NCBI GenBank assembly: GCA_017437785.1
Contig: JAFRXH010000046.1
Coordinates: 39,983-103,982 of the forward strand
Source: Lachnospiraceae bacterium
GTDB taxonomy: Bacteria; Bacillota; Clostridia; Lachnospirales; Lachnospiraceae
Direction of reading: 5' to 3'
Length of the DNA stretch: 64,000 nt
The position numbers were made by a program, and so were the translations under genes. The notes beneath the pieces were generated by a model. That model worked only from the letters and a program-made list of their open reading frames with translations, made no database searches and had not been told where the DNA came from. Shown one piece after another: positions 1-64,000 of this stretch; within the stretch, counting starts at the first letter, position 1; each line of letters opens with the position of its first letter.

Positions 1-2
1 AA

Positions 3-1343
3 TGGGCTCCCCCCACTGCTCTGCAGGAAGGGATGATAGGCCCCCACTGGTCAAAGGGCTGGATAATAGAGGACTGCGAAGTATCCCATTCAAAATGCGG
101 CGGAATATCTCTCGGAAAATACATGCAGCAGCATAACGATAACAAATGGCTTAAGTATAAATACAAAGACGGTGCGCAGACGCAGAGAGACTGCGCTCTT
201 ATCGCGCAGCTTGATGGCTGGAGCAAAGAAACAATCGGTTCACACATCATCCGTAACTGTGATATACACGACTGCGGACAGACAGGCATCGTAGGCAATC
301 TGGGCTGTGTATTCTCGATCATAGAAAACAATCATATACATCACATCAATAACAAACGTAATCTTGCAGGTGCAGAGATAGGCGGCATCAAACTGCATGC
401 AGCCATAGACGTGATCATCCGAAACAATCACTTCCATGACTGCACAAGGGGAATATGGCTTGACTGGCAGTGCCAGGGCACCAGGGTAAGTTCCAATCTT
501 TTTCACGATAACTGTCTCTCAAGGGATCATCTGCTGAAAGCTGAGTGTGCGCAGGGCCTGGGACTTGGGGAAGATCTGTGGATAGAGATAGCGCACGGCC
601 CCACTCTTGTCGATAATAATATTATGCTTTCCGAGCGCTGTGTCAGACTCGCAGCGCAGGGCGTAGCTTTTGTACACAATCTGTTTAACGGCGCGATCAC
701 CGGAGTGGGACGCGGCGTATGCAACGGTACCAACACCTATGCCTCTCCCAGATATACTCCAATACACAGAGCCCATGATACAGCCATTACAGGCTTCATG
801 AGCGTACTCCATGGTGATGTTCGTTTCTACAACAACATCTTCATCCAGCCCGAAGTAAGAAAGGGTCTTATCGATATATGTGAGCCTCTTAAGAGCGACG
901 AATGGGACGACTATAATCTTACGGCCGGCACCGTACCCTACAGCGGATACATGAAAGAAGAGGAATGGAAAGAATGCTTTGCCGGATATTGCGGGGAAGG
1001 CGCAACTGAATCCAGGGACAGATATTATATGCCGCTGCCCGTATGGACCGGAGGCAATGTATTCTTTAACGGAGCTAAACCCTGCGACATAGAAGAAGGC
1101 GCTACCATCGATAACGCACACAAAGTAAGCGTGGAACTGAAAGAAGAAAACGGCTGCTTTACGGTGATCACTGATATCCGCGACTATCTGCCGGATACAG
1201 GGCTCATCGATTCGGATATGCTCGGTGAAGCGTTTGAACCCGAAGAGCGCTTTGAGACCCCCGATGGAAGCGACATCATTTTCGATACCGACTACTATGG
1301 CAAAAAAAGACCGGCAAGCACTGTCGCCGGTCCCTTTGCCTGA
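3..1343 (+). CDS. right-handed parallel beta-helix protein (5' truncated by window edge)
   Basis: The frame is open to the first base of the window, so the gene starts upstream; an internal ATG at 33 is not a convincing start because the preceding in-frame residues (ALQEG) continue the domain. Repeated short N/D-rich strands (IIENNHIHHI, IIRNNHFHDC, VSSNLFHDN, FYNNIFIQPE) are the rungs of a pectate-lyase-like parallel beta-helix, which in known families acts on polysaccharides. The C-terminal about 130 residues form a separate region ending in DTDYYGKKRP and GPFA. No membrane segment is seen in the part present; the N-terminal signal, if any, is outside. The substrate is unknown; lyase and glycoside hydrolase (GH141-like) roles are both possible. 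Confidence 0.85.
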   Translation, partial: WAPPTALQEGMIGPHWSKGWIIEDCEVSHSKCGGISLGKYMQQHNDNKWLKYKYKDGAQTQRDCALIAQLDGWSKETIGSHIIRNCDIHDCGQTGIVGNLGCVFSIIENNHIHHINNKRNLAGAEIGGIKLHAAIDVIIRNNHFHDCTRGIWLDWQCQGTRVSSNLFHDNCLSRDHLLKAECAQGLGLGEDLWIEIAHGPTLVDNNIMLSERCVRLAAQGVAFVHNLFNGAITGVGRGVCNGTNTYASPRYTPIHRAHDTAITGFMSVLHGDVRFYNNIFIQPEVRKGLIDICEPLKSDEWDDYNLTAGTVPYSGYMKEEEWKECFAGYCGEGATESRDRYYMPLPVWTGGNVFFNGAKPCDIEEGATIDNAHKVSVELKEENGCFTVITDIRDYLPDTGLIDSDMLGEAFEPEERFETPDGSDIIFDTDYYGKKRPASTVAGPFA

Positions 1344-1348
1344 TCTTA

Positions 1349-1380
1349 AGAAACCGGAGTTTTCTCCGGTTTCTTTTTTA
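1349..1380 (+). terminator. rho-independent terminator of the beta-helix gene
   Basis: A perfect 9-bp stem (AAACCGGAG / CTCCGGTTT) with a TTTT loop is followed by CTTTTTT. It starts a few bases after the stop codon at 1341-1343. Confidence 0.9.
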
Positions 1381-1424
1381 TTTGCATTTTAGATCTTCCC
1401 ATGAAATAATCTAGCGGCAACAGA

Positions 1425-2798
1425 TCAGATCCTGATCTTCACCCATTTACCCATTCTGTATCTTATACTTGCAAATGCAAATCTCGAGATCTGGTCCGCA
1501 AGCACACCAAGCCATATGCCCACGATACCAAATCCGAAAACAAAGCCGCCCAGCCAGGATACCAACGTACGGATCACCGTAACCGACATAGTGGCCGCAA
1601 ACGCCGTATAGAGCGTATCTCCTGCGCCCCTTAAACAGCCCATGTAGATAACCTGTATTATCTGGAACAGCACTATAAAGATGATGACGCGCATTATCGA
1701 TACACCTATATCTATAATGTGCTCTTCTTCAAAGAACATCGACATAAGCCACCTTGCACCAAAGAAATAGAAAGCGATCAGCACTGCAGCTATCATCATC
1801 CCCAGCGCCTTGCAGGTTCGTCCGTAATCCTTTGCCAGCTCAGGCTTTCCCTGCCCAAGTGACCTTCCTATCAGCGCAACTGCCGCCGCCTGCAGACCGT
1901 CGCCGAAACTGAATGTAAGTCCCATCAGGTTCATTCCCACCTGGTGCGCTGCCATCGAATCCATCCCTTTTTTCGCAGCCATCACAGCCGTTGCCATAAA
2001 GCCTATACGCATCAGGATCTGCTCAAAGAATATCCCGTAGCCTATAGTGATAAGGCTCTTTAATGCTTTAAAGGATGCCCTTATCTTTTCAGAAAAAATA
2101 AATGGTATGCTGATAAAACTATCCGCCTTCGATATCGAGACGATACTCATCACGGATGATACCACCGTACCAAGCACAGTAGCCAGGGCCGCTCCCACTA
2201 TACCAAGTGCAGGGAAACCGAAGTGTCCTTCTATCAAGAGATAATTAAGTATTATATTTACAAGGTTGGAGGTCACATTCGTTCTCATGGTGATCCTGGT
2301 ATTTCCCGCACCTCTCTGCGCCGAATTGACTGCCATCTGGATGCAGTTGAATATCATGCCTCCCATGATGATCCTGAAATAGGTCACGGCAGCATTATGG
2401 GTAGCTATATCCTCAGCCGTCGCATCGGACGAGCCGCACAAACGTATTATCGTATCGGCTCCCGCAACAAATAATATGCTTAAGACTATCGCTGCCGTTA
2501 TCACGAAATACATTGCTGTAGCAAATATGCCGTTGGCTTCCTTTCGCTTTCCTCCGCCAAAGCGTCTTGCTACCAGTGCGGAGATGGATACATTGACCGC
2601 AAAAAACAGCGACAGGCCCATAAATTTGGGCTGCGTTGTCAGGCCTACGGCTGCCACGGCATAAGACCCCATGTGGCTGACCATAAGTGAATCCACCAGT
2701 CCCGCAAAAGCCACGAAAAAAGACTCTACTATCGCAGGCCATGCCATATCAAATACTGTTTTAAAGTTTTCTTTGCTGTATCCCTTTAAGCCAAACAT
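1425..2798 (-). CDS. MATE family efflux transporter
   Basis: A 457-residue, about 12-TM polytopic membrane protein, normal length for the MATE family, which exports cationic drugs or metabolites by Na+ or H+ antiport. The N-terminal half begins FDMAWPAIVESFFVAF and carries the VDSLMVSHMG segment typical of MATE TM1-2; the two halves show the usual pseudo-symmetry (ALATVLGTVVSSVMS and ALIGRSLGQGKPELAKDYG). The ATG has only a weak upstream GAGTG. It is convergent with the preceding beta-helix gene and divergent from the lipoprotein at 3140. A second MATE gene at 10612 is only distantly similar, so this is not a local duplication. The substrate cannot be predicted. Confidence 0.93.
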   Translation of the reverse strand: MFGLKGYSKENFKTVFDMAWPAIVESFFVAFAGLVDSLMVSHMGSYAVAAVGLTTQPKFMGLSLFFAVNVSISALVARRFGGGKRKEANGIFATAMYFVITAAIVLSILFVAGADTIIRLCGSSDATAEDIATHNAAVTYFRIIMGGMIFNCIQMAVNSAQRGAGNTRITMRTNVTSNLVNIILNYLLIEGHFGFPALGIVGAALATVLGTVVSSVMSIVSISKADSFISIPFIFSEKIRASFKALKSLITIGYGIFFEQILMRIGFMATAVMAAKKGMDSMAAHQVGMNLMGLTFSFGDGLQAAAVALIGRSLGQGKPELAKDYGRTCKALGMMIAAVLIAFYFFGARWLMSMFFEEEHIIDIGVSIMRVIIFIVLFQIIQVIYMGCLRGAGDTLYTAFAATMSVTVIRTLVSWLGGFVFGFGIVGIWLGVLADQISRFAFASIRYRMGKWVKIRI

Positions 2799-3139
2799 AT
2801 CATCACTCTTTTACCGGCTCTGTGCGATCGCCAGCTTCGATCCGTTTTCGTGATCCGAAAACATGCTTTCGCCAAAGAAATTCTTACCGATCGGCAGAAT
2901 ACAAATTCTCCCGCATTGATCTGTATTACAGTATGATTATATATCCCTGTCCACATACAGGCTACTTATAATTTGTCGTCTCCTTATCAGCTTTAGGTAT
3001 AGTCATTTAGACATTTTCCACTAATTTGTTCACTATTTTTTGGATAATTCGTAAAGAAAGCATATTGTTTTGCGCGGATAAGGGTTTTATACTTTGTCAA
3101 GAAATCAGATAACAGGAACCTATCAATAAGGAGGACAAT
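2799..3139. other. intergenic region, 341 bp, divergent promoters
   Basis: This AT-rich gap separates the divergent MATE and lipoprotein genes. The right end holds a clear promoter (3065-3093). For the leftward MATE gene only a TATAAT-like box (2936-2941, minus) is visible, without a good -35. No open frame, hairpin or repeat of note was found in 2850-3060. Confidence 0.6.
3065..3093 (+). promoter_or_regulatory. sigma-A promoter of the lipoprotein gene
   Basis: TTGTTT at 3065-3070, a 17-bp spacer and TATACT at 3088-3093. The predicted start near 3100 leaves a leader of about 40 nt with AAGGAGG at 3128-3134, ideal for the ATG at 3140. Confidence 0.8.
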
Positions 3140-4150
3140 ATGAAAAAGAGATTTGTTTTAGCATTGACCGGCGCCATGATCCTATCTATGGCAGCATGTA
3201 CTTCCACTACCGCTGACACAGCTCCCACAGAGCCTGCAGTTACCGAGGCAGCTCCCACAGAAGCTCCCGAGAGCACTCCGGAAGATACTCCTCAGACCAC
3301 TCCCGAAGACAGCCAGCCGGAAGAGGTCGTTGACGATGTGATCGATAAACCCGACTTTACCGGAACCTATACAGAGCCCATGTCCGGAAGATGCACCATT
3401 GATATAGAGCACTTAAGCGGAGATGATCATAAGGTCAACATCCGCTGGTCAGGCAGTGCATTTGAATCCGCTAACTGGGAAATGACCGCTACCTACTATG
3501 TTTCCACAGGCTTACTTGAATATACCAATGCAAAGTACTATGTACGTACCTATACCGATGAAACCACCTATACCGATGATGTAAAATATACCGACGGTGC
3601 CGGAGAGTTCTGGTTTGAGCCGGACGGAATGCTCGGCTGGAGAAGCGCCAACAGCGATGTTGACGGCGTGACCGGCGAGACCTTCTTTGAGAGACTGCCG
3701 GGAAACACCGGAATGGCTAATCCCTGGACTGATGTTACTTCAGCGGACGAAGCAGCTGCGGGAGCAGATGTAGGCTACTTCATGGTACCTGAGAATAATA
3801 CAGACTACAACGGTCATCAGGTTTATATAACAGAGTTCAGATGCATGGAACACCTGGCTGAGGCAAGAGGTTCCATCGGTGCAGCAGAGCTCACCATCCG
3901 CAAGGGATTAAAGCAGGAAAGCGATGATGTTTCCGGCGACTACAATGAATATGCACACAGCTGGTCTTTTAAGACAGATGACGGCATCACCGTTAACTGC
4001 TATGGAAACGAAGAAGGAAAGACCATGAAGGCTATCTGGTTATCCGATAACTTCAGCTACAGCATCAACGTAATGGGACAGGGTGATGAGTCCGATACTT
4101 ACGGTCTTGACGATACTACATTAAAGCAGCTTATCGAAGTAACCCAGTAA
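3140..4150 (+). CDS. secreted lipoprotein with Thr/Pro/Glu-rich linker
   Basis: A 336-residue protein with a type II signal peptide: KKR, a hydrophobic core, then LSMAAC, giving a lipid-modified cysteine at about residue 20. Residues 21-70 are a low-complexity TEAAPTEAPESTPE-type linker, as in Gram-positive surface lipoproteins. The mature domain (70-336) is acidic and contains YTDETTYTDDVKYTDG and paired WTDV/WSFKTDD segments; I do not recognise the fold. It is monocistronic, with its own promoter and terminator. A surface binding or sensing role is only an inference. Confidence 0.88.
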   Translation: MKKRFVLALTGAMILSMAACTSTTADTAPTEPAVTEAAPTEAPESTPEDTPQTTPEDSQPEEVVDDVIDKPDFTGTYTEPMSGRCTIDIEHLSGDDHKVNIRWSGSAFESANWEMTATYYVSTGLLEYTNAKYYVRTYTDETTYTDDVKYTDGAGEFWFEPDGMLGWRSANSDVDGVTGETFFERLPGNTGMANPWTDVTSADEAAAGADVGYFMVPENNTDYNGHQVYITEFRCMEHLAEARGSIGAAELTIRKGLKQESDDVSGDYNEYAHSWSFKTDDGITVNCYGNEEGKTMKAIWLSDNFSYSINVMGQGDESDTYGLDDTTLKQLIEVTQ

Positions 4151-4177
4151 TACTTAATACACCTCCAAAAAAAACAT

Positions 4178-4216
4178 GGCGCAGAGTAAGGATAATGATC
4201 CGCTCTGCGCCTTTTT
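4178..4216. terminator. bidirectional terminator between lipoprotein and zinc-ribbon operon
   Basis: A 9-bp perfect stem GGCGCAGAG / CTCTGCGCC with a 16-nt loop. It is followed by TTTTT on the plus strand, and preceded by A8 on the plus strand, which gives a T8 tract when read on the minus strand. It therefore ends both the lipoprotein gene and the minus-strand operon that finishes at 4230. Confidence 0.85.
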
Positions 4217-4229
4217 AAATGTTCCTTTA

Positions 4230-4652
4230 TTAATACAGAGATATCACCGCATCGATCTCTTCTGCCGTATAAGCATAATCTCCAAGCTCTGCGCGTATGC
4301 CATTAAGTTTATCCAGGCAGGCTTTCTCATGCTGTGTATCATTCTTTTCGGTAAAAATGCGCCGCATAAAAGCAGTGTTGGCATACTCCGCTACAAGATA
4401 TGTTTTTTCCAGCCCTTCCTCTGCAGTCATGGAATACATCCTGTCCGTAAAATAATGATCCACGACTTCACCGTATGCCTTATGCTTAAGCTTGTAATCA
4501 AAGACATCCATTGTCGTTCCGGTATCATCTGTCTCCTGTTCTTTAGCATAGTCAAAAGATGCTTTCATATCTATAAAGAACATCAGGCATAACAGAGCCG
4601 CTATCACGATAGCAATATTAAAAACTGTCTTTAATATCTTATTCAGCTTCAT
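4230..4652 (-). CDS. single-TM small protein, module copy 2 partner
   Basis: Encodes 140 residues from the ATG at 4652, which has GGAGGAGGT 8 nt upstream; a TTG two codons earlier would sit too close to it. One N-terminal TM helix (about residues 9-29, IAIVIAALLCLMFFID) precedes a soluble helical region. It overlaps the 3' end of the zinc-ribbon gene at 4639, so the two are translationally coupled. It is paralogous to the protein at 5782-6207: both have VxDY after the TM, a following EYA segment, and a basic helix rich in C/R/E near the end. No family is recognised. It is the last gene of the operon, before the bidirectional terminator. Confidence 0.8.
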   Translation of the reverse strand: MKLNKILKTVFNIAIVIAALLCLMFFIDMKASFDYAKEQETDDTGTTMDVFDYKLKHKAYGEVVDHYFTDRMYSMTAEEGLEKTYLVAEYANTAFMRRIFTEKNDTQHEKACLDKLNGIRAELGDYAYTAEEIDAVISLY

Positions 4653-5394
4653 CTGCAAACACCTCCTCCAGCCTTACCGCCATCTTTGCATCCGATAATT
4701 CCAGAAATTCATCAACTCCAGCATCGTCCAGCTTCACATATGCTTTTAACAGAGATCTCAGATCCTGATACATATCTTCGATATAAGCCTTATATGTACT
4801 GTTCTTTTCCGCTTCTGCCTGAACTTTATAAGTCTCCATAAACCCTTCAAGATACATGCTGAAGGAAGATATCTGCTGCTCCATTGAATTCCAGTAATCC
4901 TTATCGGTAGTCTGATAGACGATCCCCTGCATATGACGTATACATTCGTAATAATCCGACGCCACATAATTTATGTGCTTAAAATCTTCATAGCCTGCAC
5001 TTGAAAGATATATACCGTGAGCATGTATAAAGGCGATATAATCCAGGTATTCGCCGCGCTTAAGATACCCTTCCATCTCCTCTTTATACTCCTCACAATG
5101 TGTCTGCGCATCACGGCTCCTGATCGCATCCTCATCAGGCCCCACGTAATTACGCCTGCTGACAAAATGCATTACCAGCATGGCTGCTACCAGGATGGCG
5201 AGGATCAGTGCACGTTTCCCTATTCCCTCCAGATTCTTTGCCGAGCCGGCTACTTCTTTCTGTGTCTTTGTAAACTCCTTATCAAACTCTTTGATATTTC
5301 TTTCGTGCGCAGCTGCCAGATCATTTACTGTCCCGCAGTAAGGGCATAGCTTATCTTCCACCCCTATGGTCCTGCCGCATTTTTTACACTTCAT
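4639..5394 (-). CDS. zinc-ribbon membrane protein, module copy 2
   Basis: A 251-residue protein. Residues 1-22 form a zinc ribbon (MKCKKCGRTIGV...CPYCG; CxxC-x12-CxxC) of the kind found at the cytosolic N-terminus of many clostridial membrane proteins. A TM helix follows at about 63-82 (ALILAILVAAMLVMHFV), then a long, presumably extracytosolic, Tyr/Glu-rich helical domain (90-250). It is clearly paralogous to the protein at 6200-6940: same ribbon spacing, same TM position, and the shared C-terminal pattern LEEVF/LEEVL. AGAGGAG lies upstream of the start. The function is unknown; the ribbon could bind zinc or a partner, and the outer domain could sense the envelope. Confidence 0.85.
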   Translation of the reverse strand: MKCKKCGRTIGVEDKLCPYCGTVNDLAAAHERNIKEFDKEFTKTQKEVAGSAKNLEGIGKRALILAILVAAMLVMHFVSRRNYVGPDEDAIRSRDAQTHCEEYKEEMEGYLKRGEYLDYIAFIHAHGIYLSSAGYEDFKHINYVASDYYECIRHMQGIVYQTTDKDYWNSMEQQISSFSMYLEGFMETYKVQAEAEKNSTYKAYIEDMYQDLRSLLKAYVKLDDAGVDEFLELSDAKMAVRLEEVFADEAE

Positions 5395-5416
5395 CTGTTC
5401 TTACTCCTCTGTATTA

Positions 5417-5782
5417 TTATTCTTCTTCCTCTTTGCTCTCATCATCGTCCTGACCGCTCACGGAAATACTCTGCAGATAATCCGCGCGTTCCTTATCCTG
5501 CCTGTTCTTATGTCTCATGCTTGGCAGAACAAAGATACATATTCCTATCGCGAGCAAAACTGCGGCCGCGATAACAAATATAAGTATCGTCTTTGTGACA
5601 GCTTTTCCCGCGCTGTTTGGCGCATCATTCCGATGTGACTTTAATTCCTTATGCACATCATCAAGCTTTCCCATGTACTCTTCTTCTGCGGCCGGTTCAT
5701 ACGCCGTGCCGCAATACGGACACCTTACCAGCTTGGCATCAAACTCCGCTCCGCAGGACGGACACTTAACCATCTCACTCAT
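5417..5782 (-). CDS. short zinc-ribbon single-TM protein
   Basis: A 121-residue protein: zinc ribbon at 1-25 (CPSCG...CPYCG), a linker, one TM helix at about 65-88 (TILIFVIAAAVLLAIGICIFVL), then a short charged tail ending in DDDESKEEEE. Its ATG shares one base with the upstream stop (TGATG), so translation is coupled. It lies between the two copies of the duplicated zinc-ribbon/partner module, and lacks the long outer domain of its neighbours. The function is unknown. Confidence 0.82.
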   Translation of the reverse strand: MSEMVKCPSCGAEFDAKLVRCPYCGTAYEPAAEEEYMGKLDDVHKELKSHRNDAPNSAGKAVTKTILIFVIAAAVLLAIGICIFVLPSMRHKNRQDKERADYLQSISVSGQDDDESKEEEE

Positions 5783-6207
5783 CAGTTCACTCTCCCTATC
5801 GCATTTTCCAGACTCTCATCCATCTTATCCAGCAATGCTGCATAATCTGCCATGTCTTTTCTTATCTCCGAACGTCTTGCGTCACAATCCTGTGCGCGCT
5901 GCTGCATACCGCTTTCTTCATAGATCTTTCCGTAAAAAAGCATATCGGCATATTCTCCCAGCTTAAACAGATCTTCATCCGCCTCATCTACTTCTGCCCC
6001 GATACGGTAAGATCTTGACAGCATAGCTGCCGTCCCGAAATCTTCCCACTCCAGATAATCCAATACCGATGAAGTTTTTACATCATCAGACTCATAATAA
6101 GCCCAGCTTAATTTCTCCGAAGCTGCCATCAGCTTCGATACAAATATAACGCCCAGCACGATATCAGCCGCCAGCACTATCAGAAAGATCAGCTTCTTTT
6201 TACTCAT
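5782..6207 (-). CDS. single-TM small protein, module copy 1 partner
   Basis: Encodes 141 residues starting MSKKKLIF. This ATG has GGAGGAGGTG upstream and overlaps the preceding stop by 8 nt; a longer in-frame start at 6291 would lie far inside the upstream gene and lacks a ribosome site. One N-terminal TM (residues 4-24) is followed by a helical domain. It is paralogous to the protein at 4230-4652 and occupies the same position after a zinc-ribbon gene, so the pair is a duplicated unit. No known family is recognised. Confidence 0.8.
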   Translation of the reverse strand: MSKKKLIFLIVLAADIVLGVIFVSKLMAASEKLSWAYYESDDVKTSSVLDYLEWEDFGTAAMLSRSYRIGAEVDEADEDLFKLGEYADMLFYGKIYEESGMQQRAQDCDARRSEIRKDMADYAALLDKMDESLENAIGRVN

Positions 6208-6940
6208 TACCAAGCACCTCCTCCAGATATGCCTCCTGTTGATTGCTTGATGATGCCAGATACTCTTCCAGTTCACCGCCATCCAGTCCAAGGTATATCT
6301 TCATTGCAGCATCCATCTTTTTCTTCATATCGATAGCATTGTCCATGTACGGGTCTCCTTCCATATCGGGAAGCTTTCTTTCATACTCATAATAAAAGTT
6401 TTCTATACCCATCTGACAGGAAGATATATCCGAATCCAGACCGTAACGCGGTGAATCAGCTCCGTATAAAACGCATTCCTCGATCCCGTTCATCGCCCTG
6501 CAATATATCCCGACCATATCACAGACCTTTTCGAATTCCTTATACTCCTCCTCGTATTCGGGTATCACATGATATCCCTTAAATGATGAAAACGCTGCAT
6601 AATCCCCATCCTTAAGATACTGCCTTAATATCTGCGAATACTCCTCATGCTTTTTTATTGCTTCAGCGCGGCTTGAGCGGTGTCTGAATAAAGACGCATT
6701 TTCAGCCACATAAGAGCTCACGCCTGTTCCTATAACAAGCAATACCAGGATAAGCGCACTTACCAGTATCGGTATATTTGCGGCGATGCTTTCCTTTACC
6801 TTCCCCTTGGTCTTTTTACTTTTGTCCTTATACTGCTCCATCTCTTTAAGATGGGCAGCCGACTGTGTATTAACGGCTCCGCAATAGGGGCAGACCTCGT
6901 CTGTCAGCCCTATCTCGGCTCCGCAGGTGTTACATTTCAT
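6200..6940 (-). CDS. zinc-ribbon membrane protein, module copy 1
   Basis: A 246-residue protein with a zinc ribbon at 1-22 (MKCNTCG...CPYCG), a basic Lys-rich linker, a TM helix at about 53-75 (IPILVSALILVLLVIGTGVSSYV) and an outer helical domain. It is paralogous to the 4639-5394 product. GGAGGAGT precedes the ATG. Its start is 19 bp from the end of the GH13 gene, so it is most likely co-transcribed from the GH13 promoter at 8543-8571. The link between a sugar hydrolase and these membrane proteins is unexplained. Confidence 0.85.
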   Translation of the reverse strand: MKCNTCGAEIGLTDEVCPYCGAVNTQSAAHLKEMEQYKDKSKKTKGKVKESIAANIPILVSALILVLLVIGTGVSSYVAENASLFRHRSSRAEAIKKHEEYSQILRQYLKDGDYAAFSSFKGYHVIPEYEEEYKEFEKVCDMVGIYCRAMNGIEECVLYGADSPRYGLDSDISSCQMGIENFYYEYERKLPDMEGDPYMDNAIDMKKKMDAAMKIYLGLDGGELEEYLASSSNQQEAYLEEVLGNE

Positions 6941-6959
6941 CTGTTAACTCCTCCCCGTA

Positions 6960-8498
6960 TCATACTATTGCATAAAACGCCGAACGCGGCTTTATGATGC
7001 ACTTATCCTCTCCGGCGTCAGGTTTCTCTCCCAGAAGATAAATGATCTCTTTTATTTTTGTGTCCGATAAACGGTACTCATTATCTGCAGGATTAAATGC
7101 TGCCAGTATCTTCTCATCTCCATAATTACGACAATATATCAATGGTTCACCACAGCGGCCATTGCATATAAATTCTATCCCGCCCGGATTCATAAGCGCC
7201 TTATGCGAACGTCTTATTGCGATCAGTCTTTTGACCTCGTTTAAAAGCGAATCCTCATCTTTTAACTGCGTCTCAACATCCGGCCTCTCAGGCGCTGGAT
7301 CTGCCGGTATATATAAACTGCCGCTCTGCGCATCCGAAAATCCTGCGTTCTTTTCCTTATTCCACTGCATGGGGGATCTGGATCCCGTACGGTTATAACC
7401 GCCTTCTACGGAAGCAAGCCCCTCCACATATCTCATGCCTATCTCGTCACCGTAATAGATATAAGGCGCTCCCGGCATTGACAGAAGAAAGGCAAATGCC
7501 ATTTTGGCACGCTCGCCCTTTATATATTTTGCAAGCCTGTCCATATCATGATTGCCGGACGGTATACAGATAAAGCCTCTCCCTGCAGCTTTATCATAGC
7601 TTTCAAGATATCTGGATACAAATTCCGAAGCATCGCCTTCCCCGCCGAAGAAGGGTTTCTCGCAGCGGAACAGATCGTTGTAATGCGACGGTCCGAAGTG
7701 CAAAAGGAAATCCATATGGAAGCCGGCCTCTATGCTCTTATCCGGCTCTCCCCATTCCGATACCAGCACGGCTTCGGGAAACTCTTTATCAAGATAAGCC
7801 CTTATATCCTGCCACAGCGCTATAGTGCCCTTACCGTCCTCATCATTCTTAACAAGCGATCCTGCCATATCCACCCTGAATCCGTCACAGCCCTTTGACA
7901 GCCAAAATCTCATGATATTCTTTATCTCTTCACGCGTGGCCAGAGCCGCTTTTGAATCCATGCTCTGCTGCCAGGGGCGTTCAGGTCTGTAAAAGCCGTA
8001 GTTAAGCGCCGGCTGGTGCGTAAAGAAATTCACCAGACAGCTTCCGTCACGGTCGGATATACCCCTCAATGAACCGTAGCCTTCCGGCGATTCCCATACA
8101 CTGTCTGTCCAGATATAACGGTCGGAATACTCATTTTTTTCTGCTTTCATGCTTTCCTTAAACCACGGATGTTCCCAGGAAGTATGCCCGGGTACCAGAT
8201 CCAGGAGTATGTGTATCCCTCTTTTATGCGCCTCTTTAAAGAGTTCCTCCATATCTTCATTGGTACCGTATCTGGGAGCTATCCTGTAATAATCCGAGAC
8301 ATCATATCCCGCATCCAGAAAAGGCGATTCAAAACAGGGATTGATCCAGATGGCATTACAGCCCAGTTCCCGGATGTAATCCAGCTTCATAGTGATGCCG
8401 TTTATATTGCCGATCCCATCTGAATCGGTATCCATAAATGACTGCGGATATATCTCATAAAAAACCGCGTCGTTAAGCCAGTCCGCTCTTTTCATCAT
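6960..8498 (-). CDS. GH13 alpha-amylase family glycosidase
   Basis: A cytosolic (no signal peptide) TIM-barrel glycosidase of 512 residues. All four GH13 regions are present: region I DLVPGH (about 99), region II GFRVDMAG with the nucleophile Asp (about 204), region III VLVSEWGE with the acid/base Glu (about 246), region IV SGNHDMDR (about 315). The C-terminus is a small beta domain. The family cleaves or transfers alpha-glucosyl linkages; the exact specificity (oligo-1,6-glucosidase, alpha-glucosidase or amylase) cannot be fixed. The start is the ATG pair at 8498/8495, which has GGGAGG 5-8 nt upstream; a further ATG at 8522 has none. It is the first gene of the zinc-ribbon operon. Confidence 0.93.
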   Translation of the reverse strand: MMKRADWLNDAVFYEIYPQSFMDTDSDGIGNINGITMKLDYIRELGCNAIWINPCFESPFLDAGYDVSDYYRIAPRYGTNEDMEELFKEAHKRGIHILLDLVPGHTSWEHPWFKESMKAEKNEYSDRYIWTDSVWESPEGYGSLRGISDRDGSCLVNFFTHQPALNYGFYRPERPWQQSMDSKAALATREEIKNIMRFWLSKGCDGFRVDMAGSLVKNDEDGKGTIALWQDIRAYLDKEFPEAVLVSEWGEPDKSIEAGFHMDFLLHFGPSHYNDLFRCEKPFFGGEGDASEFVSRYLESYDKAAGRGFICIPSGNHDMDRLAKYIKGERAKMAFAFLLSMPGAPYIYYGDEIGMRYVEGLASVEGGYNRTGSRSPMQWNKEKNAGFSDAQSGSLYIPADPAPERPDVETQLKDEDSLLNEVKRLIAIRRSHKALMNPGGIEFICNGRCGEPLIYCRNYGDEKILAAFNPADNEYRLSDTKIKEIIYLLGEKPDAGEDKCIIKPRSAFYAIV

Positions 8499-8542
8499 AC
8501 CTGCCTCCCTTTCCACATTCATCCGGCCAAAGCCATTTCGCT

Positions 8543-8571
8543 ATTATACAGCGTTTGATGCCATTAAACAA
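8543..8571 (-). promoter_or_regulatory. sigma-A promoter of the GH13/zinc-ribbon operon
   Basis: On the minus strand, TTGTTT (8571-8566), a 17-bp spacer, then a perfect TATAAT (8548-8543). The predicted start near 8536 gives a leader of about 38 nt. It lies back-to-back with the rightward promoter at 8581, with 9 bp between the two -35 boxes. Confidence 0.88.
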
Positions 8572-8580
8572 CGTAATTCT

Positions 8581-8609
8581 TTGTATGTCATCCCATAATA
8601 TGTTATAAT
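8581..8609 (+). promoter_or_regulatory. sigma-A promoter of the DUF3810 gene, with extended -10
   Basis: TTGTAT (8581-8586), 17 bp, TATAAT (8604-8609), preceded by TG (TGTTATAAT). The expected transcription start, 8615-8618, is within a few bases of the ATG at 8619, so the message would have essentially no leader. Confidence 0.85.
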
Positions 8610-8618
8610 CCTTATATT

Positions 8619-9842
8619 ATGGATGAGAAAAAGGCTCCTAAAAAGATTTCACGTTATCTGAAGACCATACTGATAATGACGGCCTGCATCATAGTGTTGT
8701 CGCTGCCTGCGCTTTCACCGGCTCTCTGCGACCGGTATAATGATCATATCTACGGTATCTTATGCGACGCCATCAGTCATGTTACCGCGCTGTTTCCTTT
8801 TGCCGTGGGCGAGATACTTATGTTTACCGGCGCACTGCTGATCGTGGCCGCCGTATTCATATTGCTTTTGCTGATCTTTCTTCATAAAAAAGCCGGATAC
8901 CGCAGATTCTGCAGCGGCTATTTCAAAACACTTTCCGTCATCCTCTTATGTGTGGTCCTCGTTTATATCCCCACCTGGTTCGTACCTTTCTGCGGCAGTG
9001 TTTTGGGACAGGGCGATCCGAAACTGCGCACCGAATTTACATTTGAAGAGATCAGATCACTGCTCGTTTATTTTGCCGATCAGGCCAACGCTGCAGCCGA
9101 AGAGATATACATTGCCGAAGACGGAAGCGTGGAGTTTTATCCTCCCGAAAAGATATCAGCCATGGCTGCAGAAGCAATGCAGGATCTGGGAGACGAATTC
9201 GGCCGCCTGCGTGGTTATTATCCGCCGGTCAAGCCCGCTATCTGCTCGGATATACTGGACCGCATGGGCATAGGCGGATATAATTATCCCTATACTATGG
9301 AACCCACACATAACCGCTATATATCTCCTTTCTATCAGCCGACACTGGATGCACATGAATATGCACATCATAAAGGCTACTATAAAGAAAATGAGGCCAA
9401 CCTCTTAAGCTACGTGGCACTGAGCAAGAGCAGCGATCCATACTTACGGCTGTCCGGCTTTTATGAAATGTATGACTATATGTATTTTGAGTATATAGAG
9501 GCCGAGGACAAGATCCTGGACCAAAAGATAGCCGCAGGAGAGATAAGCCCGGTCGGAAAGATAAATACAAAGGAAGATTTTATCCGCGCTGTAGCTCAAA
9601 GGGTAGCCATCTTCGGTGAGGTGCCGGAACTGAGCGAGCGTGTCTATCACATATACGAACGTGGAATGCAGATAGAACAGGAGCTGTATGACGCCGATGA
9701 GCATGTGATCGACGATATGCCAGCTGTAGATGAGGTGATCTCAGATACCGCAACCCAGGGCTGGAGGATACAGGGCGAGATACTTCAGGAAAACTCCTAC
9801 GACGGCGTTGTGCTGCTGATGCTGCAATATTATTATAAGTAA
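8619..9842 (+). CDS. DUF3810-family membrane zinc metalloprotease-like protein
   Basis: A 407-residue membrane protein with three predicted N-terminal TM helices (about 18-38, 62-90, 104-125) and a C-terminal soluble domain. The latter contains HEYAH followed by NEAN (about residues 245-258), which matches HExxH plus a downstream Glu ligand of gluzincin-type zinc peptidases and is the hallmark of DUF3810. The substrate is unknown. There is no Shine-Dalgarno sequence before the ATG, and the promoter lies so close that the transcript is probably leaderless. It is monocistronic, with a hairpin at 9932. Confidence 0.87.
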   Translation: MDEKKAPKKISRYLKTILIMTACIIVLSLPALSPALCDRYNDHIYGILCDAISHVTALFPFAVGEILMFTGALLIVAAVFILLLLIFLHKKAGYRRFCSGYFKTLSVILLCVVLVYIPTWFVPFCGSVLGQGDPKLRTEFTFEEIRSLLVYFADQANAAAEEIYIAEDGSVEFYPPEKISAMAAEAMQDLGDEFGRLRGYYPPVKPAICSDILDRMGIGGYNYPYTMEPTHNRYISPFYQPTLDAHEYAHHKGYYKENEANLLSYVALSKSSDPYLRLSGFYEMYDYMYFEYIEAEDKILDQKIAAGEISPVGKINTKEDFIRAVAQRVAIFGEVPELSERVYHIYERGMQIEQELYDADEHVIDDMPAVDEVISDTATQGWRIQGEILQENSYDGVVLLMLQYYYK

Positions 9843-9931
9843 TATATTTAGTCATGCTGATAATCATCACTATCTGCATGGCCGCAAATTCCGCAAATTC
9901 AAACTGATACTATATAAGCGATAATGCCAAG

Positions 9932-9956
9932 CGCCCGGGGAGATCCCCGGGCGTTT
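9932..9956 (+). terminator. GC-rich terminator hairpin after the DUF3810 gene
   Basis: A 9-bp perfect stem CGCCCGGGG / CCCCGGGCG with an AGAT loop and a short TTTAT tail on the plus strand. The tail is poor on the minus strand, although the hairpin also lies just beyond the minus-strand macrodomain gene ending at 9963. Confidence 0.7.
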
Positions 9957-9962
9957 ATCATC

Positions 9963-10472
9963 TCAGCCTCTTACGAGTTTCTCGTATACCTTATAATCTT
10001 CTTTGCTGTAGGCTACTATATTGACCTGCATACCGTATTCTTTGTGTTCGTCCAGCCAGTTTACCACAGCCTTTACGGCGATCTGTGCCGCTTCAGCCTT
10101 GGGATAGCCGTACACACCGGTGGAGATACCGGGAAATGCTATGCTGTGTATGTCATTTTCCGCAGCCAGATCCAGGGATCCGTAGTAACAGCTGTAGAGC
10201 TCGGCTGCATCACGGCTGCTTCCCGTATATATCGGTCCCACGGTATGGATCACGTATTTTGCGGGCAGATCATAAGCCTTTGTTATCTTTGAATGTCCGG
10301 TCTCGCATCCGCCCAGCTTTTTGCATTCTTCCAAAAGCTCAGGTCCTGCTGCGGCATGTATGGCTCCATCCACCCCGCCGCCGCCCAGCAGGCTCTTATT
10401 TGCGGCATTTACTATAGCATCTACTTCAAGAGTGGTGATATCCGCCACCATGAACTTTATCTCATTCTTCAT
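9963..10472 (-). CDS. macrodomain protein (O-acetyl-ADP-ribose deacetylase type)
   Basis: A 169-residue single macrodomain. Diagnostic segments are ADITTLEVDAIVNAAN at the N-terminus, the glycine-rich GGGGVDGAIHAAAG ligand loop, and the second loop FPGISTGVYGYP. These match the MacroD/YmdB class that hydrolyses O-acetyl-ADP-ribose and removes mono-ADP-ribose from proteins. Catalytic Asn and Asp (NAAN, GVDGAI) are present. AAGGAGGAGG precedes the ATG and a good promoter is at 10504-10532. It is a single gene; no ADP-ribosyltransferase or sirtuin is visible nearby, so a housekeeping role is more likely than a toxin-antitoxin pair. Confidence 0.93.
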   Translation of the reverse strand: MKNEIKFMVADITTLEVDAIVNAANKSLLGGGGVDGAIHAAAGPELLEECKKLGGCETGHSKITKAYDLPAKYVIHTVGPIYTGSSRDAAELYSCYYGSLDLAAENDIHSIAFPGISTGVYGYPKAEAAQIAVKAVVNWLDEHKEYGMQVNIVAYSKEDYKVYEKLVRG

Positions 10473-10503
10473 CCGAATCCTCCTCCTTGACTTTTATCTG
10501 TAT

Positions 10504-10532
10504 ATTTTATCGTTCAAGAACTGTCGGGTCAA
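10504..10532 (-). promoter_or_regulatory. sigma-A promoter of the macrodomain gene
   Basis: On the minus strand, TTGACC (10532-10527), 17 bp, TAAAAT (10509-10504). The start is expected near 10497, leaving a 25-nt leader containing AAGGAGGAGG. Confidence 0.85.
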
Positions 10533-10569
10533 GGGCAAGGTTTTTTCGGGTAGTAAAAATCGATTATTA

Positions 10570-10578
10570 TGTTATAAT
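10570..10578 (+). promoter_or_regulatory. extended -10 promoter of the second MATE gene
   Basis: TGTTATAAT at 10570-10578 is a perfect extended -10 element; no good -35 lies 17 bp upstream. The predicted start near 10585 places the first good ribosome site (AGGCAGGT, about 10598) in front of the ATG at 10612. Confidence 0.7.
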
Positions 10579-10611
10579 GGGTAGGTTGTGATAAAAAGGC
10601 AGGTAACGAAT

Positions 10612-11985
10612 ATGTTCAAAGGAAGTCTGATAGCAAAAGATAAACAATTCTATAAGGCGGTGGCTGCGATAAGCATACCTATAACCCTGCAGTCGCTCAT
10701 AACCACCGGCGTTAACATGATGGATACCATCATGATAGGTAAGATAGGCCAGACTCAGCTTTCGGCAGTCTCCCTTGCCAATCAGTTCATATCGGTATTC
10801 CAGATATTCTGCATGGGTATAGGAATGGGGGCATCTGTGCTGGTTTCCAGATATTACGGTATGCAGGATAAAAAATCCCTTAAAAACACTGTAGTGATAA
10901 TGGTAAGGCTCTGTCTTGCATTATCATCCGTATTCTGTCTGGCCACACTGCTCCTGCCTGAACAGATAATGCGTATATATACCGAAGAAGCTCCTATCAT
11001 CAAATGCGGTATCAATTACTTAGACTGGTCCGTTGTGACCTACTTCCTGCTGTCGCTCTCGCTTACCTGTACCATAATACTGCGTAACGTGGGAATGGTG
11101 CAGATCCCGCTGATAACATCGATCGCAGCTTTCTTTATCAATGTCGGGGCCAACTACATATTCATCTTCGGTAAATTCGGTGCACCCAGGATGGAGGAAG
11201 CCGGCGCGGCACTGGGTACGCTGATAGCCAGGATCTTTGAATTCTGCGTTATCTGCGGTTATCTGTTCCTTCGTGATACGCGAATAAATATACGGATCAG
11301 GGATCTGTTTGCCAAGGTCGGAAGACTATGGAATGAATATATCAGGATAAGCATCCCCGTGCTCATAAGCGACGGTATACTGGCTCTTGGAAACAACTCC
11401 GTAGCCATGGTAGTAGGACGTCTGGGTGAAAACTTCGTTGCCGCAAATGCCGTAACTACCGTAACGCAGATGCTCGCATCAGTTGTGATACAGGGCTTTT
11501 CACAGGCCGGCTGCATTATCACCGGAAAGACACTTGGTGAAGGTGATAAAGAAAAAGCCCAGGAACAGGGTTATGCTTTCCTGGGGCTGGGTCTGTTCTT
11601 TGGCTTACTGGCAGGCGGTATAGTACTGCTCATCTCACAGCCCATGATCAATGCCTATAATCTTCTGGAAGAGACCAGGCATATCGCTTCCCAGCTGATG
11701 CTCTCCATAAGCATGATAATCGTATTCCAGGCTACCAACAGCATAATGACAAAAGGCGTGCTGCGCGGCGGCGGAGATACAAAGATACTGATGCTGGCAG
11801 ACAATCTCTTCCTGTGGGTAGTATCCCTGCCTCTGGGTATACTGGCCGGTCTGGTATTCCACTTACCCGCTTTCTGGATCTACTTCTGCTTAAAGTCCGA
11901 TCAGGTATTAAAGACCATATGGTGCGTTATCAGATTAAACAGCGGTAAATGGATCAAGAAGATAAAGAGCGATAAAGAACTTTAA
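10612..11985 (+). CDS. MATE family efflux transporter
   Basis: Encodes 457 residues from the ATG at 10612 (MFKGSLIAKDKQFYK), which has AGGCAGGT upstream; an in-frame GTG at 10588 would be at the very 5' end of the transcript. It is a 12-TM MATE protein: AISIPITLQSLITTGVNMMDTIMIG in TM1, and the second half begins ISIPVLISDGILALG. It resembles the MATE subgroup common in Firmicutes and is only distantly related to the gene at 1425. The stop overlaps the convergent lipoprotein stop at 11982 by 4 bp with no terminator between. Confidence 0.92.
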   Translation: MFKGSLIAKDKQFYKAVAAISIPITLQSLITTGVNMMDTIMIGKIGQTQLSAVSLANQFISVFQIFCMGIGMGASVLVSRYYGMQDKKSLKNTVVIMVRLCLALSSVFCLATLLLPEQIMRIYTEEAPIIKCGINYLDWSVVTYFLLSLSLTCTIILRNVGMVQIPLITSIAAFFINVGANYIFIFGKFGAPRMEEAGAALGTLIARIFEFCVICGYLFLRDTRINIRIRDLFAKVGRLWNEYIRISIPVLISDGILALGNNSVAMVVGRLGENFVAANAVTTVTQMLASVVIQGFSQAGCIITGKTLGEGDKEKAQEQGYAFLGLGLFFGLLAGGIVLLISQPMINAYNLLEETRHIASQLMLSISMIIVFQATNSIMTKGVLRGGGDTKILMLADNLFLWVVSLPLGILAGLVFHLPAFWIYFCLKSDQVLKTIWCVIRLNSGKWIKKIKSDKEL

Positions 11986-13040
11986 GGCATATCTTCGGAA
12001 AGTGTATAAGCATCATCATATACCGGATCTATCACATTGTTTTTAACCATGTTACGCATGGCATCGTAACGCTCGCCTTCCCTCCAGCCCTGATCGACCG
12101 AGCCGTAACCGCTCGTGATCACTTTACAGTCGGGATACAGCTGTTTAAGCTCATCTATCTCTTCCTGTGGTATCGATGTGTAATACACCCAAAGCTTCTT
12201 AAGCTGCGGCAGATCCCTTATCCCGTCTATACTCTTTACAGGATTATGACAGATATTAAGATCCTCCAGCTCTTTTAAGTCCTTCAGTGCGCTTACATCC
12301 TCTATGCTGTTTGCGAACAATTCAAGATAACGCAGCTTCTTACAATAGCTTATCGGCGTGATATCCTTAAGCCTTACTCCGCTGCCGGCATATGAAAAAT
12401 TATCTACCAGTATAAGTATCTTAAGCTCCGGCATGTACTTAAGAAAACTAAGATCCGAGATATAATTATGCCCAAGGTCCAACGCCACCATATCCGTACA
12501 GTAACGCAGATACTGTGCCTCATCGTTATCTATCCTGGGATCGGCTTCACTCGCACGCAGTGTCGAAAAACCTACCGTATCAGTAGGTATCGTCCACTTT
12601 TTGATCTTCAGATCCCATATGATACGTATACCGGGATGGGTATCCTGAAGATCTGCATAGTCTGCATTGCCCAGGCCGTTATCCTTCATCCTGACCTGTT
12701 TCAGATCAGTCAAAGAATCAAAAAACGCTCCCACATCAAGACCGCTTAAGTCAATCCCGGACAGATCAAGCGTCTTTACATCGCTCAGCACACACAGATC
12801 CCCCAGATACACTTCATGCGGCGGGATATCGGTAGGGGTGGCAGTCGGGATACTGATATATCCTGTAACGCCTTTATCTTCCGATACACCGTCTTTATTT
12901 ACTTCATCGGCAGAAACTGCTTGCATAGCGCTCTGCGCCGCTTCGGAAGGATCTTTCGCAGGCGCAGCTGTATCATTGCGCGTACACGCGCACAGTGCAG
13001 CGGTCATAACGATCAAATATATCAAATGTTTAAGCTTCAT
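11982..13040 (-). CDS. leucine-rich repeat lipoprotein
   Basis: A 352-residue protein with a type II signal peptide (LIVMTAALCAC, lipid cysteine at about residue 19), a low-complexity linker, then leucine-rich repeats at about 90-300 (LDLSGIDLSGLDVGAF, LDLGHNYISDLSFLKYMPEL, LELFANSIEDVSALKDLKEL, LNICHNPVKSIDGIRDLPQL). Such proteins are displayed on the cell surface and usually bind proteins or glycans. The ATG overlaps the upstream acyltransferase stop by 11 bp, so it is the last gene of the radical SAM operon, which suggests, but does not prove, a surface role for the pathway product. Confidence 0.88.
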   Translation of the reverse strand: MKLKHLIYLIVMTAALCACTRNDTAAPAKDPSEAAQSAMQAVSADEVNKDGVSEDKGVTGYISIPTATPTDIPPHEVYLGDLCVLSDVKTLDLSGIDLSGLDVGAFFDSLTDLKQVRMKDNGLGNADYADLQDTHPGIRIIWDLKIKKWTIPTDTVGFSTLRASEADPRIDNDEAQYLRYCTDMVALDLGHNYISDLSFLKYMPELKILILVDNFSYAGSGVRLKDITPISYCKKLRYLELFANSIEDVSALKDLKELEDLNICHNPVKSIDGIRDLPQLKKLWVYYTSIPQEEIDELKQLYPDCKVITSGYGSVDQGWREGERYDAMRNMVKNNVIDPVYDDAYTLSEDMP

Positions 13041-14076
13041 CTTTAAATACCCTGTATTCGGGGAACGAATACTTATACTCCAATACAGATTTAAAAGCCA
13101 TAGCCAGAAAGTTTATCACTGGATTTGAATGGTGCGCATAAAAATAACGTTTTTCCAGCAGCGCACCGAATTTAAGCTTGGTCTTTTCGGAAGTCTGTCC
13201 AAAGTCTATCTGTTTACACCCGTGCTCTATGGCATAAGCGACGATATTGTATAGCATAAACCAGTACAGATCGGCATTGCATTCAGAGTCTTTATACTCC
13301 ATACCGCAGAGCATGAATACCAGTTCATCACCGTTCACCTTAAGCAGTACAAATCCCAGAGGCTTGTCATCTCTTAAAAATACGATCTTTTCACCTTCTG
13401 TTTTATCGAAGAATCCCTTCGAAAGGCATTCAAGCTTATACTCCGATCTTTCATAAGTCTGCAGATACAAAGGATGTACATCGATACTGTCATCACTTAT
13501 CCTTCGCATGCTGATATCACTGCAGTTTTTGACAGCAAGATTGATACGCCGTCTGTAAGGGCTTCTTAATGCACGCATGTATGCACAAACAGTATCCATA
13601 TCATCTCTGAACTTCAGCCTGCAGGTCGGAAGAGTTTCCCCGAACACCATTCCCTTCATGCGAAACGGCATGTCTGCATTAAGCACCAGCTTACAGCCCT
13701 TTATAGTCTTTATGTATTCCAGCATCCACTCAGGATCGTTTGTTATATATCCGCTGCAGCTCAGTGAACAAGGAAAAGCGATAGTCTGCAGATTGATAAA
13801 CAGCCTCGCCTTTCCGAAAGTAAACAGATTCATCCTGTTAAGATACGACGTGAAGAACGCATATCTGTCATCGTCCTCTATATAATAGTAACTCTGCTTT
13901 AACGGATTGGCATATCTTAAGAGTTTAAGCATCCCGGCGTTAAAAGGAAATGCCGCATCCATATCATCCGTAAATACTTCCGCGGCAAACCGGCTTTTTT
14001 TTATGTATTCATATATCTGTCCGGGATCATCGGTATGGTATTGGATTAATCTCTTATCATTCTTCATACAGATCAC
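13030..14076 (-). CDS. FemAB/BioF2-like GNAT-fold acyltransferase
   Basis: A 348-residue protein. The C-terminal half carries the GNAT_6/FemAB-type pattern: LGFVLLKVNGDELVFMLCG strands, a helix with YNIVAYAIEHGCKQIDFGQT, then EKTKLKFGA. Known members transfer acyl or aminoacyl groups to sugars, peptidoglycan stems or lipid-linked glycans. The GTG at 14076 overlaps the upstream TGA as GTGA, the typical coupled start; an ATG three codons later (14067) is the alternative, and neither has a strong ribosome site. It sits directly after five radical SAM genes and before the LRR lipoprotein. The substrate is unknown. Confidence 0.8.
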   Translation of the reverse strand: MICMKNDKRLIQYHTDDPGQIYEYIKKSRFAAEVFTDDMDAAFPFNAGMLKLLRYANPLKQSYYYIEDDDRYAFFTSYLNRMNLFTFGKARLFINLQTIAFPCSLSCSGYITNDPEWMLEYIKTIKGCKLVLNADMPFRMKGMVFGETLPTCRLKFRDDMDTVCAYMRALRSPYRRRINLAVKNCSDISMRRISDDSIDVHPLYLQTYERSEYKLECLSKGFFDKTEGEKIVFLRDDKPLGFVLLKVNGDELVFMLCGMEYKDSECNADLYWFMLYNIVAYAIEHGCKQIDFGQTSEKTKLKFGALLEKRYFYAHHSNPVINFLAMAFKSVLEYKYSFPEYRVFKDEA

Positions 14077-15434
14077 AGTACTATGGCTCTTCGTAATTTG
14101 ATAAGCAGTACTTTAAGTATGTAGAGCACTCCCTTCGCATATTCATTATCCGCATACAAAGATGATCTGCGGTTCTTCCATCCAAGCTTTAAGGACAGTT
14201 TATAGTACTCGATCGTAAAGCGCCATACACTCATATGATCGGGTTTTAACAGACAGTGAAACAGATCCTGCTTCGTCACATCCTTAGTGATCATATCCTT
14301 TTCATATTCCCTGTATATCGCAGTTCCCTGCATAGGCGTAAATATCGATACCGTCGGGATTATATCCCTTGCCGCTATCCATTTATACAGATCCTTAAAA
14401 TCCTGCTTTGTCATCTTCTGGTGAACGATAAAGAGCCCTGCGCAATAGATCCTGTTTTCCGAAAGTATACGGATACATTCCTCGTTTTCCGAAAGAGTGG
14501 TGTGTTTATTATATGAGTCAAGCTCATCATCCTTATTTGCTTCAAGCCCCACCATAACAAGAGCGAGTCCCACTTCTGCCAGTTCCTTTATCAGCTCTTC
14601 GTTATGTGCGATAAAATCGGCTCTCCCGTATATCAGATATTTCTTATGAACGCCGCGTTCTTTAAGCAGGCGTATAAACTCCCTAAGATACCTTGCATCA
14701 GTAAGGAAATTATCATCCGTGATATGTACCGCCGGAACATCAAGCGATGCTATCTCGTCAACAAGACTCTGTGCGCTGCGGCAGGAGTATTTGCCGCTGT
14801 TTCTGTTGGTGCAGAAACAGAAATTGCAGTTCCCCGGACAGCTGAAAGAATTCTTAACCAATGCCAGCGGTTTAAAACAGAGATATCTGAACCTGTTCTT
14901 ATTCCTGTAAAAATACGATCTGTCGGGAATGGGCAGATCCTCCGGACTCTCTATAACCTTGGGCGTTACCTTCCATTCACCGTCTTCTCTGTAACATATA
15001 CCTTTTATATCTTTTAATTCCGGCGCTCCTTCTTTGCCGTCGATATGATCGATGAGTCTTAACATGTTTTCCAGGCCGCTTAAGTGATATAAGAAATCTG
15101 CCTTCGAATCAAAATAATTAGCGTAATTGATCTCTACATTGGATCCGCCCAGTATGATCTTTATGGCCGGATCGTATTTTTTGATGATATCGCAATACCT
15201 TATCATCAGCTTCTGTTGTGTGATATAACCTGTAATGCATACTGCATCCGGCTTTTCCCGTTTAAGTTTTTTCTTAAGCGGCATCAGATCGTATCTTCTG
15301 TCGTATATCACCGCTTCATGCCCATGAGAAGTAAAAAGTGTATAAAGATATTCCATCTCAAGAGCTTCATGCTCTACAAGATAGGTAAAACTGAATATGC
15401 CGACCGTCTCGGGTTTTATCAGCAGTATCTTCAT
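14073..15434 (-). CDS. B12-binding-type radical SAM protein, array member 1 (3'-most)
   Basis: A 453-residue protein. The N-terminal about 150 residues are a Rossmann-like cobalamin-binding-type domain (MKILLIKPE..., IKIILGGSNVEINY); no DxHxxG motif is present, as in many class B radical SAM methylases. The radical SAM domain has CPGNCNFC at about 198 (CxxxCxxC for the 4Fe-4S cluster), with an extra Cys two residues later (FCFC). Further shared blocks: ITDDNFL, YGRADFIAHN, VGLEANKDDELDSYNKHT, TPMQGTAIYREY and LKPDHMS. The start overlaps the upstream stop as ATGA. The family includes methyltransferases and ring-forming enzymes; the substrate is unknown. Confidence 0.88.
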   Translation of the reverse strand: MKILLIKPETVGIFSFTYLVEHEALEMEYLYTLFTSHGHEAVIYDRRYDLMPLKKKLKREKPDAVCITGYITQQKLMIRYCDIIKKYDPAIKIILGGSNVEINYANYFDSKADFLYHLSGLENMLRLIDHIDGKEGAPELKDIKGICYREDGEWKVTPKVIESPEDLPIPDRSYFYRNKNRFRYLCFKPLALVKNSFSCPGNCNFCFCTNRNSGKYSCRSAQSLVDEIASLDVPAVHITDDNFLTDARYLREFIRLLKERGVHKKYLIYGRADFIAHNEELIKELAEVGLALVMVGLEANKDDELDSYNKHTTLSENEECIRILSENRIYCAGLFIVHQKMTKQDFKDLYKWIAARDIIPTVSIFTPMQGTAIYREYEKDMITKDVTKQDLFHCLLKPDHMSVWRFTIEYYKLSLKLGWKNRRSSLYADNEYAKGVLYILKVLLIKLRRAIVL

Positions 15435-16744
15435 CGGTTCTTATATTTCCTGTTAAACATACCCGTCAGCCCCGCCCAGTAGATACGCGGATAATTCACA
15501 TAATAGAGGAAACGGAATTCCATCTCGAACAGCCACATAGGCAGCTTCGAAGGCCTCATCAGGACATGGGTACCGTCGGTTCTTCTGTATTTATAACGAT
15601 ACAGTCTGTCCTTATTCTCCTCGTATACGGCAGTTCCTTTGAAGGGTATCAGTATACTGAACAATACCCAGATAAGCCCCTCTCTCTTTATGAAGCGGTT
15701 TATCTTCATGAAGTCTTCATGAGCGAAATCATAATTAATGACAAAAAGTCCCACGCAGAGCATCCTGTATCTGCGCAGTATGGATATCGCTTTTTTGTTG
15801 AGTTCAACACTGGAATGCTTATTATATTTATCGAGAGTACTGTCTTCAACAGCCTCCAGTCCCACAAGGAAATCCCTGAAACCCGCCTTGTATATGAGCG
15901 GCATTATATCTTCACACCTTACTATACTGTCCGCTCTGGAGAATACCATAAAGGTTTTCTTGCAGCCGGCTTTTAGGAGTCTTTTGCAGATCTCCTTAAC
16001 GCGTTCACGGTTTAAAAGGAAATCATCATCTATGATAAAGATCTTATCATTATCAAGCTTTATTATCTCATCCACCACATCATCGATGGGGCGCTCTTTA
16101 TACGTACAGGAATTGAACTGTCTGGATATGCAGAATTTGCACTGCTGCGGGCAGGAAAAGCTCGTCTTAAGCACCGAAAAGCAGCCCTTGGCTATAACGC
16201 GGTATTTGCTTTTGTTTTTGAAAAACTGTGTACGATCGGGCCTGATACCGTAATTGCTTATGGGAGTACCCTTTTCATTTATAACCCACTTACCTTTATA
16301 CTTAAATGCAAAACCCGTACATTCCTTTAAAGTCTCTGCATCAAATTCGTTTCTTACAGCCTTACGGAAAGAATCGAGACCGTTATCGTAGCTGACATAA
16401 TCTATCTCATCCAGGCAAAAATCCTTATAATTGATATTGACTTCGGGTCCGCCTACGATCACTTTTATCCATGGTCTGGCTTTTTTTAACTTATGTATCA
16501 GTTCAATTATATACCACGCCATATTGGACATCACCGTAAAGCCGACTATTGTGACCCCGTTTTTGTCTACTTTGTTTAACAGCTGCTTAAAGCGCATAAA
16601 GGGGCTCACGATACTCTCATCAAAGATAAAAGCCCTGTGTTTTTCTGCTTTGACGCAAGCCACCAGATATTCAAGTCCCAGCGGTTCAAGGCTTGCCACA
16701 CGTTTATCATAATGTACACGGACGAACATATATCTGTTTTTCAA
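15431..16744 (-). CDS. B12-binding-type radical SAM protein, array member 2
   Basis: Encodes 437 residues. The best start is the TTG at 16744 (KNRYMFVRVHYDKRV), which has AAGGAG 7 nt upstream and gives a length matching its paralogs; in-frame ATGs further upstream run through an intergenic repeat and lack ribosome sites. The N-terminal domain has LEPLGLEYL and VGGPEVNINYKDFC; the cluster motif is CPQQCKFC at about 197, without the extra downstream Cys of members 1, 4 and 5. Closest to member 4 (shared YDNGLDSFRK, SRADSI, KAGFRDFLVGLEA, PFKGTAVYEENKDR, DGTHVLMRPS). A recent internal duplication is likely. Confidence 0.86.
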   Translation of the reverse strand: MKNRYMFVRVHYDKRVASLEPLGLEYLVACVKAEKHRAFIFDESIVSPFMRFKQLLNKVDKNGVTIVGFTVMSNMAWYIIELIHKLKKARPWIKVIVGGPEVNINYKDFCLDEIDYVSYDNGLDSFRKAVRNEFDAETLKECTGFAFKYKGKWVINEKGTPISNYGIRPDRTQFFKNKSKYRVIAKGCFSVLKTSFSCPQQCKFCISRQFNSCTYKERPIDDVVDEIIKLDNDKIFIIDDDFLLNRERVKEICKRLLKAGCKKTFMVFSRADSIVRCEDIMPLIYKAGFRDFLVGLEAVEDSTLDKYNKHSSVELNKKAISILRRYRMLCVGLFVINYDFAHEDFMKINRFIKREGLIWVLFSILIPFKGTAVYEENKDRLYRYKYRRTDGTHVLMRPSKLPMWLFEMEFRFLYYVNYPRIYWAGLTGMFNRKYKNR

Positions 16745-16801
16745 TTTGTTTCTCCTTATCGCCGGGATCCTTCTTCTTTGCTTTGACATACACGCTAAAT
16801 A

Positions 16802-16831
16802 TATCATTCCGCGGAGTGCAGCAGCTAAGGA
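16802..16831. repeat. intergenic repeat copy B
   Basis: This stretch begins TATCATTCC and continues GGAG-G-AGC-C-AAG. It matches copy A (20877-20910) at about 22 of 30 positions, in the same orientation. It lies in the 90-bp gap between array members 3 and 2, the only sizeable gap inside the array. Degenerate members of the TCATTC-GAGCG-AGCGA type are widespread intergenic sequences in bacteria. Confidence 0.5.
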
Positions 16832-16834
16832 CAG

Positions 16835-18154
16835 TTAAATGATATTAGGTACTATGCCATGTTTTATATGATACCTGTAGAAAAGATTAACCCCAAGATA
16901 AAATATCGCATTAACCGGTCTTTTAAGAAAGCCCGTGCTGAATATGGTACGCTTAAGTATAGAACGGTATGAGTACACTTTATTGTACAGATCCCAGTAT
17001 GCCTTCGTCAGTTCCTCCGGTGTCATATTCTTCGGATAATGCACGGCTTCACAGGAATTATAGGAATACATATCGGTATTATAGATGCGGTCCTGCTGCT
17101 TCATCTCCTCATAATACTGTGTGCCCGGTATAGGCGTTAGAATATAGAAACGCGGGACCACTATCTTGTTATCTTCAATAAACTTAGCCGTATCCCTTAT
17201 GGATTCAAGGGTATCTCCCTCTGCACCCACCACCATCTCGGTCGAAATATCGATCCCGTGTTTACGTATGATGGCAAGCTGTTTACTGTATTCGTCGGGA
17301 TGCGCCCAGCCTTTCTGCATTCCGAGCAGGCTTTCACGGCTGATGCTCTCAAGTCCGAAGCTCATTACATAACAGCCGCTCTGCGCCACTGCGGTAAGCA
17401 GTTCTTCATCCTTTGCTATATCCACGGAGCACTGTGTCATCCAGTGCATCTTAAGCTTCTTTATCTCCCTGCACAGCTCAAGCGAATAATCCCTGTTTGA
17501 AAAAAGATTATCGTCCAATAAAAGGAACTGTTTAAATCCCAGTTCTTTTACCCTTTTAATATCCCTTATAACATCAGGGATACTGCGTTTTAGATACTGC
17601 CCTTTATACAGACAGTATATCGAACAGAAGCTGCAGGTCTTTGTGCAGCCGCGCCCCGCCTGCACGGGAAGGAAATTGCCTATCTTTTTATTGAGTATCA
17701 GCTCGTACCTTGGAAGAGGCGTTTCAAGTTTTGTGAGTTTCTTTTTGTAGAAATCCTTCATGGTGCCGTTAAGATAATCATTTATCATCTCGCCCCAGGT
17801 TTCTTCCGAATCACCTATCATTACGCTGTCGCAGTATTTCTTTGCTTCTTCCGGCATCAGCGATACCATATAGCCGCCAAGGATCACCGTCTTTCCCTGT
17901 TCCTTAAATTTCTTTGCTATATCTATCGTGCGCATAACGGCATGCCCCATGCTGCTTATTCCTATAAGCTCCGCATCGGTATCAAAATCAACATCCTCTA
18001 TGGTCTCGTAACAGATCTCCACTTCAAAATCAGGCGGTGTAAGTGCTGCCAGAAGCGGCAGTGCAAGCCCCACAAAATAGAGTCTTTTTTTCTTTACCAG
18101 CTTGCCGTACTGATCATAAGGCGTGGGCTGTATCAGCAGTATCTTTTTCTTCAT
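16835..18154 (-). CDS. B12-binding-type radical SAM protein, array member 3 (BchE-like)
   Basis: A 439-residue protein and the odd one out in the array. The N-terminal domain is the canonical form: LYFVGLALPLLAAL, LGGYMVSLMPEEA and GDSEETWGE, the acidic motif common in BchE/P-methylase-type proteins. The cluster motif is CTKTCSFC at about 171, inside VQAGRGCTKTCSFCSIYC. It then has FLLLDDNLFSNRDY, SFGLESISRESLLGMQKG, VVGAEGDTLESIRDT and TPIPGTQYYEEM. Three bases separate it from the upstream gene. Relatives include methylases, oxidative cyclases and tetraether/diabolic lipid C-C coupling enzymes; which applies is not decidable here. Confidence 0.88.
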   Translation of the reverse strand: MKKKILLIQPTPYDQYGKLVKKKRLYFVGLALPLLAALTPPDFEVEICYETIEDVDFDTDAELIGISSMGHAVMRTIDIAKKFKEQGKTVILGGYMVSLMPEEAKKYCDSVMIGDSEETWGEMINDYLNGTMKDFYKKKLTKLETPLPRYELILNKKIGNFLPVQAGRGCTKTCSFCSIYCLYKGQYLKRSIPDVIRDIKRVKELGFKQFLLLDDNLFSNRDYSLELCREIKKLKMHWMTQCSVDIAKDEELLTAVAQSGCYVMSFGLESISRESLLGMQKGWAHPDEYSKQLAIIRKHGIDISTEMVVGAEGDTLESIRDTAKFIEDNKIVVPRFYILTPIPGTQYYEEMKQQDRIYNTDMYSYNSCEAVHYPKNMTPEELTKAYWDLYNKVYSYRSILKRTIFSTGFLKRPVNAIFYLGVNLFYRYHIKHGIVPNII

Positions 18155-18157
18155 GCG

Positions 18158-19489
18158 TCAGAACCAGCCCTTCTTTTTAGTATCATACGCGGTGCCCAGC
18201 ATCGCTCTTACGATTATCTTCGGATAAGTAACGGCATGCAGCCAGTAATAGCGCAGCATGAATTCGACCGACGACATATTGGTAGGCTTAAGTGTAAGAT
18301 GCGTACCGTCCAGTCTCCATGATTTAAAATGTATCAGCTTATCCTTATACTCATCATATGCATCCGTGCCTTTATACGGCGTAAAAATACCAAACACTAC
18401 CCATAAGAGATTGTTCCCCTTGACAAACTGAAGAAGCTTTCTAAAATCATCCCTCGTGGCCGTATAGTTTATAACAAACAATCCGTTGCATACCAGTCCT
18501 GCATCACGCAGGTTTTTTATCGCCATTATATTTTCATTTCTTGAGGTCTGTTTATTGTACTCATCCAGAGTCTCATCGGATATAGCTTCCAGTCCCACCA
18601 TGATATCGCGGAATCCGGCCTTGTACGCAAGCGGCAGTATATCGGGATTGGCTGCAAGAAAATCCGCCCTTGCATACGCCATGAACTGTTTCTTCAATCC
18701 GCGCCTCAATACTTCATTGCAGAACGCCCGCACTCTTTCCTTATCAAAAAAGAAAGTATCGTCAACAAACCATATCTTGTCGTGTTTAAGCTCCTCTATC
18801 TCATCCACCACTTCCATCAGATCGCGTTCCGTATACTCGCCGCTGTTCATCTTGGTACAATAGCAGAAGGTACAGTTATAAGGGCAGGAAAAAGAGGCTT
18901 TGCTCAGAGCAAACTTTCCCTTCATAAAGATATAGTTATTCTTAAGTCCTTTATAAAAAGCAGTCCTGTCGGGCTTGGTGATAAAGCCGCAGACAGGCGC
19001 TCCCTTTTCTTTTATGATCCACTTTCCGTTTTCTTTATAGCATATGCCGCTCAGATCACGGAGTTTATCGCTCGTATAGCCCTCGCTCCACATCTTCTTA
19101 AGTGTCATAAGCCCGTTATCGTAATAAACGATATCGATATCATCGGTACAGAATTCCTTATAATTAAGCTCCGCCTCGGGGCCTCCTACCATGATGGTGA
19201 TGTTTGGAAATCTCTGCTTAAGCTGGCGCGCACGTTTGATTATGATATCAACCGTATTTGCATTTGCATTAAAACCGATAAAGTCAAACTTTCCGTGCTC
19301 TATGCGCCGCACCAGGCGATAAAGACGCATAGCCCAGGGATACTGGAATTCATCATGTATCCTGCAATTGATCTTAAGCTCCTTTGCAAGTCCCGCAAGA
19401 TACTCAAGTCCTAGCGGTTCCAGATTTGCCACTAAAGATGTGTACTTGGGTCTTATCAGTAATACTCTTGGTTTTTTACGTCCCATCAT
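18158..19489 (-). CDS. B12-binding-type radical SAM protein, array member 4
   Basis: Encodes 443 residues. Two adjacent ATGs (19489 and 19486) follow GGAGG; the first overlaps the upstream stop as ATGA, the second has the better 6-nt spacing. The N-terminal domain has LEPLGLEYLAGLAKEL and VGGPEAELNYKEFC; the cluster motif is CPYNCTFC at about 200, followed by YC, an additional Cys two residues on. The downstream blocks are those of the paralog group (FVDDTFFFDKERV, YARADFLAANP, VGLEAISDETLDEYNKQT, TPYKGTDAYDEY, LKPTNMS). It is closest to member 2. The substrate is unknown. Confidence 0.88.
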   Translation of the reverse strand: MMGRKKPRVLLIRPKYTSLVANLEPLGLEYLAGLAKELKINCRIHDEFQYPWAMRLYRLVRRIEHGKFDFIGFNANANTVDIIIKRARQLKQRFPNITIMVGGPEAELNYKEFCTDDIDIVYYDNGLMTLKKMWSEGYTSDKLRDLSGICYKENGKWIIKEKGAPVCGFITKPDRTAFYKGLKNNYIFMKGKFALSKASFSCPYNCTFCYCTKMNSGEYTERDLMEVVDEIEELKHDKIWFVDDTFFFDKERVRAFCNEVLRRGLKKQFMAYARADFLAANPDILPLAYKAGFRDIMVGLEAISDETLDEYNKQTSRNENIMAIKNLRDAGLVCNGLFVINYTATRDDFRKLLQFVKGNNLLWVVFGIFTPYKGTDAYDEYKDKLIHFKSWRLDGTHLTLKPTNMSSVEFMLRYYWLHAVTYPKIIVRAMLGTAYDTKKKGWF

Positions 19490-20847
19490 CTGCCTCCGAT
19501 CAGCTTTTTAAAATACTGCAGATTAACTTTGAACGCGCCCACGCTTAATTTAAGCGTATCATGCAGACCGTATTTTTTTATCATATACCATGCGCTCACG
19601 GGATTTACCGTAACCTTGTAGTAAAGCAGTATGGTATACCAGTAATACATCCTTACAGATATATTATCCGGCTTGACCACCAGGTGCGCCAGATCCCATT
19701 TCTCGTATTCGTCTTCCCTTACTATAAAACGCGGCCTGTACTTTTCGTATATGTCCGTGCCGCGGAGCGGAGTCAGCGGCTGGAGATTTACAAATATAAG
19801 TCCCAGCTTTTTGATCCAGCGGTAGAGCGCATCGAAATCTTTCTTTGTCCAGTCAAGTCCCAGTATGAAAGTCCCGTAACACTCCACATCGTATTTTTTA
19901 AGTATAGCTGCGGCCTTTTCGTTTATAGCCACATTGGTACGTTTGTTGTAATCATCCAGCTGCCTGCTGTCGCAGGATTCAAGCCCCACTATCACGGCCC
20001 GCAGCCCCACCTGCTTAAAGCGCTTTATCACGTCTTCATTTGCTGCTATAAAATCAGCCCTGCCGTAAATAAGATACTTTTTGTGAATGTGGTTTTCTTC
20101 CAGCATATCGCAGAACTTAAGTATGCGGTCGCGTCCCACAAGGAAATCATCATCAACTATATATATCTCTGATTCCTTTATCTGCTTAAGCTCGCAGATT
20201 ATATCCTCAAGCGTTCTGGCAAAATACTGATCGTCCGTTATCTGCCTGCAGAAACAGAACTTGCAGTTATACGGACAGCCGAAGGAAGTTTTTATCAGGC
20301 TGCAGTTACGGTGGAACATGTAGTAATACTTCGCCCTGTATCTTTTAACTTTGTTCCTGTCGGGATAGAGATATTTAAATGTGGTATCCTTTTTGGGCGG
20401 CTTGCTACCCGAATGATAGACACACTCCGGCTCGCTGTTTTCCTTTCCTTCAAGCTTGTTAAGTATCTCAATGAAAGTGCGGATACCGTTAGCGCGGATT
20501 ATATAATCTATATACTTTGATTCAAAATCTCCGGGATTGACCTCCGCATGCACGCCGCCGACTATGGTCACTATCTTTTTATCAACGGCCTTTGCCTGCC
20601 TTGCGTAATCCTTTATTATATTTACGTGTGAAATATAGCCTGTGATGCCCACGACATCAGGCTTAAGACGTTCTACAAACCATGAAACGCTGTGGCGCTC
20701 CAGTATCATATCGACAATGATACACTTATGTCCCAGCGCCTCGATATTTGAAGATATATACTCAAGCTCGAGAGGCTCGCATATCATCACGTTCTGCAGG
20801 CCTATCGTTTCCTTATGTGGTTTTGGACGGAAGAGAAGTACTTTCAT
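19486..20847 (-). CDS. B12-binding-type radical SAM protein, array member 5 (5'-most)
   Basis: Encodes 453 residues from the ATG at 20847 (MKVLLFRPKPHKET), which has GGGTGA 7 nt upstream; in-frame codons further up only translate an intergenic repeat. The N-terminal domain has CEPLELEYI and VGGVHAEVNPGDF. The cluster motif is CPYNCKFC at about 188 with FC following. IVDDDFLVGRDRI, YGRADFIAANEDVI, VGLESCDSRQLDDYNKRT, TPLRGTDIYEKY and VKPDNIS place it with members 1, 2 and 4. The stop overlaps member 4's start. It is the first radical SAM gene after the acetyltransferase at 20911. Confidence 0.88.
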   Translation of the reverse strand: MKVLLFRPKPHKETIGLQNVMICEPLELEYISSNIEALGHKCIIVDMILERHSVSWFVERLKPDVVGITGYISHVNIIKDYARQAKAVDKKIVTIVGGVHAEVNPGDFESKYIDYIIRANGIRTFIEILNKLEGKENSEPECVYHSGSKPPKKDTTFKYLYPDRNKVKRYRAKYYYMFHRNCSLIKTSFGCPYNCKFCFCRQITDDQYFARTLEDIICELKQIKESEIYIVDDDFLVGRDRILKFCDMLEENHIHKKYLIYGRADFIAANEDVIKRFKQVGLRAVIVGLESCDSRQLDDYNKRTNVAINEKAAAILKKYDVECYGTFILGLDWTKKDFDALYRWIKKLGLIFVNLQPLTPLRGTDIYEKYRPRFIVREDEYEKWDLAHLVVKPDNISVRMYYWYTILLYYKVTVNPVSAWYMIKKYGLHDTLKLSVGAFKVNLQYFKKLIGGR

Positions 20848-20876
20848 ATAAATTTCACCCGGGACGACGCCCCCTA

Positions 20877-20910
20877 TATCATTCCAGGGAGCGTAGCGAC
20901 GAAGCATCTT
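20877..20910. repeat. intergenic repeat copy A
   Basis: TATCATTCC followed by AGGGAGCGTAGCGACGAAGC fills the 63-bp gap between the acetyltransferase and array member 5. It belongs to the same degenerate family as copy B (16802) and, in opposite orientation, the segment near 50586-50612 (TTCGCTTCGCTCAGGATGA). Confidence 0.55.
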
Positions 20911-21996
20911 TTATAACTCTTTCTCAAATACTACATACTTCTTATACAATGAATCGCAGGCAGCGCGGCAGAAACTGTTGGAATCGTCATTATCCTCCAG
21001 CACCCATGACGTTTCTATACGTGTATATCCCTGCTCTCTGATAAGGTTAAACGCCTTATATATAAGGGCTGCGGGAAGTCCCCGTCCGCGGTAGCCCTTA
21101 AGTACGCCATATTCCATGACCTTCGCAGTTCTTATCTTTCTGCCCGATATCAGATTCTTAAAAAAATGCTTAGTCCCGAATATGCTACCGCGTGCGGCCA
21201 GTTCATTAAAATCCGGATACCACATGATAAAGCCTACCGGTTCTTCATCCTTAAATGCAAAGATCAGGGAATCCTCCTTCATAAAAAGGAACAGCTCTTT
21301 AAGCATTTCCTTATCATCCTCATAATCCCTGCAGTAATAATACTTATGGCTGCTGAAACAGTAATTGTTCAGATCCGTATATATCTTTGAATAAGTATCA
21401 AATTGCTTTTTATCAAAGTAACGGAATTCATAGTTCTTATCTATGCGCTCAATGGCACGTCTGAATCTTTCCAGTCTGTCATCATAATGCTCTACAACAT
21501 ATGAATTAAGGCCTGTTTCTTCAAAGCCGGCTTTTCTGAAATGATCATTGTAAAACATGGGATTTCCAGGGGACGAAAAGGAATTGCGTTCTTCAAAATG
21601 AGAATCCAGAAGTCCCAGACCGTAGTTAACATGGCCGTTGAGACCAACGACCATTCTTTTGCAGTTAAGGCGTCTGCCATACTCTTTCGTAAGATCCGTA
21701 AGCATGTCTATCGCCTTATCCTGATGTGGAAGACTTTCAAAAAAGCATAACTGGATATATTCCGGCAGCTGCGGCGCATACACTATAATACCCTCGCAGA
21801 GGATATTGCCGCTGTCGGAAGAAACATAAACGGGATAATACTTAATATTTTTCGTGAAGTGCAGTTTATCTGAAAAGATCTCGCAGATCATGAAATAGTT
21901 ATCATCTATATAGCGTCTGCATCCGCTGTACAGATCCCTTCTGAAACGCAGAAACTCCCTCCGTTCTTTTGCCGTTTTTGCTACAGTAAGCTTCAT
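20911..21996 (-). CDS. GNAT-type N-acetyltransferase family protein (two-domain)
   Basis: A 361-residue protein of a large uncharacterised family. The N-terminal half starts FLRFRRDLYSGCRRYIDD and contains FFESLPHQDKAIDML; the middle has a segment with NPMFYNDHFRKAGFEE; the C-terminal GNAT half ends YRGRGLPAALIYKAF (the acetyl-CoA-binding R/Q-x-x-G-x-G/A loop) and IETSWVLEDNDDS. The family is often found beside B12/radical SAM genes and glycan or lipid pathways, but no reaction is established to my knowledge. It is the first gene of the array operon, only 28 nt from its promoter. The ribosome site is weak (GGGGATGGGG). Confidence 0.8.
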   Translation of the reverse strand: MKLTVAKTAKERREFLRFRRDLYSGCRRYIDDNYFMICEIFSDKLHFTKNIKYYPVYVSSDSGNILCEGIIVYAPQLPEYIQLCFFESLPHQDKAIDMLTDLTKEYGRRLNCKRMVVGLNGHVNYGLGLLDSHFEERNSFSSPGNPMFYNDHFRKAGFEETGLNSYVVEHYDDRLERFRRAIERIDKNYEFRYFDKKQFDTYSKIYTDLNNYCFSSHKYYYCRDYEDDKEMLKELFLFMKEDSLIFAFKDEEPVGFIMWYPDFNELAARGSIFGTKHFFKNLISGRKIRTAKVMEYGVLKGYRGRGLPAALIYKAFNLIREQGYTRIETSWVLEDNDDSNSFCRAACDSLYKKYVVFEKEL

Positions 21997-22023
21997 AACC
22001 CCATCCCCATGTATTCACCTTAA

Positions 22024-22052
22024 AATATACCAAAAAAAGGCCCAAAAAACAA
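22024..22052 (-). promoter_or_regulatory. sigma-A promoter of the acetyltransferase/radical SAM operon
   Basis: On the minus strand, TTGTTT (22052-22047), a 17-bp spacer, TATATT (22029-22024). The start near 22017 leaves a leader of about 20 nt. The -35 box lies in the T-rich tail of the upstream pta terminator. Confidence 0.8.
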
Positions 22053-22078
22053 GTCAGCAGCCCATTTGGGCTGCTGAC
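22041..22078 (-). terminator. rho-independent terminator of pta
   Basis: An 11-bp perfect stem (GTCAGCAGCCC / GGGCTGCTGAC) with a 4-nt loop is followed on the minus strand by TTGTTTTTTGGG. It lies 31 bp after the pta stop. Confidence 0.88.
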
Positions 22079-22109
22079 ATAAAAGGCTTATAGAATTATC
22101 GATCTAAAG

Positions 22110-23093
22110 TCAGGTAAGAGCTGCGGTGATGATAGCCATGGAATATACTTCCAGGGCATTGCAGCCGCGTGAAAGGTCGTTTACCTGGGCATTAAGTCCC
22201 AAAAGTATGGGGCCGTACGCTTCGAAATTACCCATGCGCTGTGCTATCTTATAGCCCAGATTACCGGCGTTGATATCGGGGAAGATAAAGGTATTGGCAT
22301 AGCCGGCAACTTCGCTTCCCGGCGCTTTCTGCCTTGCCACCCTCGGTGATACGGCTGTATCAAACTGGAATTCGCCGTCGATAGGCACATCGGGAAATTC
22401 CTCCTGAGCCTTGAGCGCCGCATTTCTCATCTTGTCAACAGAATCGCCTTTACCTGAACCTCTGGTGGAATAGCTTAAAAATGCCACCTTGGGATCGATA
22501 CCGAAAATACGCGCGCACTTGATGGTCTCACCGCATATCTCTACCAGCTCATCCTCGGAAGGCTGGATATTTATGGCGCAGTCTGCCATAGCAAGCACCT
22601 CATTTTCACCGGTAGCACCGGGGCGTACCAGTATGAAGCATGATGAAACGATCGAATTACCCGGCTTGGTCTTTATGATCTGAAGCGCAGGCCTTACCGT
22701 ATCTGCCGTGGAATAAGTAGCCCCGCCAAGAAGGCAGTCTGCTATACCCATCTTTACCAGCATGGTACCAAAGTAGTTACGCTGCAGCATCATCTTCTGT
22801 GCCTTCTCCATCGTAACGCCTTTTTCCTTACGTATCTCATAGAACTCCCTGGTCACTTCCTCAAGGCGCTCGTAGTTGACGGGATTGATTATCGTTGCCC
22901 CACGGATATTGTATCCGGCTTCTTCTGCGGCATTGGCAACTTCCTTTTCGTCGCCAAGCAAGATCGGAGTAAGGAAATTACTGGCCAGCAGACGTGATGC
23001 CGCTTCCAGTACACGGGGATCCTCGCCTTCGGTAAGTACTATGGTCTTTGGATTCTCCTTAAGTTTCTGGATCATTGCGCCAAATCCGAACAT
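22110..23093 (-). CDS. pta: phosphate acetyltransferase
   Basis: A 327-residue enzyme of normal short Pta length, converting acetyl-CoA plus phosphate to acetyl phosphate and CoA in cytosolic fermentative acetate formation. The N-terminus (TIVLTEGEDPRVLEAASRL), GGATYSTADTVRPALQII and the C-terminal LGYKIAQRMGNFEAYGPILLGL are typical; the Ser/Arg active-site region (FLSYSTRGSGKGDSVDKM) is intact. CAGGAGG precedes the ATG. Acetate kinase is not adjacent. It ends at the strong hairpin that also carries the promoter of the next operon. Confidence 0.96.
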   Translation of the reverse strand: MFGFGAMIQKLKENPKTIVLTEGEDPRVLEAASRLLASNFLTPILLGDEKEVANAAEEAGYNIRGATIINPVNYERLEEVTREFYEIRKEKGVTMEKAQKMMLQRNYFGTMLVKMGIADCLLGGATYSTADTVRPALQIIKTKPGNSIVSSCFILVRPGATGENEVLAMADCAINIQPSEDELVEICGETIKCARIFGIDPKVAFLSYSTRGSGKGDSVDKMRNAALKAQEEFPDVPIDGEFQFDTAVSPRVARQKAPGSEVAGYANTFIFPDINAGNLGYKIAQRMGNFEAYGPILLGLNAQVNDLSRGCNALEVYSMAIITAALT

Positions 23094-23177
23094 CCTTTTA
23101 TCCTCCTGTAATATCTCAATAGTATAAACAAGGCTTTGTGTAAGCGCTTTCTTTAAATCTTACCACATTTGATGCCA

Positions 23178-24452
23178 TCAGGCAAGTGCCTGCTCTATAT
23201 CCGCGATAAGATCGGCCTTATCCTCAAGACCGCAGGACATACGTACCAGACCTGCAGGGATACCGGCTGCCGCAAGCTGTTCATCACTCATCTGACGGTG
23301 GGTGGAACTTGCAGGGTTTAAGCAGCAGGTTCTTGCATCGGCTACATGCGTCTCTATAGCAGCCAGCTTAAGTTTCTTCATAAACGCCTCTGCAGCAGAC
23401 CTTCCGCCTTCAAGCTCAAAGGATACCACGCCGCATCCGCCGTGTCCGAAATACTTCTGTGCCCTCTCATAATACTTATTGCTCTTTAATCCGGGGTAGC
23501 TTACCTTCTTTACCTTGGGATGCTTCTCAAGGAATTCTGCCACTGCCTGTCCGTTCTCTACGTGACGGGGCATACGCACATGCAGTGATTCCAGACCAAG
23601 ATTTAAATAAAATGCATTCTGGGGCGACTGTATGCTTCCGAAATCCCTCATCAGCTGGGCTGTAGCCTTGGTAATGAACGCACCCTTTCCGAATTTCTCG
23701 GCATAGGTGATCCCGTGATAGGATTCGTCGGGAGTGGTGAGTCCCGGGAACTTATCCGCATGCGCCATCCAGTCGAAATTGCCCGAATCCACGATCGCAC
23801 CGCCGACTGCCACACCATGTCCGTCCATATATTTGGTAGTGGAATGTGTTACGATATCGGCACCCCATTCGATGGGTCTGCATCCGACCGGTGTAGGGAA
23901 AGTATTATCCACGATAAGCGGCACACCATGTGCATGCGCGGCTTTTGCAAACTTTTCGATATCAAGTACCGTCAGCGCGGGATTGGCAATAGTCTCACCA
24001 AATACCGCACGGGTATTGTCCTTAAATGCGGCGTTTAATTCTTCCTCGCTGCAATCGGGGCTTATAAATGTAACATCTATTCCCATCTTCCTCATGGTAA
24101 CGTCGATCAGATTAAAGGTACCTCCGTAGATCGAAGAAGATGCCACAATATGACTGCCGCACTCGCAGATATTAAACAGCGCAAAGAAATTGGCTGCCTG
24201 TCCGGATGATGTAAGCATGCCGGCTGCGCCGCCCTCAAGCTCTGCGATCTTTGCTGCTACATAATCGTTGGTAGGGTTCTGCAGACGGGTGTAGAAATAC
24301 CCGCTTGCCTCCAGATCAAAGAGTTTTCCCATATCCTCACTTGTATTGTACTTAAAAGTGGTAGACTGAACGATTGGGATCTGACGGGGTTCGCCGTTTC
24401 CCGGAGTATACCCTCCCTGTACACAAGTGGTTCCGATCTTTCTTTCTGACAT
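23178..24452 (-). CDS. metY: O-acetylhomoserine sulfhydrylase (PLP-dependent)
   Basis: A 424-residue Cys/Met-metabolism PLP enzyme. The PLP-binding Lys lies in THSTTKYMDGHG, and the N-terminal VQGGYTPGNGEPRQIPIVQSTTF, SSGQAANFFALFN and YTRLQNPTN are typical of the homocysteine-synthase (OAH/OAS sulfhydrylase) group, which makes homocysteine from O-acetylhomoserine and sulfide. AGGAGG precedes the ATG. It is 30 bp downstream of a small basic gene and probably shares its promoter at 24723-24751. No SAM riboswitch or T-box fits in this short leader. Cystathionine gamma-synthase or methionine gamma-lyase are less likely alternatives by length and motif. Confidence 0.92.
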   Translation of the reverse strand: MSERKIGTTCVQGGYTPGNGEPRQIPIVQSTTFKYNTSEDMGKLFDLEASGYFYTRLQNPTNDYVAAKIAELEGGAAGMLTSSGQAANFFALFNICECGSHIVASSSIYGGTFNLIDVTMRKMGIDVTFISPDCSEEELNAAFKDNTRAVFGETIANPALTVLDIEKFAKAAHAHGVPLIVDNTFPTPVGCRPIEWGADIVTHSTTKYMDGHGVAVGGAIVDSGNFDWMAHADKFPGLTTPDESYHGITYAEKFGKGAFITKATAQLMRDFGSIQSPQNAFYLNLGLESLHVRMPRHVENGQAVAEFLEKHPKVKKVSYPGLKSNKYYERAQKYFGHGGCGVVSFELEGGRSAAEAFMKKLKLAAIETHVADARTCCLNPASSTHRQMSDEQLAAAGIPAGLVRMSCGLEDKADLIADIEQALA

Positions 24453-24482
24453 TTGTTTATCCTCCTGAATTGTATTATCGCG

Positions 24483-24689
24483 TTATTTTTTATCCGTCTT
24501 TTTTCCGGAGCTCTTCTTACCCTCTTTACGCTCTTTTTTCAGCAGAGCTTTCTTGCCTTTGTATATCTCTTTAAGCTTTGCCTTGCTCATCGAATTATAT
24601 CTTTCCAGCTCGGCTATATCGTCAGTATCCCGCATGATCCCAAGATACTGTATCAGATTATTAAGATCCTGAAGCAGTTCGCCCTTCAT
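24483..24689 (-). CDS. small Lys-rich protein upstream of metY
   Basis: A 68-residue protein starting MKGELLQDLNNLIQYLG. This ATG has AAAGGGG at suitable distance and lies inside the predicted transcript; an in-frame ATG at 24719 would be at or before the transcription start. The N-terminal half is an amphipathic helix; the C-terminus is strongly basic (KALLKKERKEGKK...). It could bind nucleic acid, but no family is recognised. Its position just before metY and a good promoter support it being real. Confidence 0.6.
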   Translation of the reverse strand: MKGELLQDLNNLIQYLGIMRDTDDIAELERYNSMSKAKLKEIYKGKKALLKKERKEGKKSSGKKTDKK

Positions 24690-24722
24690 TACCTTTTGCC
24701 CCTTTATAAAAAACTGCATTAT

Positions 24723-24751
24723 ATTGTAACATTTCGTGCAGGGAAACGCAA
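24723..24751 (-). promoter_or_regulatory. promoter of the small gene-metY unit
   Basis: On the minus strand TTGCGT (24751-24746), 17 bp, TACAAT (24728-24723), the latter preceded by TG in the extended position (TGTTACAAT). Confidence 0.65.
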
Positions 24752-24773
24752 ATAAACGAATGAAGCCCTTAAG

Positions 24774-25673
24774 CTACTTAAACATCCCGGCCGCTTCAAG
24801 ATATATAAACCACGAAACATAATTTACCAGTATGAACATAACCCCGGCAACTACTCCCAATATGCCCAGGATCACTTTGTTCTCCAGCATGCTGAGAGCC
24901 ATCGCATGAAACGTAGGGCCACGCTCATACGTATTTTCCGAAAAATAATCCTTGATAACGGCAATAGGCAGCGCGATCAGATAAGCCAGTATAAACGGTA
25001 TGAACATTATCAGAAAGCTGATGAGCAGCCTTATACATCCGTATGCCACCACACGCCACAGTGTTTCGTTAAAGCTCAGTTTAAAAAGCTGTTTAAACAG
25101 CACACCGTCGCTCCTGAACACGATCGATACCAGCATAAGGCCTTCAAGTACCATGGCGAACCTGACTATCTTTGCTACCAGTCCGGATTCCTCAAGATGC
25201 CCGTCATCATATCTGTAACGGGCCATAATCTTTCCTCTGTACTTTTCCTGATTTCTTCCCACTAACACCTTATTGTTCATTCCCTGAACAAAAGCCGTTA
25301 TAAGGAATGCGATCACCATGATAATGCCGGTGCCCTTTGTTTCTTCTTCAAACTTGGCGATAACAAGTAAAAAGCGCTCCCTTAAGTTTATCAGGAAGCC
25401 GTCAAAACTCTGCTTATACAGTCTCATATAAGTCTTTCTGATGTGTCCCAGATCTTCTTCCTCAAGCTCAGTCTTGAGTTCAACATCAAACATATCCTCA
25501 AGTGCTTCTGTATAGCTCTTTACCTTTCTTCCTATCCCGGTATCTTCCAGATTGCCTTCTTTATTGCCGCCGCTGTTCCCGTTACCGGTCGCACCGCTGT
25601 CTGCGGCGTATACACGCGGGCATGCCAGGAGTGAAAGGACTATTATTACTATGATACAAATATATCTTTTCAT
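24774..25673 (-). CDS. membrane protein with signal peptide, paired with a zinc-ribbon protein
   Basis: A 299-residue protein with an N-terminal signal peptide (KRYICIIVIIVLSLLACPRVYAADS), a Gly/Asn/Ser-rich extracellular stretch, an acidic helical region (about 40-105), and four further TM helices (near 108-128, 170-188, 205-235, 263-290). It overlaps the upstream zinc-ribbon gene by one base (TGATG), so the two are translated together. I do not recognise the family. Confidence 0.8.
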   Translation of the reverse strand: MKRYICIIVIIVLSLLACPRVYAADSGATGNGNSGGNKEGNLEDTGIGRKVKSYTEALEDMFDVELKTELEEEDLGHIRKTYMRLYKQSFDGFLINLRERFLLVIAKFEEETKGTGIIMVIAFLITAFVQGMNNKVLVGRNQEKYRGKIMARYRYDDGHLEESGLVAKIVRFAMVLEGLMLVSIVFRSDGVLFKQLFKLSFNETLWRVVAYGCIRLLISFLIMFIPFILAYLIALPIAVIKDYFSENTYERGPTFHAMALSMLENKVILGILGVVAGVMFILVNYVSWFIYLEAAGMFK

Positions 25674-26356
25674 CAGCAGAGCTTTATTTTCTTAAGGTCG
25701 GGATTCTGGGCCAGGGCATATAAGCATATAAGCGCCGCTGCGGCCCCCGTTCCCCTGTAGTTGCTGCCGAGCATGGACATACGCACTGCAAATTCCCCGT
25801 TTACTTTTACGGTGGGGATGCCGCTGCCTATATCAAGTGTAAGGGAGCGTATATCCTTATAGAGTTCGAAGGGTGTCTTCTTTGTATCAAAAGTGATGAT
25901 GCGTTTGTCGGTCAGCACCGTTCCTTCCTTGCCCTTCGAAAAGAGGCCTGTGTTCTGATATGCCAGCACTTCCTCGCCGGGATCCAAAACGGAAGACACT
26001 TTTGCCTTAGCGGTACTTAACAGATCGGAGTGGACACTCTGCGTTGCCATATCGCTGTTGGTACTCTTTGAGAGCATCTTTAACAGGTTTTCTTTTACCG
26101 CATCTGCTTTGCACAATTCGTTTACGGCATAAAGGAATTCATCGATAAAGTCTTTGCCGTTGGGTTTGCTCCTTAAACTCTCTATATCCCATTCGCTGTC
26201 AAACAAAAGCGGATCGATCACGTTCTTTTTATCAAAAGCATCCTCTTCACGTTCATCGATCACAAACTCGCCCATACAGTACGGACAGCACATCTTCCTG
26301 CGATCCGCAGACATTTCCATTAATCCCCCACACTTAGGACATTCGTTACTTTGCAT
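25673..26356 (-). CDS. zinc-ribbon protein with PH-like domain
   Basis: A 227-residue soluble protein. Residues 1-34 form a zinc ribbon (CPKCGG...CCPYC). The C-terminal half (about 125-227) looks like a bacterial PH-type domain: LDPGEEVLAYQNTGLF, EGTVLTDKRIITFD and the following YKDIRSLTL. Such domains usually bind membranes or proteins. GAGGAGGT precedes the ATG. It is translationally coupled to the membrane protein downstream and follows paaK by 27 bp, which may be read-through rather than function. Confidence 0.78.
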   Translation of the reverse strand: MQSNECPKCGGLMEMSADRRKMCCPYCMGEFVIDEREEDAFDKKNVIDPLLFDSEWDIESLRSKPNGKDFIDEFLYAVNELCKADAVKENLLKMLSKSTNSDMATQSVHSDLLSTAKAKVSSVLDPGEEVLAYQNTGLFSKGKEGTVLTDKRIITFDTKKTPFELYKDIRSLTLDIGSGIPTVKVNGEFAVRMSMLGSNYRGTGAAAALICLYALAQNPDLKKIKLC

Positions 26357-26383
26357 TTTTTTATACCTCCTCTTTTTTTTATA

Positions 26384-27625
26384 CTATTCTTCTCTGTGGT
26401 CAAATACACGCTTGGTCTTCTTTTCAGAACGCGGCAATGTTCCTACCGGTACCACAGTAACCCTGGGCGTGACATTTAACTTTGACTTGAATGCTTCCTT
26501 TATCAGCTGGCCCGTCTTTTCAAAATTAACACGTCCCTCTGCCTCCGCCGTGATAAGTATCACGTCCTTGTTTATCTCTTCGTCATGCGCGATATTGATA
26601 TTATACTCACTCGATACGCCGTCGATCTGTCCCAGCAGCTCTTCAACCTGGCTGGGGAACATATTCACGCCGTGCACCTTGAACATGTCATCACTTCTTC
26701 CGCGGATTATATCAAGTCTGGGATGCTTGCAGCCGCAGGGGCATTCACCCGGGATGATACGTGAAAGGTCGTGCGTTCTGAAACGTATGAGCGGTGCACC
26801 TTCTTTTACCAGAGTGGTTATTACTATCTCGCCTTCCTCACCGTCCTCTACATTCTCTCCGGTTACGGGATCGATGATCTCTATGTAGAGATAGTCATCC
26901 CAGTAATGCATACCGCTCTGCTTATTGCAGTTAATACCTATACCCGGGCCGTATATCTCGGTAAGACCGTAGATATCATAAAGCTCTATGCCCAGCTTTT
27001 CGTGGATATACTCTCTCTTTTTATCGCTCCAGCGTTCCGATCCGATGACGCCTTTCTTTAAAAAGATATCCTTTTTCATTCCGCGGCGCTCTATCTCTTC
27101 GGCAAGTAAAAGCGCATATGATGAAGTAGCGCACAGGACCGTGGACTTTAAGTCAACCATCATCTGCAGCTGCTTTTCCGTGTTGCCGGGTCCCATAGGT
27201 ATAGCCATCGCGCCCAGCTTTTCACAGCCCGCCTGAAATCCTATGCCTGCCGTCCAGAGACCGTATCCCGGTGTGATATGGATGCGGTCCTTATTAGTGA
27301 TGCCCGCCATTTCATAACATCTTGCAAACATCGTGGCCCAGTCATCCACATCTTTAGCGGTATAAGGTATTATCACCGGCTTGCCGGTAGTACCCGATGA
27401 AGAATGTATACGCACCACCTCTTCATCCGGAACCGCCTGTATCCCAAGAGGATAAGCATTTCTCAGATCATCCTTGCTTGAAAAAGGTATCTTCTTAAAA
27501 TCTTCCTGCGTGCTTACACCGGATATACCGGCGTCACGGTATACCTTTCCGTAGTAGCTTTCGGTAGACAGCAGACGCTTTATCTGCGCATCCACCTGTT
27601 TTAACTGCGTTTCATTAAGCTTCAT
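26384..27625 (-). CDS. paaK: phenylacetate-CoA ligase family protein
   Basis: A 413-residue adenylate-forming enzyme of PaaK type. The AMP-binding P-loop is SSSGTTGKPV, followed by YDIYGLTEIYGPG and RFRTHDLSRI; the C-terminal lid is LPRSEKKTKRVFDHR. It interconverts aryl-acetates and their CoA esters with ATP. Directly after iorA-iorB it most likely works with them on indole-3-, phenyl- or hydroxyphenyl-acetyl-CoA, releasing the acid and energy or activating it. AMP-forming enzymes of this type are the usual neighbours of IOR in anaerobes. Confidence 0.9.
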   Translation of the reverse strand: MKLNETQLKQVDAQIKRLLSTESYYGKVYRDAGISGVSTQEDFKKIPFSSKDDLRNAYPLGIQAVPDEEVVRIHSSSGTTGKPVIIPYTAKDVDDWATMFARCYEMAGITNKDRIHITPGYGLWTAGIGFQAGCEKLGAMAIPMGPGNTEKQLQMMVDLKSTVLCATSSYALLLAEEIERRGMKKDIFLKKGVIGSERWSDKKREYIHEKLGIELYDIYGLTEIYGPGIGINCNKQSGMHYWDDYLYIEIIDPVTGENVEDGEEGEIVITTLVKEGAPLIRFRTHDLSRIIPGECPCGCKHPRLDIIRGRSDDMFKVHGVNMFPSQVEELLGQIDGVSSEYNINIAHDEEINKDVILITAEAEGRVNFEKTGQLIKEAFKSKLNVTPRVTVVPVGTLPRSEKKTKRVFDHREE

Positions 27626-27665
27626 TTACTTACCTCCTCCTCTTACCATAATCTGTGCCGCCTGC

Positions 27666-28262
27666 TTAACCCTGTCCGGTGGCACTTCCTATATCATAAC
27701 CTTTGATAAAGGCATTTATATTTGCTTCCCTGAACTTTTCCGGTACTCTTTTTTCTATCACGCTCATCATGGTCTCTTTCTTTATGCCCAGCCGGCCGCT
27801 GCCGGCCGCGATACCCAGCAGCAATATGTTAAGAAATCTGACCGATCCGAGAGACTCGCACTCCGCTGTAGCGTCCGCAAAAATGCAGTTCCCCCGCTTT
27901 TTAAGATAAGCCGTCATCTCACTGCCGTCGTAGCCGGATCCCGATAATGATGCTGTTACGGGCTTTACCGCTGTGGTATTTACTACGGCAATTCCCTGCG
28001 CAGACAGATACCCGATATTCCTTACGACCTCCGACGGTTCAAAACCTATGATAAGGTCTGCTTTATTAAGCGGTATCAGCGGTGAGAAGGCTTTATCGCC
28101 TATCCTTACGTGGCTTGTGACAGGCCCGCCTCTCTGGGCCATTCCGATAGTCTCGGCGGAGTGTACCACATTGCCTTCAGCCATAGCAGCTGCAGCAATG
28201 ATCCCCGATGCCAGCACGGTTCCCTGTCCGCCAACACCGCAAATGAGTATATCTTTATCCAT
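27666..28262 (-). CDS. iorB: indolepyruvate:ferredoxin oxidoreductase, beta subunit
   Basis: Encodes 198 residues starting MDKDILICGVGGQGT; this ATG has GGGAGGTG and lies 2 bp after the iorA stop, while longer in-frame starts have no ribosome site. GVGGQGTVLAS is the nucleotide/CoA-binding loop of the gamma-type domain of 2-oxoacid:ferredoxin oxidoreductases; AETIGMAQRGGPVTSHVR is highly typical of IorB. It forms the heteromer with IorA that oxidatively decarboxylates aryl-pyruvates to aryl-acetyl-CoA, reducing ferredoxin. Confidence 0.95.
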   Translation of the reverse strand: MDKDILICGVGGQGTVLASGIIAAAAMAEGNVVHSAETIGMAQRGGPVTSHVRIGDKAFSPLIPLNKADLIIGFEPSEVVRNIGYLSAQGIAVVNTTAVKPVTASLSGSGYDGSEMTAYLKKRGNCIFADATAECESLGSVRFLNILLLGIAAGSGRLGIKKETMMSVIEKRVPEKFREANINAFIKGYDIGSATGQG

Positions 28263-28264
28263 CA

Positions 28265-30055
28265 CTAAACACCTCCCTTTACAGCCGAAACAGGACATAC
28301 CTGTGAACACAGCGCACATCCCGTACACATCGAGGCATCTATCACCACCCTGCCTTCGGACAGTGACAATGCGGGACATCCGGTTTCACGTATGCACTTT
28401 TTGCAGTTTATGCAGTCATCACCGATCGTACATTTTTTTGATGACTTTTCTATTGCTATACAGGGAGACTTAAATATGATCGCCTTTACGCCCTTAAGCC
28501 CGGCACATTCCTTTACAGCAGAAACCGCCGCTTTGAGGTCGAGCGGGTCGACAGTGATCACCTTGGTAAGTCCTATACCCTCAAGGATCTTAGGGATGCT
28601 TACTTTCTGAATAACATGTCCCATCATGTTCCTGCCTGTTCCGGGGTGAGGCTGGTGCCCCGTCATGGCCGTCGTGGAATTATCAAGAATACAGACCGTT
28701 ATATCGGCCTCATTGTATACGGCATTGACAACACCGGTCATGCCGGATGCAAAGAAAGTGGAATCCCCGATAAACGCAAATGCTTTCCCGTCTTTATCGA
28801 TATGCGAAAAACCCTGGGCCATGGTAACACCCGCGCCCATACACAGACAGGTATCAACCATATCAAGAGGCATTGCATTTCCAAGGGTATAGCAGCCTAT
28901 ATCGCCGCAATAATATGTCTTTTCTCCTTCCATCGCTTTCTTGACCGCATAGAACGAAGCCCTGTGAGGACAGCCTGCACAGAGCACCGGCGGTCTCGCG
29001 GGAAGCGCAGGAGCGTCGGAAACTCCGCCGCTGCTTTCCAAGGACTCTATTCCCAGAAAATCCTTAAGTATGTTTTTTACGCTATCGGCACTGTTTTCTC
29101 CCATTGCGGGAACATGGCCCGATATTTTTCCGTATACTTTTAGCGTGATACCGTAACGGCCTGCCAGCTTTAATACCTGCTCCTCAAGATAGGGGCTCAG
29201 TTCCTCAAGGCAAAGCAGTTCTTCCACACCTTTAAGCTTATCCAGCATAAAGCTTTCGGGAAAAGGATACGCGGTGGCGATACGTATAAGCGTCACACCG
29301 GGATGGTCCTGTAAGAATTCCTTCGCATACATATAACTGATGCCGCCCGCAAGCACGGCTTTAGCAGAAGGGCCTCCTTCTGCGGTATTGAATCTGTATG
29401 ATGAAAGATCCTCCCCGATACGTACATTTCTTTCTTCTATCATGCCATGGTTCTTATAGGAAAGACGCGGGAAGATAACAAAACGTCCCGGATCTTTCTT
29501 AAAGCCCTCAAAGCTTTTCGGCGTATATGTATCCGCAGCCTCTATCGCCGCATAGCCGTGGTCGACACGGGTTGTGGGTCTGAAGATGACAGGCGTTTTA
29601 TACTTTTCCGAATACGTGAACGCATCCTGTATCATCTCAAAAGCTTCCTCTGCAGATGCCGGATCAAATACCGGGATCCTGGCGAACTCGGCAAATCTTC
29701 TGCTGTCCTGTTCTGTCTGCGAGGATATGGGGCCCGGATCATCGGCGCTCACCACTACCATACCGCCTTCCACGCCAACGTATGCCAGAGACATCAGAGG
29801 ATCCGACGCCACGTTTAATCCAACCTGCTTCATCGTGACCAATGCCCGGGCACCGGAATAGGCTGCTGCCGCCGCCACCTCAAGTGCTGCCTTTTCATTT
29901 ACCGACCATTCCAGATGCAGTCCTTCATGCGGATATTTCGCAATAGTCTCTATTATCTCCGAAGAAGGGGTACCGGGGTATCCGCATACAACGTTTACCC
30001 CTGCTTTAAGCGCGCCAAGCGCTATCGCCCCGTTTCCCATCACATATTCTTTCAT
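28265..30055 (-). CDS. iorA: indolepyruvate:ferredoxin oxidoreductase, alpha subunit
   Basis: A 596-residue protein of usual length. The N-terminal pyrimidine-binding domain (GNGAIALGALKAGVNVVCGY, YPGTPSSEI), a central domain (about 230-320), a TPP-binding domain (LCAGCPHRASF, MGAGVTMAQGF, IGDSTFFASG, DNSTTAMTGHQ at about 450) and a C-terminal ferredoxin domain with two 4Fe-4S sets (CTIGDDCINCKKC and CTGCALCSQVC). It catalyses ferredoxin-dependent oxidation of indolepyruvate, phenylpyruvate or hydroxyphenylpyruvate from transaminated aromatic amino acids. Confidence 0.96.
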   Translation of the reverse strand: MKEYVMGNGAIALGALKAGVNVVCGYPGTPSSEIIETIAKYPHEGLHLEWSVNEKAALEVAAAAAYSGARALVTMKQVGLNVASDPLMSLAYVGVEGGMVVVSADDPGPISSQTEQDSRRFAEFARIPVFDPASAEEAFEMIQDAFTYSEKYKTPVIFRPTTRVDHGYAAIEAADTYTPKSFEGFKKDPGRFVIFPRLSYKNHGMIEERNVRIGEDLSSYRFNTAEGGPSAKAVLAGGISYMYAKEFLQDHPGVTLIRIATAYPFPESFMLDKLKGVEELLCLEELSPYLEEQVLKLAGRYGITLKVYGKISGHVPAMGENSADSVKNILKDFLGIESLESSGGVSDAPALPARPPVLCAGCPHRASFYAVKKAMEGEKTYYCGDIGCYTLGNAMPLDMVDTCLCMGAGVTMAQGFSHIDKDGKAFAFIGDSTFFASGMTGVVNAVYNEADITVCILDNSTTAMTGHQPHPGTGRNMMGHVIQKVSIPKILEGIGLTKVITVDPLDLKAAVSAVKECAGLKGVKAIIFKSPCIAIEKSSKKCTIGDDCINCKKCIRETGCPALSLSEGRVVIDASMCTGCALCSQVCPVSAVKGGV

Positions 30056-30096
30056 AGACGTTTCCTTTCACGATCTGTCAGGTATCAGGCTAAAGC

Positions 30097-30939
30097 CTAC
30101 CAGATGGTCCTTCCGCCGTCCAATACCACCGTGGAACCGGTCATATAAGTTGCGGCATCGCTTATCATATACAGTATGGTACAGACATATTCGTCCGGGC
30201 GGCTCATCCTTCCTAAGGGAATGAGCTGTGATATCTTCGACTGAAACTCCGGATCCTGGCCGTTTTCAAGGCTTGCGGGACACAGCGTATTAACGCGGAT
30301 ACCCTTATCCGCCCAGTAAACCGCAAGATATTTTGTAAGTCCTATCAGGCCGTGTTTAACCACCGAATAGGATACAGGCTTGATAGTCTGCTGATCCTCA
30401 GGCACTCCTTCTTTCCTGTAGATACGCTGGTCAGGAGCGATAAGTCCGTAATCGGAAGATATATTCAGTATCACACCGCTCTTCTGCTTTTCCATGACCT
30501 CGCCGAAAACCTGCGCACAGAGCATGGCTCCCGTAAGTCCCACAGCTATATCCTGATCCCAGATATTTACGGGGAACTCATGGAAACGCATTGCTCCCAG
30601 GTTCTTTGATCCGCCTTCCACTTTGGGATTATTTGCCGCATTATTGATCAGAACATCTATGTGTCCGTATTTTTCAAGCAGCTCATCACGCACTTTCTCA
30701 AGTGCCTCCCTGCTGGTTATGTCGGTAACGAAACATTCTATCTTCGTATCCTCACCGTATTCCTCCGTAACACTCTTCTTTACACGCTCCATACCCTGAG
30801 GAACTATATCCAGCAAAACAGCCACTCCGCCGCCTTCAACAATGGCTTCGGTATGTTTCATTCCTATCAGTCCGCCGCCGCCTGTGACTATACATACCTT
30901 TCCGGGTATCTCAAAACGGTTTGTGTAGATTTTTTTCAT
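30097..30939 (-). CDS. SDR family oxidoreductase (PtmA-like)
   Basis: A 280-residue classical short-chain dehydrogenase: VCIVTGGGGLIG (NAD(P) loop), NNAAN, catalytic SSDY... and YSVVK with Tyr/Lys, and a C-terminal VVLDGG. The extended segment about PDQRIYRKEGVPEDQQTIKPVSY between the Ser and the Tyr is typical of the group found in nonulosonic acid and flagellin/glycan modification clusters (ptmA type). GGAGGT precedes the ATG. It sits 51 bp downstream of a Gfo/Idh gene and before iorA. The substrate is not known. Confidence 0.85.
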   Translation of the reverse strand: MKKIYTNRFEIPGKVCIVTGGGGLIGMKHTEAIVEGGGVAVLLDIVPQGMERVKKSVTEEYGEDTKIECFVTDITSREALEKVRDELLEKYGHIDVLINNAANNPKVEGGSKNLGAMRFHEFPVNIWDQDIAVGLTGAMLCAQVFGEVMEKQKSGVILNISSDYGLIAPDQRIYRKEGVPEDQQTIKPVSYSVVKHGLIGLTKYLAVYWADKGIRVNTLCPASLENGQDPEFQSKISQLIPLGRMSRPDEYVCTILYMISDAATYMTGSTVVLDGGRTIW

Positions 30940-30990
30940 ATGTTTATACCTCCGTTTTTTAAGTATATCTCATCCGGTCATGATCACACA

Positions 30991-32016
30991 TCAGATCTGT
31001 TCCGTCTTCCTGCTCTCTGCCGATCTCTTCATCGCAAGAGCCATCTTAAGAGAGACGATACCTGCTTCAAGGGGGATCTTCGGCTCCCTGTCATGTTTTA
31101 TGCAGTCAAAAAAGTCCTTTAGCTCTTCTATGAACATATCGTTACGGATAAAGTCTTTTTCTTCCCAGACCTGCGCAGGCTCATCGCCTATATATTTGAC
31201 TGTCCTGGCTGCGATAAGGTCAGCTTCTATCCGGCCGTGATCACCCGCTATCTTAAAACAGTGTACAGGCGGATACTGGATAAAATCCGTATGCGCATAT
31301 ACAGGCATTCCGCCCTTGTATGTGAATACCGCCTGTGCACTCTCCTCAACATCTATCTCAAGACCCGATGCATATTTAAGCTGCGCACTCACTTCCAGCG
31401 GTCTGCCCAGTATCCACTGCAGTATATCCAGATCATGCATCTGCAGGTTCAGTACCGGTCCTCCCCCCATCTTCTTCTGTGCCATATATGTATCGCGGTA
31501 ATCCTCGTAGCGGTGCATCGTTATCACACGCTCGGAAAATTCACAGCTGCCGTATACAGGATTACCAAGTTCCCCACTCTCAAAACTTTCCTTCATACGC
31601 TGCACCGACGGATGATAGCGGTTCTGAAAACCCATGAACATCTTCAGTCCCTTTTCCTTTGCTATGCGTCCGAGTTCCTCCGCACCTTCCATATCATGCG
31701 AAAGCGGCTTCTCTATCAGCATATGGCAGCCGGCTTTAGCACAGGCCAGAGCAGTCTCCATATGACGCGAGGTTATATTGGTTATGAAAGCTGCATCGGG
31801 CTTCTGCGCCAGTGCTTCTTCCAGTTTATAATAAGGAGTGATGCCGTATTCGGCTTCCAGATCCACTCCCTCCCGTATCTTAAGATCATCACTGAAGGTG
31901 GTCTTAAGTCCGCGGCTCCTGAATGCTATAAGTTCCACTTCATTACCGTAGAGCTTTCTTAAATTTCTCACATGTCTCTGGCCTATACTGCCAAGACCTG
32001 TCATTAAGATCTTCAT
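30991..32016 (-). CDS. Gfo/Idh/MocA family oxidoreductase
   Basis: Encodes 341 residues from the ATG at 32016 (MKILMTGLGSIGQRHVRNL), which has GGGAG 7 nt upstream; a longer in-frame version would run through the gap and into the upstream gene. GLGSIGQRH is the NAD-binding loop, EKPLS the conserved Lys-Pro motif of the family, and MHDLDILQWILG a typical active-site His/Asp helix. Members oxidise or reduce sugars and inositols. Context (SDR, CMP-sugar synthetase) suggests a nucleotide- or nonulosonate-sugar reaction. Confidence 0.87.
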   Translation of the reverse strand: MKILMTGLGSIGQRHVRNLRKLYGNEVELIAFRSRGLKTTFSDDLKIREGVDLEAEYGITPYYKLEEALAQKPDAAFITNITSRHMETALACAKAGCHMLIEKPLSHDMEGAEELGRIAKEKGLKMFMGFQNRYHPSVQRMKESFESGELGNPVYGSCEFSERVITMHRYEDYRDTYMAQKKMGGGPVLNLQMHDLDILQWILGRPLEVSAQLKYASGLEIDVEESAQAVFTYKGGMPVYAHTDFIQYPPVHCFKIAGDHGRIEADLIAARTVKYIGDEPAQVWEEKDFIRNDMFIEELKDFFDCIKHDREPKIPLEAGIVSLKMALAMKRSAESRKTEQI

Positions 32017-32062
32017 ATATGTACTCCCAGATAAGATTTTGGCGTGCGTTGCTTCGGTGCTC

Positions 32063-32836
32063 TCAGACCACGCCGCTTTCTTCAAGTGTCCTATAATTTT
32101 CCCTCAAATATTTCAGAAGGCTTTCCTCCCTGCGCTCCAGAGTATATTCAATGTAATCCAGATCTTCCTTGGCATCCACATCCACTGCCTTGGGGATTAT
32201 ATAGGAAATAACTTTGTTTCCGTGCATCAGATGGTTCTCCTTTATGAAAGATGTCCTCAGAAGATCCACATAACCATCCGGAGTATAGACCTGGTCAAAA
32301 TCCTGACGTGGATTGTTAGCCTCATCTATGGTCATCCCATCGATAAAGCTGCGGTAATATCCGTCGGAACGCACGCAGAACATCTTGTAAGGCGGAAATA
32401 CCTGTTTATGCGCGCTGCGCAGGCTCGTTGCCTCAGGATCAGCAAGCATCTTCCGCGCTGCTTCATCCACTACAGACTTCTCTCTTAACGGAGATGTGGG
32501 ACGCAGATGCATGAAGAATTCAGGGAGTTTTCCCTCGTTTTCCTCAAGCCAGCCGATAGCATGTTCCATAAATTCGATATCCGGTGAAGTATCGGTAGCA
32601 AATTCGGCGGGGCGCAGGAAAGGAGTTTCCGCACCGTAATAGCGCGCGATCTTTGCATATTCTTCCGAATCGGTCGATACGATCATGCGCGATACATATT
32701 CACAATTCTTTGCCGCTGCGATCGCATATGCCAGCAGCGGATAACCCTTGACGCAGCGTATGTTCTTGTTCTTTACGCCTTTGCTGCCCGCCCTCGCCGG
32801 GATTATCGCATATATGCTCCCTTTTTCTATCATCAT
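32063..32836 (-). CDS. acylneuraminate cytidylyltransferase family protein (CMP-sugar synthetase)
   Basis: A 257-residue enzyme. YAIIPARAGSKGVKNKNI is the CTP-binding signature of CMP-NeuAc/CMP-Leg synthetases; STDSEEYAKIARYYGAETPFLRP and LRPTSPLR (catalytic/sugar-binding loops) are intact. It activates an 8/9-carbon sialic-acid-like sugar with CTP for transfer to surface glycans or flagellin. The synthase that makes the sugar (neuB/legI type) is not within the window. GGAGG lies before the ATG pair (32836/32833). Confidence 0.88.
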   Translation of the reverse strand: MMIEKGSIYAIIPARAGSKGVKNKNIRCVKGYPLLAYAIAAAKNCEYVSRMIVSTDSEEYAKIARYYGAETPFLRPAEFATDTSPDIEFMEHAIGWLEENEGKLPEFFMHLRPTSPLREKSVVDEAARKMLADPEATSLRSAHKQVFPPYKMFCVRSDGYYRSFIDGMTIDEANNPRQDFDQVYTPDGYVDLLRTSFIKENHLMHGNKVISYIIPKAVDVDAKEDLDYIEYTLERREESLLKYLRENYRTLEESGVV

Positions 32837-32848
32837 CTTTTCCTCCGC

Positions 32849-33619
32849 TTATACCTTTTTGGTGCACTCCCTTGCCATCACAAATATCCTTGACAGCAGA
32901 CCGGCTTCATTTATATCCCCGTCGCCTTCGCCGTCCCAGGCTTTTATAAACTCAAGACCGGCAGCCGCTATCAGCTCTTTTATCTCCGAAAGCTCATAAC
33001 CACGCTGCACATGTTCTTCTTCGCTCCGCTCATATGCGCCGTCTTCGCGCTCCGAATATATAGTCAGCAGGCAATCGTTTATATGCCCTTCCTCATCATA
33101 TTCGTTTTCCCAGATAAAGCTGCAGCTGTCGCGGTTCTCAGCGATCACGGCATCTCCTATGATATCACGATATTTATGAACAGTGTTAAAATCAAAGATA
33201 AAAAGACCACCCGGATCCAGATAATTATTCACCAGCTTAAAACACTTAAGCAGATCCTGCTTATCCGTAAGATAGTTTATGCTGTCGCATATGCAGATAA
33301 TGGCACGCATCGTGCCGTAGAGTTCAAACTCCCGCATATCCTGCAGAAGATACAGGATATCATGTCCCCCCGAGATTTTTTTCTCATTGGCGGCCTGCAG
33401 CATCTGTGCAGAATTGTCCACCCCTGTCATATCATAGCCGGCCTCTGCCATAAGCTCGCACACGGTCCCCGTGCCGCAGCCCAGCTCCAGGATAAGCCCG
33501 TCATCAATCCCGGCCAGCTTAAGCTCCGTGATGATACGCTGTGTCCACTCCTTATAAGGCACGTTATCCATCAGCAGATCGTAAACGCCGGCGAATTCGT
33601 CATAACTGTCCATATCCAT
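32849..33619 (-). CDS. class I SAM-dependent methyltransferase
   Basis: Encodes 256 residues from MDMDSYDEFAGVYDLLMD at 33619; a TTG five codons earlier is less likely. LILELGCGTGTVCELMAEAG is motif I, TGVDNSAQML motif II, and FIFDFNT motif IV. Such YqeM-like proteins are common in clostridia, with unknown substrates. It precedes the CMP-sugar synthetase by 12 bp, so in this context it could methylate the sugar, but a housekeeping role is equally possible. Confidence 0.82.
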   Translation of the reverse strand: MDMDSYDEFAGVYDLLMDNVPYKEWTQRIITELKLAGIDDGLILELGCGTGTVCELMAEAGYDMTGVDNSAQMLQAANEKKISGGHDILYLLQDMREFELYGTMRAIICICDSINYLTDKQDLLKCFKLVNNYLDPGGLFIFDFNTVHKYRDIIGDAVIAENRDSCSFIWENEYDEEGHINDCLLTIYSEREDGAYERSEEEHVQRGYELSEIKELIAAAGLEFIKAWDGEGDGDINEAGLLSRIFVMARECTKKV

Positions 33620-33684
33620 ACCTTTTCCCGTCAATATGCCATTATTTTACACGATTTACCGAAATAAATAAAGCATTATTACGC

Positions 33685-33713
33685 TTGAAAAATACATCCC
33701 CTTTGTGTAATAT
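33685..33713 (+). promoter_or_regulatory. sigma-A promoter of the ParB/BMP fusion gene
   Basis: TTGAAA (33685-33690), 17 bp, TAATAT (33708-33713) with TG one base before. The leader is about 67 nt and holds AGGAGG at 33771-33776. Confidence 0.8.
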
Positions 33714-33786
33714 AGCAAAAAAAGCAGATGTTTTTTAGTGAAAAAGGCAGAATGGGACGGAAACTGCCTCAGGAGGATTATATAAC

Positions 33787-35691
33787 ATGGCAATACAGGA
33801 TTATTATAAAGCCCTTAAACTGGGTGAAAAAGATTTCAGATCAAACGGCAACTATCTGCCGGTCCTTGACGAAATACTCGAACATGTCGAAATAGATTCC
33901 CAGGTAAATCTGGGACTCGTTGAGATACCGATAAAGTCGATAAAAGGAACCTACAGCGCAGGCCGCACCACGGCCTTCGCAAGCAATTTCATGCCCATAC
34001 TGGAGCCCGATTCGGAATTCGCCAACAAGTGGGCCAAATTATACGACGATCTTGAAGAAGAGGGACTGCGCGATCCCATAAAAGCTTACGAATACAATAA
34101 CCGCTTCTATGTAATGGAAGGCAATAAGCGCGTGTCCGTATTTAAATATATGGATGCTGCCAGTATAGAAGGCTACGTTACGCGTATGGTCCCCAAACGC
34201 AGCGACGAACACGAAGTCAGGATATACTATGAATTCATGGAGTTCTATGATATCACGGGTATAAACTATCTTGATATGGGACGTGAGGGCAATTACAAAA
34301 AGCTCTTAAAACTCGTCCGCGGCGAGGATCACTGGGGCGAAAAATGGGATAAGGAAGAAGAGCAGGAATTCCGTATGCTCTTTATCAACTTTGAAAAAGA
34401 ATACCTGCCGAAAGCCAATGACAAATGGGATATAAAGAGCGGCGATGCTTTGTGTCTGTATCTCTCCATTTTCGGATATAAGGAATCTGTTGAAAAGACC
34501 CAGGCCGATATACGCAGAGATATAATACGGCTGTGGAACGAATTCGTAAACTACAGCAAGGGCACCTCCATGGCCCTTGTACTCAATCCTACGCCGGAGT
34601 CACAAAAGAGTGCACTCTCTCTTTCAAAACTGCTGGGCGGCAATACCCTTAAGATAGCTTTTATCCACGACCGTAAGGCCGAGATATCCGGCTGGACCTA
34701 TTCGCATGAACTGGGACGCAATTATGTAGAGAACACCTTTGGTGACAAGATAGCCGTATCCGTTACCGAAATGGTTGATGATGAAAAAGCCGACGAAGCT
34801 TTTGACCGCGCTATCGAAGCAGGTAACAAAGTGATATTTGCTACTTCGCCAAAGCTCACTCCCGCTGCTCTGCGTGCCGCTGCAGCCCATCCGGAGACTA
34901 TAATCCTTAACTGCTCCATGAGCTTAAGCCACAAAGCGATACGTTCTTACTACGTGCGTATGTATGAAGCGAAGTTCATACTGGGCGCCATAGCCGGATC
35001 CATTAAGGATGCAGGAAACATCGGTTATCTGGCCGATTACCCCATACACGGTACAACCGCTGATATAAACGCATTCGCATTGGGCGTACAGATGACTAAC
35101 CCCGAAGCCAAGGTATATCTTGAATGGTCTATGCTCAAGGATCATAATGCTTTTGAAGAGTTCAGGAAAAAGAACGTCACTTTAGTTTCCGGCAGGGACT
35201 TAAACGCCACGCTCATAGCCGGCAAAGAATTAGGTCTGTACAAGATCGGAAAGACCGAAGAAGACCGCATGAACCTGGCAATGCCGGTACGCCACTGGGG
35301 TAAGCTTTACGAAGAGATAATACGTTCCGTTATGCGCGGCGGATATAAAAATGATGATAACGTCTTCGGCGATCAGGCGCTCAATTACTTCTGGGGTATG
35401 TCCTCCGGTGCCGTAGATGTGATATACTCAAGGAACCTGGAAGCCGGCCAGATAAGGCTGCTGCGCAGCCTGCGCAGCGGCATACAGAGCATGGCCGTCA
35501 GCCCCTTCACCGGACCTATCTATTCACAGGATGGCAGCTTACGCTGTGCCGACGGCGACATCATCACACCCGAAGCCGCTGTGAACATCGACTGGCTGGC
35601 AGATAACATTGACGGCTATATCCCGTCTCTTGAAGAGATGCGTGAGGATGCCGTGGAACTGGTACGCATACAGGGGATCAAAGAGGATTGA
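33787..35691 (+). CDS. cytosolic ParB-like/BMP (nucleoside-binding) fusion protein
   Basis: A 634-residue protein with no signal peptide or TM. The N-terminal part contains LRDPIKAYEYNNRFYVMEGN followed by KRVSVFKYM (about 95-125), the ParB/sulfiredoxin-like motif with its GNKR loop. From about residue 287 it resembles the BMP/PnrA-type nucleoside-binding domain (LKIAFIHDRKAEISGWTYSH, ILGAIAGSI, NAFALGVQMTNPEAKVYLEW). BMP proteins are normally extracellular lipoproteins of ABC importers; here the fold is inside the cell, so it is probably a nucleoside or nucleotide-derived ligand sensor. It is followed after 4 bp by a metallophosphoesterase. Confidence 0.82.
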   Translation: MAIQDYYKALKLGEKDFRSNGNYLPVLDEILEHVEIDSQVNLGLVEIPIKSIKGTYSAGRTTAFASNFMPILEPDSEFANKWAKLYDDLEEEGLRDPIKAYEYNNRFYVMEGNKRVSVFKYMDAASIEGYVTRMVPKRSDEHEVRIYYEFMEFYDITGINYLDMGREGNYKKLLKLVRGEDHWGEKWDKEEEQEFRMLFINFEKEYLPKANDKWDIKSGDALCLYLSIFGYKESVEKTQADIRRDIIRLWNEFVNYSKGTSMALVLNPTPESQKSALSLSKLLGGNTLKIAFIHDRKAEISGWTYSHELGRNYVENTFGDKIAVSVTEMVDDEKADEAFDRAIEAGNKVIFATSPKLTPAALRAAAAHPETIILNCSMSLSHKAIRSYYVRMYEAKFILGAIAGSIKDAGNIGYLADYPIHGTTADINAFALGVQMTNPEAKVYLEWSMLKDHNAFEEFRKKNVTLVSGRDLNATLIAGKELGLYKIGKTEEDRMNLAMPVRHWGKLYEEIIRSVMRGGYKNDDNVFGDQALNYFWGMSSGAVDVIYSRNLEAGQIRLLRSLRSGIQSMAVSPFTGPIYSQDGSLRCADGDIITPEAAVNIDWLADNIDGYIPSLEEMREDAVELVRIQGIKED

Positions 35692-35695
35692 TGGC

Positions 35696-36349
35696 ATGAA
35701 GATACTGACGATAGCGGATACCGAGTCGAAAAACCTGTGGGACTATTTCACGCCCGATAAAGTGGAGGGCGTAGACATCATAATATCCTGCGGCGATCTC
35801 GATCCCCGCTATCTGTCGTTTCTGGCAACAATGTCGCATGCGCCGGTATACTATGTACACGGCAATCATGATGACAAATACGACCGCATCCCTCCGGACG
35901 GCTGCATATCACTGGAAGATGATATACTGGTATATGAAGGAGTGCGCATACTCGGACTGGGCGGATCGCTCAAATACCGGCCCGGCACCTGGCAGTTCGA
36001 ACAGGAACAGATGGACCGGCGCATCTTTAAACTCAGGCATACCCTTCGCAAACATAAAGGTTTTGACATACTGGTAGGTCATTCTCCCGCCCGCTATATC
36101 GGTGACGGCGATGACCGTCCGCATATGGGTTTTACGGCCTTTACCAGGCTTTTAGACAAATACCGGCCGCGGTATTTCCTGCATGGACACGTGCATCCCA
36201 ATTATTCAAGAGAATTCAAGACCCTTAAAGCATATAAGGATACGCTCATCATAAATGCATACAGGGAATACAGCTTTATCTACGAAAAGGAATGGGAAGA
36301 ACAGTATCCCAGACTGACACCGATAAACATTGACGATAAGCGGGGTTGA
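35696..36349 (+). CDS. metallophosphoesterase with altered motif I
   Basis: Encodes 217 residues from MKILTIADTESKN; this ATG has AGAGGA 8 nt upstream and lies 4 bp after the preceding stop. Motifs of calcineurin-like phosphoesterases are seen: CGDLDP, GNHDDKYD, VGHSP and HGHVH. Motif I, normally DxH, reads ADTES, so the metal-ligand His is replaced by Glu, a variant seen in this clostridial subgroup. Likely a phosphodiesterase or phosphatase; the coupling to the BMP-type sensor suggests a nucleotide-related substrate (inference). Confidence 0.86.
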   Translation: MKILTIADTESKNLWDYFTPDKVEGVDIIISCGDLDPRYLSFLATMSHAPVYYVHGNHDDKYDRIPPDGCISLEDDILVYEGVRILGLGGSLKYRPGTWQFEQEQMDRRIFKLRHTLRKHKGFDILVGHSPARYIGDGDDRPHMGFTAFTRLLDKYRPRYFLHGHVHPNYSREFKTLKAYKDTLIINAYREYSFIYEKEWEEQYPRLTPINIDDKRG

Positions 36350-36374
36350 GAAAAATCCCCCGGCATGTTAAAAT
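36346..36374 (+). promoter_or_regulatory. sigma-A promoter of hisC
   Basis: TTGAGA (36346-36351), 17 bp, TAAAAT (36369-36374) with an extended TG. The -35 overlaps the phosphoesterase stop. The leader is about 30 nt with AGGAG before the ATG at 36411. Confidence 0.8.
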
Positions 36375-36410
36375 CCGATAGTTGATCCAATAAAATAACA
36401 GGAGATAAAA

Positions 36411-37466
36411 ATGAGCAACTGGGAAGAAAACGTACGAAAGGTAGTCCCCTATGTACCCGGGGAACAGCCTAAAAACAATAATGTGATCAAACTCAATACC
36501 AACGAAAATCCCTATCCGCCTTCACCGCTTGTGGCGCAGGCCATTAAGGATTATAACGCCGGACTTCTGCGCAAATACCCGGATCCCGCATCCTCTGCCC
36601 TTGTTGATGAACTGGCAAAAACCTACTCTCTTAAGGCAGAAAACATCTTTGCAGGCATAGGTTCCGACGATGTTCTCTCACTTGCTTTCCTTACTTTTTT
36701 CAATTCCGGCAAGCCGGTCATCTTCCCGGATATAACCTACAGCTTTTATGATGTATGGGCCGATCTTTACCGCATCCCTTATCAGACAAAAGCGCTGGAT
36801 AAGGATTTCAACATCATCAAAGAAGATTATCTCTGTGATAACGGCGGCGTAGTGATAGCAAATCCCAATGCGCCTACCGGAGTAGAGCTTCCTCTTGAAG
36901 TCATTGAAGAGATCGTGTCCTATAATAAGGACAGGATTGTTATAGTCGATGAAGCCTATGTCGACTTCGGAGCGCACAGTGTGCTGCCTCTTATAGATAA
37001 ATACGATAATCTCCTGGTAGTCCAGACTTTTTCGAAATCCCGCGCTCTTGCCGGCATCCGCATAGGTATGGCTTTCGGGCAGAAAAAGATCATCGATTAT
37101 CTCAAGGATGTTAAGTTCTCGTTCAACTCATACACCTTAAATCCGCTTACGATAGCTGTCGGCGCTGCCGCGCTTAAAGACGACGCCTATTTTAAGGACA
37201 TCACCGCAAAGACGATAGCCACACGCGAGCGTATGAAGGAAGAATTAAAAAGGCTGGGATTTTCCTTTGCGGATTCAAAGACCAACTTCGTATTTGCGAC
37301 TCACGAAAAACTCCCGGCAGATGAGATATTTAAATATCTGAAAGAAAAAAACATCTATGTGCGTTATTGGAACAAACCGCGCATCAATAACCACCTGCGC
37401 ATTTCCGTAGGTACCGATGAAGAAGCAAAAATACTGATCGATGCACTGGAGGAACTGCTCGGATGA
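36411..37466 (+). CDS. hisC: histidinol-phosphate aminotransferase
   Basis: A 351-residue class I/II PLP aminotransferase of HisC length. NTNENPYPPSP at the N-terminus, VIANPNAPTG, IVDEAYVDF and TFSKSRALAGIRIG (with the PLP Lys) are diagnostic. It converts imidazole-acetol phosphate plus glutamate to histidinol phosphate. No other his genes are nearby, so it is an orphan copy that may also serve aromatic amino acid transamination, which would fit the iorAB-paaK genes a few kb away (inference). The 3' end overlaps the next gene by 4 bp (ATGA). Confidence 0.94.
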   Translation: MSNWEENVRKVVPYVPGEQPKNNNVIKLNTNENPYPPSPLVAQAIKDYNAGLLRKYPDPASSALVDELAKTYSLKAENIFAGIGSDDVLSLAFLTFFNSGKPVIFPDITYSFYDVWADLYRIPYQTKALDKDFNIIKEDYLCDNGGVVIANPNAPTGVELPLEVIEEIVSYNKDRIVIVDEAYVDFGAHSVLPLIDKYDNLLVVQTFSKSRALAGIRIGMAFGQKKIIDYLKDVKFSFNSYTLNPLTIAVGAAALKDDAYFKDITAKTIATRERMKEELKRLGFSFADSKTNFVFATHEKLPADEIFKYLKEKNIYVRYWNKPRINNHLRISVGTDEEAKILIDALEELLG

Positions 37467-37993
37467 AGGATTTTATCATAAATACATTTGGCGGCAATAT
37501 CATAACGCAGTATCTTTCATGTTTTATCGTATCGATGGTACCGCTTGTCGAATTGCGTGGGGCGATCCCCATCGCACAGGTGTTTAAGGTGATGAACCCC
37601 GAGTTTAATATGGTACTGGCATACTGCATCATTGCCATCGGCAATATGCTCCCGGTACCGGTCATCTTTTTCTTCGCCAGAAAAGTGCTGGAATGGGGAA
37701 AAGATAAAAAAGTGATCGGCGGATTCTTTACCTTCTGTCTGGAGAAAGGGCGCAAAGGCGGCCTGAAGATGCAGGAGAAAGCGGGACGCAGTGTGTACCT
37801 TGCATTGCTTTTGTTTGTCGGCATTCCTGTGCCGGGGACCGGTGCATGGACCGGGACGCTGGCGGCGAGTCTTCTGGATATGGACTTTAAGAAAAGCGTG
37901 CTGGCAGTCGTGGGTGGTGTAGCCCTGGCCGGCGTGATCATGGGCGTCGGAAGTTATCTGGTGGCCAGCGGGATCCTGGCAGCAGCAGGTTAA
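37463..37993 (+). CDS. putative small multidrug export protein (COG2426-like)
   Basis: A 176-residue membrane protein with about five TM helices. The N-terminal SMVPLVELRGAIPIA and the GIPVPGTGAWTGTLAASLL segment are typical of the small multidrug export family (Pfam Sm_multidrug_ex). It overlaps hisC (ATGA), so both are in one transcript. The true substrate is unknown. Its stop overlaps the convergent HAD-CPBP gene by 4 bp. Confidence 0.9.
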   Translation: MKDFIINTFGGNIITQYLSCFIVSMVPLVELRGAIPIAQVFKVMNPEFNMVLAYCIIAIGNMLPVPVIFFFARKVLEWGKDKKVIGGFFTFCLEKGRKGGLKMQEKAGRSVYLALLLFVGIPVPGTGAWTGTLAASLLDMDFKKSVLAVVGGVALAGVIMGVGSYLVASGILAAAG

Positions 37994-39435
37994 GAAAAAT
38001 AAGAACTTATAAAAATAAAGGCATTGGCTGTCATATGGAATAAAAGGGGCGCGATGAGCGCCTCTTCTTTATATACCAGATGTCCCATCACCAGCCCCAT
38101 CAGAAAGGCGTAGATCCCCTGAAGGACATTACCGTGATAAAAACCAAAGAATACGGCCGTGAGCACTATAGTGATCTCCCTCGAGAATACGCGGCCAATG
38201 CGTTCCTTAAGCAGCCAGCGGAATACCAGCTCCTCAAGCAGCGGGGATATCATTACATAAAGGACTATGCCCTCCCAGAGAGGCGTTGTGCGGTCATAGG
38301 TGGCCGCATCAAAAAACTTCTTTACATTTGCCCCGCTCATTATATGCGGCACTATCAGCTGCGCCGCCCATGTAAGCAGCATGTTGAGCAGCGCCGAAAG
38401 AGCCGCCCCCATCACTATGATATAAAGAACCTTCTTAAGTACATCCTTCTTCTTCCACAAAGGAAGGAAATGCATGTATTCACGCCTTCTGTATATCAGC
38501 CACAAGATCAGGGCTGTAGTTCCCATCACCAGTATGCTGATAAGCACACTCAGCGGCCGTGATTCCTTTCCCGAAGAGAGCGCTGCCATAGGCTTTGTAA
38601 GCCATAAGACCACCCTCCACATTATCTGAAGTACCACAAAATAGACCACAAAAGGAGAAAGCATGTAAAGTGCTCTTAAAAAGGGCTGAGTGGGAACCTT
38701 CGGCAGATCGGTCTTCTCATCTTTTTCGATGCGTTTTAAACGCTTATCCCTTATCTCCTTATCCTCACCGCCCAAAAGCAGCTCCTTAAGCTCATCCACA
38801 GTTGCAGCTATGGCATCCGCTCCGGCAGCAGAAAGCTCTCCCGGCTCCTGGTACCCGTAGCTCACTCCTATGGCATCCACGTCCTGAGCCCTGGCACCTT
38901 CTATATCAAACTTGCGATCTCCAACCATCGCAGTCAGCGCTTTCTTCTCCGCAGTATCGCCGCTGCCCTTAGCATACAGCTGCTTTAACGCCTCTTCGAC
39001 TATCTCTTCTTTTTTGCTGCGTGACCCGTCAAGCTCACTGCCGATCACCACGTCAAAATATCTGTTTATCTTAAAATACTTAAGTATCTTTTCAACAAAG
39101 ACCGTCGGCTTGGATGAAGCTATGGCCAGACGCGCGCCTTTTGCTTTTGCTTCTTTTAAAAGCTCCGGTATGCCCGGATAGATCTCATTCTCCGACCAGC
39201 CCACATCACCGAAACGCTCACGATAGTATCCCACCGCTTTAAGCGCATCCTCCTCATTCATCCGGTAAAACTCCATGAAGCTGTCCTTCAGGGGAGGCCC
39301 GATAAATGCAGTCAGTTCGTCTATATCCGGCGGTTCTATGCCGCATTTTTTTAATGCATACTGAACAGAAGTACAGATCCCCTGCTTCGGGTCCGATATC
39401 GTTCCGTCCAGATCAAACAAAATATATTTATACAT
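37990..39435 (-). CDS. HAD hydrolase fused to a CPBP/CAAX-type membrane protease
   Basis: Encodes 481 residues from MYKYILFDLDGT at 39435; longer ATG/TTG starts have no good ribosome site. Residues 1-205 are a phosphoglycolate-phosphatase-like HAD domain (DLDGT, SSKPT, GDRKFD all present). A charged linker leads to a membrane part (about 235-480) with about seven TM helices and the CPBP glutamic protease motifs EELVFR (about 400), FYHGN (about 430) and HMTAN (about 470). A soluble phosphatase and a membrane protease in one chain is an unusual pairing. No SD is seen at any start; the promoter may yield a nearly leaderless message. Confidence 0.88.
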   Translation of the reverse strand: MYKYILFDLDGTISDPKQGICTSVQYALKKCGIEPPDIDELTAFIGPPLKDSFMEFYRMNEEDALKAVGYYRERFGDVGWSENEIYPGIPELLKEAKAKGARLAIASSKPTVFVEKILKYFKINRYFDVVIGSELDGSRSKKEEIVEEALKQLYAKGSGDTAEKKALTAMVGDRKFDIEGARAQDVDAIGVSYGYQEPGELSAAGADAIAATVDELKELLLGGEDKEIRDKRLKRIEKDEKTDLPKVPTQPFLRALYMLSPFVVYFVVLQIMWRVVLWLTKPMAALSSGKESRPLSVLISILVMGTTALILWLIYRRREYMHFLPLWKKKDVLKKVLYIIVMGAALSALLNMLLTWAAQLIVPHIMSGANVKKFFDAATYDRTTPLWEGIVLYVMISPLLEELVFRWLLKERIGRVFSREITIVLTAVFFGFYHGNVLQGIYAFLMGLVMGHLVYKEEALIAPLLFHMTANAFIFISSYFS

Positions 39436-39437
39436 GG

Positions 39438-39466
39438 TTGACATTTTCTCATGAAAAGAATAAAAT
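39438..39466 (+). promoter_or_regulatory. strong sigma-A promoter of the riboswitch-thiT unit
   Basis: A perfect TTGACA (39438-39443), 17 bp, TAAAAT (39461-39466). The start near 39473 is just upstream of the TPP aptamer. Confidence 0.9.
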
Positions 39467-39471
39467 GACAA
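39443..39471 (-). promoter_or_regulatory. possible overlapping leftward promoter of the HAD-CPBP gene
   Basis: On the minus strand TTGTCA (39471-39466), 17 bp, GAAAAT (39448-39443). It overlaps the thiT promoter almost completely. A start near 39437 would put the ATG at 39435 at the 5' end of the RNA. Confidence 0.4.
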
Positions 39472-39479
39472 GCATATTT

Positions 39480-39556
39480 TGCCAGGGGAGCTGTTGCTGA
39501 GACGGAGCGATCCGGACCCTCAGAACCTGAAACGGGTAATACCGGCGTAGGGAGGC
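39480..39556 (+). promoter_or_regulatory. TPP (THI-box) riboswitch
   Basis: The aptamer core is unmistakable: GGGGAGC, then CTGAGA (39497-39502), ACCCTCAGAACCTGA, CGGGTAATACCGGCGTAGGGA. P1 pairs TGCC (39480-39483) with GGCA (39553-39556). A downstream stretch (CCCCCTGC) can pair with GCAGG, and AAGGAGG is at 39581-39587, so control of translation initiation is likely (inference). It represses thiT when thiamine pyrophosphate is high. Confidence 0.95.
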
Positions 39557-39595
39557 AGGCTTTATCCCCCTGCGAAAAAAAAGGAGGATTTTTTT

Positions 39596-40291
39596 ATGTC
39601 AGAATTAATCGAGTATGTTGCTGAAGATGGTGCTTACTCCCTTACAGACAAGGGTAAGATCGCCGTAATGTTTCTTCTGGTCATCGCGCTCATCATCGCA
39701 GTCGTGGGCGTGATATCTGCCGTGAGGAGAAAAGGCGGCAGTGAAAAGCGTGCGCTTAATACAAAGCAGCTGGTATTTTCCGCCGTAGCTCTGGCCCTCG
39801 CCTTCCCCTTATCTTACATCGAACTGCTTAAGTTCCCCTGGGGAGGCAGCATCACCTTATGCTCCATGTTCTTCGTGACCATCATAGGTTACTGGTACGG
39901 CCCCGTAGCCGGTTTTTCCGCAGCTTTTGCATACAGCCTGCTGCAGTTCATACAGGGCGGCGGCAGCTATATGCTTTCTCTGCCCCAGGTAATGTTTGAC
40001 TATCTGCTGGCTTTTACCGCCCTGGGTGCATCCGGATTCTTTAAAGGAAAGAAGCACGGCATGATCGCAGGCTATCTGCTGGCAGTGTTCCTGCGCGGCC
40101 TGTTCCACACCATAGGCGGTTACCTCTACTGGATGGATTACATGCCCGAAGAATTCCCCCAAAACCTTGCCGTTATCTACCCCATCGTATACAATTACGC
40201 ATACATACTGGGTGAAGCGCTGCTGACGGTCATCATACTGCTGCTGCCGCCGGTACAGAAAGCACTTGCCAGAATAGAAAAAGAAAACTGA
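39596..40291 (+). CDS. thiT: ECF thiamine transporter S-component ThiT
   Basis: A 231-residue membrane protein, longer than the usual about 190 residues because of an added N-terminal TM helix (about 20-43). LAFPLSYIELLKFPWGGSIT, MFFVTIIGYWYGP and the helix with YSLLQFIQGG are typical of ThiT; the FPWGGSI loop and the Tyr/Trp residues form the thiamine pocket. It binds thiamine and works with the shared EcfAA'T module, not present here. The TPP riboswitch upstream confirms the assignment. Confidence 0.95.
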   Translation: MSELIEYVAEDGAYSLTDKGKIAVMFLLVIALIIAVVGVISAVRRKGGSEKRALNTKQLVFSAVALALAFPLSYIELLKFPWGGSITLCSMFFVTIIGYWYGPVAGFSAAFAYSLLQFIQGGGSYMLSLPQVMFDYLLAFTALGASGFFKGKKHGMIAGYLLAVFLRGLFHTIGGYLYWMDYMPEEFPQNLAVIYPIVYNYAYILGEALLTVIILLLPPVQKALARIEKEN

Positions 40292-40297
40292 TACCTA

Positions 40298-40330
40298 AAA
40301 AGGAGAGCTTTTACAGCTCTCCTTTTTTTT
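40298..40330. terminator. bidirectional terminator between thiT and HD-GYP gene
   Basis: The stem AAAGGAGAGCT / AGCTCTCCTTT with a 5-nt loop is followed by T-runs on both strands (T8 on plus, TTTTTAGG on minus). It overlaps the last codons of the HD-GYP gene. Confidence 0.88.
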
Positions 40331-41795
40331 CATAGGGTTTACATTCTTCAAGAAATCTTACTACCGATTCGTCCAGCTTGCCTTCCGCGACCATATCCTT
40401 AAGTATCGCAAAAGCTCTGTTGACCGGCATAGGCCCTTTATAAGGCCTGTCATCCGCGGTAAGCGAGTCGAATATGTCACATACCGTGATTATCCTGGTG
40501 AGCAGATCCAGCTGATCGCCCTTGAGCCCTTTCGGATAACCGCTGCCATCCAGGTATTCGTGGTGATTGGCAGCTATGCGGCGCACCTTATCATACTTCT
40601 CTGTAAAGTTAATATCCGCCAGTATCTTATCCGTATATACCACATGCTCGTGTACCAGATTCCGCTCCTCTTCGGTGAGCGTACCGGCCCGTATATGCAG
40701 ATATTCCATTTCTTCTTCGGTAAGGTAAGGGATGGGATCGCCTTCCACAGGGGTGTATACCTGCTCCCCGATCTCATCTATACGTGCTATATCCGCATCC
40801 GTTAAGAAATCACAGATATTAAGCCGCTCCAGGTTATTCAGAAAATTATCGATACGCAGATCGTCCATCTGCCAGTCGTTTTTATCCTGCCTGCCCTCAA
40901 GCATATCTATCTTTTTCATCAGGCGGATCTTTTCCAGCCTGCTGCGGAGCCCGTCATAAGCCGCCCCCAGACGTGTCGATTTGTTGAGTATTTCTCTTGG
41001 TGTGATGATCTTTCCGATATCGTGAAGCTGGGCAGCCATCGAAAGCTGCTCTTTATCATTCTGGCTGATATAAACATCAGCTACGCCCCTGGTGTACTGG
41101 GCGTTTATATAATCTACCACCATCATGCAGTATTTCTCTACATGACGGGTGTGATTCGCATTATACGGTGTCTTGGCGTCGATCGCGGTCGTCAGACAGG
41201 TAACGAAGCTGGACAGCAGCTCGGTCATATCCTGGATCAGGTTCATGTTGGTGACCGTATTGGCCATCTGCGCGGTAAGCGAAGCTACCGTATGCTCACA
41301 ATCCCTGGTAAAGGGTATAACATTCCCCTCATCATCCATACAGTTATAGAGCATCATGACACCCAGCACCTTCTTGCCGGCCACATTTATGGGCGACATT
41401 AAGACCGACTGGGTCCTGTAATTGTATTTTGCGTCGAACTCCCTTATGAAACGGGTATCAAACACATTGATGTCATAGATGTCAGGTATATTGATGATGC
41501 ATTTCTTATGATAGGTATTGGTGAAGATATTGGTATCCTTATCCTCGGCCTTACGCATATCGGCCTGGGATGCTCCGCCCCTTGTCTCCGCACCCAGATC
41601 AAGGCTGCGGTTGACATCCAGCAAATGCACAAGGCGTCCTTCCTCTTCATCAACCATATATAGGCTGCCACCATCGGCGTTCGTATAATGTATACAACCT
41701 TCCAGGATCGTGTCAAATAACAACATGAACCTGGACTCGGTAGCCATCTTATAACCTATGTCAAGCAAGCCCTTTTCGGCATCAGTCATCTGCAT
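40311..41795 (-). CDS. GAF + HD-GYP phosphodiesterase
   Basis: Encodes 494 residues from the ATG at 41795 (MQMTDAEKG), with GGAG 8 nt upstream. The N-terminal about 190 residues form a GAF sensor domain (DGGSLYMVDEEEGRL, GVMMLYN). The HD-GYP catalytic domain has AAQLHDIGK (about 256), then an insertion of about 90 residues, then NHHEYLDGSGYPKGLKG (about 410) and DIFDSLTADDRPYK. It should hydrolyse cyclic-di-GMP, or possibly another cyclic dinucleotide, in response to the GAF ligand. It follows addA and has its own promoter at 41825. Confidence 0.92.
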   Translation of the reverse strand: MQMTDAEKGLLDIGYKMATESRFMLLFDTILEGCIHYTNADGGSLYMVDEEEGRLVHLLDVNRSLDLGAETRGGASQADMRKAEDKDTNIFTNTYHKKCIINIPDIYDINVFDTRFIREFDAKYNYRTQSVLMSPINVAGKKVLGVMMLYNCMDDEGNVIPFTRDCEHTVASLTAQMANTVTNMNLIQDMTELLSSFVTCLTTAIDAKTPYNANHTRHVEKYCMMVVDYINAQYTRGVADVYISQNDKEQLSMAAQLHDIGKIITPREILNKSTRLGAAYDGLRSRLEKIRLMKKIDMLEGRQDKNDWQMDDLRIDNFLNNLERLNICDFLTDADIARIDEIGEQVYTPVEGDPIPYLTEEEMEYLHIRAGTLTEEERNLVHEHVVYTDKILADINFTEKYDKVRRIAANHHEYLDGSGYPKGLKGDQLDLLTRIITVCDIFDSLTADDRPYKGPMPVNRAFAILKDMVAEGKLDESVVRFLEECKPYEKKGEL

Positions 41796-41824
41796 ACAAT
41801 ACACTCCAAAACACAGTTGGAATC

Positions 41825-41833
41825 ATTATAACA
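41825..41833 (-). promoter_or_regulatory. extended -10 promoter of the HD-GYP gene
   Basis: On the minus strand TGTTATAAT with TATAAT at 41830-41825, the same extended element as at 8601 and 10570; no clear -35. The start near 41818 leaves a leader of about 22 nt. Confidence 0.7.
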
Positions 41834-41868
41834 GAAAGCTACAAAAAAATCTATCGCTTTGCACGAAA

Positions 41869-44800
41869 TCACAAAGATATGAAACGATCAAGGGAAAATG
41901 AATAGATAAGCTGTTCTTTTACCTCAAGACCTCTTATTTTTTTAAGCGCCCTCGCATACAGGGAAAGCTGCAGACTGTAACGTTTTTTCAGCTCTTCCTC
42001 ATTATCCACACGGTCTGTCTTATAGTCCAGGAGTACCAGTTCATTACCTTCCTGCCAGAATGCGTCTATAACGCCCTGTATCAGCACGCTTTCGTCCTCA
42101 GGAAAGGCTGCGTTAAGCTCCTTAGCCGGTACGGCCATAAAGAAGGGCTGCTCACGCCATAGCCTACCCTCTGCTGCCGCACGTCCTATACGCATACTCT
42201 CTTCATGAGAAAGGAAACGCTCTATGGCCTGCGGCCTGATAAGAGCCGCATACTCCTCACTGAGCCTTCCTGCCGCCAGCTCATGCTCGATGCTCTTTTC
42301 TATACAGGCGCATACATCATCCCCGGCCAGCGTATTATAATCCAGAAGTTCCAGCATCCGGTGATAGGCGCTGCCCCTGGAGGTACCGCTGCTCTTCTCC
42401 TCTTCGGACGCAAACGAAGGTATATAGGCACTCTTAATATCCGTCTCAAAAACAGGCTTTGCCTCTTCGTCCTCATATGCCGCATGCTTAAGCTCGGACA
42501 CACTGGTCTTTGTATACAGCCCTTTGAGTTCAGGATGACTGTAGCCGGCTTCAAGCCCGGATATTATATCTGCCTTTAACTTATCATCGATCTCATATCT
42601 GCCCATCAGCAGGCCGTCACGCATATCAAAAGCACGCTTAAGCTCTTTTTCCGCCTTTTGAACGCTGCTCTCGTTCTCCGTATATCTGATATACCTTCCG
42701 GCTATACCCTTGTCGTTTAGTGCCAGATATATCAGCGCATTAAAACAATCCGCCTTACGTATGCGGAACGCACCTGCCTCCGACTCCTCCGTGGAGCGCC
42801 TCTGTTTACACACATCCGTTATTATCAGCTTCTCCCTGGCACGTGTCAGAGCCACATAGAGCTTTCTCATCTGCTCTGCCATATCATCGTCTTTTTTCTT
42901 TTCGGATAAGAAACGCCGCTTCAGCCCCGGCATCTGCGTGCGCTCTACGGGATCAATGGCATCCATCCCCATACCGTACGCGGCATCCGTCATCACAGCC
43001 TCTGAACTGCCCCGCTTATTGAACCTCCTGTAAAAGCCCAGACATATCACCACCGGAAATTCCAGTCCCTTGCTCTTATGTATGGTCATACACTGAACCA
43101 TGTCGGACGAAATATCCGCCACCGAAGCCTCTCCGCTGTCCGTTTCCTGTTTCTTAAGCAGCGCCAGATAACGCACAAAGTGGAAGAGCCCCCTGTATGT
43201 GGTCTGCTCGTAATCCCCCGCCCTCTCCATAAGCAGCATAAGATTGGCACGCCTTCCCGCTCCGCCGGGCATGGCACTCATACGGTCCAGATAAGCGGTT
43301 TCCGCAAAGAGGGTACTTATCAGCTCCCTTACCTTCATATACCGCGCATAAGACCTGTAACGCTTTAGCCAGTCAAAGAACCGCCTTATCTTAGATGCGG
43401 TCTCATCTTCTTTTTGAGCATATTCCTTCAGATCCCCGTAGAGATTTTTGTTATGACAGTGCGTACGTATCAGCACCATCTCATTTTCATCCAGAAGTTC
43501 AAGGAAGCTTACCAGTACAAAATGCAGAGGTTTATCCTGCCGGGGATTATCTATAACCTTAAGCGCAGCTACCAGGCCTTTTACCTCGATAGCATTGAAA
43601 TAACCCGTTGATGCACTTAAATAAAGCGGGATATCATATTGCGAAAAGGTATTGCGCAGCGCCTTTTCATACGGTTTTAAACTGGATGCCAGAAGGACCA
43701 CGTCCGAGTATCGAAGCGGCCTGTATATCTCCTGCTCTTTATCATAGACTTCCAGGCCTTCGGCCATAAGAGTCCTGATACGCTCTGCCACCATGCGGCA
43801 TTCAAGCTCTTCGCGGCTTCCGCCCTCATCTTCATCCTCGTCTTCATCCGGCTCATCATTTTCACCTGAATCTTCATCCGCTTCTGCAGCCTCATCCGTA
43901 AGCAGCACATCTATCTCTGCCTTATATTCATCACCTGCGGCCGCCTTATAATCCGCTCCGGCATAAAGCCTGGCGTTCTCATCATAATCCATGCCCGCAG
44001 TATCCCCGCGCATTATCACCTCAAAAATAAGGTTAACAAAATCGATAACCTCACTGCGGCTGCGGAAGTTTTTATTCAGGTCTATGTTGATACCGCCGTT
44101 TCCCTTTGCATATTCGCGGTATTTTTCGATAAAAAGCTCGGGCCTGGCCTGACGGAAGCTGTATATGCTCTGCTTTACATCACCAACGCAAAAATAATTA
44201 TCTTCGCGTGCTATGCTCTTTAATATATATTCCTGGACATAATTGCTGTCCTGGTATTCGTCGATAAAGATATGCTCAAAATGCTCCCTGTATTCACAGG
44301 CAGCGCGGCTGGGTCTGCCTTCCTCATCCAGCAATATCCTGAGGGCAAAGTGTTCCATATCATTAAAGTCAACAACGCCCTTTTCGCGCTTGCTCTCATC
44401 AAAGCTCCTCATAAGCTCCATGCATAGACCGCATAATACCGAAGAGTTATTTTTAAGCGTCTTAGCGGCATCGGCCAGTTGTTCTTCACTCATCGAATAC
44501 AGCGAAGACAGCGCTTTTAAAATCTGCTTTGCCTCTTCCAGCACAGCCTTTGCCGCTTCAAGAGCGGCGACATCCGTCAGGTCCTTCTTTGATGTCAGTC
44601 TGGGCAGGGATGCTGCGCTTAATATGTGATTCCTTCCCGCATAATCTCCATGGTCCGTGAGCATATCCGCAAGATTTATAAGATACGAAGAACATGAGGT
44701 ATAACTTGGCGGCAGGTCTCCGCTGTTTTGGCAGATATCCAGAGCACGCATGGCAGCTTTCTTCATCTCAGCGATAAGATCGTCTGCTTTCTTTTTTCCC

Positions 44801-45438
44801 CAGCCGTACCAGGCACTGCCGTCTATCTCATCGTAACTACAAGGTGCAATATCGGCTGCCGCTCTCTCTAACCACCCCTCAGGATCGGGGTCGCTGAGCG
44901 CCGTCTGCAGTAATGAAAGTATTATCTTTCCGGCACGGTCATCCTTAACGGCACTGCAATAGCTGTCCATAAAGTTAAGGAACTCCGCACTGCCTTCTTC
45001 ATACTTCTTTGTGAGCAGCTCATCCAGGCAATCGCTGAGTAAAAGCTGTCTCTCCGCCTCATCAAGTATCCTGAAGCCGGGATCCAGATCGATATCCGCA
45101 AAATTATTTTTGACCACAAACAGGCAGAAACTGTCTATGGTGGTTATCTGCGCATTGTTTACAAGGGCAGCCTGCCTCTGCATATGCCTGTTTGACGGAT
45201 CCTGTGAGCAGTATTTTGATATAGCCTTTGCTATACGCTCACGCATTTCCGCTGCTGCCGCACGCGTAAAGGTCACGATAAGACAGCGGTCGATATCAAC
45301 AGGATGCTTATCATCCGTAAGCAGGGAGATTATCCTCTGTGTCAGCACGGCTGTCTTGCCGCTCCCCGCCGCAGCAGAGACCAGTATATCAGTATCCCTT
45401 GTGTATATGACTCTTTTTTGTTCTTCGGTATAGTCCAT
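41869..45438 (-). CDS. addA: ATP-dependent helicase/nuclease subunit A
   Basis: A 1189-residue UvrD-like helicase with a nuclease domain. Walker A is SAAAGSGKTAVL (about 17), motif II FIDEYQDSN, motif III GDVKQSIYSFRQARPELF, motif V MTIHKSKGLEFPVV, and the C-terminal PD-(D/E)xK nuclease ends LIQGVIDAFW...LLDYKTDR. It acts with AddB in double-strand break end-processing to Chi-type sites and recombination. The segment at about 510-545 is an unusual run of Glu/Asp. The ATG abuts the addB stop with no spacer. Confidence 0.96.
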   Translation of the reverse strand: MDYTEEQKRVIYTRDTDILVSAAAGSGKTAVLTQRIISLLTDDKHPVDIDRCLIVTFTRAAAAEMRERIAKAISKYCSQDPSNRHMQRQAALVNNAQITTIDSFCLFVVKNNFADIDLDPGFRILDEAERQLLLSDCLDELLTKKYEEGSAEFLNFMDSYCSAVKDDRAGKIILSLLQTALSDPDPEGWLERAAADIAPCSYDEIDGSAWYGWGKKKADDLIAEMKKAAMRALDICQNSGDLPPSYTSCSSYLINLADMLTDHGDYAGRNHILSAASLPRLTSKKDLTDVAALEAAKAVLEEAKQILKALSSLYSMSEEQLADAAKTLKNNSSVLCGLCMELMRSFDESKREKGVVDFNDMEHFALRILLDEEGRPSRAACEYREHFEHIFIDEYQDSNYVQEYILKSIAREDNYFCVGDVKQSIYSFRQARPELFIEKYREYAKGNGGINIDLNKNFRSRSEVIDFVNLIFEVIMRGDTAGMDYDENARLYAGADYKAAAGDEYKAEIDVLLTDEAAEADEDSGENDEPDEDEDEDEGGSREELECRMVAERIRTLMAEGLEVYDKEQEIYRPLRYSDVVLLASSLKPYEKALRNTFSQYDIPLYLSASTGYFNAIEVKGLVAALKVIDNPRQDKPLHFVLVSFLELLDENEMVLIRTHCHNKNLYGDLKEYAQKEDETASKIRRFFDWLKRYRSYARYMKVRELISTLFAETAYLDRMSAMPGGAGRRANLMLLMERAGDYEQTTYRGLFHFVRYLALLKKQETDSGEASVADISSDMVQCMTIHKSKGLEFPVVICLGFYRRFNKRGSSEAVMTDAAYGMGMDAIDPVERTQMPGLKRRFLSEKKKDDDMAEQMRKLYVALTRAREKLIITDVCKQRRSTEESEAGAFRIRKADCFNALIYLALNDKGIAGRYIRYTENESSVQKAEKELKRAFDMRDGLLMGRYEIDDKLKADIISGLEAGYSHPELKGLYTKTSVSELKHAAYEDEEAKPVFETDIKSAYIPSFASEEEKSSGTSRGSAYHRMLELLDYNTLAGDDVCACIEKSIEHELAAGRLSEEYAALIRPQAIERFLSHEESMRIGRAAAEGRLWREQPFFMAVPAKELNAAFPEDESVLIQGVIDAFWQEGNELVLLDYKTDRVDNEEELKKRYSLQLSLYARALKKIRGLEVKEQLIYSFSLDRFISL

Positions 45439-48400
45439 TTATTCCCTGACCTTCTTAACGGCAGTACGTATCAGTTCCATCGCTTCTTCGCTGTCTGTAA
45501 CGGCTGCGCCGGACACACAGCCCGGAAGCGTCTGATCAAACATACACTCATCCTTATGATCGCAGTACTTGCATCTGTCCGTATCGAGGGGCTTCATATC
45601 GTACACGCCCTTTAACATCTCCTGTCCCAGGCTTATAAGCTTAAGCTCGGAATACTCCGTCAGCGCCCTGATATCATCCGGACTCATCGCAGCTTTGCTG
45701 TTTGCTGTCAGTTCCCCTTTTGAAGATACCTGCACGGGTATCACGTCAGACCAGCCGCTAACGTTCTCATCCAGTGCTCTGATCACCTTCATATCACTGC
45801 TTATAAGTCCCCTTGGCTTAAGAGCCCTTATTATCTTTTTATCAAGCTCTTCTTTTCCCTTTGCATCCAGCTTTATCATCGGATCGGAAAGGATATAATA
45901 GAACAAAGCCGCAGGTTCCGCTCCTTCTCCGGCTGCACGCAGCGCCTCATACAGATATACCGGCAGCTGAAGCTGTTCACCGCTGTATACCCCTTCCGGC
46001 TTTAAGACCCTGCTGCCGGATTTGTAATCGGTTATCTTTATATACTTCTTTCCTTCGGATACATACTCATCTATCCTGTCTATCTTACCGGTAAGATGCA
46101 TATGGATGCCATCCCCCGGCTTTATGTCACGCTCAAAGCCGTATTCATATTTTACGGGCTTAAACTTTCCTTTTGCCAGCTGCCTTCCCACGGTAAGTAT
46201 ACTGCGGCGCAATATCCTTAACATACGCTTTAACATATATGCGCTGGGGGCATCCTGATAAAACTTTTCCGTACCGTACTCTGCCGCAACGGATTCCATT
46301 ATCCCCGGAAGCCTGGCATCGATATCCTCTGCACTGACCTCTGCCCACGTTTTTTTATCATCTTCAAGGGCTTTCCCGAAGCGCTCGAGCACATCATGGT
46401 AGATACTGCCCATATCAAGGCTCCCCAGCTCACTCTCTTCACGTTCCTTAAGCTTAAGCCCGTAGCTTAAAAAATGCGCATAGGCACAGGCTGCAAAACT
46501 CTCCATGCGGCTGACGCTGCCCCTGATAGTTTCCCCGTACAGGTCGCTGATCACTGCTTTATTAAGACTTTCCGGTATATAACGGTAAAACGCGGCCCGT
46601 GTTAATCTGTCACATTTTTCCGCCTCTTTTTCACGCATTATGGAATAATCCGTATAGAATGAGGTTTTATCGGAATCCTGCATCGTCCCCGCCGCATAAT
46701 CGGAAAGCATCATAGCCATCTCTGTACCTGAAGGCATCTCGTCCCTCTTCCTTCCGGCGCGTACTATCTTAAGATCCGGAAACAGTTCCTTTATCTCCGA
46801 TATCAGATACGACGGTCTTATTGGATCACCCTTCCTGTCGGAGGCCGAATACGAAAGTACCAGCGTCTGTGAAGGTCTGCCCAGTGTATGATACAGATAC
46901 AGCCTCTGTATGAACATCTTCTGCCTGGGAGTAGGTGCCAGCGCAAAGCCCGACTCCGCTAAAAACTCCCTGTCTATATCGGATATCATACCTCCCGTTG
47001 AAGCAGATGCGGGTATGATCCCGTCATTAAGCCCTGCGAAGAATAACAGCTTTACGGGTTTAAGCCTCGTGCGCTCCATATCACCGATGACTACGCGGTC
47101 GGTATCCTGCGGGATCACACCCAGTTTGATCTCCTCGATACCGGATAAGAATATCTCTATAAACTCCTTAAGGCTTATCTCTTCACCTTTAAGGAGTGAT
47201 GCGGTCTGCTCCAGAAGACGGCAGATCACCTCATATACCTGCTCATATTCTTTTTCACGCTCCCGGTCGCCGTTTGCGCCAAAGTCATCACTGTACTCTG
47301 CCAGCTTATCATACGCATCACTTGCGGTGATGAATTCATACAGGGCTTGCGAATATACATCAGCAGCGGCTTTTTTTCCGGGCTTTCTTATACATCCGGT
47401 AATATCCCAGATATACTGCCTGGTAGCGTTCACACGCGCAAGCGCTTCATCGTCATCCTTTATATATGACGGTCTTCTGGCAAAGCTCCTGCTGTAGTTC
47501 TTCTCACCTCTTATGCCCGTAGCCAGAAGATAATCTTCAAATTCATCGGCTGCTTCTTCATCGACACCGCACATACCGCTTCTTAAAAGATGCATCACGT
47601 TGTCAAATGCATAGCCCTTATCCACACATTCCATAGCCGCACGCAGGTATTCCGTAAAAGGATTATGTTCCAGCTTACGGTTGATATCCACAAAACAGGG
47701 GATATCGTATGCCTGTGACATTTCTTCGACATAGCTCGAATAATGCTCCAGATCCCCGCATATTACCGCAATATCCCTGTATGCAAGTGCACCCTCATGT
47801 GTCAGCTTTTTAATACGTCTGAATATCTCAGCGATCTCCTCGCCGGGATTTACTGCGGCGAACGCCTCCAGACTGCCTTCGGTCCCGCCTTTATATACTT
47901 CATCTTTTTCCCTGAATATATGCTTATCCAAAAAAGCCAGAGCCGGTGATGCTTCAAAGCGCGGGGATACCCCTCCGAGCAATATGTCATCCCCCCGCTT
48001 TGCCCCTGCATTCTCAGCCAGCTGCTGCAGCGAGCGCATGGTCTTCATGCTAAGAGCAAAGAGCCTGTGCTCGTCAAAGTCAGCCTGATATGCAGGCAAT
48101 TCCTCCACAGGCATGATCACCGTGAATATCAGTTCCTCACAGACGCTCATCAGCTTAAGGATCACATTCTCCTGCACCGGTGTGAAGCCGGTAAAGCCGT
48201 CAAAAGCCACCACGCTGCCCTTTAAGAGCTGTGACTTTTCTATCTGCGATGCCAGTATATCCAGTTTTTCTTCTTTGGTGATATAGCGTTCTCCAAGATA
48301 GGAATTAAACGCCTCATAGACTTTTCTGAGATCCTTAAGCTTTGCGCATAAGGCTTTCTTCTCCGTTGCATGATCCGACAGCCGCCCTACGCCTTCGGGT

Positions 48401-48804
48401 CCTATACCGTACTGCATAAATTCAGATATAACGGATTTTACTTCATGTACATAGCCTTTCCGTGAAAGGGACGAACCTATTACCGGAAGCTCACCCTCAA
48501 GAGCCGATGCCAGATGCTTGATTATCAGGTTCTTTCCCGTGTCATCAAGCACGATGCGCTCTGCAGATCCCACTTCATCAGCGATCCTGTGACACAGCCT
48601 TCCGAAGCTCTGTACATCGATGTTCATGATCCCGCCGTCAGGATGGCGCCCGACGATCTCTTTCTGGGTCTGCATGGTGAACTGGTCCGGGACCACAATA
48701 ATAAACTGACGCTCCGGCTCAAGGCCGGAACGTCTTATGATCTCATCATGCAGCTTATAACTCTTACCGCTGCCCGAACCCCCTATTATAAAACTAAGCT
48801 TCAT
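45439..48804 (-). CDS. addB: ATP-dependent helicase/nuclease subunit B
   Basis: A 1121-residue AddB: N-terminal FIIGGSGSGKSYKLHDE (Walker A), a pseudo-helicase core, and a C-terminal PD-(D/E)xK nuclease (LTGKIDRIDEYVSEGKKYIKITDYKSG). Its 4Fe-4S cluster cysteines are seen as CAYAHF (about 771) and CKYCDHKDEC (about 1078-1087). It partners AddA in DNA end resection. Its start is immediately after gatB's stop, so the recombination genes are in the translation operon. Confidence 0.95.
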   Translation of the reverse strand: MKLSFIIGGSGSGKSYKLHDEIIRRSGLEPERQFIIVVPDQFTMQTQKEIVGRHPDGGIMNIDVQSFGRLCHRIADEVGSAERIVLDDTGKNLIIKHLASALEGELPVIGSSLSRKGYVHEVKSVISEFMQYGIGPEGVGRLSDHATEKKALCAKLKDLRKVYEAFNSYLGERYITKEEKLDILASQIEKSQLLKGSVVAFDGFTGFTPVQENVILKLMSVCEELIFTVIMPVEELPAYQADFDEHRLFALSMKTMRSLQQLAENAGAKRGDDILLGGVSPRFEASPALAFLDKHIFREKDEVYKGGTEGSLEAFAAVNPGEEIAEIFRRIKKLTHEGALAYRDIAVICGDLEHYSSYVEEMSQAYDIPCFVDINRKLEHNPFTEYLRAAMECVDKGYAFDNVMHLLRSGMCGVDEEAADEFEDYLLATGIRGEKNYSRSFARRPSYIKDDDEALARVNATRQYIWDITGCIRKPGKKAAADVYSQALYEFITASDAYDKLAEYSDDFGANGDREREKEYEQVYEVICRLLEQTASLLKGEEISLKEFIEIFLSGIEEIKLGVIPQDTDRVVIGDMERTRLKPVKLLFFAGLNDGIIPASASTGGMISDIDREFLAESGFALAPTPRQKMFIQRLYLYHTLGRPSQTLVLSYSASDRKGDPIRPSYLISEIKELFPDLKIVRAGRKRDEMPSGTEMAMMLSDYAAGTMQDSDKTSFYTDYSIMREKEAEKCDRLTRAAFYRYIPESLNKAVISDLYGETIRGSVSRMESFAACAYAHFLSYGLKLKEREESELGSLDMGSIYHDVLERFGKALEDDKKTWAEVSAEDIDARLPGIMESVAAEYGTEKFYQDAPSAYMLKRMLRILRRSILTVGRQLAKGKFKPVKYEYGFERDIKPGDGIHMHLTGKIDRIDEYVSEGKKYIKITDYKSGSRVLKPEGVYSGEQLQLPVYLYEALRAAGEGAEPAALFYYILSDPMIKLDAKGKEELDKKIIRALKPRGLISSDMKVIRALDENVSGWSDVIPVQVSSKGELTANSKAAMSPDDIRALTEYSELKLISLGQEMLKGVYDMKPLDTDRCKYCDHKDECMFDQTLPGCVSGAAVTDSEEAMELIRTAVKKVRE

Positions 48805-50241
48805 TTACGATAATAATTCCCTAAGCAATGCGTTGACAGTACCCGGATCAGCCTTACCCTTTGCCGCCTTCATCGTCTGTCCCACAAGGAAGCCTATTGC
48901 TTTTTCCTTGCCGGCCTTATAGTCTGCCACAGACTGCGGATTATCTGCGATGACCTGCTCACAGATAGCCTTGATGGCTCCGGAATCGGTCTCCTGCTTT
49001 AAGCCCTTTTCCTCAACGTACTGTACCGGATCGGTATCATCATCAAACATCTTCTCAAACACTTCCTTTGCAACGGAAGAGTTGATCACTTTCTTTTCCA
49101 CCAGATCTATAAGTGCTGCAAGATGCTTTGGTGAATAACGTATATCCACAGCATCCATGTTCTTTTCCTTTAACAGACGCAGGGTCTCGACCATCAGCCA
49201 GTTGGAAACTTTCTTGGGCTGGCCGCAGATAGCACTGGCCTCTTCAAAGATATCAGCCATGCGCTTATTATCCGTGATGATGCCGATATCATAATCCGGT
49301 ATGCCGTACTCTTCTTTGTAACGCGCCATCTTCTCCGGTCTGAACTCGGGCTGCTCGCTTTTTATCCTGTCTATCCACTCCTGTGATACATCAAGAGGGA
49401 TCAGGTCGGGATCGGGGAAATAACGGTAATCCTGTGCATCTTCCTTGCTGCGCATAGCATAGGATTCTCCCTTGTTATCGTCAAAACGCCTGGTCTCCTG
49501 TATAACGCTGCCGCCGGCTTCGATGATATCTATCTGTCTCTCACGCTCATTCTCTATCGCATGGGTAATGGCAGTAAAGGAATTCAGGTTCTTCATCTCT
49601 GTCCTGGTTCCGAACTTGTCACTGCCCACAGGACGCACGGAAAGATTGACATCCGCTCTCATCGAGCCTTCCTGGAGCTTGCAGTCCGATGCTCCCAGAT
49701 ACTGGATGAACATCCTCAGCTTCTCAAGATATGCAATGACCTCTTCCGCACTGCGCATATCGGGCTCGGACACTATCTCTATAAGGGGCACGCCCGAACG
49801 GTTGTAATCCACCAGGGACACATCTCCCCACTCATCGTGGATCAGCTTGCCCGCATCCTCTTCCATATGTATCTCATGGATACCTACTTTCTTTTTCCCG
49901 CCTGCTTCAGTCTCTATCTCTACATACCCGTTCCTGCAGATAGGCAGATAAAGCTGGGATATCTGGTAATTCTGGGGATTATCGGGATAGAAGTAATTCT
50001 TGCGGTCAAACTTGCCGTGTCTGGTGATCTCGCAATTGGTGGCAAGACCTACGGCTATGGCATATTCCACAACCTGTTTATTAAGCACCGGAAGCGATCC
50101 GGGCATACCCGTACAGACCGGGCAGGTATGGGAATTCACTTCCCCGCCGAACTGTGTGGAGCAGCCGCAGAATATCTTTGTCTTTGTAGCAAGCTCAACA
50201 TGCACTTCCAAACCTATGACTGTTTCGTACTCTCTTGACAT
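48805..50241 (-). CDS. gatB: aspartyl/glutamyl-tRNA amidotransferase subunit B
   Basis: A 478-residue GatB: ETVIGLEVHVELATKTKIFC, two CxxC zinc-site parts (CGCSTQ, TCPVCTGMPGSLP), LMLY-type YPDNPQNYQISQ, and the C-terminal YqeY-like helical domain. It binds tRNA and, using ammonia from GatA, amidates Glu-tRNA(Gln) or Asp-tRNA(Asn). Its ATG shares one base with the upstream small gene's stop (TGATG). GatC and GatA are also present but separated by extra genes. Confidence 0.97.
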   Translation of the reverse strand: MSREYETVIGLEVHVELATKTKIFCGCSTQFGGEVNSHTCPVCTGMPGSLPVLNKQVVEYAIAVGLATNCEITRHGKFDRKNYFYPDNPQNYQISQLYLPICRNGYVEIETEAGGKKKVGIHEIHMEEDAGKLIHDEWGDVSLVDYNRSGVPLIEIVSEPDMRSAEEVIAYLEKLRMFIQYLGASDCKLQEGSMRADVNLSVRPVGSDKFGTRTEMKNLNSFTAITHAIENERERQIDIIEAGGSVIQETRRFDDNKGESYAMRSKEDAQDYRYFPDPDLIPLDVSQEWIDRIKSEQPEFRPEKMARYKEEYGIPDYDIGIITDNKRMADIFEEASAICGQPKKVSNWLMVETLRLLKEKNMDAVDIRYSPKHLAALIDLVEKKVINSSVAKEVFEKMFDDDTDPVQYVEEKGLKQETDSGAIKAICEQVIADNPQSVADYKAGKEKAIGFLVGQTMKAAKGKADPGTVNALLRELLS

Positions 50242-50501
50242 CAGTCGTTCTCCCTCTTATCCTCATCATTCTCTGTATCATCATCTTCATCGCCGCAGCA
50301 CCGGCCATTGCCGCAGCCGCAGCCGTCAGCAACATTATTATTGCCGTTATTGCATCCCATCTTCAGCTTTCTGGGCGGCGCGATAAGTATGCCTATGATA
50401 ATGCCCAAAAGCAAAGCTACCAGGGTCTCAAGAAACATAACCCTGCGGGTTGAAATAACGCTTGCATCCAAATCTTCGAAGTATGCTTTTATTTTCTTCA
50501 T
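50241..50501 (-). CDS. small single-TM protein with Cys/Gly-rich acidic tail
   Basis: An 86-residue protein from the ATG at 50501 (MKKIKAYFEDLDASV), which has GGAGGG 5 nt upstream. One TM helix (about 25-43, MFLETLVALLLGIIIGILIAP) is followed by a short tail with CNNGNNN, GCGCGNGRCCG (five Cys in all) and an Asp/Glu-rich end. The Cys pattern suggests metal binding, but no family is known. It sits between gatA and gatB, coupled to gatB by TGATG. Confidence 0.72.
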   Translation of the reverse strand: MKKIKAYFEDLDASVISTRRVMFLETLVALLLGIIIGILIAPPRKLKMGCNNGNNNVADGCGCGNGRCCGDEDDDTENDEDKREND

Positions 50502-50543
50502 TTTTCCCTCCATAGTGTATATGATCCGCGAGGTAAGATCCCC

Positions 50544-50620
50544 AAGCAGGAAAGTTCAGCTTCGGAAATCATAGATTTCCTGCTTCACTTTTTCGCTTCG
50601 CTCAGGATGACCGTGGTCCG
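50544..50620. repeat. palindromic intergenic element with TTCGCTTCGCTCAGGATGA
   Basis: Contains a 10-bp inverted repeat (AAGCAGGAAA 50544-50553 / TTTCCTGCTT 50576-50585) and an inner hairpin GGAAATC-ATA-GATTTCC. The adjacent TTCGCTTCGCTCAGGATGA matches the core of intergenic copies A and B in opposite orientation. It lies in the 123-bp gap between gatA and the small gene. Confidence 0.55.
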
Positions 50621-50624
50621 CTTA

Positions 50625-52067
50625 TCAAAATGCCCCGCGGATCTTTTCGTATGTATATCCGGTACGGATTATAACATCCTCCTTAAAGCAGTCTCCAAAG
50701 AGCTGCATACCTATAGGCAGCCCCGCCGCATCCCTGCCGACCGGAATTGACAGTCCGGGTATACCGGCAAGATTTGCGGATATCGTATAGATATCACCCA
50801 GATACATCTTCATCGGATCTGACAGGCTCTCTCCCAGCTTAGGTGCCGTAGTGGGTGCCACAGGCCCCAGTATCACGTCATACTTCTTGAAAGCATCGTC
50901 AAATGCCTGCTTTATCAGGGCTTTAACCTTCAGTGCTTTCAGATAATATGCATCATAATATCCGGATGACAGCACAAAGCTTCCCAGCATGATACGGCGC
51001 TGTACTTCAGGTCCGAAGCCCTCGCTCCTGGTCTTTTTATACATATCATGCAGATCCGTGTAATCCTCAGTACGGTAGCCGTATTTGATGCCGTCAAAAC
51101 GTTCAAGGTTTGAACTGGCCTCTGCATCAGCTATGGTATAGTATGTAGGGATCGCGTATTTGACCAGTGCCAGGTCAAACTCCTCTACAACAGCTCCCGC
51201 TTCCTTAAGCGCAGCAGCAGCAGCCTTTACCGAAGCAGCCACTTCGGGATCCAGGCCCTCCCCGAAGTAATCGCGGGGTATACCTATACGCACGCCCTTA
51301 ACATCTTCCTTAAGGGAAGCCGTAAAATCCAAATCTTTTCTGTCTATGGATGTGGAATCCTTTTCATCATAACCGCTTATTGCTTCCAGTACGGCAGCGG
51401 CATCGCTCACGTCTTTTGCCAGCGGTCCTATCTGATCCAGCGACGATCCGTATGCCACCAGTCCGTATCTTGATACGGTACCGTAGGTAGGCTTGATACC
51501 TACCACACCACAGTATCCTGCGGGCTGACGTATAGATCCGCCTGTATCAGATCCCAGGGCGTAGAAACATTCCTCCGCAGCCACGGCTGCTGCCGATCCT
51601 CCGGATGAGCCTCCGGGTACATGTGCAATATTGCGGGGATTCCTGGTCACGCCATAAGCAGAAGTCTCTGTTGTAGAGCCCATGGCAAATTCGTCCATAT
51701 TGGTCTTGCCTAAGATCACTGCACCGGCTGCCTTAAGCTTTTCGACAGCTGTGGCCGTATAGGTAGGCACAAAATTGCAGAGTATCTTTGATGCGCAGGT
51801 GGTAAGAATCCCCTCCGTGCACATATTATCCTTGATCGCAACAGGGACGCCGGCAAGGGGTGAACTGAGTTCTCCTTTATCTATGGCCTGCTGGACCTTC
51901 TCGGCCGCTGCATATGCCCCTTCCTTATCGATAGTGATATAACTGTGGATATCGGCTTCTTTCTCATCCGATACGGCAAATGCCGCATCCACCGCTTCTT
52001 TTACCTTTACTTCCCCTGCAGCTATCTTTTTTCCCAGCTCCAGAGCGCTCAACTGCTTAAGTTCCAT
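50625..52067 (-). CDS. gatA: aspartyl/glutamyl-tRNA amidotransferase subunit A
   Basis: A 480-residue amidase-signature protein starting MELKQLSALELG, with CAGGAG upstream; longer in-frame starts lie in the preceding gene. GVPVAIKDNM (catalytic Lys), MGSTTETSAYG, PGGSSGGSAAAVAAEECFYALGSDTGGSIRQP (Ser-cis-Ser-Lys triad region) are intact. It supplies ammonia from glutamine to GatB. It is 19 bp from the nucleoside-hydrolase-like gene and 123 bp from the small Cys-rich gene. Confidence 0.97.
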   Translation of the reverse strand: MELKQLSALELGKKIAAGEVKVKEAVDAAFAVSDEKEADIHSYITIDKEGAYAAAEKVQQAIDKGELSSPLAGVPVAIKDNMCTEGILTTCASKILCNFVPTYTATAVEKLKAAGAVILGKTNMDEFAMGSTTETSAYGVTRNPRNIAHVPGGSSGGSAAAVAAEECFYALGSDTGGSIRQPAGYCGVVGIKPTYGTVSRYGLVAYGSSLDQIGPLAKDVSDAAAVLEAISGYDEKDSTSIDRKDLDFTASLKEDVKGVRIGIPRDYFGEGLDPEVAASVKAAAAALKEAGAVVEEFDLALVKYAIPTYYTIADAEASSNLERFDGIKYGYRTEDYTDLHDMYKKTRSEGFGPEVQRRIMLGSFVLSSGYYDAYYLKALKVKALIKQAFDDAFKKYDVILGPVAPTTAPKLGESLSDPMKMYLGDIYTISANLAGIPGLSIPVGRDAAGLPIGMQLFGDCFKEDVIIRTGYTYEKIRGAF

Positions 52068-52086
52068 TTTTATCTCCTGCTTTAAT

Positions 52087-53523
52087 TTATCTGTACCCCG
52101 CATTGATAAACCCTTCTATCTGCGCGGTATACCAACCAAGTTCGGTAGTATTCCGCCTTATTATCTGACAATTAGGCGGAAGATCATATGAAAAACGGTT
52201 ATAACCGGTATCTCCTATCATCATATTGACTGCTTCAAGATGAAGGTTAGTCTCTTCCATGGGCAGTGAAGCCGCCCAGAGGCAGAAGGGATCCCATGCA
52301 TTGCGCCCGCCCACCAGCGATGTATTATTGGCCTTTGCATAATCCCTGTATGCCATGGCTACGGGATCTGTCCCCTTTTTATCCAGGTACTGTATCCCCG
52401 ATCCGCAGAAGATCACGCTGCCGTCTTCGTTCTCTATAGATGCGCTGGAACTGAAGACCAGCCCCACCGGAGATGAAGAGAGCACATATCTTGCCGCATC
52501 CGCACAGGATCTGGTGACGATAAAATTATGATCGTCTCCCTGCAGGTATATACCGCCTGTGATCCATATAGAATCCACGTAACGGCTTACCAGGCTGTAT
52601 CCTTCCGGATCCTTAAGAAGCCCTGCCACATTTACAAGATATCCCGTGGTGACTATACGGAGTTTTTCAACCTCCTTAAGCTCCGGCGGCAGATCCTCTT
52701 CCTTGCATTCAAACAGATCCATAAAGAGCTTCCGCTCTTTTGCTTTTTCCTTCTCGGTCCTGTCAAGCTCACGCAGTATCTGCTTATAGAGCTCAACACT
52801 GTTATAAAGCCTGTAATCACCCGCGGTAAAATAATGATTTATCAGATCATCCCAATAAGGCGAACCGCCCGGAGTATTTTCCGCTGATGCTCCTATCGGT
52901 ATGTTTCCGTATCCGTCATAAGAAAGCTGGGCATGCATGGCTTTGCATACCTTTTCGCCGCCGGTGGAGGCCATGGCTGCTTTAAGCTTTATCCTCCCCA
53001 TGCGGTCAAGTATAGCCGCTACACGAAGTGCTGCCGTATCATCCACATCGGAATTATAATCCAGATCTATGATGATATTTTCGGGATCGGGCAGAGGAGG
53101 CTGCTTATCCTCATCTTCCTTATCCTCGGTCCATATGGTGAGCCCCCTTAAGCTAGCGGTAGAGACCGAAGGTCTCATTGTCTGAACATGGGGCATTATA
53201 GTCTGCATCGACCCGTCAGGCTTATCCTCCGCTATACCGTCCTGTGACACAGCGGCCGCATCTTCCGATACTGCCTGCTTTTCTTCCACGGCCGCGTCTT
53301 CTTTCCTGCCTTTACCTGCAGGCTTTTGGAATACGCCCCCTCCCCGGGGTTCATCTTCAATCAGATAAGCGGCCTCATCCGAAGATATGCTATCTTCCGA
53401 GACCGCAGCATACTCAGCCGCATCTTCAGCCGTATTGGTATTGCTATATATATGAACCAGTATGAGCGAATATGCGACGGTAGTGACAAGTAAAAGGATT
53501 CCGATGAAAATGTTCTCTCTCAT
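52087..53523 (-). CDS. membrane-anchored nucleoside hydrolase-like protein
   Basis: A 478-residue protein. An N-terminal TM/signal anchor (about 5-25) is followed by an acidic, low-complexity linker (30-120) and then an extracytosolic domain whose start, IIIDLDYNSDVDDTAALRVA, carries the Asp cluster (DxDxxxDD) of ribonucleoside hydrolases that binds Ca2+ and ribose. Later IWITGG and LVFSSS fit the same fold. The family cleaves nucleosides; a different N-glycosidic substrate is possible. It is inserted between gatC and gatA, coupled by short gaps (14 and 19 bp), with AGGAGG before its ATG. Confidence 0.78.
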   Translation of the reverse strand: MRENIFIGILLLVTTVAYSLILVHIYSNTNTAEDAAEYAAVSEDSISSDEAAYLIEDEPRGGGVFQKPAGKGRKEDAAVEEKQAVSEDAAAVSQDGIAEDKPDGSMQTIMPHVQTMRPSVSTASLRGLTIWTEDKEDEDKQPPLPDPENIIIDLDYNSDVDDTAALRVAAILDRMGRIKLKAAMASTGGEKVCKAMHAQLSYDGYGNIPIGASAENTPGGSPYWDDLINHYFTAGDYRLYNSVELYKQILRELDRTEKEKAKERKLFMDLFECKEEDLPPELKEVEKLRIVTTGYLVNVAGLLKDPEGYSLVSRYVDSIWITGGIYLQGDDHNFIVTRSCADAARYVLSSSPVGLVFSSSASIENEDGSVIFCGSGIQYLDKKGTDPVAMAYRDYAKANNTSLVGGRNAWDPFCLWAASLPMEETNLHLEAVNMMIGDTGYNRFSYDLPPNCQIIRRNTTELGWYTAQIEGFINAGYR

Positions 53524-53537
53524 CTGCCTCCTATCTT

Positions 53538-53831
53538 CTAGTCAAAAGTACGGGGTACCACGAATGCTCCGTCTCTTTCCTCCGGAGCATTTTTAAGTAT
53601 CTTTTCGCGTTCATCGCCATTGGTAACAACATCCTCACGGAAGCGGTTGCTTACGGGATGAACATGACTCATCGGTTCTACGCCATCGGTATCCAGTTCT
53701 CCCAGCTGGTCTATATAATCCAGCATCTCTTCCAGATCTTTCTTAGCCTGCTCTTTCTTTGCATCATCCAGTTTCAGCTTTGAAAGTATACCGACGTATT
53801 CTATTGTTTCGTCACTTATAACGTTTGCCAT
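53538..53831 (-). CDS. gatC: aspartyl/glutamyl-tRNA amidotransferase subunit C
   Basis: A 97-residue GatC starting [21 protein letters not shown]; an in-frame GTG three codons earlier is the alternative. It is a small wrap-around protein that stabilises the GatA-GatB dimer. The [20 protein letters not shown] core and the MSHVHP and LKNAPE motifs are typical. It is 21 bp downstream of aspS. Confidence 0.95.
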
Positions 53832-53852
53832 TTTAACCACCCGGCCTTTTTG

Positions 53853-55598
53853 TCAGTCTCTTACTTTGATATGGGTCTCACGCAGCTGCAGCTCCGTAAC
53901 TTCCGAAGGTGCACCGCACATAAGATCCTGTGCCGTTCCGCTCATGGGGAATGCTATAACCTCGCGGATATTCTCTTCATTCTTAAGCAGCATGATCATA
54001 CGGTCCACGCCGGGCGCCATACCTGCATGAGGGGGTGCACCGAACTGGAATGCATTGTAAAGAGCACCGAACTTCGCTGCCAGCACTTCCTTATCATAGC
54101 CTGCTATCTCAAAGGCCTTCTCCATTATCTTCATATCGTGGTTACGCACTGCACCGGAAGAAAGCTCCACACCGTTACATACTATATCATACTGATAAGC
54201 CAGTATGGTAAGGGGATCCTCTTCCTCAAGTGCCTTCAAACCACCCTGGGGCATGGAGAAAGGATTGTGGGTAAAGCCTATCTTCTTCTCCGTCTCATCA
54301 TATTCATACATAGGGAAATCATTGATATAGCAGAAGCGGTATGCATTCTTCTCTATCAGATCAAGCTTCTCTCCCAGTTCAGTACGGATCTGTCCCGCAA
54401 AAAGTGACGCCTGCTTTTCCTTATCTGCGATAAAGAAAATGGTATCGCCCGCATTAAGCCCGGCCAGTTCACGTATCTCTGCCTTCATATCATCGGGGAT
54501 GAACTTGTCTATGGGTCCCTTATAGCTTAAGTCTTCCTGTACTTCGAGGTAGCCAAGGCCGCCCATGCCTATGCCCTGTGCAAACTTAAGGAGCTTTTCG
54601 TGGAATCCCTTGCTCATCTGGCTGTGCACATTGATCGCACGTACGGTCTTTCCGTGGAAAGGCTTAAAAGTACAGCGTGAGAAGAACTCACTGACATCTA
54701 TTATCCGCAGCGGATTGCGCAGATCCGGCTTGTCGGTACCGAACTCAAGCATAGCCTGTTTGTAGGAAATGACAGGGAAAGGCGCATCCGTAACACTGAA
54801 TCCTTCCGGTGCAAACTTCTTAAAGGTCTCTGCCAGAACTTCCTCTCCTACCTTAAATACGTCTTCCTGGGTAGCAAAGCTCATCTCAAAATCCAGCTGG
54901 TAGAATTCGCCGGGTGAACGGTCAGCTCTTGCATCCTCATCCCTGAAGCAGGGTGCTATCTGGAAATATTTATCAAAACCGGACACCATCAAAAGCTGCT
55001 TGTACTGCTGGGGTGCCTGGGGCAGGGCGTAGAATTTGCCCTTATATCTTCTTGAAGGAACTATATAATCCCTTGCTCCTTCAGGCGATGACGCACAGAG
55101 TATGGGGGTCTGTATCTCAACAAATCCCATATCCGTCATCTTCCTGCGAAGGAAAGCAATAACTTCGGAACGGAATAATATATTATCCTTGACCTTTGCA
55201 TTACGCAGGTCAAGATAACGATACTTAAGGCGCACCTCTTCACGGGTCTCCTTTGAAGTCATTATCTCAAAGGGCAGCTGGCGGTATACCTTGCCCAGGA
55301 CCGTCACACTCTTCGCCTCAACTTCAACGGTACCGGATTGGATCTTGGGATTATAAGTCTCTTCATCCCTCTTCTCAACAGGTCCCTGTATGGACACGCA
55401 GTCCTCACGGGTGATCCCCTCCAGTAAAGAGGTGTCTCTTAATACGACCTGTACCACGCCGTACATATCACGCAGGTCTATAAAGGAAACGCCGCCGTGG
55501 TCACGGATATTCTCTACCCATCCGGCCACTTTGACCTCCCGGCCTATCTTATCCTCTCCGATCTCTTTTAATGTAAGTGTTCTGTATTGATCGCTCAT
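53853..55598 (-). CDS. aspS: aspartyl-tRNA synthetase (bacterial type)
   Basis: A 581-residue class II synthetase starting MSDQYRTLTLKE with GGGAGGAAG upstream. The OB-fold anticodon domain (about 15-100), motif 2 FRDEDARADRSPGEFYQLD (which has an insertion relative to the common RADRQPEFTQ form), a GAD insertion domain and motif 3 GMAPGVDRMIMLL are present. With GatCAB directly downstream, it is probably non-discriminating and makes Asp-tRNA(Asn) for amidation, unless an AsnRS exists elsewhere (inference). Confidence 0.95.
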   Translation of the reverse strand: MSDQYRTLTLKEIGEDKIGREVKVAGWVENIRDHGGVSFIDLRDMYGVVQVVLRDTSLLEGITREDCVSIQGPVEKRDEETYNPKIQSGTVEVEAKSVTVLGKVYRQLPFEIMTSKETREEVRLKYRYLDLRNAKVKDNILFRSEVIAFLRRKMTDMGFVEIQTPILCASSPEGARDYIVPSRRYKGKFYALPQAPQQYKQLLMVSGFDKYFQIAPCFRDEDARADRSPGEFYQLDFEMSFATQEDVFKVGEEVLAETFKKFAPEGFSVTDAPFPVISYKQAMLEFGTDKPDLRNPLRIIDVSEFFSRCTFKPFHGKTVRAINVHSQMSKGFHEKLLKFAQGIGMGGLGYLEVQEDLSYKGPIDKFIPDDMKAEIRELAGLNAGDTIFFIADKEKQASLFAGQIRTELGEKLDLIEKNAYRFCYINDFPMYEYDETEKKIGFTHNPFSMPQGGLKALEEEDPLTILAYQYDIVCNGVELSSGAVRNHDMKIMEKAFEIAGYDKEVLAAKFGALYNAFQFGAPPHAGMAPGVDRMIMLLKNEENIREVIAFPMSGTAQDLMCGAPSEVTELQLRETHIKVRD

Positions 55599-55630
55599 AT
55601 TTACTTCCTCCCGAAAAATCGCATCAAATG

Positions 55631-55659
55631 ATTTTAGCATATAAAGCGCTTTATTTCAA
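55631..55659 (-). promoter_or_regulatory. sigma-A promoter of the aspS-gat-add operon
   Basis: On the minus strand TTGAAA (55659-55654), 17 bp, TAAAAT (55636-55631). The predicted start is near 55624, about 26 nt before the ATG at 55598. Confidence 0.85.
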
Positions 55660-55766
55660 GCAAAATACAATGTCTTCCCGCCGGGCGCCCTTAAGTTTCC
55701 CGAAAAAATTTCCCTGCAGGGGCCCCATGCCCCAAAAGCTTTATTCACAGTGTCTCCGGCGCTTCT

Positions 55767-55860
55767 TATACACCTATGGAGTGCAGTGTATTGCACCGCT
55801 TAAACCTTTTTAATCCATCTCTTAAATCTTTATATTTTCAAGTATAGTCCTATACACCTA
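55767..55860. promoter_or_regulatory. candidate operator repeats upstream of the XRE gene
   Basis: TATACACCTA occurs twice (55767-55776 and 55851-55860), and ATACAC at 55768-55773 has an inverted partner GTGTAT at 55786-55791. The second copy lies directly before the ribosome site of the XRE regulator; TATAGT at 55843-55848 may be its -10. Confidence 0.5.
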
Positions 55861-55874
55861 AAAAGGGGGTCTCT

Positions 55875-56225
55875 ATGAAGAAATACGACGAACAACTCTC
55901 AAAGAGCATAGGCAGGAGGATGAAGCAGGTAAGGGAATCCCATGACATGACCCAGGACCAGGTGGCCGATGCTATGCAGATCACCGTCAAACACCTCAGT
56001 ATGGCAGAGCGTGGCAAATCACGTTTTTCCTATGAATACATGATAAGTTTCTGTAAAGTACTGGATACCAGCATGGATTATATAATACGCGGCAGATCCT
56101 CTCTGGGCGAAGACGTACAGATACCACAATCCATTATCGAAACATTAAACAGCAAAGATGACACCGTAAGGCGGCCTCTGATAGAATATCTTAACCTGTA
56201 CACAAAGCTCAAAAAAGGAAACTGA
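55875..56225 (+). CDS. XRE-family transcriptional regulator
   Basis: A 116-residue protein. Residues 10-70 form an HTH_3 domain (RRMKQVRESHDMTQDQVADA ... VKHLSMAERGKS ... CKVLDTSMDYIIRG). The C-terminal tail is short and helical, without a recognisable ligand domain. AGGGGG lies before the ATG. It may autoregulate through the direct repeats at 55767-55860. The stop shares the TGATCA palindrome with the convergent EamA gene. Confidence 0.9.
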   Translation: MKKYDEQLSKSIGRRMKQVRESHDMTQDQVADAMQITVKHLSMAERGKSRFSYEYMISFCKVLDTSMDYIIRGRSSLGEDVQIPQSIIETLNSKDDTVRRPLIEYLNLYTKLKKGN

Positions 56226-57098
56226 TCACCTGTTTTTAAGGTAATACCAGCGCACAACAGCGGTACCGATGATGATGACATAGCCGGCAATGCTTAAAGG
56301 CACCGGCGTCTCGTTAAGAAAGATCATGCCAAGCAGCGCCGCAAATATAACCTGGGTGTAATCGAATACTGATATTTCCTTTGCAGGTGCAAACTTATAG
56401 GCGGTAGTGATGCTGAACTGGCCAAGCGATGCACCCAGCCCGGCCAGTATAAGGCAGAGCCACTGCCATCCGCTCATCGGATGAAAGTCAAATATAAGAA
56501 ACGGCGCCGTCACAAAGCACGAAAACAGCGAAAAACAAAGCACTATCACAGGTGTGCGTTCGCCCTTTATACCCAGCCTTCTCACAAACACATACGCCGT
56601 TCCGGCGCCAAAGCCGCCGTAAAGCCCCATAAGCGCGGGAAAGACAGAAACATCCCCTCCGGGCCTTATTATGAACAGCGCACCTATAAAGGCCACAATA
56701 GTGGATACGATATCCACCACATTCGGCACTTCTTTGATCAGGGGGATCGATAAAAGGATCGCAAAAAAGGGCGACAGCTTATTAAGCATATTTGCATCGG
56801 CGATACCCAGCCTGTCAATGGCATAGAAATTACAGATAAGCCCGCTGGTACCGAATAAGCATCTGAAAGCTATATCCGGAAAGCAGCCTTTTTTAATGCG
56901 GAATTTATCTTCTGACTTAAGTATCGGTATCAGCGCGATGACAGCGGCAAAGAAATTCCTGAAGAACGCCTTCTGCATGGTAGGTACATCTCCCGACAGA
57001 CGCACAAAAAAAGTCATCAGCGAAAAGCCCAGTGCAGCCAGCATGATACAGAGTATTCCTTTTATCATACCGTTATTCTTTTTCACGGTAAAGCCCAT
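56226..57098 (-). CDS. EamA/DMT family transporter
   Basis: A 290-residue, 10-TM protein of two EamA repeats (ILCIMLAALGFSLMTFFVRL at the start, and WLCLILAGLGASLGQFSITTA before the second set), with IIRPGGD after the fifth helix. The family exports amino acids, amines or other metabolites. The ATG at 57098 is kept for length; MIKGILCIM at 57068 is an alternative, and neither has a strong ribosome site. It follows the EAL pseudogene remnant by 2 bp. Confidence 0.88.
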   Translation of the reverse strand: MGFTVKKNNGMIKGILCIMLAALGFSLMTFFVRLSGDVPTMQKAFFRNFFAAVIALIPILKSEDKFRIKKGCFPDIAFRCLFGTSGLICNFYAIDRLGIADANMLNKLSPFFAILLSIPLIKEVPNVVDIVSTIVAFIGALFIIRPGGDVSVFPALMGLYGGFGAGTAYVFVRRLGIKGERTPVIVLCFSLFSCFVTAPFLIFDFHPMSGWQWLCLILAGLGASLGQFSITTAYKFAPAKEISVFDYTQVIFAALLGMIFLNETPVPLSIAGYVIIIGTAVVRWYYLKNR

Positions 57099-57100
57099 CC

Positions 57101-57575
57101 TTACTGTTTATATCCTTTATTATTCTTCATAAGGAACTCCGGAAAACTATCTTCAGGAACAGGCCTTGAGAAATAGAACCCCTGTATATACTCCACACCC
57201 ATCTCTTCCATGGCTTTTACCTGCTCTTTTGTCTCTATTCCTTCAGATACCATGCTCATATCCATCCTGTGCATGATGTCTGCCATGCCGGATAAAACAT
57301 GCCTGGTCTTGTCATTATCAAAATATCCCCTGCCAGAGGATCATTGCCGTAAAGCGCCTTCCCGGCATATCCTTCCGGTATGCAAAGGTGGTGATGATAG
57401 TCGATATTATATAGATGACACACAAGAGATACGCTAAAGAAGCAGAATAACCATGCGTGTAGACTATACGGCCGTCCAGTTCGTATTTAAGCGGTAACGC
57501 CAGCACCAGGATCTCCCCGCAGCATTGAAGCTCAATATTTATCCCGTTGTCCTCTTTACCGCTGTGCGGATCCAA
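57101..57575 (-). pseudogene. remnant of a membrane-anchored EAL (cyclic-di-GMP) protein
   Basis: Two fragments in different frames. The upstream one (57318-57575) reads as the end of a 7TM-type sensor part (YELDGRIVYTHGYSASLAYL, IYIISTIITTFAYRKDMPGRR) and stops at TGA. The downstream one (57101 to about 57330) reads FDNDKTRHVLSGMADIMHRM, MVSEGIETKEQV and YIQGFYFSRPVPED, the C-terminal end of an EAL domain. The GGDEF part and most of the EAL are missing, so a large internal deletion plus frameshift has joined the two ends. It is probably not functional. Confidence 0.8.
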
Positions 57576-57659
57576 AATCCCTTTGTTTCTTTTCTGATGA
57601 TATCACATATATATTCCACCCGCAAGGCAACGTTTTCCTTTCCTTTCGGCGACCCTGTG

Positions 57660-57689
57660 CATAAAAAAAACGGGGCCGCAGGGGCCCCG
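57660..57689 (-). terminator. rho-independent terminator of pfp
   Basis: An 8-bp perfect stem ACGGGGCC / GGCCCCGT with a 5-nt loop, followed on the minus strand by TTTTTTTA. It lies 16 bp after the pfp stop. Confidence 0.9.
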
Positions 57690-57705
57690 TCTACTACTGA
57701 TCATC

Positions 57706-59364
57706 TCAGCCTTTTTCAAGTGCAAGGGTAATGGTTGTAAGGTCGCATACCTCTGCGGGTCCGTAGTACTGGATAGCTCCGGGATAGGTGAATGCGGTCT
57801 CAACAGCCCACTCCTGCCTGTGAGCTTCGAAGAACTTGAAGGGCTTGCCGTCAAGCTCGACCAGAGCCTTTCTGATAACCGGCTTGTCCTCACCGTTTCT
57901 TCTTTCCATGTTCATCATCTTGGTGATGGGCATACCGCCTGCAACCCACTCCTCAGCGGGCTTTGACAGATTGGAAACCTTTGAAAGGTAACCGGTATAT
58001 CCGTACTGGATGAGCATGAATGCGTTATAACCCAGTGAGTAGCAGTAATCTGCATCGAAGTTTGAAGGGAATGCGCATCTTCCTTCATATCCGAAGAAGT
58101 GATGCTGTGCACCGAATTTGCCCTTATATGTACCTGCCGCCTTTCTCTTGGCCAGCTCGTTCTTTACCATCTCGGAGAAGAGCTTCTCAGATTCGATGAG
58201 CGAAACCTGTACGTTACCGTGAGGATCTCTCTCAAGGAAGAGCTGCTGCTGGATGCCCTGAGGCAGGATATCGAATACCTTGAAGGACTCTGCGCTCAGG
58301 CCCTTCTTAATGAAATCATATTTTGCAGCCCAGTCGGGAAGAGCATTGAACTCTTCGGTCTTAGCGCCTGCAAGAAGCTCGTTGATCTCTGCGATAAGAG
58401 CGGAAAACTCGGGAACAAACTCAACGATACCCTCGGGGATGATAGCCACACCGAAGTTGTTTCCGTTATTGCCGCGCTTTTCAACAGCATCAGCGATATA
58501 GTTTGTGATCTGTGAAAGTGACATCTTCTTTGCAGCCACTTCCTCGCCTATAAGGCAGATATTGGGCTGGGTCTTAAGCGCACACTCAAGAGCTACGTGT
58601 GAAGCGCTGCGTCCCATAACCTTGATGAAATGCCAGTACTTCTTAGCGGAATTTGCATCTCTTTCGATGTTTCCTATCAGCTCGGAATATGTCTTGGTAG
58701 CGGTATCAAAACCGAATGAAGCCTCGATATCCTCATTCTTAAGGTCACCGTCGATGGTCTTGGGGCAGCCGATAACCTGAACGCCGGTATTATTTGCTGC
58801 CATATACTCTGCAAGAGTAGCAGCATTTGTGTTTGAATCATCACCACCGATGATAACGATAGCGGTAAGACCGTTCTTCTTAGCGTTCTCTGCTACGATA
58901 GCAAACTGCTCCTTAGTCTCTAACTTGGTACGGCCGGAACCGATGATATCGAAACCGCCGGTATTTCTGTATGCGTCGATGAACTTGTCATCAAACTCTA
59001 CATAATCGTCCTTAAGAAGGCCATCGGGGCCGCCCTTAAAGCCGTAAAGTACATTGTCCTTATTGGTAGCCTTCAGCGCGTCATAAAGACCGGAGATAAC
59101 ATTGTGTCCGCCGGGAGCCTGTCCGCCTGAAAGGATAACGCCTACAACCTGCTTCTTTGTTGCAGAAGTGTTTGCTCCCTTCTCGAAGGTGATCTCGCTC
59201 TTGCCGTATGTATTGGGGAACAGCGCCTTGATCTTATCCTGATCAGCTACACTGGCCGTTGCGCTGCCTTCCTTAACGCAGATATCGGAAATACCGTTTC
59301 TGAGCATTCCGGGCAGCTTGGGTGAATACTCATATCTTGCTTTCTGAAGTGGTGAAAGGTTCAT
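57706..59364 (-). CDS. pfp: pyrophosphate-fructose-6-phosphate 1-phosphotransferase, long type
   Basis: A 552-residue PPi-dependent phosphofructokinase of the long (plant/Borrelia-like) clade. [34 protein letters not shown] (GGDD marks PPi rather than ATP use), [19 protein letters not shown] (catalytic Asp and PPi-binding Lys) and [16 protein letters not shown] are intact. It catalyses reversible phosphorylation of fructose 6-phosphate using PPi in glycolysis/gluconeogenesis. AAAGGAG lies upstream, and it has its own promoter and terminator. Confidence 0.96.
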
Positions 59365-59410
59365 TTTTTCGCTCCTTTATATTGTAAAATGTTTATTGCA
59401 ACCAACGGAT

Positions 59411-59439
59411 ATTTTAGTACATACGCCACGAAATTTCAA
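59411..59439 (-). promoter_or_regulatory. sigma-A promoter of pfp
   Basis: On the minus strand TTGAAA (59439-59434), 17 bp, TAAAAT (59416-59411). The -35 directly abuts the purF-like stop at 59440. The start is near 59404, with a 40-nt leader containing AAAGGAG. Confidence 0.85.
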
Positions 59440-60852
59440 CTATTCTCTTCCGTCCCAGCAGTAGGTACACAGCATATCCTTATCGATACCCACAGCCTCC
59501 ATCATATCGTCCAGACGGTTATATGCCAGGCTGGTGAAGCCCATCTGCTCCTTTATCCTATCCAGCATCCTGTGATAACGGTCTGAATCGGGATTGCAGT
59601 AATCCTCGAGCACGTCACGGCTTACATCTTCGCCTTCCTCTTTCGCTATCACCCGGCGGGCGATCAGCTCCATCTCAGAATTGGAACGTGAGAAGTTTAT
59701 ATACTTGCAGCCAAACATTATGGGCGGGCAGGCAGGACGTACATGAACTGCCTTTGCCCCGCTCTTATACAAAAATTCCGTTGTCTCACGCAGCTGCGTG
59801 CCGCGGACTATGGAATCATCTATCAGCAGAATACTGTGCCCGTCAATAAGCTCATGAACAGGCAGAAGCTTCATCCTGGCTATCAGGTCTCTTTTTGACT
59901 GGATCGTGGGCATGAAGCTCCTGGGCCAGGTAGGAGTATACTTAACAAAGGGTCTTGAGAAAGGAATACCCGACTCGTTTGCATAACCGACAGCGTGTGC
60001 TGTACCCGAATCGGGAACTCCGGCTACTATATCTGCCCCCGGCTTATTCTCCATATCCCTCTTTGCCATCTTGGCCCCGCAGTTGTAACGCATGCGTTCA
60101 ACGGATACACCTTCATATACCGATGAAGGATAGCCGTAATATACCCAGAGGAAAGTACATATACGCATTTTGGTCCCCGGCTTTGCAAGGGTCTGTACCG
60201 CTTCGGGCGTCATTACCACTATCTCTCCGGGTCCCAGTTCACGCATAGGTGAATAACCAAGGTTCTGGAATGCAAAAGATTCAAAGGAAGCACAATAGCC
60301 TTCTTCTTTCTTTCCAAGTATTATAGGCGTCCTTCCCATCTTATCCCTGGCGCAGTATACACCCTGGGGAGTAAGAAGCATGATGCTCATGGATCCGTCT
60401 ATCGAATCCTGCGCATACTTAATACCCTCTATAATATTATCTTTCTGGTTGATGAGAGCCGCTACCAGCTCGGTAGCATTGATCGTACCGCCGGAGAGCT
60501 CCATGAAATGGCTCCCGCTGTTGATTATCTTATCCGTAAGAGCGTCGGTATTATTGATCTTTCCGACTGTGGTTATGGCATAGGTGCCGTGATGTGACCT
60601 GACTATAAGGGGCTGCGGTTCATAATCCGATATACATCCGATGCCCATGTAACCTTCCATCTCGTGGGTATCCTTATCGAATTTGGTCCTGAACGGTGCG
60701 CTCTCTATATTATGGATAGCGCGGTTAAATCCTTTCTTTCCGTACACCACCATTCCCGCGCGCCTGGTGCCTAAATGAGAATGATAATCGGTTCCGAAAT
60801 ACAGGTCAAAAACACAATCCTCTTTTTGTGCCGTAGCAAAAAATCCACCCAT
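59440..60852 (-). CDS. PurF-like amidophosphoribosyltransferase lacking the N-terminal cysteine
   Basis: A 470-residue protein with PurF architecture. The PRPP motif ILLIDDSIVRGTQ (about 341-353) is intact, and the N-terminal glutaminase domain has YHSHLGTRRAGMVVY, IGCISDYEPQPL and ELSGGTINATELVAAL. However, PurF normally starts MCG with the catalytic Cys as residue 1 after processing; here it starts MGGFFATAQKEDCV with Gly in that place. The glutamine amidase is therefore probably inactive, leaving an ammonia-dependent or different phosphoribosyl reaction. Such paralogs occur in clostridia. AGGAGG precedes the ATG. Confidence 0.85.
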   Translation of the reverse strand: MGGFFATAQKEDCVFDLYFGTDYHSHLGTRRAGMVVYGKKGFNRAIHNIESAPFRTKFDKDTHEMEGYMGIGCISDYEPQPLIVRSHHGTYAITTVGKINNTDALTDKIINSGSHFMELSGGTINATELVAALINQKDNIIEGIKYAQDSIDGSMSIMLLTPQGVYCARDKMGRTPIILGKKEEGYCASFESFAFQNLGYSPMRELGPGEIVVMTPEAVQTLAKPGTKMRICTFLWVYYGYPSSVYEGVSVERMRYNCGAKMAKRDMENKPGADIVAGVPDSGTAHAVGYANESGIPFSRPFVKYTPTWPRSFMPTIQSKRDLIARMKLLPVHELIDGHSILLIDDSIVRGTQLRETTEFLYKSGAKAVHVRPACPPIMFGCKYINFSRSNSEMELIARRVIAKEEGEDVSRDVLEDYCNPDSDRYHRMLDRIKEQMGFTSLAYNRLDDMMEAVGIDKDMLCTYCWDGRE

Positions 60853-60887
60853 ATCAAATATATCCTCCTATAAAATTGCCCCCAGAT

Positions 60888-60916
60888 ACTTTACCACATG
60901 AACGGCTCTCCCGCAA
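60888..60916 (-). promoter_or_regulatory. promoter of the PurF-like gene
   Basis: On the minus strand TTGCGG (60916-60911), 17 bp, TAAAGT (60893-60888). The leader is about 30 nt with AGGAGG. Confidence 0.65.
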
Positions 60917-60930
60917 GCGGCACTTTCCGG

Positions 60931-60965
60931 CAAAAAGGAGGCAGCAGCCACAGCTGTTGCCTCCC
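60931..60965 (-). terminator. rho-independent terminator of hflC
   Basis: A 12-bp stem (GGAGGCAGCAGC / GCTGTTGCCTCC on the plus strand, one G-T pair) with a 4-nt loop, followed on the minus strand by TTTTTG. Confidence 0.88.
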
Positions 60966-60991
60966 GGAGATCCAAACCTATTCTGTTGTCT

Positions 60992-61939
60992 TTATTCTAT
61001 ATCAGCTGCATCTTCTTCAGCATCCGCCTGCACTGCATCCGTTATCGCAGGGAATACCATGTCTGATACATCACCCAGGTCTTCTCCGTAAAGGATCTTT
61101 GCGATCTCGGAATCACGGTCCAGGATCAGGGTTTTATTGCTGCCCTTAAGAGAAGCCTTGATCGCATCCAGACTTCTGATAAAGTTGTAGAAATCAGCTT
61201 TGTCGGCATCATTATATGCATCGGAAAGGATACGCATGTATTCGGCTTCACCTTCTGCCGTTAAGGTCTCTGCTTCTTTCTTTGCATTTGCAAGAGTAAT
61301 GGCAACCTGTTTATCGGTCTCATTCCTTATCTTCTGCGCTTCAGCCTCACCCTTTGCGGTATAGCCGGCTGCGATATTGCCACGCTCTGATATCATACGC
61401 TCGTAAACCGCTGCCTTGTTATCCTCCGGCAGATCCAGCGCCTTTATCTCTGCGGTAAGTATCTCGATACCGTATCCTGTTATATCGGTATTGGATTTCT
61501 GTGTGATCAGGTTGGTAAGCTCGATACCGCGTGCCTCGATCACCTCATCCTGGGTCATGGAAGAAATGATATTCTTTGTGGCATTGTATACAGCCGCATC
61601 GATACGCTCTTCAGCCCTTGCGCTCACTCCTCCCAGGGTCTGATAATACTTGACCACGTCCTTTACCGTCCAGATAACGTAATCATCGGCGATCATTGAT
61701 TTTTTATCCCTGGTTATGACATCACTCTGGGGAATATCATAGATCCTGTTACCTACATAAATAGCCTGTACATCCTGTATAAAAGGGATCTTAAAATGCA
61801 AGCCTGCATTCGTTTCCACCCTTACAGCTTTTCCGAACTGCTTAACTATCCCTGCATCATTGTACTCTACCGTGTATACCGACGCTCCCAGGGTTATGAG
61901 CGCCAGGATGATAACTATCGCAAGAATTATCTTCTTCAT
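60992..61939 (-). CDS. hflC: SPFH-domain protein HflC
   Basis: A 315-residue protein: an N-terminal TM helix (about 3-22), then an SPFH domain (YNDAGIVKQFGKAVRVETNAG, FKIPFIQDVQAIYVGNRIYD) and a long helical region ending in Asp/Glu. SPFH pairs form large membrane cages; in E. coli HflKC surrounds the FtsH protease. Here it follows hflK by 13 bp and should form the same complex. The acidic tail is typical. Confidence 0.94.
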   Translation of the reverse strand: MKKIILAIVIILALITLGASVYTVEYNDAGIVKQFGKAVRVETNAGLHFKIPFIQDVQAIYVGNRIYDIPQSDVITRDKKSMIADDYVIWTVKDVVKYYQTLGGVSARAEERIDAAVYNATKNIISSMTQDEVIEARGIELTNLITQKSNTDITGYGIEILTAEIKALDLPEDNKAAVYERMISERGNIAAGYTAKGEAEAQKIRNETDKQVAITLANAKKEAETLTAEGEAEYMRILSDAYNDADKADFYNFIRSLDAIKASLKGSNKTLILDRDSEIAKILYGEDLGDVSDMVFPAITDAVQADAEEDAADIE

Positions 61940-61952
61940 TTATATATCCTCC

Positions 61953-62927
61953 TTATTCACTCGCAGTGCCAAAGGAATCCAAAGGCAACATTGTCTGGGT
62001 GCTTCCGTCACTTATGATGACCTTGAGAGAAGGCATCACATCTTCCATCGTCTCATAGAACATACGCTTCTTGGTGATATAAGGATAAAGCTTGTACTGC
62101 TCATACATCTCTTCAAATCTTACCACCTGTCCCTGTGCCTCGGCTATTCTTGACTCCTTAGTTGCTTCTGCTGTCTGCACTATCTTATCCGCATTAGCCT
62201 CAGCAGAAGGAAGCTGTTCGTTCTGATATGCCAGCGCATTGTTCTTTGCCGTATCCGCGCCCTGCTTTGCGGTTTCGACAGCCTTGAATGCCTGCTTGAT
62301 CTCGTCGGTAGGCGGCTCGGAATCCTGAACAGTGATGTTTACCACCGAAAGACCTATGTTATGCTCGGTGAGCTCGCGCATCATATCTTCCTTAACATCC
62401 GCCTGGATCTGTCCCTTTGATGTGGTCATTGCTTCGTCAACAGTATAATCCGCAACAATGGAACGTATGCTCGAAAGTGCGATGTTCTTGAGTATCTCTT
62501 CCGGTTTGTCCGATGAATACAGATAAGCCACGGGATCCGATACCCTGTACTCCAGATAGAAGTCAATATCCAGAAGGTTCAGATCGGAGGTTATCATTAT
62601 ACCGTTGCCCGGATCGGGAATGTTCTGCCCGGAATTATCCAGAGTATATCCCACGCCGGTACCGTGAGTGGTGATATCCACCATCTTCACTCTCTGTACA
62701 AAAGGTATCTTAAAATACAATCCTGCGGTATCGGTTCGTATCACCTTGCCGAACATGGTAACTACCGCATTCTGCTGCTCGGATACGTTATAGAACGATC
62801 CGCTCACTGCGATCATGATCAGAACTATGATCACTATCGCCGGGATCAGCTTCCCAAGCTTCCCCATATTCAGCTTGGGGGGCTCATTGATGATCTTTTT
62901 GTTAAAGTTTTTGAAATCACCTTCCAT
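61953..62927 (-). CDS. hflK: SPFH-domain protein HflK
   Basis: A 324-residue protein with a short cytosolic N-terminus, one TM helix (about 27-47, LIPAIVIIVLIMIAVSGSFY), the SPFH domain (VSEQQNAVVTMFGKVIRTDTAG, FKIPFVQRVKMVDITTHG) and a coiled-coil tail with EANADKIVQTAEATKESRIAEAQG. It lies upstream of hflC in a two-gene operon. AAGGAGG precedes the ATG and the promoter is at 62955. Confidence 0.94.
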   Translation of the reverse strand: MEGDFKNFNKKIINEPPKLNMGKLGKLIPAIVIIVLIMIAVSGSFYNVSEQQNAVVTMFGKVIRTDTAGLYFKIPFVQRVKMVDITTHGTGVGYTLDNSGQNIPDPGNGIMITSDLNLLDIDFYLEYRVSDPVAYLYSSDKPEEILKNIALSSIRSIVADYTVDEAMTTSKGQIQADVKEDMMRELTEHNIGLSVVNITVQDSEPPTDEIKQAFKAVETAKQGADTAKNNALAYQNEQLPSAEANADKIVQTAEATKESRIAEAQGQVVRFEEMYEQYKLYPYITKKRMFYETMEDVMPSLKVIISDGSTQTMLPLDSFGTASE

Positions 62928-62954
62928 AATTTTCTTCCTCCTTTATCCTGTGGC

Positions 62955-62983
62955 ATTATACCCAATCCACAGGAATGTTTCAA
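62955..62983 (-). promoter_or_regulatory. sigma-A promoter of hflK-hflC
   Basis: On the minus strand TTGAAA (62983-62978), 17 bp, TATAAT (62960-62955). The start near 62948 leaves a leader of about 20 nt. Confidence 0.85.
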
Positions 62984-63022
62984 GTATGCGCCGTTAGCAT
63001 TTTTGCTACCTTAAGGTGCCTG

Positions 63023-63898
63023 TCAGAAAATGATCTCAATGATCACTTTTCCCTGCTCATATTTAGCGCTTAACGGACAGTTCATTCTTTCGGCAAACAG
63101 TTTCACTATGGATAAGCCCAGACCCGTAGAATGGTTTCTGGCGCTTTCAACCGTAAAGAAGCGGTCGAAGAGACGGTTAACATCCACCGCTGAAAGCTCC
63201 GCGGAAGAGTTGGATACTGTCAGCTTACCGTTACTTTCCAGAGTGATATTAAGATCGTCATCACTGTATTTTAATGCGTTGCTTAACAGATTCGAGATGA
63301 TGCGTTCAACATAGGAGGGGTAGAGTCTGCGGCTGATCTTTGTTTCGCATATATCCACTTCAGGTTCTATCCCGCGCTTTGAAAAGGCCGGATAATAATT
63401 CATGATGGCATTTTCAAGAACAGTATTTATGCATATCTCCTGTTTATCTTCCCTAATCTCTCCTCCGCTTATGAGGGCGTATTCAAAAAGCTCTTCGGTC
63501 AGTTTCTTCATATGCTCCGCACGCTCGGCTATCACATCAAGATAGTGTTTAAGCTCAGGTGATTTTTCCAACTTTTCGCCCAGTTCCAGATAACCACAGA
63601 TAGCTGTGAGCGGCGTACGCAGATCGTGGGCAATGTTGGTGATCGCCGTTTTGATCTCCGCATCGCCACGCTCATATTTATGAAAAGCCTCCCTGAGGGC
63701 CACCAGCATTTCATTCAGGGCTTTGGTCAGAGCCCTTACTTCCTTATCCCTGCTCGATACGCCTAAAAGCTTATTGCTGTTTAAGCTTATCCTTTCCGAA
63801 AAACCGCATCTCAGCTCTTTGAGCGAAAGACGCATCGCCGTAACTTTCATCAGCAGAAAGATATTTACCGCCACACTCAGAATAAGGATATATTTCAT
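63023..63898 (-). CDS. sensor histidine kinase
   Basis: A 291-residue kinase: a single N-terminal TM helix (about 3-22), a short linker, a HisKA dimerisation domain with phospho-acceptor His in NIAHDLRTPLTAICGYLEL (about 91), the N-box SNLLSNALKYS, F-box-like LFDRFFTVES and G-box STGLGLSIVK of HATPase_c. There is no long outer sensor domain, so it is likely an intramembrane or partner-dependent sensor. CAAGGAG precedes the ATG. The gene just upstream does not look like a response regulator at its C-terminus. Confidence 0.92.
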   Translation of the reverse strand: MKYILILSVAVNIFLLMKVTAMRLSLKELRCGFSERISLNSNKLLGVSSRDKEVRALTKALNEMLVALREAFHKYERGDAEIKTAITNIAHDLRTPLTAICGYLELGEKLEKSPELKHYLDVIAERAEHMKKLTEELFEYALISGGEIREDKQEICINTVLENAIMNYYPAFSKRGIEPEVDICETKISRRLYPSYVERIISNLLSNALKYSDDDLNITLESNGKLTVSNSSAELSAVDVNRLFDRFFTVESARNHSTGLGLSIVKLFAERMNCPLSAKYEQGKVIIEIIF

Positions 63899-63917
63899 AT
63901 GTTGTCTCCTTGACGCA

Positions 63918-64000
63918 TCAGTAATGGATCGGATCGATGGGATTCACCTCGTAATAATATACGACTGCATCATATCTGTCCGCAGGCACGATCTTCATCC
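63918..64000 (-). CDS. C-terminal end of a gene (5' part outside the window)
   Basis: On the minus strand an open frame enters the window and ends at TGA (63918-63920), 19 bp before the histidine kinase start. The visible residues end YYYEVNPIDPIHY, preceded by IVPADRYDAVV. The frame is too short to identify; it does not resemble the winged-helix end of an OmpR-type response regulator. It probably belongs to the same transcript as the kinase. Confidence 0.6.
   Translation of the reverse strand, partial: MKIVPADRYDAVVYYYEVNPIDPIHY

Follow-up and report, generated by a model that had tools for sequence, protein, structure and literature searches.

Does an operon in which five radical-SAM genes stand between two acyltransferase-like genes encode a single pathway, and what kind of product might it make? 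The question arises from a Lachnospiraceae contig whose window (the whole stretch of 64,000 nucleotides that was analysed) carries eight such genes in a row. As claimed in the first-pass annotation, all eight are present and co-directional, with open reading frames at the coordinates first noted.

Layout of the operon

11982-21996, minus strand: eight-gene operon
22053..22078, minus strand: terminator-like hairpin from a consensus scan, with an 11-bp stem and T-rich tail, 3' of the upstream gene and ahead of the operon's first gene
20911..21996, minus strand: GNAT protein, 361 aa, core, first gene (PF00583 39.8 bits; alignment A1, 19 rows including the window)
19486..20847, minus strand: RS1, B12-type radical-SAM protein, core (top named model: HpnR, with 166.8 bits; cut-off 650)
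18158..19489, minus strand: RS2, accessory B12-type radical-SAM protein (in 33/41 named loci; 42% identity to RS4)
16835..18154, minus strand: RS3, radical-SAM protein, core, the most conserved gene (55-93% identity, 15 aligned relatives)
15431..16744, minus strand: RS4, accessory B12-type radical-SAM protein (in 26/41 named loci; found only together with RS2)
14073..15434, minus strand: RS5, accessory B12-type radical-SAM protein (in 20/41 named loci)
13030..14076, minus strand: FemAB-like (Acetyltransf_6-like) protein, 348 aa, GTG start, core (PF13480 21.9 against 22 bits; alignment A2)
11982..13040, minus strand: LRR lipoprotein-like protein, in the same operon here, outside the conserved system

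With the starts given above, four of the seven junctions are overlaps (4, 4, 4 and 11 bp) and three are gaps (3, 63 and 90 bp), of which the 63- and 90-bp gaps would be shortened by alternative upstream ATGs at 20907 and 16807. The hairpin at 22078-22053 likely marks the operon boundary, and it is the only striking one because the scan yielded no overall excess of terminator-like sites (10, against a shuffle mean of 8.1); promoter-like sites were likewise no more frequent than in shuffles (29 versus a mean of 26.1).

A four-gene core shared across clostridial families

Four of the genes, GNAT, FemAB-like, RS1 and RS3, form a conserved core that occurs together across several clostridial families. 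We examined 41 named loci, which were found with RS1 as the query and thus represent close relatives in which RS1 is present by construction (41/41); one contig stands under two labels, L004 and L035, and only L035 enters this count. All four core genes were found in 28 of the 41. Among the 13 incomplete loci, 11 end at a contig edge and the other two, L009 and L046, have RS1 and RS3 but no FemAB-like gene. Profile searches across 391 Clostridia-class genomes showed that FemAB-like and RS3 orthologs mark the identical 13 genomes, where they lie in one neighbourhood. The four core genes were recovered in all 12 neighbourhoods fetched from this class draw and in seven of eight from a phylum draw, for which 9/398 genomes were positive (own genome included, one weak); a family draw gave 4/299 positive genomes, two of them strong.

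For the 19 distant loci, all of them core-bearing, the FemAB-like gene served for selection, so that its presence there is by construction; their genes were labelled by best-hit tblastn, genes beyond contig ends counting as absent. Three to five radical-SAM genes accompany the core in 17 of these loci and two in L070 and L072 (broken genes counted once), with gene order and accessory genes differing between loci. The first-pass annotation had proposed a multi-step system, to be supported by co-conservation of at least three radical-SAM genes with both acyltransferases, and that pattern holds in these 17 of 19, L070 and L072 having two; its inclusion of all eight genes fared less well, since the shared system is real while its core comprises four. 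Single members in unrelated contexts would have spoken against a system; in the 391 class genomes we found no RS3 ortholog without the FemAB-like gene, but RS1 and RS3 do occur without it in L009 and L046. Overall, the two acyltransferase-like proteins nearly always accompany at least two radical enzymes.

Five old radical-SAM paralogs

PF04055 exceeds its Pfam cut-off in all five RS proteins and the N-terminal B12-binding domain PF02310 in four, RS3 falling just short (31.7 versus 32.1 bits). Each carries a CxxxCxxC motif that, with relatives, is found in 206 of 206 tree rows of at least 400 aa. Our phylogeny was a quick, midpoint-rooted tree with long-branch warnings, and its rows include both L004 and L035; clades crossing families were obtained for RS3 (46 rows, support 100), RS4 (29 rows, 100), RS5 (23 rows, 100), RS2 (38 rows, 99) and RS1 (50 rows, 92). 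These clades indicate that RS1-RS5 are old paralogs, contrary to the scenario of recent pseudoparalogs that the first pass had named as a possible refutation.

The tree also bears on whether the genes might be clustered by chance, or recently amplified, with no common function. Radical-SAM genes are numerous in this genome (18 PF04055 matches over cut-off, five of them within the operon), and gene order and accessory content vary. Against this stand the two markers in the same 13 of 391 genomes, the old paralog clades and a low pN/pS (0.06-0.23 for the RS genes, values that are rough because synonymous sites are near saturation). Since other families keep these genes together and pN/pS is low, the operon is more than chance; chance and recent-paralog explanations are contradicted by the tree and the co-occurrence. 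We conclude that this biosynthetic operon of anaerobic clostridia, many of them from ruminant guts, is real and old.

Possible chemistry of the radical enzymes

Among the named radical-SAM models listed, none is matched by an RS protein at a score near its cut-off. The match of RS1 to the HpnR model TIGR04367 spans residues 20-402, and RS2, RS4 and RS5 score 120-124 bits against the same model; the best matches to other models were 120.6 bits for the BchE cyclase (TIGR02026, RS4; cut-off 481.35) and, for RS3, 91.9 bits for PhpK (cut-off 600), its best named model. The nearest solved structure for both RS1 and RS3 is AprD4, an enzyme that acts on sugars and is not known to use or bind cobalamin, which leaves both a lipid substrate and B12 use uncertain. 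CobS is present in the window's genome, and no cobalamin riboswitch was detected in the window or in the seven of the 41 named loci checked. Methylation and cyclisation by these enzymes, like their B12 dependence, are inferred.

The AprD4 likeness suggests another product, a water-soluble amino sugar or amino acid derivative formed by AprD4-type radical dehydration or epimerisation and then N-acylated, as would suit GNAT proteins, which commonly acylate small amines. We consider this unlikely: the AprD4 diol-dehydratase model NF033070 reaches at most 58.9 bits (RS3) against a cut-off of 500, the eight window genes include no match to glycosyltransferases or sugar-modifying families, and the carrier, FeeM-type and PS-decarboxylase-family proteins of relatives (see below) point to acyl or lipid chemistry.

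B12 radical-SAM enzymes of known systems also modify peptides, and RS2, RS4 and RS5 weakly match the RiPP model TIGR03975 (34.7-44.9 bits, far below the cut-off of 281.85), while NRPS-like neighbours were read by eye at one locus (L081). A RiPP or NRPS-type peptide as the substrate is nevertheless very improbable, because intergenic gaps of only -11 to 90 bp leave no room in the window operon for a separate precursor gene, and no conserved small ORF was noticed in an unsystematic look.

Acyltransferase-like proteins and accessory genes

The AlphaFold model of the GNAT protein (pLDDT 86.5) appears to comprise two GNAT-like domains, a reading made by eye from the order of secondary structure in the models; the FemAB-like model has a pLDDT of 89.1. 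Sequence-profile searches of solved structures returned none for the FemAB-like protein and eight weak matches for the GNAT protein, the best at 0.028. Neither protein matched PF21926 (FeeM) at an E value of 0.1, and the FemAB-like protein scored 13 bits against the PEP-CTERM/exosortase FemAB model TIGR03019 (cut-off 260.35).

Among the named loci, an acyl (AMP) ligase is found in 27/41 and an acyl carrier protein in 28/41, and both are absent from five loci with open flanks (L006, L009, L034, L042 and L044). Neither gene was found in the 12 class-level loci; the seven phylum-level loci yielded no carrier, and a ligase only in L094 and L095, as a 23-24% match. The window's genome gave no ligase ortholog, its best match being 31% over part of the protein; this genome has three general carrier-protein matches. 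FeeM-type proteins lie inside the L092 and L094 operons (PF21926, 48 and 43 bits) together with PS-decarboxylase-family proteins that exceed the cut-off of PF02666 (158 and 155 bits) and fall below those of all NCBIfam PS-decarboxylase models (best equivalog 158 versus 225 bits). L095 has the same gene pair, judged from ORF starts, so the pointer to lipid chemistry given by decarboxylase and FeeM-type genes comes from three distant loci in two families. The earlier view that the operon matches no recognised pathway type therefore stands for the window and not for its relatives, given their acyl ligase, carrier, FeeM-type and PS-decarboxylase-family proteins.

Two close relatives, L006 and L008, have no RS5, and some loci have an RS5-like protein and a methyltransferase in place of RS4/RS5. 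This module is a positional label, because its RS5-like variants form no single supported clade; the methyltransferase of L032 scored 81.7 bits against the BioC model TIGR02072 (cut-off 184.95).

We rejected the LRR lipoprotein as part of the system, since it recurs in one of the 41 named loci (L008) and none of the 19 distant ones; display of the product at the surface, as first suggested, is thereby left unsupported. Adjacent to it lies a MATE gene (10588-11985), a possible exporter, with 86-96% relatives adjoining L006 and L008; MATE genes directly upstream of L021 and L025 share just 22-25% identity with it. For a phage-defence role, PADLOC gave no specific match: four RS proteins matched the candidate model PDC-M51A at 22-39 bits, which we took as general radical-SAM similarity, and RS2, GNAT, FemAB-like and LRR proteins had no PADLOC match.

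A proposed pathway

Our main reading, to which we assign a probability of roughly 0.5, is that the operon encodes a variant of a conserved anaerobic pathway to an acylated, lipid-like product, probably an unusual fat-like molecule. An acyl chain would be activated by a dedicated AMP ligase and passed to a dedicated acyl carrier protein in many Lachnospiraceae, or handled by general ones in this genome. RS1 (HpnR-like) and RS3 would use radical chemistry to alter unactivated carbons in the chain or in its acceptor, probably by C-methylating them or forming C-C bonds, and the two acyltransferase-like proteins would join the acyl group with an amine or hydroxyl partner. Further skeletal changes, depending on the species, might be made by RS2, RS4 and RS5 or by the RS5-like protein and methyltransferase. 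The acyl genes of relatives and the HpnR match of RS1 speak for this reading; against it count the missing ligase ortholog in this genome, the scarcity of ligase and carrier in distant loci, the low scores with named radical-SAM models, the AprD4 likeness, the negative riboswitch results and the two loci that have no FemAB-like gene.

More tentatively, the operon may represent a new class of anaerobic lipid or lipoamide pathway, in which a pair of GNAT-fold acyltransferases, together with two B12-type radical-SAM enzymes that are obligatory, build a scaffold whose carbon skeleton is rewritten in each species by interchangeable radical-SAM modules; in many Lachnospiraceae of the rumen a dedicated acyl carrier protein would bear it during these steps.

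The radical enzymes could instead join hydrocarbon chains to one another or close them into rings, so that the products would be ladderane-like lipids or membrane-spanning dicarboxylic ones of the diabolic-acid type, and not methylated acyl amides. Rumen Lachnospiraceae are among the organisms with the operon, and two of the 41 named loci are titled Butyrivibrio, a genus whose diabolic acid reportedly arises in a way that fits radical coupling (PMC9385802, PMC11767167); anammox ladderane clusters also pair radical-SAM enzymes, a SAM methyltransferase and carrier proteins (PMC2649909, PMC9821293). Yet a bacterial coupling enzyme, Mss, has already been named in another study (PMC11868695), the ladderane-type model TIGR04072 reaches at most 76.9 bits (RS3) against a cut-off of 360, no ketosynthase is found among the eight window genes, and the two acyltransferase-like proteins would be left unexplained, which makes this outcome distinctly unlikely.

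The operon family is apparently undescribed: no description was found by title or abstract opening among the matches listed. Cobalamin-type radical-SAM enzymes belong to the small set of enzymes able to modify unactivated carbons, and one such enzyme can be enough to define a class of compounds. Two to five radical-SAM enzymes in fixed company across several clostridial families constitute a testable orphan pathway, with FemAB-like and RS3 as clear gene markers for lipid or metabolite hunting; G41 (L015) and AB2028 (L029), whose record titles do not call them metagenome-assembled or uncultured, are possible starting material. If the lipid reading is true, the operon would allow acyl products to be cyclised or methylated at several carbons without oxygen, and we know of no lipid pathway richer in radical enzymes.

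Comparison with known systems

RS1, RS2, RS4 and RS5 share their domain order and a near full-length HpnR match with the group comprising the hopanoid C-3 methylase HpnR (TIGR04367), BchE, HpnJ and PhpK, from which the window proteins differ in scoring far below cut-off, in forming five paralogs within one operon and in being tied to two acyltransferase-like proteins. FeeM/exosortase-associated N-acyl amino acid clusters comprise a GNAT-type synthase, a carrier protein, an AMP ligase and a FemAB protein. They resemble our loci in bringing together ligase, carrier, GNAT-fold transferases and FemAB-like proteins, FeeM-family proteins being found in the L092 and L094 operons; in contrast, the core transferases here have no FeeM match, the PEP-CTERM FemAB match is weak and radical-SAM proteins are central. 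Anammox ladderane clusters are likewise lipid gene clusters with a carrier protein, a SAM methyltransferase and B12/radical-SAM proteins (PMC2649909, PMC9821293), but they encode fatty-acid synthase, with FabB/FabF in several copies (PMC2649909), whereas FabB/FabF occur in 0/8 window genes and the RS proteins fall below the TIGR04072 cut-off. GH3-type radical-SAM clusters (L102, L104 and L105) differ in their partners, in the identity of their RS3-like proteins (only 32-35%) and in the absence of a FemAB-like match from their genomes, and are akin to our operon in that two to four RS3-like proteins adjoin an acyl-activating GH3-family enzyme.

Operon structure and borders

All eight co-directional, tightly packed ORFs on the minus strand at 11982–21996 were confirmed. 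The first-pass annotation had called five of their products B12-type radical-SAM proteins (RS1–RS5); the radical-SAM part holds for all five at the Pfam cut-off and the B12-binding part for four, with RS3 falling 0.4 bits short. The remaining genes encode a GNAT and a FemAB-like protein (the two transferases) and a leucine-rich-repeat (LRR) lipoprotein-like protein. The operon is bordered by:

22110–23093: phosphotransacetylase-like gene (by eye), upstream; the operons of L006, L007 and L008 have relatives of this gene as neighbours
22078–22053: terminator-like hairpin preceding the first operon gene, from a scan whose total of such sites was not above shuffles
10588–11985: MATE-type transporter gene (by eye), converging on the operon with a 4-bp overlap with its last gene

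This MATE-type neighbour also adjoins the operon in L006 and L008. Elsewhere in the window, a TPP riboswitch (39474–39570, plus strand) lies directly upstream of an ORF at 39596–40291.

Conservation among named relatives

An RS1 pattern scan of one genome per species (84,980 species) yielded 41 confirmed loci (L006–L046), of which 34 are labelled Lachnospiraceae and at least ten carry labels of ruminant gut organs. A tblastn census recovered GNAT in 37, FemAB-like in 35, RS1 in 41 (by construction, RS1 being the query), RS2 in 33, RS3 in 34, RS4 in 26 and RS5 in 20. The core (GNAT, FemAB-like, RS1 and RS3) was complete in 28 loci; of the 13 incomplete ones, 11 run into a contig end and two (L009 and L046) have no FemAB-like gene. 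L042 has this core, with no further member found.

A frequent gene order is ligase, carrier protein, GNAT, FemAB-like, RS1, RS2, RS4, RS5, RS3. The ligase (PF00501) occurs in 27 of 41 loci and the carrier protein (PF00550) in 28, each family being assigned from one scanned example; the serine of the LxSF motif is kept in 24 of 24 carrier proteins examined, two of which share one contig (L004, L035). Both genes are absent from the window, and a ligase search of its genome gave a top match of 31% over part of the protein only. Operon make-up differs among the window's close relatives: in L008 the ligase–carrier pair lies between RS3 and RS4, the LRR gene is present and RS5 is missing, and L006 lacks ligase, carrier, LRR gene and RS5.

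In five loci (L013, L015, L016, L018 and L019), tandem genes of ~520–730 aa with a TIR-like stretch (by eye) lie directly upstream of the ligase gene (cluster U5).

Distant relatives and distribution

A FemAB-like profile matched 13 of 391 Clostridia-class genomes, the window's own included, and all 12 neighbourhoods fetched contained the four core genes. In the same draw, the RS3 profile (listed at E 1e-60) matched 31 genomes: RS3 orthologs, either full-length (at least 545 bits) or contig-cut (558 bits in genome G531; 290 bits over 184 positions in G653), occurred in exactly the 13 FemAB-like genomes, and the other 18 had paralogs only (≤289 bits). Phylum-wide, 9 of 398 genomes matched the FemAB-like profile, again counting the window's own; seven of eight neighbourhoods fetched had the core, and the weak eighth (L097) had no member. 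The family of the window yielded two strong and two weak matches among 299 genomes, and the sampled congener (G004) gave none in this draw, which makes the trait patchy.

Two distant loci show the four-gene core with no additional member found: L072, and L070, where a contig end cuts the locus. In L075 and L078, whose family looks cellulosome-bearing from dockerin- and GH5-like neighbours seen by eye, the orthologs of all five radical-SAM genes and both transferase genes are divided between two strands that face each other, and neither ligase nor carrier is present. Assembly error or decay has broken radical-SAM genes of the system into at least two ORFs in four draft genomes (loci L031, L044, L070 and L080). 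Other clostridia have sister arrangements (L102, L104 and L105) in which a GH3-family acyl-activating enzyme (PF03321) is accompanied by 2–4 RS3-like proteins; in L102, a Pfam scan of two more neighbours gave no match.

Variable modules and rates of change

Across 60 loci (41 named, 12 class-level and 7 phylum-level), a class I SAM methyltransferase was paired with an RS5-like variant in 21 of 21 cases. This methyltransferase never occurred with RS4 or RS5 (0 of 21), and RS4, found in 28 loci, was always accompanied by RS2. Three loci (L032:14116–16210, L039:7305–9399 and L041:2460–4594) have an ABC-type ATPase, a HypB/CobW-like GTPase and a PF04060 Fe-S protein among the radical-SAM genes (families scanned in L032 only), possibly serving ATP-driven reductive activation.

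Against L006 and L008, with synonymous sites near saturation, pN/pS was 0.06–0.09 for RS1 and RS3 and 0.20–0.29 for the two transferases. By this sequence measure the transferases change faster than the radical enzymes, which may mean that acyl group or acceptor varies more than the radical chemistry does.

Probable product

Among the NCBIfam models of named radical-SAM enzymes listed, none reached its cut-off with RS1–RS5. HpnR was best for RS1 (166.8 bits; cut-off 650), BchE scored 115–121 bits with RS1, RS2, RS4 and RS5 (cut-off 481), and PhpK was top for RS3 (91.9 bits; cut-off 600; 25 of 33 models listed). In a quick tree, which warns of long branches, the five form separate clades spanning families, so they are old, specialised enzymes.

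We give roughly even odds (about 0.5) to an acylated, lipid-like product with a radical-tailored carbon skeleton. Acyl or lipid chemistry is suggested by the ligase–carrier pair, by the match between RS1 and HpnR, which is nearly full-length, by the predicted models of both transferases, which we read as tandem GNAT folds, and by a pair of PS-decarboxylase-family and FeeM-family genes that lies between RS3 and an RS5-like gene, co-directional with the core, in three operons:

L092, 4404–5692: pair by Pfam scan
L094, 15317–16551: pair by Pfam scan
L095, 3487–4721: pair by ORF starts

In L092 and L094 the decarboxylase-family protein (PF02666, 155–158 bits), in which a Gly-Ser site can be made out by eye, adjoins the FeeM-family protein (PF21926). 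Counting against a lipid, neither of these two decarboxylase-family proteins reached an NCBIfam PS-decarboxylase cut-off, the distant loci lack the dedicated ligase and carrier, and the closest solved structure for both RS1 and RS3 is AprD4, a sugar-acting enzyme that is not known to use cobalamin. The main rivals, a water-soluble product and chain-coupled membrane lipids, are unlikely in our estimate, the second slightly more so; speaking for the second, PMC9385802 describes diabolic acid formation in Butyrivibrio as consistent with radical coupling.

Comparison with known systems

No single known family among those tested matched the operon family, and the membership tests run placed it in none. 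Among the papers that the literature searches listed, no title or abstract opening described the operon. Some parts are shared with N-acyl amino acid clusters and some with anammox ladderane clusters (PMC2649909, PMC9821293). Each enzyme comes from a known superfamily; what appears to be new is their combination.
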